A stretch of DNA of 33,395 nt from Hyphomicrobiales bacterium (lineage in GTDB: Bacteria; Pseudomonadota; Alphaproteobacteria; Rhizobiales; Hyphomicrobiaceae), in the NCBI GenBank assembly GCA_003963125.1, contig RXJK01000028.1:1-33395 (forward strand). Direction: 5' to 3'. This document shows, in pieces, positions 1 through 33,395 of this stretch; positions within the stretch are counted from its first letter, which is position 1, and each line of letters starts with the position of its first letter. Both the position numbers and the translations under genes were made by a program. The notes below the pieces were generated by a model, which was given only the letters and a program-made list of their open reading frames with translations, had not been told where the DNA came from and did not search any database.

Positions 1-1286
1 GGCGCCCCTGGCTGCGCCTCGGGCCGCCGCAGCAGGTCCCCGATGGGATCGGCCTGGCGAACCGGCCCCGGCGCAGCAGGCATCTGCGGCCGCGCGCCGG
101 GCTCCGGTCCGTCGGCACTGCGCAGAAGTATGGCGCCGAAATCGAGCGCCGCAAGCTCCACCGAACCCGTGATGCGGGGTTTCTCCCCCCTGAGGTCCAC
201 CGCCAGGGAGCCCTGCGCCGGCTTGCCGGCGAGCGCCCCTTTGAAATTGACCAGCGACAGCCGGTCGTCCCCATAGGCGACGCGCGACGAGAACGAGAGG
301 CTGGCGTTTTCCGCCGCCGCCTCCGGCCGCCCCAGCATGGCCCCGAGTGCGCCGAGCGAGCGGCTGTCGATCGATAGGCTGCCGTCGAACGAGCCGCGCG
401 TGCCGGCGAGCCGGATCGTTCCGTCGAGCCCGAGTTGCACCGGCGCGCCGTTGACCTTCAGGGACACTTCGCCCTTGCCGTCGGAGAGAAGCGTGCGCGG
501 CGCCTCCAGCCGTGCGTTGAGGTCGAGCGCCTGGCCGCGGATTGAAAAGCGGCCCCGGGCAGCAGCCGCCCCACGGGCATCCTGGCTCGCCGTGCCGGTG
601 ATGCCGGTGACGTCGAGCGTCTCGCCGTTCCGATCGTCCCTGTAGGTGGCGCGCCCGTTGTCGATCTGCGCCTCTACCGGCCCCGCAGCCACCAGCGCCG
701 CCAGCAGGGGGCGGATGTCGGGGCTGCGCGCGCCCGGCACTGGCGCCGCATCCCTGACCGCGCCGCCGCGCGCCTGCGCATAGCGGACCGGTGCACTCAA
801 CGCGGCAAAATCCCAGTTGCGCCGCCCGTCCCGGTCGACGACGAGGCGGAACTCCGGCTCGCCGAGCGTGACGCGGCGGATCTCCGCTTTCTGCGAGAGG
901 AGGGCGCCCAGCCCCACTTCGACCGTGATCCGGCGCGCCCTGAGCAGCGGCTCCGAACGGCTGAAGCCCGGCGGCGAGGACAGCGACACCGCAGAGAGCG
1001 TCACTCCAGTCGTCGGGAACACGCTCAAGGAGACGGGGCCATCGATCGCGAGCGTCCGCCCCGTCTGGGCCCGCACTTCCGCGACGAGGCGCTCGCGCAC
1101 CATGTCGGCCGGTGCCGCGAAGAACAGGAAGGCCAGCCCGCCGCCGATGACGACGCCCACCACGATGACGAACGCCAGGACACCGATCACCAGCGGCGAC
1201 ATTCCGGGCTCCGGCTGCCGACGTATGGGTTCGGTGCGCACGGTGCGCGAGGACGGCGGCCTCGGAGAGCGGGGCGATTGCTGCAT
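1..1286 (-). CDS. AsmA family protein (C-terminus runs off the window)
   Basis: Reverse strand from CAT at 1284-1286 reads MQQSPRSPRPPSSRTVRTEPIRRQPEPGMSPLVIGVLAFVIVVGVVIGGGLAFLFFAAPADMVRERLVAEVRAQTGRTLAIDGPVSLSVFPTTGVTLSAVSLSSPPGF..., an AsmA-type N-terminal TM followed by 'TGR.L.IDG.V.LS..P..G..L..V.LS'. Open to position 1, so absent from the ORF track. Confidence 0.85.
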   Translation of the reverse strand, partial: MQQSPRSPRPPSSRTVRTEPIRRQPEPGMSPLVIGVLAFVIVVGVVIGGGLAFLFFAAPADMVRERLVAEVRAQTGRTLAIDGPVSLSVFPTTGVTLSAVSLSSPPGFSRSEPLLRARRITVEVGLGALLSQKAEIRRVTLGEPEFRLVVDRDGRRNWDFAALSAPVRYAQARGGAVRDAAPVPGARSPDIRPLLAALVAAGPVEAQIDNGRATYRDDRNGETLDVTGITGTASQDARGAAAARGRFSIRGQALDLNARLEAPRTLLSDGKGEVSLKVNGAPVQLGLDGTIRLAGTRGSFDGSLSIDSRSLGALGAMLGRPEAAAENASLSFSSRVAYGDDRLSLVNFKGALAGKPAQGSLAVDLRGEKPRITGSVELAALDFGAILLRSADGPEPGARPQMPAAPGPVRQADPIGDLLRRPEAQPGA

Positions 1287-1442
1287 GGGGGTCGTGATCC
1301 GGCGGTTGAGGACGTCCCTCGACGACTGTGTGGCACCCGACCTGGAACTTGAATAGGGCGGGTCGGCGCTACGCAGTCAAACTCTCGTGTGCGCAGGAAT
1401 TCCGGCTTGGCGCGCCGCAAGAGCGCAGATTACCATTAATGC

Positions 1443-2288
1443 ATGCGGCGTGCCCCCTGGCTTACGTTCAAACCCGGATCTTTCCTGCCGGCCCTTCTCG
1501 GGTTCGGACTGCTCCTCGCACTCGGGCTCGTCCCGACCGCCGCATGGGCTCAGCCCGCCGGCGACCGCTGCCTCGCTGTCGCCAATGCGCCGAGCCTCGT
1601 GCAGAAGGCCCAGTTCCGCCCGGTCGCCCTGCAGCCCTCCGAGATCCGCCTGACGTTCGTAGGCCACGCCACCTGGCTCATCGAAAGCGCCGGCGGCATC
1701 AAGATCGCGACGGACTACAACGATTACCTGCGCCCGGCCGTGACGCCCGACGTCGCCACCATGAACCGGGCGCACACGACGCACTTTTCCATGGCCCCCG
1801 ACCCCGGCATCGCCCACGTGCTCCGCGGCTGGAACCCGGAAGGCGGACCCGCCCGTCACGACCTCACGGTCGGCGATGTGCGTATCCGCAACGTGCCGAC
1901 GAACATACGCGATTGGGCGGGGGGCGCTGTTTCCTACGGCAACTCGATCTTCATTTTCGAGGTGGCGGGCATGTGCGTGGGCCACCTCGGTCACCTGCAT
2001 CACACTCTGACGCCCGAGCAGATCGGGCAGATCGGCCAGCTCGACGTGGTGATGGTGCCGATCGACGGCAGCTACACGATGGATACGGCCGGCATGGTCG
2101 AAGTGCTGAAGGCGCTCCGCGCGCGCCTCATCTTGCCGATGCACTACTTCAATACGTACACGCTCGACCGCTTCCTCGACCGGGTGCGCGGCGACTTCCC
2201 TGTCGAGATGTCGGATGCGTCGGTGATCGTCGTGTCGCAGGCGACGCTGCCCGGCAACCCGAAGATCCTCGTGCTCCCCGGCAACTGA
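1443..2288 (+). CDS. Secreted MBL-fold metallo-hydrolase-like protein
   Basis: 281 aa; signal peptide-like N-terminus; 'IRLTFVGHATWLIESAGGIKIATDY' and 'GHLGHLHHTL' motifs of UlaG-like MBL proteins. Confidence 0.75.
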   Translation: MRRAPWLTFKPGSFLPALLGFGLLLALGLVPTAAWAQPAGDRCLAVANAPSLVQKAQFRPVALQPSEIRLTFVGHATWLIESAGGIKIATDYNDYLRPAVTPDVATMNRAHTTHFSMAPDPGIAHVLRGWNPEGGPARHDLTVGDVRIRNVPTNIRDWAGGAVSYGNSIFIFEVAGMCVGHLGHLHHTLTPEQIGQIGQLDVVMVPIDGSYTMDTAGMVEVLKALRARLILPMHYFNTYTLDRFLDRVRGDFPVEMSDASVIVVSQATLPGNPKILVLPGN

Positions 2289-2294
2289 TCGCGT

Positions 2295-3062
2295 TCAGGC
2301 TGCCGCGTGAGACCCAGCGACAGCCGCGATTGCCGTCGGCGGCGCATCGCGCACGGCGGCGGCTTCCGCATTGAGCGCGGCACACGCGGTCTCGATGCGC
2401 TCTTCGATGATACGCCGCGCCTCGTTGCGCTTCAGCCCCGCCGGCACCGGCTCCAGAATCTCGACCACGATGGTTCCGGGATAGCGCATGCTGCTGCGCC
2501 GCGGCCAGAAGATGCCCGAGTTGAGCGCCACCGGCACCGCCGGCACGCCGAGGCTCTCGTAGAGCGCGATGTAGCCGGGCTTGTAGTCCGGCGGGGCGCC
2601 GGGCGCCCGCCGCGTACCTTCCGGGAAGATGACGATCTCGCGCCCCTGCGCGGCGCGGTCCTTCGCGTCCCGGATCAATGCCTTCAGGGCCACGGCCGCC
2701 TTGTCGCGCTTGACGAAGATGTGCTCGAACTTGTGGCTAAACCAGCCATAGAAGGGGATCCAGCCGAGCTCCGCCTTCATCACCATGGCCGGATCGTGGA
2801 ACACGGGGATCAGCCCGAACGTGTCCCAGGCCGATTGATGCTTGGAGACGACGAGGAATGGCCTCGCCGGCAATTTCTCGGCCCCGCGCAATTCGAAGCG
2901 CGTGCCCACGATCACTTTCAGCAGCCACACGCAGGTGAGGCCGTGGATGCGCAGGCCCTCCATCGCCCACCGGCGGGGCCCGAGCAGCAGCCAGCTCCCC
3001 AGGACGAGGTAGAGGGCCGTGACGATGTAGAACGTCACGAAGTAGACGAAGGAGCGCACCAT
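2295..3062 (-). CDS. 1-acyl-sn-glycerol-3-phosphate acyltransferase (PlsC family)
   Basis: 'SKHQSAWDTFGL' (HX4D-type) and 'IFPEGTRRAPG' acyltransferase motifs. Confidence 0.9.
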   Translation of the reverse strand: MVRSFVYFVTFYIVTALYLVLGSWLLLGPRRWAMEGLRIHGLTCVWLLKVIVGTRFELRGAEKLPARPFLVVSKHQSAWDTFGLIPVFHDPAMVMKAELGWIPFYGWFSHKFEHIFVKRDKAAVALKALIRDAKDRAAQGREIVIFPEGTRRAPGAPPDYKPGYIALYESLGVPAVPVALNSGIFWPRRSSMRYPGTIVVEILEPVPAGLKRNEARRIIEERIETACAALNAEAAAVRDAPPTAIAAVAGSHAAA

Positions 3063-3079
3063 GACCCGTTCTCACGCCT

Positions 3080-3724
3080 TCACGAGCGGCCGGAAGCCTG
3101 TCCCGGCCCGGGCGCCTCGCCCTCGGCGAGTTCTGGTGCCCCGATCCGGCGCGCGAGCCGGGCCAGAGCCAGCCGCGCGGCCGAAGGAATGATCTTGATG
3201 TATTCGGAAAGCAAGAGGCGGGCGGTGCTGAGGTGCAGCCACCAACGCTCCGCGTGCAGCTTGTGGTTGATGACGCGGTAGGGAACGAAGGTCGCCTCCG
3301 GCAGCGCCCGGCGCAGTTCGATCAACGTGCGCGGCATGTGATAGGCGGAGGTCACGATGATGATGCGGCCAAAGCCCTTGGCCTGGGCCCAGTCGCGCGT
3401 CTCTTCCGCGTTGCCGATCGTATCGAGCGCCTCGTAGCCGATGTCCACCCGGTCATAGAGTGCGGGGTCGAGTCCTGACCGGCGCAGGATGTCCTCCCGC
3501 GACACCATCCGGTTGGCGCCTGAGACGAGGAGCCGTCTCGCGTTTCCCTCCGACAGGAGTCGCGCCGCCTCGACCAGCCTGTGCTCGCCCCCCGTGACCA
3601 CGACGATGCCGTCCGCCTTGCCGGGCGGCTGACCGGCCGGTCGGCCGATCGCGCTCGCGAAGATGACGAAGCCGGCCACGAACGCGAAACTGATCAGGGC
3701 AAGGCCAGCAAGAAGCTTTTTCAT
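3080..3724 (-). CDS. YdcF/SanA (DUF218) family protein
   Basis: 'GIVVVTGGEHRLVEAARLLSEGNARRLLVSGAN' ... 'IIIVTSAYHMPRTLIELRRALP'; start chosen at MKKLLAGLALIS (in-frame ORF extends to 3793). Confidence 0.85.
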   Translation of the reverse strand: MKKLLAGLALISFAFVAGFVIFASAIGRPAGQPPGKADGIVVVTGGEHRLVEAARLLSEGNARRLLVSGANRMVSREDILRRSGLDPALYDRVDIGYEALDTIGNAEETRDWAQAKGFGRIIIVTSAYHMPRTLIELRRALPEATFVPYRVINHKLHAERWWLHLSTARLLLSEYIKIIPSAARLALARLARRIGAPELAEGEAPGPGQASGRS

Positions 3725-3850
3725 GCCGTGCGCCACGTTAGGTCGCCGATCGGGCGGCCGGTCCCCTCGTTTGCCCGTGGGCTTCTGTTCCAACCGCCGA
3801 ACCCGGCGGTGTCATTGCGGGCGGGAGGTTCCCAGGCGTCGGCGGGGCTG

Positions 3851-4960
3851 TCAATGTTGGCTGTTGAGAATGCGGTAGACGCCGATCCGTGAGGTGAGCA
3901 TGCACAGGGAGGCGATGACCAGAACCACGATGCCGAGCAGCAGGTAGCCCGGCACGTCGAGGGTGGCGATCCCGATCAGCCGGCGGATCTCGCCGATGCT
4001 GACGCTGCCCCCGCCGAGCAGCTCCATCACCGTCGGCATCGTCAGGAAGATCAGGGTGGCCCAGATGGCGCCGACCACGCCGGCCCGGACCCCGAGCCTC
4101 AGGAAATGCCGCTCGAATTCCCGCGCGATGAAGCGGTCCGTGGCGCCGACGAAATGCAGCACTTCGACGATGTCCCGGTTCGACGCCATGGCGCTCTTCG
4201 TCGCCGAAACGATGATCGCGGTGGTCGCCGCACCGACGAGCAGCAGGATCGCGAGCCCGCCGAGCGCGAACGAGCGCGTGATGGTACGGATCTGCTGCTG
4301 CCAGCGGCGGTGATCGTCGAGCGTCACGCCCTTGAACTGGCGCGCGAGCGCCGCGCGCAGGCCCTCGATATCGGGCGGCGTCGCGCGATCGACTTCGACC
4401 GCCACGAGGCGCGGAACGGGGAGCGCCTTCAGTACGTCCGTCTGCCCGAGCCAGGGTTCCAGCAGCGAAGCGGCATCGTCGAGATTGAGCGCGCGGGCCC
4501 GGGCGATGCCCGGCTGCTGCTGCAGGAAATTGGCGACATCCGCCGCCACCTTGTCGGTGTCGGTGCGCTCGCGCGCCTCCACCTGCACGGTGACCTCGCT
4601 GGCGATGTCGCGCATCCAGGCCGAGGCGGACTGGTTCATCATGTAGACCGAACCCGCCGTCAGGCAGGCGAGGAAGCACATGATGGTGATGACGAGCGTC
4701 AGCGAGCGGCCCGTGACGGAGCCCGCGGGAACGATCGGCGCGGCAGCCGGCGCCCCGTCGGCTCGGACGCGTCGCGTTGGCGCGGCATCGGAGGCGAGCT
4801 GCGGCGCGTGGTGCTGCGGCAGCGGAACCGGCGGATGCGTCTCGGCGAACGGCCCGGGTCCGATCGTCTCGGTGTAGCCGTCCGCATAGGGATCCTGCTC
4901 CACCCGATAGTGGCCCTGCGCTGTGGGCGGCCCTGTGGGCCTGTCATACGATCCGGACAT
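3851..4960 (-). CDS. ftsX: Cell division protein FtsX (permease-like), long N-terminus
   Basis: Downstream of and overlapping ftsE; FtsX-like TM pattern and 'IVEVLHFVGATDRFIAREFERHFLRLGVRAG'. Confidence 0.9.
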   Translation of the reverse strand: MSGSYDRPTGPPTAQGHYRVEQDPYADGYTETIGPGPFAETHPPVPLPQHHAPQLASDAAPTRRVRADGAPAAAPIVPAGSVTGRSLTLVITIMCFLACLTAGSVYMMNQSASAWMRDIASEVTVQVEARERTDTDKVAADVANFLQQQPGIARARALNLDDAASLLEPWLGQTDVLKALPVPRLVAVEVDRATPPDIEGLRAALARQFKGVTLDDHRRWQQQIRTITRSFALGGLAILLLVGAATTAIIVSATKSAMASNRDIVEVLHFVGATDRFIAREFERHFLRLGVRAGVVGAIWATLIFLTMPTVMELLGGGSVSIGEIRRLIGIATLDVPGYLLLGIVVLVIASLCMLTSRIGVYRILNSQH

Positions 4961-5600
4961 GGCCGTCGTGCAGCTCCAGGCGCGGCGCTTTGGTCTGCCG
5001 CATCAATTGATGGTCGTGGGTCGCGATGACGACGGACGTCCCGAGACGATTGAGCTCGATGAAGAGGCGCAGGAGCCGCCGCGCCATCTGCGGGTCGACG
5101 TTGCCGGTGGGCTCGTCCGCCAGCAGCAGTTCCGGCTTGTTGATGACCGCGCGTGCGATGGCCGCGCGCTGCTTTTCGCCGCCCGAGAGCACGTGCGGGT
5201 AGGAATACATGCGGTCGCCGAGCCCGACCCATTGCAGAAGGTCCGTCACGTCTTCTTTGTAGTCCGAAATCCGCTTGCCGGTGACGCGCAGGGGCAGCGC
5301 CACGTTCTCCCACGTCGTCAGGTGGTCGAGCAGCCGGAAATCCTGGAACACGATGCCGATGCGCCGGCGCAGGTTTGCTCGCCGCGCGGCGTTGATGTGG
5401 CTCGCATCCTGGCCGAGGATATGGATGTGGCCGCGCGTCGGCTGGATGGACATGAAGAGGAGCCGCAGGAGCGACGTCTTGCCGGAGCCGGAAGGTCCAG
5501 TCAGGAAGTGGAAGGATCCCGGGCGAAGATGAAAGCTCACGTCCCGCAGCACGTCGTTGCCGCGGCCATACCTTAAAGCAATCCCCTCGAGCCTTATCAC
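4944..5600 (-). CDS. ftsE: Cell division ATP-binding protein FtsE
   Basis: GTG start; 'VIRLEGIALRYGRGNDVLRDVSF', Walker A 'GPSGSGKTSLL', signature 'LSGGEKQRAAIARAVINKPELLLADEPTGNVD'. Confidence 0.92.
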   Translation of the reverse strand: MIRLEGIALRYGRGNDVLRDVSFHLRPGSFHFLTGPSGSGKTSLLRLLFMSIQPTRGHIHILGQDASHINAARRANLRRRIGIVFQDFRLLDHLTTWENVALPLRVTGKRISDYKEDVTDLLQWVGLGDRMYSYPHVLSGGEKQRAAIARAVINKPELLLADEPTGNVDPQMARRLLRLFIELNRLGTSVVIATHDHQLMRQTKAPRLELHDGHVRIV

Positions 5601-5862
5601 GCTCCGCCTCTCGCGCTCCCACGCATCGTGGGTGTCCTTACGTACTACCGAGTCGGGTGAATAGCGATCAATCGTGACCGAATGTGGCGGCTCGATGGGC
5701 TGCGGGCATGGCCTTTTGACACCGCTTCTGGGCCGCCCCGTGGCGGACCGCCTGCGCCGCCACCTTTTCCCGCGCGCCAACCGCCGCCGGTGCTATCCAT
5801 CGCCGCCAAACGCGGCTAACGTCCGCGCCTCCAGCCCCCTTTTCGTTGCTTCGGATCTCCCC

Positions 5863-6408
5863 ATGTCCAACGGCGCAGCGCCGCGCATCGAAGTCATCTT
5901 CTCCGCCGAGGATATCGCCCGCCGCATAGGCGAAATCGCGGGCAAACTCAATGCCGTCGGCATGCAGCGCCCGCTCGTGGTGGCGATCCTGAAGGGCAGC
6001 TTCGTGTTCGCCGCCGACCTGATTCGCGCGCTCCACAAGACGGGCATGTCGCCGGAGGTCGATTTCGTCACGCTGTCCAGTTACAAGTCGGGCACCACCT
6101 CGACGGGCAAGGTCGAGATCCTGCGCGACATCGAGGCCGACGTCGCCGGCCGCGACGTGATCATCATCGACGACATTCTGGAATCCGGCCGCACGCTCGC
6201 CTTCGCCAAGGACCTGATCACCGCGCGCGGCGCGCGCAAGGTCCTCACGTGCGTCCTGCTCAAGAAAGATGTGCCCAGGGCCGTGCAGATCTCGGCGGAC
6301 TACCACGTGTTCGACTGTCCGGCGGGCGTGTTCGTGATAGGCTACGGCATGGATGCGGCGCACCGCTTCCGCGAGCTGCCGTTCGTCGGACGCCTCGTGG
6401 AGGCGTAA
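5863..6408 (+). CDS. hpt: Hypoxanthine phosphoribosyltransferase
   Basis: 'LVVAILKGSFVFAADLIRAL', 'VEILRDIEADVAGRDVIIIDDILESGRTLAF' PRPP motif, 'GYGMDAAHRFRELPFVG'. Confidence 0.92.
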   Translation: MSNGAAPRIEVIFSAEDIARRIGEIAGKLNAVGMQRPLVVAILKGSFVFAADLIRALHKTGMSPEVDFVTLSSYKSGTTSTGKVEILRDIEADVAGRDVIIIDDILESGRTLAFAKDLITARGARKVLTCVLLKKDVPRAVQISADYHVFDCPAGVFVIGYGMDAAHRFRELPFVGRLVEA

Positions 6409-6466
6409 CCGCCCACATCCCGATCGAGCCTCCACCACGGGCCTGAACCACGAGGCGAGGAAAGAT

Positions 6467-6826
6467 ATGGCGCGGATTCTTGTGGCTGAAGACACGCCGG
6501 CGACGTGCGAGATGGTGCGCCACGCCCTGACCGGCGACGGGCACCAGGTGACGGCCACCCACGACGGCATGGAAGCGATGGAGCACATCGAGGGCGGCGC
6601 GCCGATCGACCTGCTGATCTCGGATGTGGATATGCCGGGCCTCGATGGCGTCGGCCTCGTCGAGAAGGCATTGGCCGCCCGTCCGGGGCTGAAGGTGATC
6701 CTGATGTCGGGTTTCACGGGTGGCCTGGAACGGGCCGAGAACCTCAAGGCCCGCACCGGCGGCATCCTGCCGAAGCCGTTCACCCTGGATCAGATTCGCG
6801 CCGCGGTCCGTAAGGCCCTGGCCTGA
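6467..6826 (+). CDS. Single-domain response regulator, CpdR-like
   Basis: 119 aa stand-alone receiver: MARILVAEDTPATCEMVRHAL... 'DLLISDVDMPGLDG' ... 'ILMSGFTGG' ... 'GILPKPFTLDQI'. Confidence 0.85.
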   Translation: MARILVAEDTPATCEMVRHALTGDGHQVTATHDGMEAMEHIEGGAPIDLLISDVDMPGLDGVGLVEKALAARPGLKVILMSGFTGGLERAENLKARTGGILPKPFTLDQIRAAVRKALA

Positions 6827-7000
6827 AGTCACAAAAAGGTTAAGACGGCAGGCAGTTGGGGATGAACGGCCGGATTTGCTCTCCCCGGCCGAGGTCGCCT
6901 TGCTTCAGGTCTAATTATCTCCCACATTCCCGGGCAGTAGCTCGTACGGCTCGCTGAGGTTGCGCCACGCACGCTGGCGACTGGGGTAACGCTGCCCGTA

Positions 7001-8953
7001 ATGGCCCTTGCATTGAACATGCCCCCGGCCGGCCCGTCCCGGACACGGGGCGAGACGTCGCTCGAGGCCGATCGGCAGCGTGCCTTTTCGGCTGCGCGCC
7101 GGCACACGGCGCTCGTCCGGTTGATGCGGTTCTCGCTGCCGGTGGCCGCGGTGGGCGTCGTCGGCTTCTACGCGGTGGCGCTTTTGTCGAGCTTCAGTCT
7201 CAGCGTCGGCAACGTGCGCGTCGGGCAGGTGGAAGTCACGTCCGAAGACCTGACGATGAAGAACCCGTCCTACTTCGGCACCACGCAGGACGGCGGCAAG
7301 TACGAGATCCGGGCCAAGAAGGCGATCCTCGAGTTCAACCAGAACGCGCCGGTCAAGCTCGTCGACATCGACGGCGACATGATCCAGGCCAACAACGTCA
7401 AGACGGTCGTCCGCGCCCGCCGCGGCCTCTACGACAACAACAAGAGCGAGCTCACCCTTTTCGACGGCATCGAGATCGATTCCTCGAACGGCATGAAGGC
7501 GCGCCTCACCGAGGCGACGATCTACTCGAAGGAGAGCAAGGTCGTTTCCAAGAAGCCCGTGGAGATGTCTTCGGCCACCGGCGAGATCCGCGGCAACTCC
7601 GTGACCTTCAACACCGCGAGCAATCAGGCGGTGTTCCTCGGTCAGGTCAACGTGCGCCTCGCGCCCACGCAGACGACGCAGGCCCCGCAGAAGCCGGCGG
7701 TGTCCGCCACGCCCGCCTTCGGCCGCGATTCCAAGCAGCCGATCGACGTGCGCTCCGAGCGCTTCGACCTCGATGACGGCAGCCACGTCGCCATGTTCAC
7801 GGGCGAGGTGGTCGCGACCCAGGGCGACAGCACCTTGAAGACGCCCGAGCTGATGATCGCCTACGAAGGCAAGGCCGCCGACAGCTTCGTCGGCGCGGCA
7901 CCACAAGCCAAGGCGCCCGCCGCGGACGATACCGGCGGCGTATCCCGCCTCTACGCGCGCTCCGGCGTGGTGGTGACCATGGGCCTCGACCGCCACGTCA
8001 CGAGCGACGTCGCCGATTTCGACGCCAAGGCCGACACGGCGCTGTTCACCGGCAACGTTCTCATCACGCAGGGCAAGAACACGCTGCAGGGCAAGCGTCT
8101 CTGGCTCGAGCGCAAAGTCGGCCGCACGCGGCTCGATTCGCCCGGCGACAAGCAGGCTCCGCCCGGGCGCATCGCGGCAACCTTCTTCCCCGAGCAGTCC
8201 GCACATCCCGCCCCGAAGCCGAAAGCGACCAAGGAAGACCCAACCTCGCTCCTCTCCATGGGCACGTTCAAGTCCGACCCCAATGCGCCGATGGACATCG
8301 ATGCCGAAAGCCTGGAGGTCCTCGAAGCCCAGCACGTCGCGGCCTTCCGCGGCGCCGTCAAAGCCCAGCAGGGCGATTTCGTCGTCAAGGCTCCGGAGAT
8401 GCTGGTCTTCCTCAACGGGCAGAACAACTTCATGACCGGTGCGGGGCCTGACGGAGCCGACAAGAACGCGCAGCAGATCAGCCGCATCGAGGCGCGCAAC
8501 AAGGTCGTCATCTCGTCCAAGGAAGGCGACCAGGCGACCGGCGACAAGGCCATCTTCGACGTGAAGGGCAACAACGTCCTCTTGCTCGGCAACGTGTCGA
8601 TCATCCGCGCCAACGACGTCGGCGAAGTGCGCAAGGTCGGCGTCAAGGGCGAGCGCCTGAAGATCGATCTCACGACCGGCATGTACCGGTTCGAGAACGA
8701 CGAGAAGGCGACGGCGGCCGCAGCCGAGGCCGCGCGCGTCCCCCCGCCGGTTATCAACAAGGCGCCCGACGCGAAGGCAACGAGCGACAACGGCTTCGAG
8801 AACCGCCCGTGTCCGCCGGGGCGGCAATGCCTGCTCGCGTATCCGAAAGAGATCGAGGACAAGGCCAAGCAAGTCATCAAGGCGCTGCCCGCGGCTCCCG
8901 CTGCAGGCTGGGAGCCCTCGACGAGTGCCAGCCCGGTCCAGCGGGGCAACTAG
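7001..8953 (+). CDS. Fused LptC - LptA(OstA)-like periplasmic LPS transport protein
   Basis: 650 aa: N-terminal TM plus LptC-like region, then two OstA/LptA-like segments ('PIDVRSERFDLDDGSHVAMFTGEVVATQGDSTLKTPEL' and 'PMDIDAESLEVLEAQHVAAFRGAVKAQQGDFVVKAPEM'); followed by lptB. Confidence 0.85.
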   Translation: MALALNMPPAGPSRTRGETSLEADRQRAFSAARRHTALVRLMRFSLPVAAVGVVGFYAVALLSSFSLSVGNVRVGQVEVTSEDLTMKNPSYFGTTQDGGKYEIRAKKAILEFNQNAPVKLVDIDGDMIQANNVKTVVRARRGLYDNNKSELTLFDGIEIDSSNGMKARLTEATIYSKESKVVSKKPVEMSSATGEIRGNSVTFNTASNQAVFLGQVNVRLAPTQTTQAPQKPAVSATPAFGRDSKQPIDVRSERFDLDDGSHVAMFTGEVVATQGDSTLKTPELMIAYEGKAADSFVGAAPQAKAPAADDTGGVSRLYARSGVVVTMGLDRHVTSDVADFDAKADTALFTGNVLITQGKNTLQGKRLWLERKVGRTRLDSPGDKQAPPGRIAATFFPEQSAHPAPKPKATKEDPTSLLSMGTFKSDPNAPMDIDAESLEVLEAQHVAAFRGAVKAQQGDFVVKAPEMLVFLNGQNNFMTGAGPDGADKNAQQISRIEARNKVVISSKEGDQATGDKAIFDVKGNNVLLLGNVSIIRANDVGEVRKVGVKGERLKIDLTTGMYRFENDEKATAAAAEAARVPPPVINKAPDAKATSDNGFENRPCPPGRQCLLAYPKEIEDKAKQVIKALPAAPAAGWEPSTSASPVQRGN

Positions 8954-9001
8954 CGTGAAGAACGAAATGTCCCATCTTCCCTGCGATCAGGACGCGCCGG
9001 C

Positions 9002-10027
9002 ATGAAGCTGTTCCCATTCGGCTGGGGCGCCAAACCGGCAAAGCCGCGCGGCGGCAGCGCCCGCAATCCGCGCACGCAGCCGCCCGCGCTCGGCAAGGCT
9101 CCGCCGTCCCTGTCCCAGCAACTGCAGCACGCGCAGGACGACTGGTCGCCCGGTCCGCCGCCGGGACGCTTCGGCGAGCCGATCCAGCCCGCGAGCTACG
9201 GCCAGTACGATCAATACGACCCGCCGGCGTTCGACGATTACAACCGCAACGGACACGCCCCGAGCGTGCAGGGCCACTATCAGCACCACGAGGAGCCGCA
9301 CGCCGGGCAGAACTGGCTGACGGCGGAGAACATCAAGAAAAGCTACGGCACGCGCCAGGTCGTGAAGGGCGTGAGCCTCGCCACCGGCCGCGGCGAAGCC
9401 GTGGGCCTGCTCGGCCCCAACGGCGCGGGCAAGACCACGACCTTCTACATGATCACCGGTCTCGTCGCCGCGGACTCCGGCAAGATCACGCTCGACGGCC
9501 GTGACGTCACCCGCCTCCCGATGTACCGCCGCGCCCGGCTCGGCATCGGTTACCTGCCGCAGGAAGCCTCGATCTTCCGCGGCCTCACGGTCGAGCAGAA
9601 CATCATGGCCGTGCTGGAACTGGTCGAGCCGAAAAAGAAGAAGCGGCGCGAGCAACTCGACAACCTGCTCGAGGAATTCAGCATCACCCGCCTTCGGAAG
9701 TCGCCGTCGCTGGCCCTGTCGGGCGGCGAGCGCCGCCGCTGCGAGATCGCCCGGGCGCTTGCCTCGCGTCCCTCGTTCATGCTGCTCGACGAGCCCTTCG
9801 CCGGTATCGACCCGCTCGCCGTGGGCGATATCCAGCAACTCGTCCGCCAGTTGACCGCCCGTGGCATCGGCGTCCTAATCACGGACCATAATGTCCGCGA
9901 GACCCTGAGCCTCGTCGATCGTGCCTACATTATTTACGACGGGCAGGTTTTGACACACGGTAACCCTCAGGAAATCATCAACAACGAGGATGTCCGGCGG
10001 GTCTACCTGGGGGACATGTTCGGTTAA
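9002..10027 (+). CDS. lptB: LPS export ABC transporter ATP-binding protein LptB, with about 100-aa N-terminal extension
   Basis: '[21 protein letters not shown]', '[21 protein letters not shown]', '[16 protein letters not shown]', '[14 protein letters not shown]', '[11 protein letters not shown]'. Confidence 0.93.
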
Positions 10028-10079
10028 TGCGGCGACCTTATACCTTGACCGTTGGACCAGTCCTGGTGACGATCTAGGC

Positions 10080-11642
10080 ATGGCGCTCATACCGAAACTT
10101 GAACTACGGCAAGGCCAGCAGCTGGTGATGACACCCCAGCTGCAGCAGGCCATCCGTTTGCTTCAGCTTTCGAACGTCGAACTGTGCTCCTTCGTCGAGG
10201 CCGAGCTCGAGCGTAACCCCTTGCTGGAGCGGGACGAAGCGTCTCCCGAACCGGCCGAGAGCGTCGAGCGCCGCGAGCGCGGAGAGCGCGAGGGCGACGA
10301 CGCCGACGGCGTCGACTGGGCGCTCGACCAGAAGCCGATCATGCTCAACGGCGAGGCCAAGGCCGACCGCATGGCCGCCGACAGGCCCGCGCAATCCGCC
10401 AATTCCGACACCGGCGCCCCGAGCAGCGCCGGCCCCGACCAGCCCGGCATCGACCTTGGCAACTGGAACTCGGTCCGCTCCGGCGGCGGCAGCTTCGACG
10501 CCGACGACAGCAGCATCGAGGACTATGTGGCCGCGGGCCTGTCGCTCGCCGACCACCTCACCGCGCAGCTCAACCTCGTCATCACCGATCCCATCGAGCG
10601 CATCATCGGCGCGCATCTGATCCACATGGTGGACGAGGCGGGCTACCTGCAGGGCGACCTCGGCGATCTCGCCCTGAAGCTCGGCGCACCCCTGTCGCGT
10701 ATCGAAGCCGTTCTCGGCGTGATGCAGACCTTCGATCCGCCCGGCGTCATGGCCCGCAATCTGGCCGAATGCCTGGCCCTGCAGCTCAAGGAGCAGAACC
10801 GCTACGATCCGCAGATCGCGCTCCTGCTCGAGAATCTCGAACTGCTCGGCAGCCACAACCTTGCGGCCCTGAAGCGCGCCGTCGGCGTCGATGGCCAGGA
10901 ACTCGCCGAGATGATCGCCGAGATCCGCACGCTCACCCCCAAGCCCGGCCTCAAGTTCGGCTCGGTGCAGATCCAGCCCGTGCTGCCCGACGTCATGGTC
11001 AAGCCCATGCGTGACGGCAGCTGGATGGTCGAGCTCAACAACGAGACGCTGCCGCGCGTCCTCGTCAGCCGCAGCTACTACGCCAACGTCTCGAAGACGG
11101 CCCGCTCCGAAAAGGATCGCGGCTACCTGCTCGAATGCCTGCAGAGTGCCAACTGGCTGGTGAAGAGCCTCGACCAGCGCGCCCGCACGATCCTCCGTGT
11201 CGCGGAAGAAATCGTCCGGCAGCAGGACGGCTTCCTGACCCACGGCATCGAGCACCTGAAGCCGCTCAACCTCAAGACGGTGGCCGACGCCATCTCGATG
11301 CATGAGTCGACCGTCAGCCGTGTCACCTCGAACAAGTACATGGCCACGCCGCGCGGCGTGTTCGAGCTCAAGTACTTCTTTACCTCCGCCATCGCTTCCG
11401 CTGACGGCTCCAGCGATGCGCATTCCTCTGAGGCTGTCCGCCATCGTATCAAGCAGCTGATCGACGCTGAGACGGCCGACACGGTTCTCTCCGACGACAA
11501 GATCGTGGAACTCCTCAAGCGCGACGGCATCGACATCGCCCGGCGTACGGTAGCGAAATACCGGGAGGCGTTGCGCATCCCCTCTTCTGTGCAGAGGCGG
11601 CGCGAAAAGCAGATGGCCGCACGCCTCGACTCAGTTGTCTAA
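10080..11642 (+). CDS. rpoN: RNA polymerase sigma-54 factor
   Basis: 'MALIPKLELRQGQQLVMTPQLQQAIRLLQLSNVEL', 'MHESTVSRVTSNKYMATPRGVFELKYFF', RpoN box 'IARRTVAKYREALRIPSSVQRRR'. Confidence 0.97.
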   Translation: MALIPKLELRQGQQLVMTPQLQQAIRLLQLSNVELCSFVEAELERNPLLERDEASPEPAESVERRERGEREGDDADGVDWALDQKPIMLNGEAKADRMAADRPAQSANSDTGAPSSAGPDQPGIDLGNWNSVRSGGGSFDADDSSIEDYVAAGLSLADHLTAQLNLVITDPIERIIGAHLIHMVDEAGYLQGDLGDLALKLGAPLSRIEAVLGVMQTFDPPGVMARNLAECLALQLKEQNRYDPQIALLLENLELLGSHNLAALKRAVGVDGQELAEMIAEIRTLTPKPGLKFGSVQIQPVLPDVMVKPMRDGSWMVELNNETLPRVLVSRSYYANVSKTARSEKDRGYLLECLQSANWLVKSLDQRARTILRVAEEIVRQQDGFLTHGIEHLKPLNLKTVADAISMHESTVSRVTSNKYMATPRGVFELKYFFTSAIASADGSSDAHSSEAVRHRIKQLIDAETADTVLSDDKIVELLKRDGIDIARRTVAKYREALRIPSSVQRRREKQMAARLDSVV

Positions 11643-11704
11643 GCCACTGGCCTTGAAGGTAAATTCCTGTTCCAGCCGTGTAACGTTTTGTGAGCGGCGC
11701 GCAT

Positions 11705-11733
11705 TTGACAGGCCTGCCCCCCTGATCTAGGGT
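11705..11733 (+). promoter_or_regulatory. Candidate sigma-70 promoter TTGACA-N17-TAGGGT upstream of the rpoN-ptsN spacer transcript
   Basis: Perfect -35 hexamer with 17-nt spacing to a weak -10, right after rpoN. Confidence 0.45.
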
Positions 11734-11739
11734 CCGCCG

Positions 11740-12030
11740 CACTTGAAGCCCCTTGCGGGTGGGCCTCAGTCCTCTGTTCCGTCAACACGTTGCGTGCCGA
11801 GCGGCCGGGTTGCGAAAGCAACATCTGGCGGCGCGCAGGTATTGTGGCGCGGTTGGGCTCGGGCGGCACACTCGTTGCATCCTCTCCCGAGGGCCCTCTG
11901 GGGGACACGGGGGGAAACGGACAGCGCGGCCTGTGGATGGGCGTGGCGGTCCGTTAGGAATGGGATGGTATCCTGCGGGGGATCGACTGAGATTGGATAG
12001 GTGCGGTGGGTCATCGGCGGCATCTGCGCG
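11740..12030 (+). ncRNA. Candidate structured leader or small RNA in the rpoN-ptsN intergenic region (boundaries approximate)
   Basis: About 500-bp non-coding gap with a candidate promoter at its start; perfect GNRA hairpin GTTGC-GAAA-GCAAC (11809-11822), AACGGAC...GTCCGTT pairing, CTCCC..GAGGGCCCTC..GGGGG hairpin; no convincing ORF. Confidence 0.3.
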
Positions 12031-12148
12031 TTGACCCATGGAACAGCGACTGTCGCAAAGTGGTGCTAGGACGGCGCCGAAGCTGGCCCGGAATTTCGCG
12101 GGCGAAGGATTGGCGAGGCCCGTCTGGTTTGAGAGTGAAGAGAGCTCG

Positions 12149-12613
12149 ATGGATCTTGGTGACCTGATAACTCCTGAGGCGGTCTTTGCTTCACTGCGCG
12201 CGCAGAGCAAGAAGCAGGCGCTGCAGGATCTTGCGGAGAAAGCCGCCAAGATCACCGGGATCAGCGCCCGGGAGATCCTGGAAACGCTGATGCAACGCGA
12301 GCGGCTGGGTTCGACGGGCGTCGGCCGCGGCATCGCCATCCCGCACGGCCGCGTACCCCAGTTGAACCGGATCGTGAGCGTGTTCGCCCGCCTCGCTGAA
12401 CCCATCGAGTTCGATGCGTTGGACGGCGAGCCTGTCGATCTCATCTTTCTTCTGCTGGCGCCCGAGCATGCCGGGGCCGATCACCTGAAGGCGCTGGCGC
12501 GCATTTCGCGTCTGCTGCGCAACCCCTCTTCCGCCGAGAAGCTGCGCGGCGCCCACGACCGCGCGGCCCTTTACGCCGTGCTGACGGAACCGGCCGCCTC
12601 GCACGCCGCCTGA
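12149..12613 (+). CDS. ptsN: PTS IIA-like nitrogen regulatory protein PtsN (EIIANtr)
   Basis: 'MDLGDLITPEAVFASLRAQSKKQALQDLAEKAA', 'RLGSTGVGRGIAIPHGRVPQLN' containing the His phosphorylation site; near rpoN. Confidence 0.95.
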   Translation: MDLGDLITPEAVFASLRAQSKKQALQDLAEKAAKITGISAREILETLMQRERLGSTGVGRGIAIPHGRVPQLNRIVSVFARLAEPIEFDALDGEPVDLIFLLLAPEHAGADHLKALARISRLLRNPSSAEKLRGAHDRAALYAVLTEPAASHAA

Positions 12614-12621
12614 GCGACGCC

Positions 12622-13422
12622 TCAGGCGCCGAGGACGAGCAGCGCTCCGAGCCCGATTCCGCCAACGAGAATGCGCCACCAGGCGAACGGCGCGAACCCG
12701 TGCCGGCTGACGAAGTCGAGCAGGTAGCGCACGACGAACACGCCCGAGACGAAGGCGACCACGAATCCGATGGCGATGCTGCGCACGTCATCGGCCTGCA
12801 GCGTCGCGTAGTTCTTCATGAGATCGTAGGCGAAGGCGCCGGCCATGGTCGGCATCGCCAGGAAGAACGAGAATTCCGTTGCCGCGCGCTTGTCCGTGCC
12901 GAGCAGCAGCGCGCCGACGATGGTCGAGCCCGAACGCGAGACGCCGGGGATCATCGCGAGGCATTGGCAGAAACCGATCGCGATGGCCTTCCCCAGCGGA
13001 ATGTCCATGGCGTCGTGATAGCGCGGCTCGAGCCGCATCTTGTCCACGATCAGCAGCACGACGCCGCCGATGACGAGCGACAGGCAGATCGTCATCGGCG
13101 AGTTGAACAGGATCTCCTTGATGAACTTGTGCAGCACCGCGCCGATGACGGCCGCCGGCAGGAACGCGAGCAGCACGGCGAGAACGAAACGCCGCGTCCG
13201 AGCATCCCGCGGGATGTCGATAAGAAGCCGGAGGATCTTGCCGAAGTAGACCGTCAGGATCGCCAGGATCGCGCCGAGTTGGATCAGCACCTCGAAGGTC
13301 TTGCCGGGCGAGTCGAAGCCGAGCAGTTGCCCCGCCAGCAGGATGTGCCCCGTCGAGGAGACCGGGATGAATTCCGTCAGCCCTTCGAGTAGGCCGAGCA
13401 AGACCACCTGCCACGTCGGCAT
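12622..13422 (-). CDS. uppP: Undecaprenyl-diphosphate phosphatase
   Basis: '[22 protein letters not shown]' and '[12 protein letters not shown]' motifs; SD AAGGAG 8 nt before ATG at 13422. Confidence 0.96.
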
Positions 13423-13571
13423 CAACGTCTCCTTCAAAGGACGGGAAATGATTCCTGGCCAGGGTGTGGACAGGCTGTACTGGGCGGGTCCGCCGCTCTC
13501 AAGGCAAGGGCTTGGGACGTCCCGGGAATATCCCCTGGTTGTGGCCCGACTGCATCGCTATCTTTGCCGAA

Positions 13572-14699
13572 ATGACCAGCGATTTGAAAGCCCTGATCGG
13601 CGCCACGGCGAAAGCGGCGGGTTTCGACGTCATGCGCGTCATGCGCGTCGATGCGTTCGGTATCGAACCTGGCGAGCGGCTGGCGGCGTTCCTGCGTCAA
13701 GGCCGCCACGGCGAGATGGACTGGCTCGCCACGCGCGCTGAGCAGCGGGCGCATCCGACAGCGCTCTGGAAGGAGGCCCGCAGCGCCATCGTTCTCGCCA
13801 AGAATTACGGGCCTTCGAGCGATCCGCTGCAGTTGCTGGCCGACAAGGGCAGAGGCGTCGTGTCCGCCTATGCCCAGGGCCGGGACTACCACGACGTGGT
13901 CAAATCCGGACTGAAGCAGGTCGCCCGCGCCCTGGCCGACGCTGCGAGCGCCGACGTCAAGGTGTTCGTCGATACCGCGCCGCTCATGGAAAAGCCGCTG
14001 GCCCAGGCCGCGGGCCTAGGCTGGCAGGGCAAGCACACGAACCTCGTCTCTCAAGAGTTCGGTTCCTGGCTGTTTCTCGGTGTCATCCTCACCACCGCCG
14101 ACTTGCCGCCTGACGCTCCGGAAGTGGATCACTGCGGCACGTGCCGCAAATGCCTCGACGCCTGCCCGACGGGCGCTTTCATCGCGCCCTACCAGCTCGA
14201 TGCCCGCCGTTGCATCGCCTACCTCACCATCGAGCACAAGGGGCACATCGACGAGGCTTTCCGCGCCGGCATCGGCAATCGCGTCTTCGGCTGCGACGAC
14301 TGCCTCGCTGTGTGCCCGTGGAACAAGTTCGCGCAAGCCGCGCGCGACCAGCGGCTCACATCGAAAGCCGACCTGGCCTCCATTGCCTTGGCCGAATTGC
14401 TCGCACTCGACGACGCGACCTTCCGTGCCAAGTTCGCCGGCACGCCCGTCAAGCGCACCGGGCGCGACCGCGTCGTCCGCAACGCCCTGATCGCCGCCGG
14501 CAATTCGATAGATCCCGGGTTGCTGCCGGGCGTGACCGCACTGCTCGCCGACGCCTCGCCGCTGGTCCGCGCCATGGCCGTGTGGGCGGCGCGCCAGCTA
14601 TGCGACGCGAGCGCCTTCGCAGCCCTTGCGGAAAAGTTTGCCGACGGCGAAACCGATCCCCATGTGAAACGGGAGTGGGCCAGAGGGGACGACGCATGA
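13572..14699 (+). CDS. queG: Epoxyqueuosine reductase
   Basis: 'DTAPLMEKPLAQAAGLGWQGKHTNLVSQEFGSWLFLG', Fe-S motifs 'CGTCRKCLDACPTGAF' and 'FGCDDCLAVCPWN'. Confidence 0.96.
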   Translation: MTSDLKALIGATAKAAGFDVMRVMRVDAFGIEPGERLAAFLRQGRHGEMDWLATRAEQRAHPTALWKEARSAIVLAKNYGPSSDPLQLLADKGRGVVSAYAQGRDYHDVVKSGLKQVARALADAASADVKVFVDTAPLMEKPLAQAAGLGWQGKHTNLVSQEFGSWLFLGVILTTADLPPDAPEVDHCGTCRKCLDACPTGAFIAPYQLDARRCIAYLTIEHKGHIDEAFRAGIGNRVFGCDDCLAVCPWNKFAQAARDQRLTSKADLASIALAELLALDDATFRAKFAGTPVKRTGRDRVVRNALIAAGNSIDPGLLPGVTALLADASPLVRAMAVWAARQLCDASAFAALAEKFADGETDPHVKREWARGDDA

Positions 14700-15547
14700 A
14701 GCTCTTCTGTTTCGGGTTGGGGTATTCCGCGCAGGAACTGGCGCGCAAGCTGTCCGGTCGCGCCGATCATGTCGTCGGTACGCACACCGGCAGCGCCGGC
14801 GCCCCCATGCGCGGCTTGACACTGGTGACCTATCGAGGCGATGGCCCGTCGCAGGACGTGCGCGCTCACCTTGACGGCGTGACGCATGTGCTGGTGTCGA
14901 TCCCGCCGGATCTCGAAGGCGATATCGTCCTGCGCCAGCACGGGCTCGATCTCGCGCAACTGCCGTCGCTCGAATGGGTCGGCTACCTCTCCACCATCGG
15001 CGTATACGGCGACGCGAAGGGGACGTGGATCGATGAGACACATGCCTTGCGCCCGAAGTCCGAACGCAGCCTCCGTCGCGTCCACACCGAGAACGCCTGG
15101 CTGAAATTCGCTGACGAAACCGGCAAGCGCGTCGAGATCTTCCGCTTGTCCGGCATTTACGGACCCGGCCGCAGCGTCATCGACAACCTGCGCGCCGGCA
15201 CCGCGCGGCGCATCGTCAAGAGCGGCCAGGTCTTCAACCGCATCCACGTGGAGGACATCGCCCGCGTCGTGGCCAAGGCCATCGACACGCCGACCGAGCA
15301 TCGCATCTACAACGTGACGGACGATGAGCCGGCGCCGCCGGAGGACGTGATGGTGTTCGCGGCAGGCCTTCTCGGCATCGAGCCGCCGCCCGCAATCCCC
15401 TTCGAGCAGGCCGAACTTTCCCCGATGGCGGCCTCGTTCTGGGCGGAGAACAAGCGCGTCCGGAACGACCGGATCCGGAACGTCCTGCGCGCGGATCTGC
15501 TCTATCCGACCTACCGCGAGGGCCTGCAGGCGATCCTCAACGATTGA
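14696..15547 (+). CDS. SDR family NAD(P)-dependent epimerase/reductase (YeeZ-like)
   Basis: ATGA overlap with queG stop; 'MKLFCFGLGYSAQELARKL', 'YLSTIGVYGDAKGTWIDET', 'FRLSGIYGPGRS'. Confidence 0.87.
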   Translation: MKLFCFGLGYSAQELARKLSGRADHVVGTHTGSAGAPMRGLTLVTYRGDGPSQDVRAHLDGVTHVLVSIPPDLEGDIVLRQHGLDLAQLPSLEWVGYLSTIGVYGDAKGTWIDETHALRPKSERSLRRVHTENAWLKFADETGKRVEIFRLSGIYGPGRSVIDNLRAGTARRIVKSGQVFNRIHVEDIARVVAKAIDTPTEHRIYNVTDDEPAPPEDVMVFAAGLLGIEPPPAIPFEQAELSPMAASFWAENKRVRNDRIRNVLRADLLYPTYREGLQAILND

Positions 15548-15702
15548 CCGTCGTCTGCCAAAATCCTTCCCCGCTCCTGCCCTGCAATTTGCCGCAATAA
15601 CCAAGAAGAGTGCCGCACCTTCGGCGCGATCCGAGAGCAAAGTGCTCCCGGAGTACGACGGCCTTTGCCGCGCGCGCCGGACGAGATGCGGGAGCACATC
15701 AC

Positions 15703-17238
15703 ATGCCGTTCGGGGGACGTTTGTGGCGCGCAGCCTCAGTTGCGGGTGCGCTCGCCTGCTGCCTGATGCCGTCGGCGCCGGCCGCCCTGGCAGCCGACAA
15801 CGCCGCCCACCAACTCGCCGACAAGTTTGCAGGAGACGGCGCGCAGGGCCAGTCGCCGGAGGAGCGCCGCAAGGCCGAGGAAGCGCGCAAGAAGGAAGCC
15901 GAGCGCCAGGCCCAGGAGGCGCTGCGGGAAGCGGCCCGCAAGCGCGCCGAAGCCGCACTGAAAGCAGACCGCGACAAACAGAAGGGCGCCGTTAAGCCAT
16001 CCACTTCGCCTGCCAAGGAAACAGCCGATCCCAAGGCCGAAGAGGACGACATGCTCACGCGCGCGCGCCTCGAAGAGGAGGCCCGCCTCGCGGCCGAGCG
16101 CGTGCGAACGGAAGAAGAGGCGCGCCGCAAGCTCGAGGCCATCCTGAACGACCCCGACGCCCCGACCGCCGAGCAGATCGCAGCACGCAACGCCGAACTG
16201 CGTGCGAAGGAAATCGCCCAGGTCCGCCGCGTCTGGCAGACGGCGAACGCGCGCATTGCGGAAGCCGCGCGGAAGGAGACCGAGGCCAAGGCGATCGCGC
16301 AAGCCGAAGCCGCACGCAAGGAGGAAGAGGAAAAAGCCCGCCTCAAAGCGACCCGCAAGGAGGCCGAGGCGAAGGCCATCGCCGATGCGAAAGCCGCAGC
16401 CGAACGTGAGAAAGTCGTTGCGCGCGCGCGCCATGCTTACACGCTGGCACAGGCCCGCCTGATCGACGCGGCCAACAGGGAGGCCGAAACCAAGGCGCTC
16501 GCCGCCGCAGCGGAGGCTCGTGCGCGCGTCGTCGCGCAGGCAAGGCGCACGGCACAGGCAGCCCAGCAGCGCATTGAGGTCGCCGCCCGCCTCGAAGCCG
16601 AGGAGAGGGCCCGTACTCTCGCCGCCAAGCCGGCCTCAGCGCCGGAAGTTGCCGTTGCTATGCCTCTCCCGCCGCCCGCGTCCCCGCAGATCGAGACGGG
16701 TTCTCCGCAGGCCGTGGCCGACGCGCGCCCGCTCGAAGGCCGCGTCACCATCCTGCTCGTCATGTCGCCCGGCACCAAGGGCATTCGCCGGCACAACAAG
16801 ACGGCCGATCCGATCCTGTGCCTCAACGACGGCTGCTACCTCAGCGAAGGCCCGGACGCTCCAGCCCGCTTCCTGCCGCGGCAGCGCGCGCTCGGCTTCA
16901 GCGGCACCTTCGGCGAACGGGCCGCGGCCTGCCGCAACCAGCTCGGCTGCGTGTTCCGCGGCATCGACGTGACCGAGGTCCCGCTCATCGTGCAGCCCAT
17001 CGACATGCACGTCATCAAGCACGACCGGCGCCGCATCCAGGCCATCGAGAAGGATTCGCAGTGCCGCACGGAAGGCGCCCGCCTCGTCTGCCTGCGCGGC
17101 ATCTACGCCGAGGACTACGCGATGTGGGTGGTCCCGGAGAAACTGGCCCGCGAGGTCGGCCCCGCAGTCCTCGAACGCACACTTGCCGAAGGCCTCAATG
17201 GCCCGCGCTCGGCAGGCCTCGACCGCCCACGCTATTGA
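15703..17238 (+). CDS. Secreted coiled-coil protein with C-terminal Cys-containing domain, unknown function
   Basis: Signal peptide-like start (MPFGGRLWRAASVAGALACCLMPSAPAALAA), long Ala/Glu/Lys/Arg coiled coil, then about 165-aa globular domain with six Cys (ILCLNDGCYL, ACRNQLGCVF, QCRTEGARLVCLRG). Confidence 0.75.
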   Translation: MPFGGRLWRAASVAGALACCLMPSAPAALAADNAAHQLADKFAGDGAQGQSPEERRKAEEARKKEAERQAQEALREAARKRAEAALKADRDKQKGAVKPSTSPAKETADPKAEEDDMLTRARLEEEARLAAERVRTEEEARRKLEAILNDPDAPTAEQIAARNAELRAKEIAQVRRVWQTANARIAEAARKETEAKAIAQAEAARKEEEEKARLKATRKEAEAKAIADAKAAAEREKVVARARHAYTLAQARLIDAANREAETKALAAAAEARARVVAQARRTAQAAQQRIEVAARLEAEERARTLAAKPASAPEVAVAMPLPPPASPQIETGSPQAVADARPLEGRVTILLVMSPGTKGIRRHNKTADPILCLNDGCYLSEGPDAPARFLPRQRALGFSGTFGERAAACRNQLGCVFRGIDVTEVPLIVQPIDMHVIKHDRRRIQAIEKDSQCRTEGARLVCLRGIYAEDYAMWVVPEKLAREVGPAVLERTLAEGLNGPRSAGLDRPRY

Positions 17239-17322
17239 TCACACGCGAGAGGAGCAGGCTTTCCGCCGAGGCATCAGACTTGTAGTCTCCGCCGCGCTGA
17301 ATCACTGCGAGCGCGGCACCTC

Positions 17323-17865
17323 ATGGCAAAGAAACCTGCCCCCCTTCCCGTCTCGACGGGCTACTGGCTGTTCAAGTCGGAGCCCGACGCATTTTCCTGG
17401 GAGCTGCAGAAATCCCGTGGCGAAGCCGGCGAGCCCTGGACGGGCGTGCGCAACTATCTCGCCCGTAACAACATGCGTGCGATGCGCCTCGGCGACCTCG
17501 GCTTCTTCTATCACTCCAACGAGGGACGCGAGGTCGTCGGCATCGTCGAAGTCTGCGCGCTGGCCCATCCCGACAAGACCGACGACACAGGGGTATGGGA
17601 CTGCGTCGACGTGAAGGCCGTGTGCGACGTGCCGAAGCCCGTGTCGCTCGATGCGGTGAAAGCGAACCCGAGGCTCGCGAAGATGGCGCTCGTCACGTCG
17701 ATGCGTCTGTCGGTCCAGCCCGTGCAGCCCGACGAATGGGCGGAGGTGTGCCGCATGGGCGGCCTCGACCCGAAGAAGTTCAAGGCAAAAGCTGCCGCAC
17801 CGGCCGGCGCCGGACCCAAAACGACGAACAAGTCCAAGCCGGGGAACAAGACCAAAAAAGCCTGA
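17323..17865 (+). CDS. EVE domain-containing protein
   Basis: 'YWLFKSEPDAFSWE', 'WTGVRNYLARNNMRAMRLGDLGFFYHSNE', 'GIVEVCALAHPD'. Confidence 0.93.
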   Translation: MAKKPAPLPVSTGYWLFKSEPDAFSWELQKSRGEAGEPWTGVRNYLARNNMRAMRLGDLGFFYHSNEGREVVGIVEVCALAHPDKTDDTGVWDCVDVKAVCDVPKPVSLDAVKANPRLAKMALVTSMRLSVQPVQPDEWAEVCRMGGLDPKKFKAKAAAPAGAGPKTTNKSKPGNKTKKA

Positions 17866-17870
17866 GCGCC

Positions 17871-18929
17871 TCAGCAGGCGTGCTGCTCTTCGTCCGCGCC
17901 ATCCTCGGCGCTCGGGCGGTCGAACCGCGTGAGCCACGCGTCGAGATGGGGCGAAGTCTCGCCGCTGGCCTTGAGCTTGCGCAGCGCAACGCGCACAGCG
18001 GTGCGCGCGAACTTGGAGGCCGACAACGTCATGGCCTCCGGGGGTGCTCCCCGGCGCACGGCGTCGAGTGTGGCGTCTGCCGCGGCAACCAGCGCCGGCG
18101 TGCCATACTCGCGCAGCAGCGCGTTGAAGGCGTCGAACCGGTCGCTGTCGAAAGCCTGCGGCAGGCCTTCGCCGTCCAGCAGCGGATGCGCCGGATAGAG
18201 CATCGCGCAGGGCACGAGGCCGGCGGGGATCGGTACCGTTGCCGCATGCGTGCGATTGGCGCGCAGAAGCTTCGGCAGGATGTGCGTGTGCGGGCCTGGC
18301 GGCGACTTGCCAGCCGGCGGCGGGATCGGCTGAAACACCTCGACGCGCCCGAGACGTGTCAGGAACACACGGTGCGGGCTCCCGAGCAGGATATCCATCA
18401 GCACGGGATTGTCCGCATCGAAGAGCGGCCGCCCCTCGCTCCTTCGCAGCGCTGCGATCAGCGTGCGATCGCTGGTCCGCACGGCTGCATCCGTCTGGGC
18501 CAGCGACAGCCCGAGGTCGAAGAGGATCGCGTGGCGGTCTTGCGGCCGCACGGCGTTGACGTCGGGACCGAGCTCCGTCACGACCGTCCGCTGGTTCATC
18601 CACGACGCGACCGCCGGCAAGCACAGCGCCACGCCGTGCCGCCAGCTCGCCCGATCCCGCGCAACCGTCTCGTAAGCCGAGAAGCGCACAGCCGCGCAGT
18701 CCCGAAGCGCGATGGCGCCGCGGGCCGTGGCAACGGACGCCGACGTGTCCCGAAAATCGAAAGTCACGGGCTCATCGCGATCCCGACTGAACTCGGCGAT
18801 GGCCCCGAACGTCCCCGCGGACCACTGTGCATCCGGATCTTCAAGAAAGCCGCGCAGCACCTCCAGATAGCTGCCGCTGTCCGCCGCCGCCACCGCCCGG
18901 CCGAGACCAATCTCGAGCGCACTCTGCAT
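17871..18929 (-). CDS. Conserved hypothetical protein, probably co-transcribed with the upstream formamidase
   Basis: 352 aa from ATG at 18929 with an AGGGGAGAG SD-like sequence; antisense frames inferior; 52 bp from the formamidase stop, same strand. Confidence 0.7.
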   Translation of the reverse strand: MQSALEIGLGRAVAAADSGSYLEVLRGFLEDPDAQWSAGTFGAIAEFSRDRDEPVTFDFRDTSASVATARGAIALRDCAAVRFSAYETVARDRASWRHGVALCLPAVASWMNQRTVVTELGPDVNAVRPQDRHAILFDLGLSLAQTDAAVRTSDRTLIAALRRSEGRPLFDADNPVLMDILLGSPHRVFLTRLGRVEVFQPIPPPAGKSPPGPHTHILPKLLRANRTHAATVPIPAGLVPCAMLYPAHPLLDGEGLPQAFDSDRFDAFNALLREYGTPALVAAADATLDAVRRGAPPEAMTLSASKFARTAVRVALRKLKASGETSPHLDAWLTRFDRPSAEDGADEEQHAC

Positions 18930-18981
18930 GTCTCTCCCCTTCAAATAATTTTTGTTTGAATATGCGGGCGCCAGGCCAGAC

Positions 18982-20013
18982 CTAGCTCACGCGGCGCAAC
19001 CCCGGCGCGGCCGCCGGCGGTTGGGGCGTGTAGGTGCGCGTCGGCGCCGCGAACCCGCACGACGTTCCATCCACGACCTTGATCTCCTTCTCCCACGGCA
19101 GCACGTACTGGCCCTTCGCGAGATCGGTCATGTAGGTATAGGGGCAGTCTTGCGCGCCGCCCTTGACGGCGACGTAGCCGCGATGGCCGAACTGGTAGAT
19201 GTTGTTCTCGACGCCCCAGTGGATGCGGGCCTCGTCGCACAGCTTTGGGCGCACCTCCGCCGTGATGATCTCGTCGGGAATGCCGTTCCCCGTCACGATG
19301 GGCGTGCCGTCGTAGTTGACGATCATGCCCTCGCCCATGGAGTTGAACGAGCCGTCGGAACCCGCGAGGCACACGCTTGCCGTATACATGAGATTGCAGA
19401 AGGCGTTCGACTGGTTGGTGAAGTGCCAGGCCTGCCGGATCGGCGCCGTGTAGCCGGCCGTACGCAGCATGATGTTGGCGCCCTTGTAGGCGCACTCGCG
19501 CGCCATCTCCGGGAACATGCCGTCGTGGCAGATGATCAGCGCGATCTTGCTGCCGTTCGGGCCGTCGCAGACGGGAATGCCGATATCGCCCGGCTCCCAC
19601 GGCTCGACAGGCACCCAGGGATGCATCTTGCGGTAATAGAGCTTCAACTCGCCCTTGTTGTCGATGATGAGGCCGCTGTTGAAAGGATTGCCGTGCGGGT
19701 TGAACTCCATGATGGAGAAGCAGCCCCAGATGTTGTTGCGCACGCACGCCGCCTTGAACTTGGCGACCTCCGGCCCGTCGAGCGAGCACATGATCTCCGG
19801 GTTGATGTCCATTGACAGCCCGTGCAGGGCGTACTCGGGGAACACGACCAGATCCATGGTCGCGAGGTTGCGCCGGGCCTTGTCGACGAGCCCGCAAATG
19901 CGGTCGGTTTGCGCGGCGAGATCCGCTTTCGTCACCACCGACGGGTTCTGGATCTGCACGAGGCCGATGACGACGCCATCGGGCGATTTGTTCAAGCCGC
20001 CAAGTCCGCTCAT
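18982..20013 (-). CDS. amiF: Formamidase / aliphatic amidase (nitrilase superfamily, AmiF-like)
   Basis: 'DLVVFPEYALHGL' (Glu), 'YYRKMHPWVPVEPWEPGDIGIPV' (Lys), 'ALIICHDGMFPEMARECAYKGANIMLRTAGY' (Cys); close to AmiF: 'GEGMIVNYDGTPIV', 'WGVENNIYQFGHRGYVA'. Confidence 0.88.
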   Translation of the reverse strand: MSGLGGLNKSPDGVVIGLVQIQNPSVVTKADLAAQTDRICGLVDKARRNLATMDLVVFPEYALHGLSMDINPEIMCSLDGPEVAKFKAACVRNNIWGCFSIMEFNPHGNPFNSGLIIDNKGELKLYYRKMHPWVPVEPWEPGDIGIPVCDGPNGSKIALIICHDGMFPEMARECAYKGANIMLRTAGYTAPIRQAWHFTNQSNAFCNLMYTASVCLAGSDGSFNSMGEGMIVNYDGTPIVTGNGIPDEIITAEVRPKLCDEARIHWGVENNIYQFGHRGYVAVKGGAQDCPYTYMTDLAKGQYVLPWEKEIKVVDGTSCGFAAPTRTYTPQPPAAAPGLRRVS

Positions 20014-20204
20014 GTCGACGCTCCCGGTGCAAAGGATGTGGCAATCACGCGAGATGTGTCTGCAAGAGGCGTACCGGATCGCGAAGTTGAGCCCGGGCAT
20101 GGACTTGATGAAAGGCGCGCCGTATCCCGCCCAATCTGTGGGCGCATAGCGGCCAATCCGATTGTCATCGCAGCATTTCTCAACGGCAGTCAGGCGCTAT
20201 GGCG

Positions 20205-20223
20205 TGATCAGTTCCGCTGATCA
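20205..20223. promoter_or_regulatory. Inverted repeat TGATCAG-ttccg-CTGATCA, candidate upstream activator site
   Basis: 7-bp perfect arms; about 85-103 bp upstream of the TSS predicted from the sigma-54 element. Confidence 0.35.
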
Positions 20224-20281
20224 GAGTGAGAAGCGCTCGTGAAAACCGGCAGTTCAGCAGCTTTCGCTATTGCCCACCCAC

Positions 20282-20297
20282 TGGCATCGGCATTGCA
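20282..20297 (+). promoter_or_regulatory. Sigma-54 (-24/-12) promoter TGGCAT-N5-TTGCA
   Basis: TGGCATCGGCATTGCA; GG-N10-GC spacing exact; predicted TSS near 20308, SD-like CTGGGGAG next, ATG at 20328. Confidence 0.65.
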
Positions 20298-20327
20298 ACT
20301 CTCCTGCAAACCCTGGGGAGAACGGCA

Positions 20328-21692
20328 ATGGCTTTGGACGAGGAAGCGCCTGAGACCGTCTGCGGCTGCGGGTGTGGCGGCGACATGGCCCGGCACAAGG
20401 CGGAGATGTCCGAAGCCGGCGCCACGCCGGACTCCGAGGGCACCGAGGCCTACGTCGATCGCGCGGTCGACCACGCCATCCTGCAGGCCCTGTTCCCGCG
20501 CCCGCTGGCGCGCCGGGCACTGCTCAAAGCCGTCGGCGCATCGACTTTGCTCGCGGCGCTTGCCGACGCCTTCCCGCTAGCCGGCAGCCGCGCGCTGGCG
20601 CAGCAGGCGGGCGCGTTGGAAAAGACCAAGCTCAACGTCGGCTTCGTCCCCATCACCTGCACCGTGCCGATCCTCCTCGCGCAAGCCATGGGCGAGTACC
20701 AGAAGGAGGGGCTCGAGGTGAACCTCGCGCGCACGCCCGGCTGGGCCATCGTGCGCGACAAGCTCAACAGCGCCGAGTTCGACGCCTCGCACCTCGTGCT
20801 CGGCATGCCGCTCACCATGACGCTCGGCATCGGCTCGCAGCCCATCAGGACCATGGTCTCCACCGTCCAGAACGTGAACGGCAACGCCATCGTCCTGCAC
20901 GTGAAGCACAAGGACAAGCGCGACCCCAAGCAATGGAAAGGCTTCAAGCTCGGCATCCCGCATGAGCATTCCATGCACGCGATGCTGCTGCGCTACTACC
21001 TCGCCGAAGCGGGCCTCGATCCCGACAAGGACGTCGAGCTGCGCGTGTTCCCGCCGCCGGACTCGGTCGCCAACATGGCCGCGGGCAACCTCGACGGCAT
21101 GCTGTTCGCCGAACCCTGGGGCCAGCGCGCGGTGTTCGAGGGCATCGGCTTCATGCACATGCTCACCAAGGACATCTTCCCGAACCATCCCTGCTGCACG
21201 CTGTCTGTGACCGAGAAGTTCGTGAAGGAGAACCCGAACGCCTACGGCGCCATGTTCCGTGCCGTGGTGCGGGCGACGGAGTTCGCTGACAAGCAGGCGA
21301 ACCGCGCGCAGGTCGCCGATCTCCTCGCGCCCGCCAACTACCTGAACCAGCCCAAGACCGTGCTCGAGCAGGTTCTCCTCGGCCGCTTCGCAGATGGCCT
21401 CGGCGGCATCGTCACGGTCGAGGACCGCATCGGTTTCAAGGCGCTGCCTTACCAATCGACGGCGATCTGGCTGCTCACCCAGTTGCGCCGCTGGAACTTC
21501 ATCCCGACCGACCTCAACTATGCCGAGGTCGCCAAAACCGTGTTCCTGTCGTCGGAAGCCGAGAAGCGGATGAAGGACATGGGGCTCTCCCCGCCGGAGA
21601 CGACCATGCTGAAGCACGTGATCCTGGGCAAGGAGTTCGATCCGGCCCAGGCCGACACTTACCTCAAGAGCTTCGCGATCAAGCGGGCCTAG
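20328..21692 (+). CDS. NrtA/CmpA-like ABC transporter substrate-binding protein with Tat-type signal
   Basis: 'LARRALLKAVGASTLLAALADAFPLAGSRALAQ' twin-Arg leader; 'LNVGFVPITCTVPILLAQAMGEYQKEGLEVNL'; Cys-rich N-terminus 'VCGCGCGGD'. Confidence 0.85.
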   Translation: MALDEEAPETVCGCGCGGDMARHKAEMSEAGATPDSEGTEAYVDRAVDHAILQALFPRPLARRALLKAVGASTLLAALADAFPLAGSRALAQQAGALEKTKLNVGFVPITCTVPILLAQAMGEYQKEGLEVNLARTPGWAIVRDKLNSAEFDASHLVLGMPLTMTLGIGSQPIRTMVSTVQNVNGNAIVLHVKHKDKRDPKQWKGFKLGIPHEHSMHAMLLRYYLAEAGLDPDKDVELRVFPPPDSVANMAAGNLDGMLFAEPWGQRAVFEGIGFMHMLTKDIFPNHPCCTLSVTEKFVKENPNAYGAMFRAVVRATEFADKQANRAQVADLLAPANYLNQPKTVLEQVLLGRFADGLGGIVTVEDRIGFKALPYQSTAIWLLTQLRRWNFIPTDLNYAEVAKTVFLSSEAEKRMKDMGLSPPETTMLKHVILGKEFDPAQADTYLKSFAIKRA

Positions 21693-21707
21693 CAGCGGAG
21701 ACATGCA

Positions 21708-22022
21708 GTGACGCGCGGATACCACGACATCGGCGGCGAGGACTACGGCCCCATCCCCCAGGTCGAACTGCCCTGGCTGCATTGGGAGAAGCAAGTCGAA
21801 GCGGTGCGTAACCTGCTCGGCGACGGCACACGCCGCATCATCTCCCTCGACGAGATGCGCCGCGGCTTCGAGTCTTTCGGTGCGGACAAGTACAAGATGT
21901 ACTCGTTCTATCGGCGCCGCCTCGAATCCATGATCGACGTGCTGATCGAGAAGGGCGTCATCACCCGCGAGGAACTCGACGCCGAGATCGCCGAAGTCCG
22001 TTCGCGCTGGTGCCCTCCCTGA
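21708..22022 (+). CDS. Thiocyanate hydrolase/nitrile hydratase family: N-terminal half of beta (ScnB-like)
   Basis: GTG start; 'HDIGGEDYGPIPQVELPWLHWEKQVEAVRNLL' ... 'FYRRRLESMIDVLIEKGVITREEL' as in NHase beta N-domain. Confidence 0.82.
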   Translation: MTRGYHDIGGEDYGPIPQVELPWLHWEKQVEAVRNLLGDGTRRIISLDEMRRGFESFGADKYKMYSFYRRRLESMIDVLIEKGVITREELDAEIAEVRSRWCPP

Positions 22023-22411
22023 TCGCGGAGCGTCCCATGCGTGGCAGGTTCAAGGTCGGCGATCGCGTGACCGTGCTCGAGCTGAACAAAGCCGGCCACA
22101 TCCGTACGCCGTTCTACGTGCGCCACAAGACGGGCGTCGTGGTGCAGGATTGCGGCCTGTTCCTCAACCCCGAGGATCTCGCTGTCGGCATCACGAGCGG
22201 GCCGGTGGTTAAGCTCTACCGCGTGCAGTTCCAGCAACGCGATCTCTGGCCCGACTACAAGGGCGCCCCGCAGGACACGCTCTGCATCGAGATCTACGAC
22301 CATTGGCTCGAAGCCGCCCGCACCACCGCTCGAAAGTCCGCGCCCAAACCTGCTTCCAAGAAGAAGCCCGCCACGAGGAAGAAGAATGAGCCACGAAGCG
22401 CACGAGCATGA
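22010..22411 (+). CDS. Thiocyanate hydrolase/nitrile hydratase family: C-terminal half of beta (ScnA-like)
   Basis: 'FKVGDRVTVLELNKAGHIRTPFYVRHKTGVVV' ... 'VKLYRVQFQQRDLWPDYKGAPQDTLCIEIYDHWLE', the NHase beta SH3-like domain; alternative start ATG 22037. Confidence 0.85.
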   Translation: MPSLIAERPMRGRFKVGDRVTVLELNKAGHIRTPFYVRHKTGVVVQDCGLFLNPEDLAVGITSGPVVKLYRVQFQQRDLWPDYKGAPQDTLCIEIYDHWLEAARTTARKSAPKPASKKKPATRKKNEPRSARA

Positions 22412-23078
22412 CGACCATGATCACGGCGACCACGACCACGACCACGCTCATGATCACGGCGGCAAGCATTCGCACCCGAGCTTGGTGATCGAGGACGAGG
22501 CCGGCAACATCGAGGGCCAGATCATGATCGATGCCCTGCAGAACCTGCTCGTTGCCCGCAACCTGCTCGCGCATCAGGAGGTGACGCAGGAAATCGAGAA
22601 ACTGGAATCACCGGGCGTGCATCAGGGCGCCAAGATCGTCGCGCGCGCCTGGACCGACCCGGCCTTCAAACAGCGGCTGCTGGCGAACGGCAAGTCCGCT
22701 GCCGCCGAACTCGACATCAAGGTCGGCGAGGCGCAGCTCGTCGTGGTCGAGAACACGCCCGACACCCACAACCTCATCACCTGCACGCTGTGTTCGTGCT
22801 ACCCGCGCTCGATCCTCGGCCAGCCGCCGTCCTGGTACATCTCCAAGGCCTACCGCGCTCGCGCCGTCCGCGAGCCGCGCGCCGTGCTGGCGGAATTCGG
22901 CATGTCGCTGCCCGACGATGTCGAACTCGTCGTCCACGACAGCAACGCGGACATGCGCTACCTCGTCCTGCCGGAGCGCCCCGAGGGTGCCGAAACCTGG
23001 AGCGAGGACAAGCTTGCCGAACTCGTCACGCGCGATTGCATGATCGGCGTGTCGAAAGCACTTCCCGCGCAGTCATAG
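22386..23078 (+). CDS. Thiocyanate hydrolase/nitrile hydratase family: catalytic alpha (ScnC-like) subunit
   Basis: Co-type metal motif CTLCSC (Cys133/136/138; nt 22782-22799) followed by 'YPRSILGQPPSWY', 'EPRAVLAEFG'; 12 His in the first 30 residues. Confidence 0.9.
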   Translation: MSHEAHEHDDHDHGDHDHDHAHDHGGKHSHPSLVIEDEAGNIEGQIMIDALQNLLVARNLLAHQEVTQEIEKLESPGVHQGAKIVARAWTDPAFKQRLLANGKSAAAELDIKVGEAQLVVVENTPDTHNLITCTLCSCYPRSILGQPPSWYISKAYRARAVREPRAVLAEFGMSLPDDVELVVHDSNADMRYLVLPERPEGAETWSEDKLAELVTRDCMIGVSKALPAQS

Positions 23079-23268
23079 CGGGTTGATCACTCTGGTGAAG
23101 GCGCTATCACGCGGCATCGTAGCGAAGGCCTCACCGCACACAGCGGACATTGCAAGGCCGCGTTAACCCGGCACTTACCGTGATCTGATGATTTCCATCT
23201 CGTTTACGGTTTTTCACCGGGGGCGGCTGTAGTGTCCTGCGTGTGAGTTCAACCACTGAGGCCTATCC

Positions 23269-23439
23269 ATGAAGTCCCTTCTTTCCCGGTTTGTCAAAGA
23301 CGAGTCCGGCGCGACCGCCATCGAGTATGGCCTCATCGCCGCTCTCATCGCCGTCGGCATCATTGGCGCTGCCAAGAGCCTCGGCAACCAGGTCAGCGGC
23401 ACGTTCAACAACGTCGCCACCGCCATGAAGAACGCCTGA
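23269..23439 (+). CDS. Flp family type IVb pilin (56 aa; not in the ORF track)
   Basis: MKSLLSRFVKDESGATAIEYGLIAALIAVGIIGAAKSLGNQVSGTFNNVATAMKNA; canonical 'DESGATAIEYGLIAALIAV'. Confidence 0.95.
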   Translation: MKSLLSRFVKDESGATAIEYGLIAALIAVGIIGAAKSLGNQVSGTFNNVATAMKNA

Positions 23440-23478
23440 TCTCAGGCGTTCGCGTGGTGTGATCTGTTCGGCAGTGAT

Positions 23479-23511
23479 CGAGCGCGGGCCCCTCCGCGCT
23501 CGTTTCCTTTT
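23479..23511 (+). terminator. Rho-independent terminator after the Flp pilin
   Basis: CGAGCGCGG-gcccct-CCGCGCTCG followed by TTTCCTTTT. Confidence 0.8.
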
Positions 23512-23541
23512 GCGTCTGCCATGTGCTGAGCGCGCCCGGGC

Positions 23542-24459
23542 CTACGGCACGTACTTCTTCAGCTCGCCCGCGATATCGACGGCCTGCACGACCTCGGTCA
23601 GCGCGCCGACGAGCGGCGGCAGCGGATGCCGCTCGGCAATCAGAAGCCCCATCGTGTTGCTCGCGAGCGGCTCCACGAGCGGGATGGCCTTCGTGCCCTG
23701 CCAGCCGCTGATCAGGAAGAAGAACGAGTGCGGCACGATCGTGAACCACGCGCCCGAGCGCACGTGCGAGCACAACACGACGGCGCAATCGGTATCGATC
23801 ACCGTCTTCGGTGACACGCCCGCGCTCTGGAAGATGCTGTCCAGCAGCAGCCGGTTCAGCATTTCCGGCGAGAGCAGGCACAGCGGCAGATCGGCGGCCT
23901 CGCGCCAGCTCACCTGCGCCTGCGTGGCGATGGCATGCCCCTCGGGCGCCAGCAGGTAATAGCTCTCCTCGTAGAGATCGTAGGGCCGCAGCCCCGCGTG
24001 CGTTGCGTGGTCGAGGTAGGTGATGCCGACCTCGAGATCGAAGCGTTCGAGCCCGCGCACGATTTGCGCGCTCGTCTGCGACTGGAGCGACACCGTCACG
24101 CCCGGAAACTGCTTCTGGAACGGCGTGGTGATCAGCGACACCATGGGCGTCGCCATCGGGATCACCCCGATCCGAAGATGGCCCGACAACTTTTCCGGGT
24201 CGGAGCCTGCGATCTGCTGCAGCAGGGTCTTGCGGTCCGCCAGCAGCCCCCGCGCCCACTCCAGGATGCGCGTGCCCTCGGGCGTGAAGCCGCGAAAACC
24301 CTGGTTGCGGCGGTCCACGATCGGGACGCCAAACTCCTGCTCGATGTTGCGGAGCGCCTGGGACAGGGCCGACTGGCTGATCTCGCACGCCTGCGCAGCA
24401 CGCCCGAAATGCCGTTCGCGGGCCAGGATGACGAGATACTCCAGTTGTCGCAGCTGCAT
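23542..24459 (-). CDS. LysR family transcriptional regulator
   Basis: 'MQLRQLEYLVILARERHFGRAAQACEISQSALSQALRNIEQEFGVPIVDR' HTH plus LysR effector domain. Confidence 0.95.
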   Translation of the reverse strand: MQLRQLEYLVILARERHFGRAAQACEISQSALSQALRNIEQEFGVPIVDRRNQGFRGFTPEGTRILEWARGLLADRKTLLQQIAGSDPEKLSGHLRIGVIPMATPMVSLITTPFQKQFPGVTVSLQSQTSAQIVRGLERFDLEVGITYLDHATHAGLRPYDLYEESYYLLAPEGHAIATQAQVSWREAADLPLCLLSPEMLNRLLLDSIFQSAGVSPKTVIDTDCAVVLCSHVRSGAWFTIVPHSFFFLISGWQGTKAIPLVEPLASNTMGLLIAERHPLPPLVGALTEVVQAVDIAGELKKYVP

Positions 24460-24518
24460 CAGGAATCCTGCTCGCCATGCCGTTCGCAGGCGCGGCCGAA
24501 GGCCGGGCATCGAACCTT

Positions 24519-24546
24519 CATGTTTGCCTATTTATAGGCAAACATG
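24519..24546. promoter_or_regulatory. Perfect 28-bp palindrome CATGTTTGCCTAT-TT-ATAGGCAAACATG, candidate LysR operator
   Basis: 13-bp perfect arms, 60 bp upstream of the LysR start; contains T-N11-A cores; no U-tract. Confidence 0.7.
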
Positions 24547-24864
24547 AGCGGCGGCGGAACCGGCATCTGCGGCATTCTGGCAAGCCTTTGAATCTTTTGC
24601 GGTTCAACGAACGCGAGGAGAGTGTCCGCGGTGCCGCGGCGCAAACCCGCAGCGGAGAGTGCCGGCCGGCGCTCGAAATCCAAAGCACCTTACGGCCCGT
24701 CGAAATCCTGGTTTGACAGGTGCAGAACGGCGTCGGAAACCCATCGACAAACGGCTCGGGCTGCGATAGAAGGCCCGCCAATCCCTTAGCATGGATGCTG
24801 CACTGACTGGGAAACCATGTCCCAGATCGAGTGGCGCATTGGCCGTACCCAAGGACGTTATGTC

Positions 24865-25560
24865 ATGAGCGCTGTACCGATCATCCAGGATATCGAGCGT
24901 CGCCAGATCGATAAGATCAAGAGCCAGCGCAGCGTGCCGGAATTCAGCCCCGGCGACACCGTGCGCGTCATGGTGAAGGTCATCGAGGTCGTCGAAGAGA
25001 CCAAGGACAAGAAGAAGGCCAAGGCCGCTGAGCCGAAGATCAACGTCCGCCTGCAGGCCTACGAGGGTCTCGTCATCGCCCGCTCCGGCAGCGGCCTCAA
25101 TGAGAGCTTCACGGTCCGCAAGATTTCCTACGGCGAGGGCGTGGAGCGCGTGTTCCCGATCTACTCGCCCTACATCGCCGAGATCGAGGTTCTGCGTCGC
25201 GGCAAGGTCCGCCGCGCGAAGCTCTATTATCTGCGCGGACGTCGCGGCAAGGCCGCCCGCATCTTCGAGCGCACGGACGCCCGCGCCAAGCGCCTCAACG
25301 CCGCCTTCAAGGGCTTCAAGCGTCCCAAGGGCGAGGCCGACGACCTCACCAAGATCAAGGGCATCCCGGCGGATCTCGCCGGCCGCCTCAACGGCATCGG
25401 CGTGATCAAGTTCGAACAGATCGCCAACTTATCCGACGAGGACATCGCCAACGTCGACGAGGCGCTGTCGCTGGACGGTCGCATCGAGCGCGACAAGTGG
25501 GTCGAGCAGGCCCAGGGGCTGATGGCGGAAGCCGCCGCCACCGAAGTGCCGGCCGCCTGA
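24865..25560 (+). CDS. rplS: 50S ribosomal protein L19 with C-terminal HhH-like extension
   Basis: '[17 protein letters not shown]', '[42 protein letters not shown]', '[23 protein letters not shown]'; extra C-terminal '[44 protein letters not shown]'. Confidence 0.95.
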
Positions 25561-25592
25561 GGTCGCACCGACCGACGCAACGTCGTAAGATC

Positions 25593-25640
25593 AAGCCGGC
25601 CGCGCGACTGCCTGATGGGCTCGCCGGCCGGTTTTCTTTT
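25593..25640 (+). terminator. Rho-independent terminator after rplS
   Basis: AAGCCGGCCG ... CGGCCGGTTT stem followed by a TTTTCTTTT tract. Confidence 0.7.
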
Positions 25641-25672
25641 GGGCACACCGTGACGCGAGAAGCGAGCCGAAC

Positions 25673-25903
25673 ATGCCGCGTCAGACCAATTCCCCCGCTT
25701 CGCGCGAACGCCGTCTCCGCCGCATCGCGTCGCGCAAAGGCCTTGTCCTGCGCAAGGTTGCCGAAGGCCTCGAGCGCGGCCGTTTCTATGTCGAGCCGGA
25801 AGGGGCGGGGCCGTGGAAGCGCGGCCAGAAAGCACCGACCTTCACGCTGGACGAAATTGCAGCCCAGATCGAAGGCGACGAGGATGACGACTCGGAGGAA
25901 TGA
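25673..25903 (+). CDS. Small hypothetical protein (76 aa)
   Basis: Basic N-terminus, acidic tail (EGDEDDDSEE); no better overlapping ORF. Confidence 0.55.
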   Translation: MPRQTNSPASRERRLRRIASRKGLVLRKVAEGLERGRFYVEPEGAGPWKRGQKAPTFTLDEIAAQIEGDEDDDSEE

Positions 25904-25930
25904 CCGGAGATGGAGGGCGGCACGCCAGCG

Positions 25931-26254
25931 CTACTGCCGCGCGTGATCCGTGCGATGCAGTTCCGCGCAGATCTCGTCGCGCATCCGCTTCTCTTCCACC
26001 GTCTCGTTCAACCGGCCCGCCTGGTAGTCCACGTGCCGCTGCGCGCAGCGCTCCCACTGTTCGGCACGCGCCTTGTCGTCGACCGCGAGCGTGGGCTTCG
26101 GCTTCAGCGGGGCTTCCGCCGCTCCGCGCGGTGGCCGGGCGATATCGTCCTTCAGCGACAGCTGCTGCGTCTCCACCGGCCGGCGAAACGGAAAGCAACC
26201 GCCGAGTAGCAGGACGGATGCGCCGACGAGAGCGCACGTGATGATCTTCGCCAT
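25931..26254 (-). CDS. Small putative lipoprotein
   Basis: 'MAKIITCALVGASVLLLGGC' lipobox. Confidence 0.65.
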   Translation of the reverse strand: MAKIITCALVGASVLLLGGCFPFRRPVETQQLSLKDDIARPPRGAAEAPLKPKPTLAVDDKARAEQWERCAQRHVDYQAGRLNETVEEKRMRDEICAELHRTDHARQ

Positions 26255-26465
26255 GGTCCCCTCCGGAGCGTCTCGGCGCCATCGCCGCGCGCTCATGAGC
26301 TGTGGAGTTCCGGTGCATATCCGATTCCTGCGGGCCAGCAGGGGATCCGGGGCCAGCGCCCTCAAGTTCGCGGTGGATGGCGCACGCAATGCCACTCTTG
26401 CCCTGTGGAAGACTCAATCGGCGCGCCGCACTTGCACGCGGCAGGCTGCGGCTTACATTGGGTCC

Positions 26466-27194
26466 ATGTGCGGGCGCATCACGCAGAAATCGAACCTGAA
26501 GGCGCTGGGTCTGGGCCTCGTGGAGCCCGCGGCCGATACCCCGTTCGTGCCCCGCTTCAATGGCGCACCGGGGCAACTGCACTGGGTCATCCGGCAGCAT
26601 CCCGAGACAGGCGCGCGCAGCCTCGATCCCCTGTTCTGGGGCCTCATCCCACGCTGGGTGAAGGAGGCGAACGGCGGCCGCAAGCCAATCAACGCCAAGG
26701 CCGAGACCATCGCGTCCCTCCCCTCCTTCCGCGATGCCTACAAGAAGCGGCGCTGCATCGTGCCCGTGGACAGCTTCTTCGAGTGGAAGCCCATCCCCGG
26801 CTCACGCGCCAAGCAGCCCTTTGCGATCGGCATGCGCGATGCAAAGCCGTTCGCGCTCGCTGGCATCTGGGAGAACTGGAAGCGGCCGGACAGCGAGGAA
26901 TGGGTGCGCAGCTTCTGCGTCATCACCACCGAGGCCAATGCGGTCCTCGCCGATGTCCACGACCGCATGCCCGTGATCCTGCCGCCTGAGGCCTACGACC
27001 ACTGGCTCTCGCCGCTCGACCCCGATCCGCGGGATCTCCTTAAGCCTTTCGACGCGACGCTCATGCACAAATGGCCCATCTCGACGCGGGTCGGTAAGCC
27101 CGCCGAGGATGACGCCCGCATCCTCGAGCCGGTGGCCCAGAGTGGGCCGAGCACCCCGGATGGCCCACCCTCACTCTTCGGGTCATCCGGCTAA
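26466..27194 (+). CDS. SOS response-associated peptidase (SRAP/YedK/HMCES family)
   Basis: MCGRITQ (catalytic Cys2), 'WGLIPRWVKE', 'INAKAETIASLPSFRDAYKKRRCIVPVDSFFEWK', 'HDRMPVILP'. Confidence 0.95.
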   Translation: MCGRITQKSNLKALGLGLVEPAADTPFVPRFNGAPGQLHWVIRQHPETGARSLDPLFWGLIPRWVKEANGGRKPINAKAETIASLPSFRDAYKKRRCIVPVDSFFEWKPIPGSRAKQPFAIGMRDAKPFALAGIWENWKRPDSEEWVRSFCVITTEANAVLADVHDRMPVILPPEAYDHWLSPLDPDPRDLLKPFDATLMHKWPISTRVGKPAEDDARILEPVAQSGPSTPDGPPSLFGSSG

Positions 27195-27338
27195 CACATT
27201 GATTTATCTGGTTTGGGAACGTACTGCCGCCCTACGCCTCCGCGCAGCCGCCCAGCCAAGCTACCGTATGCTGCCATGCAGCCAGTGCAATGCAGCATCG
27301 ATCCCATTTCGCTGGTGCAACACGACGGCCTCCTGTAC

Positions 27339-27348
27339 TGGTATACCA
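27339..27348. promoter_or_regulatory. Palindrome TGGTATACCA (GntR/FCD-like operator candidate)
   Basis: Perfect 10-bp palindrome 21 bp before a small ORF. Confidence 0.25.
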
Positions 27349-27369
27349 TATGCCAACCAGGAGATCGTC

Positions 27370-27522
27370 ATGACCACTGCAACCCTGACTGCGGCCGGCA
27401 ATCTCGTTGCACGCCCCACGCTGGCTTCACTCCTCGCGCGCCTCGCCCAGTCTTTGAAGTCGCCCTCGACGTCCGAGGCCAAAGACAGCGGCGTCTGGAC
27501 CCACGGCGCACGCGGCCTCTGA
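27370..27522 (+). CDS. Small protein (50 aa), unknown
   Basis: MTTATLTAAGNLVARPTLASLLARLAQSLKSPSTSEAKDSGVWTHGARGL; SD-like AGGAG upstream of ATG. Confidence 0.4.
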   Translation: MTTATLTAAGNLVARPTLASLLARLAQSLKSPSTSEAKDSGVWTHGARGL

Positions 27523-27566
27523 AGACATCCTTGGTACTGGGTGGCGCGACGCGAGCTGTCCGCCGC

Positions 27567-28556
27567 TCAAAGCACGGGCGACTTGATCTGCCCCAGGTGG
27601 CGCAGCAGGCCCACGAACTCTCCGATGCGCCGCTTCCTGTGCGCTTCGACGTCGGTCCCCGACCAGTCGTAGAAGCCCTTGCCGGTCTTCATGCCGATGT
27701 GCCCCGCCGCCATGTTCTCTTCGACGGCCGCCGGCGCCTTGAATCTGTCCTCGCCGGTGGCGGACGCCATGTAGCGGCTTGCGTAGTACAGAATGTCGCC
27801 GCCACCCCAGTCGATGAACTCGACGAGCCCCAGCACCGAGAAGCGCACGCCGAAGCCGTAGAGGATCGCCTTATCGATGTCCTCCGCACTGGCGACGCCT
27901 TCCGCGACGAGCCGCGCCGCCTCGTTCATGGCCAGCGCCTGGATGCGCGGCACGATGTAGCCCGGTGACGCCTTGCAGACGACCGGCACCTTGCCGACGG
28001 CCTCGAGCAGCGCGACGAGCGATCGGGTGACTTCCGGATCCGTGCCCTCGTGCGGGCTCACTTCGACGAGGGGAACGAGATAAGCCGGGTTCAGCCAGTG
28101 GGCATTGAGAAACCGCTCCGGCCGCACCGTCATGCCCGCGAGCAGCGTCGAAAGGAACGTCGAAGTCGTCGAAGCAACGATGGCTTCAGGGCCCGCATGC
28201 CGGTCGATGAAGGCCAAGGCCTCGCGCTTAGCCGCTTCCGTCTCGGGCACGCCCTCGAAGATCACATGCGCATCGGCGAGCGCAGCACCGGCCTCCGCCG
28301 CATTCACCAGCGTGATGCGGGACAGAATTGAAGGGATGGCGTCCGCGCTGAAGACACCGGCCTCTGCGAGAAAAGATAGTGACGCGCCGATCTCGCTCAG
28401 CGCCTCGGTCTCGAGCCGCCGGAAATCCGCGTCCGGCCTCGCTTTGATGTCGATGAGACGCACGGCGTAACCGGCATAGGCGAAGGCATGCGCGATGCCG
28501 CGCCCCATCCGCCCCGCACCAACGGATGCGATGATCTTCGAACCAGGGCTCGCCAT
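27567..28556 (-). CDS. 3-hydroxyacyl-CoA dehydrogenase family protein
   Basis: 'SVGAGRMGRGIAHAFAYAGYAVRLIDI' Rossmann, 'ASTTSTFLSTLLAGM..PERFLNAHWLNPAYLVPLVEV', 'GYIVPRIQALAMNEAARL'. Confidence 0.92.
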   Translation of the reverse strand: MASPGSKIIASVGAGRMGRGIAHAFAYAGYAVRLIDIKARPDADFRRLETEALSEIGASLSFLAEAGVFSADAIPSILSRITLVNAAEAGAALADAHVIFEGVPETEAAKREALAFIDRHAGPEAIVASTTSTFLSTLLAGMTVRPERFLNAHWLNPAYLVPLVEVSPHEGTDPEVTRSLVALLEAVGKVPVVCKASPGYIVPRIQALAMNEAARLVAEGVASAEDIDKAILYGFGVRFSVLGLVEFIDWGGGDILYYASRYMASATGEDRFKAPAAVEENMAAGHIGMKTGKGFYDWSGTDVEAHRKRRIGEFVGLLRHLGQIKSPVL

Positions 28557-28559
28557 CCC

Positions 28560-29639
28560 TTACAGCCCTTCGGTCAGGAGCTGCGTCATCTCCGGCCGCG
28601 TCAGGCTGGCGAGGTGCAGGTTCTCCAGCGTCCGGCCCGAGCGGGAGAAGTCCCGGCCCGCAGCCACCTCGCCAAGCCGCAGCAGGCCGTCCGCCGTGCG
28701 GCACTGCACGCCGGCCCAGCGGCAGACCGAGGCGAGGAAGCTCAAGCCCATCTCCACGTCCTCGGCCATGTAGCGGTGCGTATCGAGATCGAGCTTCTCG
28801 TGCCAGTCGCCGCTGTCGACGAGCTTGTCGTGGGCGAGATTGCCGTACATCCAGTTGGACGTGGTGTAGTGATCAGCCAGCGGGAAATGCGGCGGGCGAT
28901 AGCCGAGCGCCTCGCGTGCCGCCATCCGTTCCGCGTCGAGCGCATCGTGCACACGCCGGATGGTCGGCTGCGTCCCTTCCTTGTGGATGTCCCACCGCGG
29001 AAAATGCGCGATGGGGCCCGCATTCATGATGATCAGCGGCGGATGGATGATGGGCCCCGCATTCATCAGCGCGGCGGACAGCGCATCTTCGACCGGCTCG
29101 ATCACGCCGGGGAACGCACGCGAAACCACCTCCAACGCCGCCTTCGTGTTCTTCGAGGGAAACACGCCCGTCGGCAAACGCGAGGCACGCGTCGTCACGG
29201 CGACCTCGGTCGCCCCGTGTTTGCGCGTGAGCCACGGCAGCGTGCCCGTCTCGGCGATGGAGAAGTTCGTGCGCACGCCGAGATCGCGGATGGCCTTCGT
29301 CATCACGTAGCTGCCGAAGGTGCCGGGCGGGATGAAGAGGACTTGGCCCTCCTCGATGTGCGGCGCCAGAAGCCGCGCCACGTCGGCCTGGGCGAACGCC
29401 GGCAGCGGAGCGAAGATGAGGTCGGCGCCCTTCACCGCCTGCCCCAGCTCTTCCGTGACCAGGGCGAGGCGCACCTGCCGGCGCCCCTTGTGATCCTTGA
29501 GCGTGATGGCGCCCTCGGCCTTCAGCGGCACCAGTGCGGCAGCATCGCGCCGCCACAGCCGCACCTCGTGTCCGGCCTCGCTGAAATCGGCGGCCGCCGC
29601 GTAGCAGCCGTGACCACCGCCCAGGACCGCGATCTTCAT
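28560..29639 (-). CDS. NAD/NADP octopine/nopaline dehydrogenase family protein
   Basis: 'MKIAVLGGGHGCYAAAADFSEAGHEVRLWRRD', 'LNAGPIIHPPLIIMNAGPI'-type octopine DH region; ORF extends to 29690. Confidence 0.87.
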   Translation of the reverse strand: MKIAVLGGGHGCYAAAADFSEAGHEVRLWRRDAAALVPLKAEGAITLKDHKGRRQVRLALVTEELGQAVKGADLIFAPLPAFAQADVARLLAPHIEEGQVLFIPPGTFGSYVMTKAIRDLGVRTNFSIAETGTLPWLTRKHGATEVAVTTRASRLPTGVFPSKNTKAALEVVSRAFPGVIEPVEDALSAALMNAGPIIHPPLIIMNAGPIAHFPRWDIHKEGTQPTIRRVHDALDAERMAAREALGYRPPHFPLADHYTTSNWMYGNLAHDKLVDSGDWHEKLDLDTHRYMAEDVEMGLSFLASVCRWAGVQCRTADGLLRLGEVAAGRDFSRSGRTLENLHLASLTRPEMTQLLTEGL

Positions 29640-29736
29640 CCCCGACGCCTGCATGCTCATCGTCTCGTCCGTCGTCTCACTCGAAAGCAAATGGCCGGCG
29701 CGATCTGCGCGCCGGCCCGGATCGCCTAGGCTCTGA

Positions 29737-30897
29737 TTACTTGTAGAGCTTCCACTCGCCGCCCTGGAGCTGCACGAGCACCAGCGCGCGCCGGTCCGTG
29801 CCCACGTGGCTTTCCGGCGCGTAATTGTAGATGCCGTGCGTCCCGACGAGTTCCTTCGTCGAGTAGATGGCGTCGCGCATCGCGGAGCGGAACTCGGGCG
29901 TACCGGGCTTCGCGTTCGGCAGCGCGCGCTTGGCCGCGTCCGCGAGGATCAGCCAGCAATCGAAGGCGTAGGGCGCGAAGATGTCCTTCGTCAGCTCGCC
30001 GTGGGCCTTCTGGTAGGCCTCGCGGAACTTCAGCCCCATGGCCTTGGTCGGATGCGTGTCGGGAAGCTGGTCGAGCACGACGATCGGGCCCGCCGCCACG
30101 ACGATGCCTTCGCCCGCGGAACCGACGAGACGCACGAAGTCCGGATTGATCAGCGACGGCCCACCATAGAGCTTCCCCTTGAAGCCGCGCTCGGCGAGGC
30201 CCTGCAGCGGCAGCGCGCCGCCCGTACCCGATCCGCCGTTGAGGAACGCGTCGGGCTTCGCCGCCGTCACCTTGAGCACCTGCGCACGCACGCTCGTGTC
30301 GGACCGCGCGTAGCGCTCGTTGGTGACGATCTCGATGCCGACGGGATCGGCCGCCCGCTTCGTCATGTTGTAGACGAGATCGCCCCAGGCATCCGAGAAG
30401 CCGATGAAGCCGACGGTCTTGATGTTCTGCACCTTCATCTCGTCGACGATGATGCCGAACATGTCGCGCGGGTTCTGCGGGATCGAGACGGCCCAGGGCT
30501 TGTCGTCGACCTTCGGCACGCCCGGCACCGGCGTCGGAGAGATGACGGGCACCTTGAGCTCGCTCGCCACGGCGATGAGCGCGGCCGTCGCGGGTGCGCC
30601 CGCCGTCCCCATGATCACGTCGACCTTGTCTTCCTCGATCAGCTTGCGGGTGTTCTTCGCAGCCGTCGACGGGTCGGAGGCATCATCGAGCACGATCACC
30701 TTGAATTTCTCGCCGCCGACTTCACCGATATAGGCTTGGCCCGCCGCCGTCCCGCGCACGTAGGGTAATCCGATCGAAGACACGGGGCCCGTCTGCGACT
30801 GCACGACCCCGACGACGATCTCAGCGCGTGCGGCGACCGCGCTCGAGACGAGCAACAGGGCAGCGACGGCGGTCCTGCTCACAGCTTTCATGGGCAT
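29737..30897 (-). CDS. ABC transporter substrate-binding protein (branched-chain amino acid/LivK type)
   Basis: Signal peptide; 'EIVVGVVQSQTGPVSSIGLPYVRGTAAGQAYI', 'DDASDPSTAAKNTRKLIEEDKVDVIMGTAGAPATAAL'. Confidence 0.93.
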   Translation of the reverse strand: MPMKAVSRTAVAALLLVSSAVAARAEIVVGVVQSQTGPVSSIGLPYVRGTAAGQAYIGEVGGEKFKVIVLDDASDPSTAAKNTRKLIEEDKVDVIMGTAGAPATAALIAVASELKVPVISPTPVPGVPKVDDKPWAVSIPQNPRDMFGIIVDEMKVQNIKTVGFIGFSDAWGDLVYNMTKRAADPVGIEIVTNERYARSDTSVRAQVLKVTAAKPDAFLNGGSGTGGALPLQGLAERGFKGKLYGGPSLINPDFVRLVGSAGEGIVVAAGPIVVLDQLPDTHPTKAMGLKFREAYQKAHGELTKDIFAPYAFDCWLILADAAKRALPNAKPGTPEFRSAMRDAIYSTKELVGTHGIYNYAPESHVGTDRRALVLVQLQGGEWKLYK

Positions 30898-30977
30898 CAC
30901 GCGTTTCTCCTAGGTTGAAGCGAGAAGTGAGGGAGGGGCACAAGGCGCCGACCGTTACAGGTCGCGCTATTCTCCTG

Positions 30978-31085
30978 TGTCATCCCGGACGGTGCACAGC
31001 ACCGATCCGGGACCCAGGGCAGCGGGCGCAACCTTTGCCCCTGGGTACCGGCGCTCCGCACCGACGCGCTGCGGCCGGGATGACA
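30978..31085. repeat. REP/mosaic-type palindromic intergenic repeat (about 108 bp)
   Basis: Terminal inverted TGTCATCCCGG...CCGGGATGACA with internal hairpins (CGGTGC-ACA-GCACCG; ACCCAGGGC...GCCCCTGGGT). Confidence 0.65.
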
Positions 31086-31361
31086 GATGCGTTGCGAGAT
31101 ACTCCGAAACCGGAACGATACGTGCGGATGACTCGAAAAGGATGGGGGGCGCCGCGCATCAGACGAGCCCGGCACGCGGAGAACGATGCTCCGCTGCTGC
31201 GCACGGCTCGAAAGGCCGGAGGCCATGTCGAAGGCTCCTTGTTTCGCCGCACCGAAGATGAAAATCTTCGGGCAGCGGGCGCAGGTGGCGTCGGCTGTCC
31301 TCACGTCGGTCGGCGCCCGCAGAGGCAGCGCGCAACGCACCCGTGTTTTGACCATTGCCAC

Positions 31362-31393
31362 CCGGAGATATTTTAACTACAAAATATCTCCGG
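31362..31393. promoter_or_regulatory. Perfect inverted repeat CCGGAGATATTTT-AACTAC-AAAATATCTCCGG, candidate operator
   Basis: 13-bp perfect arms, 6-bp spacer, AT-rich island about 80 bp upstream of the permease start in a divergent intergenic region. Confidence 0.6.
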
Positions 31394-31471
31394 TCAACGT
31401 CGGCGTGTGGCAGCGCGGCATGGGTTTTCGGGAGCACCTGCTTTGAGCGGGAGCGGGCGGAACTGAAGCTG

Positions 31472-32527
31472 ATGGATCTCGAAATCGCGCTGCTGCTGGG
31501 CATCGATGGCATCGCGACGGGCGCGATCTACGCGCTCATTGCCCTCGGCACGGTGCTGATCTTCTCCGTCACGCGCGTGATCTTCGTACCCTTCGGCGAC
31601 CTCGCCGCCATCGCCGCACTGTCGCTCGCCATGATGCAGATCGGGCGGCTGCCCGGCGCCGTCTGGATGGTGGCCGCGCTCGCGGCCGGAGCGACGCTGA
31701 TCGAAGTCGGAACGCTTCTGGCGCGCCGCGAATACTCGAATATTCCGAAGGCCATCGCGCTCTACGGTCTGCTGCCGTTGGTCCCTGTCGCCATCGCCGT
31801 TGCGACGGCCGGCATGAAGCTGCCGATGCTCGCGCAGATGGCGCTCACCTTGGCCCTGGTGACGCCGTTGGGGCCGCTCATCGAGCGCATCGTCTTCCGT
31901 CCGCTCGCCAATGCGTCGGTGCTTGTGCTGCTCATCGTCTCCGTGGCCGTCCACTTTGCGCTGAGCGGCCTGGCCCTGCTGGCCTTCGGGCCCGAGGGCT
32001 TCCGCACGCAGTCGCTGTCCGACGCGAACTTCGATGTCTTCGGCATCCTGATCAGCGCGCAGGCGATCCTGATCGTGGTCGCGGCAATCGCGCTCGGCGG
32101 CCTGCTCTACCTTTACTTCGAGCACACCATCGGCGGGAAAGCGCTGCGCGCTTCCGCTATCAATCGAACCGGCGCGCGCATTGTCGGCATCAGGCCCGCG
32201 CAGACGAGTGCGGCCGCCTACACGCTGGGATCGATCCTCGGCGGTATCTCGGGGCTCCTCATCGGGCCCATGGCAACGCTCTATTACGACTCGGGCTTTC
32301 TCATCGGCCTCAAGGCCTTCGTCGGCGCGATCATCGGTGGCCTCGCGAGCTATCCGCTCACCGCGCTTGGCGCCGTGCTGATCGGCATCCTCGAATCCTT
32401 CGCCTCCTTCTGGAGCAGCACGCTGAAGGAGACTATCGTCTTCTCCGCGCTGATCCCGATCCTCGTCTGGCGCTCTTTGATGGCCGGCACGCACGAGAGC
32501 GAGGAAGAGGAGGAGGAGATCGCGTGA
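31472..32527 (+). CDS. Branched-chain amino acid-type ABC transporter permease (LivH family)
   Basis: 'LLLGIDGIATGAIYALIALGTVLIFSVTRVIFVPFGDLA'; 'GARIVGIRPAQTSAAAYTLGSILGGISGLL'. Confidence 0.93.
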   Translation: MDLEIALLLGIDGIATGAIYALIALGTVLIFSVTRVIFVPFGDLAAIAALSLAMMQIGRLPGAVWMVAALAAGATLIEVGTLLARREYSNIPKAIALYGLLPLVPVAIAVATAGMKLPMLAQMALTLALVTPLGPLIERIVFRPLANASVLVLLIVSVAVHFALSGLALLAFGPEGFRTQSLSDANFDVFGILISAQAILIVVAAIALGGLLYLYFEHTIGGKALRASAINRTGARIVGIRPAQTSAAAYTLGSILGGISGLLIGPMATLYYDSGFLIGLKAFVGAIIGGLASYPLTALGAVLIGILESFASFWSSTLKETIVFSALIPILVWRSLMAGTHESEEEEEEIA

Positions 32528-33395
32528 GGCCCGTCTCGCTCCAGCGCCTCGTCATCGGCGGCGTCGTTGTTGCCGTCCTTCTCGCGCCGCTGCTTGCGAG
32601 CCCCTTCGCCATCACGCTGATGAACTACATCGGCATCGGCGCCATCGTCGCCCTGGGCCTCGTGCTGCTGACGGGCATCGGCGGCCTCACCTCGTTCGGG
32701 CAGGCGGCATTCATGGGCATCGGCGCGTACGCGACCGCCTGGATGACGACGACGGTCGGCGCCTCGCCCTGGCTGGGCCTGCTTTTCGCGCTGGCCGCGA
32801 CCGGCCTCGCCGCGTTCGCCATCGGCGCCATCACGCTGCGCCTCGGTGGCCATTTCCTGCCGCTGTCGACGATCGCCTGGGGCATCGCCATCTACTCGGT
32901 GTTCGCGAATATTCCAGGCCTCGGCCAGCACGACGGCATCGCCAACATCCCGCCGATTGCCATCGCCGGCTTCAGCCTCGCGGCCAACGAGGCGATCTAC
33001 TACCTCATCTGGATCATCCTCGGCCTGTCGATGGTGCTGGTGACGAACCTGCTCGACTCGCGCGAAGGACGTGCCGTGCGCAGCCTGCGCGGCGGCCAGA
33101 CGATGATGGGCAGCGTCGGCGTCAGCCTTTTCCGCGAGCGCCTCGTGATCTTCGTCATCGCGGCGCTACTGGCTGGCATCGCCGGCTGGCTTTACGCGCA
33201 TATGAGCCGCTTCGTCAGTCCCTCGCCCTTCGAGGTGCGCCCCGGCATCGAATACCTGCTTATGGCACTGACGGGCGGCGCGCTTTCTGTGTGGGGCGCC
33301 GTCATCGGCGCGACGCTCATCACGCTCCTCAAGAACTGGATCCAGGACCTTCTGCCTTACCTGTCGAAGAATGCCGGCCAGCTCGAGGTGGTCGC
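32524..33395 (+). CDS. Branched-chain amino acid-type ABC transporter permease (LivM family), runs off the window
   Basis: GTGA overlap with LivH stop; 'MRPVSLQRLVIGG...ITLMNYIGIGAIVALGLVLLTGIGGLTSFGQAAFMGIGAYATAW'; open to the end, absent from the ORF track. Confidence 0.93.
   Translation, partial: MRPVSLQRLVIGGVVVAVLLAPLLASPFAITLMNYIGIGAIVALGLVLLTGIGGLTSFGQAAFMGIGAYATAWMTTTVGASPWLGLLFALAATGLAAFAIGAITLRLGGHFLPLSTIAWGIAIYSVFANIPGLGQHDGIANIPPIAIAGFSLAANEAIYYLIWIILGLSMVLVTNLLDSREGRAVRSLRGGQTMMGSVGVSLFRERLVIFVIAALLAGIAGWLYAHMSRFVSPSPFEVRPGIEYLLMALTGGALSVWGAVIGATLITLLKNWIQDLLPYLSKNAGQLEVV

Follow-up and report, generated by a model that had tools for sequence, protein, structure and literature searches.

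We suggest, with high confidence, that the sequence TGGCAT-CGGCA-TTGCA at 20282-20297 acts as a functional sigma-54 (RpoN) promoter of an operon encoding a NrtA/CmpA-like substrate-binding protein (SBP) and an enzyme of the nitrile hydratase/thiocyanate hydrolase (NHase/SCNase) family in a Hyphomicrobiales bacterium. The promoter is very probably real; as a switch it would be of a familiar type, used in an unremarkable way. Conservation of the promoter, conservation of a neighbouring LysR-type dyad and the gene content of the region were all computed directly. Coordinates (Table 1) refer to the whole stretch of DNA analysed, 33,395 nucleotides in length, which we term the window.

Table 1. Features of the window around the SBP and NHase/SCNase-family operon.
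Feature	Position	Strand	Basis or remark
Predicted sigma-54 -24/-12 promoter, TGGCAT-CGGCA-TTGCA (TGGCATCGGCATTGCA)	20282-20297	+	Pattern, matrix, genome count, conservation
Shine-Dalgarno-like GGGGAG	20315-20320	+	7 nt before ATG 20328, by sequence
Dyad TGATCAG-N5-CTGATCA (LysR T-N11-A type, ATNAG-N5-CTNAT)	20205-20223	.	Centre about -94
NtrC-type palindrome CGCCCA-N5-TGGGCG	20128-20144	.	154 bp upstream of the -24 T, centre about -172
NrtA/CmpA-like SBP, NMT1_2 family	20328-21692	+	PF13379, 260 bits
NHase beta N-terminal half, separate subunit	21708-22022	+	PF21006
NHase beta C-terminal half, separate subunit	22010-22411	+	PF02211
NHase alpha / SCNase gamma-type subunit, Co-type CTLCSCY, His-rich N-terminus	22386-23078	+	PF02979, 258 bits
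Formamidase (AmiF type), divergent	18982-20013	-	NF009803, 571 bits, above the equivalog cut-off of 406; PDB formamidases
LysR-type regulator, CynR-like at best, downstream of the operon	23542-24459	-	PF00126/PF03466
rpoN	9990-11642		TIGR02395, 435 bits, cut-off 277
ptsN	12038-12613

On inspection of the sequence, TGGCAT (20282-20287) and TTGCA (20293-20297) set the GG at 20283-20284 and the GC at 20295-20296 in GG-N10-GC spacing, and the -24/-12 match claimed in the preliminary description proved exact in both sequence and coordinates. The -24/-12 convention places the predicted transcription start site (TSS) at 20308, and the Shine-Dalgarno-like sequence said to precede ATG 20328 is present as GGGGAG. 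Since alignments of SBP orthologues begin at about residue 3-12, the protein likely starts at this ATG and not at an in-frame GTG codon upstream, which would leave the -24/-12 site intergenic. No sigma-70 promoter-like site was found in 20000-20340.

Across the whole window, TGGCAY-N5-TTGCW has one exact match, TGGCATCGGCATTGCA; with one mismatch allowed there are 3 matches versus 1.24 +/- 1.14 in shuffles, so that the window scan taken alone is weak evidence for the site. In the 150 nt 5' of the SBP gene, TGGCAY-N5-TTGC arose in 16 of 20,000 dinucleotide shuffles. A -24/-12 matrix built independently, from 43 other sites, scores 20282-20297 at 17.1 bits, 4.5 bits above the runner-up in the window (12.6 bits) and within the range of about 14-22 bits spanned by its training set; the site is nevertheless weaker than most of its class, with T for C at position 6 and C for G/A at position 7. 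Pattern searches of the 6.2-Mb genome returned 17 exact TGGCAY-N5-TTGCW matches and 6 matches to the reversed pattern used as a control. Several of the patterns used in this analysis were picked after the sequences had been viewed. Among the genes lying 3' of the exact matches we recognise, from their sequences, nifB, urtA, nrtA, a nifU/iscA-like pair and further ABC binding proteins, which shows that the pattern picks out nitrogen genes in this genome.

That a sigma-54 promoter drives the operon, as the preliminary description had proposed, is strongly supported by retention of the site in six other genomes whose flanking sequences cannot be aligned. Searching genomes with the alpha-like subunit as query recovered orthologous clusters with a NrtA-like SBP in Hansschlegelia zhihuaiae (L010), Xanthobacter tagetidis (L011), Methylopila turkensis (L012), Chelatococcus reniformis (L013), a Xanthobacteraceae MAG (L019) and H. 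beijingensis (L021), all with the NrtA-like binding protein, split NHase beta and NHase alpha arrangement; a class-wide search of 386 genomes gave no further orthologues at E<=1e-175. A site with 0-1 mismatches to TGGCACGN4TTGCW stands before the SBP gene in 6/6 of these relatives, as does TGGCA[CT]-N5-TTGC. In Beijerinckia (L032) the SBP is located behind an ABC transporter, and no such site was found ahead of it. The strict pattern occurs 14 times in 719 kb of fetched related loci, six of them at exactly this position, and when each 150-nt region is dinucleotide-shuffled 20,000 times, a site of this kind arises 2 to 20 times (1e-4 to 1e-3). Column identity across the operons is 95% in the core, 38% in the spacer and 29% in the flanks, the last being near random. 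Taken with the shuffle rarity, these values indicate that the -24/-12 core is an island of selection rather than shared background.

The closest solved relatives of the SBP are nitrate/bicarbonate transport proteins, by comparison with the PDB, and the protein carries a long N-terminal region with a Cys motif followed by a Tat-like signal. In the window (20328-20530) and in orthologues, about 60 residues with the conserved motif CGCGCG or CACGCG precede that signal, and the genome's own nrtA has a Cys motif of similar kind (CSCG). The enzyme is best labelled by family, because its alpha-like subunit falls under both curated cut-offs: it scores 237.5 against 249.85 for nitrile hydratase (TIGR01323), with beta split over two genes, and 197.2 against 291.45 for the thiocyanate hydrolase gamma subunit (TIGR03887). 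The earlier name NHase thus holds as a family-level name; in its division into three subunits the enzyme follows thiocyanate hydrolase. The alpha-like subunit also has a His-rich N-terminus (window 22386-22480, HEHDDHDHGDHDHDHAHDHGGKHSH) that may serve cobalt loading. Downstream, the LysR-type protein scores 127.7 bits against NF008416, under the cut-off of 277; its gene, the start of which was set by where alignments begin, is kept downstream of the operon in six relatives, whose proteins are 51-53% identical to it. Between the operon and this gene (23269-23440) lies a small open reading frame for a Flp/Fap-type pilin (MKSLLSRFVKDESGATAIEYGLIAALIAVG...), named by eye. The preliminary description correctly located rpoN and ptsN in the same window, but their proximity carries no weight as evidence and is incidental: they act in trans, and neither occurs near the operon in the loci of any relative.

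Paralogues of the SBP at 46-53% identity are nrtA-type genes found across the order, with a nitrate ABC permease 3' in the loci whose neighbours were checked, and 23 of 27 have a sigma-54-like site no more than 160 nt upstream, versus 1.9% of random stretches. The simplest history, we infer, is that the NHase-type operon inherited its promoter together with a nrtA-like gene. In Bradyrhizobium sp. DOA9, rpoN mutants no longer express nrtA and urtA, and the sites listed for that strain include TGGCATGCTCCTTGC, 36 nt ahead of a gene for a nitrate-type binding protein (PMC13207237). Tandem ACGA-N4-TCGT dyads, often in about three copies, lie 5' of the nrtA sigma-54-like site in many members of the order (L093-L119), the exact form occurring in 16 of 24 nrtA upstream regions; no enrichment of such arrays was found in the set of NHase-operon promoters. 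We also note a PAS-domain sigma-54 activator encoded divergently from the nrtA operon in one locus (L095, 6-1223, minus strand); PAS-type activators occur in genomes G306, G307 and G308 as well, and none was seen in this genome (G000).

The dyad at 20205-20223, absent from the preliminary description, is flanked by the putative enhancer on one side and the sigma-54 promoter on the other. Its ATNAG-N5-CTNAT form is found in 7/7 operons, the C. reniformis copy with one mismatch. In the six relatives, an AT-rich element towards formamidase keeps a constant spacing of about 57 bp from the dyad, and the sigma-54 site lies anywhere between 49 and 100 bp from it; the constant spacing points to the divergent promoter, and we therefore read the dyad as probably the LysR site of the formamidase gene, with the LysR protein encoded downstream as its putative binder. 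A minus-strand sequence, TGCCACATCCTTTGCA (20043-20028), was rejected as a sigma-54 promoter for formamidase, its invariant GG being broken and its TSS falling after the ribosome-binding site. In C. reniformis, an ABC transporter SBP and permease (L013, 1244-2700) occupy the divergent formamidase position, and a second LysR-type dyad (2408) lies near the start of these replacing genes.

No linked activator gene was found among the window genes examined. This genome encodes five proteins with a strong Sigma54_activat match: by model, L131 is NifA, L132 is NtrC (TIGR01818, 711.7 bits, cut-off 558.6) with an intact GHEKGAFTGA loop, and L133 and L134 are two other response-regulator types, while L135 was taken as a putative NtrX from its sequence and a weaker match, no GAFTGA loop being seen in L135 or in the NtrX-type neighbours of NtrC. 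In a comparison whose sequence filter missed some activators and which leaves the exclusivity of NtrC unproven, NtrC was clearly matched in 4/4 other genomes (71-74% identical), with GAFTGA or GSFTGA kept in the NtrC of 5/5 genomes examined.

Upstream of the promoter lies the NtrC-type palindrome of Table 1. Its general form YGCCYA-N5-TRGGCR, settled on once the window palindrome was known, has 17 occurrences in the genome against 5 for the control; two of these lie at urtA and a third at the beginning of dusB/nifR3, a gene located 5' of the NtrC gene and on one contig with it. An NtrC-type box stands 100-155 bp upstream of three among the 17 sigma-54 pattern sites, namely those of urtA, the window operon and a branched-chain amino-acid-type SBP (C258), the C258 palindrome standing at the same 154 bp as the one in the window. 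Against a matrix for the motif TGCYTA-N5-TARGCA, built from the sigma-54-linked glnK and urtA upstream regions, the window box scores weakly (p=0.27). The upstream regions of the relatives' operons yielded no clear NtrC box, and the canonical enteric site TGCAC-N7-GTGCA had no convincing match in either promoter set. The conserved AGTCYAAAWTYT element of the relatives was rejected as an NtrC box, since it scores some 4-12 bits and in no single case reaches a shuffle p under 0.03; a divergent sigma-70 -10 region would better explain why it always lies about 57 bp from the LysR-type dyad. We consider NtrC the likely activator, at somewhat better than even confidence, because there is no linked activator, NtrC has an intact loop and a palindrome lies upstream. 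The earlier proposal of nitrogen limitation acting through NtrC is hence supported in this genome, where urtA, nif and nrtA share the promoter class, but it is not proven, the box not being clearly conserved in relatives.

Other interpretations differ in how much of this scheme they would retain. That the -24/-12 match is a chance sequence is very improbable: about one site is expected per window when a mismatch is allowed, but 7/7 operons hold the site at the same place between flanks that cannot be aligned. It is also improbable, if slightly less so, that the operon is driven by a LysR-dependent sigma-70 promoter at the dyad, with the -24/-12 match secondary or unused. The dyad is conserved as well as the sigma-54 site, and the LysR gene accompanies the operon in six relatives, both of which count in favour of this reading; the dyad nonetheless keeps its spacing to the formamidase side and not to the sigma-54 site, no sigma-70-like site was found in 20000-20340, and selection has preserved the -24/-12 core.

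A more serious contender accepts the sigma-54 promoter and assigns its activation to NifA or to one of the two other response regulators in place of NtrC. We regard this as possible though rather unlikely. The relatives without a clear NtrC box are consistent with it, as is the presence of three such alternative activators in the genome, and the ACGA-N4-TCGT arrays carried by most nrtA paralogues make activator swapping plausible in this gene family. Set against this are the NtrC-type palindrome in the window, the lack of an activator gene linked to the operon there, and the distribution of the candidates: of the four other genomes compared, G305 alone gave a close NifA match (61%), and L133 and L134 had no consistent match, under a filter that missed some proteins. 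Activation of the sigma-54 promoter by NtrC is accordingly the interpretation that we develop below.

No paper describing a sigma-54-controlled NHase operon of this kind was found in the open-access literature searched, and the closest known systems each share part of its design. The nrtA/nasF and urtA uptake operons, under NtrC and sigma-54, likewise place a -24/-12 site some 50-140 nt ahead of a gene for a periplasmic binding protein; a homologous SBP is a further shared feature, and this genome uses the promoter class at nrtA and urtA as well. They differ in encoding a permease, ATPase or nitrate reductase where an NHase/SCNase-family enzyme is found here, and the nrtA paralogues in mostly having ACGA-N4-TCGT arrays upstream. 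Thiocyanate hydrolase, with its ScnBAC gene order, likewise consists of three subunits, two of them corresponding to the halves of an NHase beta encoded by separate genes and the third being a Co-type CTLCSCY alpha/gamma subunit, yet the present protein is closer to the NHase alpha model (237 vs 250) than to the gamma model (197 vs 291), reaching neither. The mechanism of repression by a LysR protein at the Klebsiella nac promoter offers a parallel for the control region: in both cases a LysR-type site lies between an enhancer, putative in the window, and a sigma-54 promoter, although the putative LysR here is CynR-like and probably serves the divergent gene. LysR repression of the nac promoter is cited in PMC4740811. 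Pseudomonas pseudoalcaligenes CECT5344 assimilates cyanide through its nit1C cluster, for which NitA serves as a sigma-54-dependent regulator (PMC8567248). Sigma-54-linked nitrile or cyanide nitrogen assimilation, which is predicted from the genes in our case, would be common to both systems, but nit1C relies on a nitrilase (NitC) and its own activator, and the window operon on an NHase-type enzyme and a formamidase, with no linked activator.

We envisage that, under nitrogen limitation, NtrC-P would bind upstream of the promoter, here most likely at the palindrome, and that the DNA would loop, allowing NtrC to open the sigma-54 holoenzyme complex and transcription to proceed from near 20308. 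The substrate and physiology of the operon we infer as follows: the three-subunit Co-type enzyme would hydrate a small nitrile to its amide, HCN or another short nitrile being our guess, and the divergent formamidase would release ammonia from the amide. Bound at the dyad, the CynR-like LysR would make expression depend on substrate as well, mainly at the divergent formamidase promoter; it may act on the sigma-54 promoter too, since the dyad lies between putative enhancer and promoter. A bolder version, which we hold to be doubtful, is that this LysR gates NtrC by a nitrile or cyanide signal, creating a two-input switch that also turns on the formamidase, for HCN assimilation via formamide.

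With this promoter, an uncharacterised three-subunit NHase/SCNase-type enzyme would join the nitrogen-starvation regulon, together with a formamidase and a binding protein of NrtA-like type. This placement predicts both a role for these genes, the scavenging of nitrogen from nitriles or cyanide, and the growth condition under which they would be expressed, and the region as a whole provides a concrete case in which one divergent control region may be shared between a sigma-54 promoter and a conserved LysR site.
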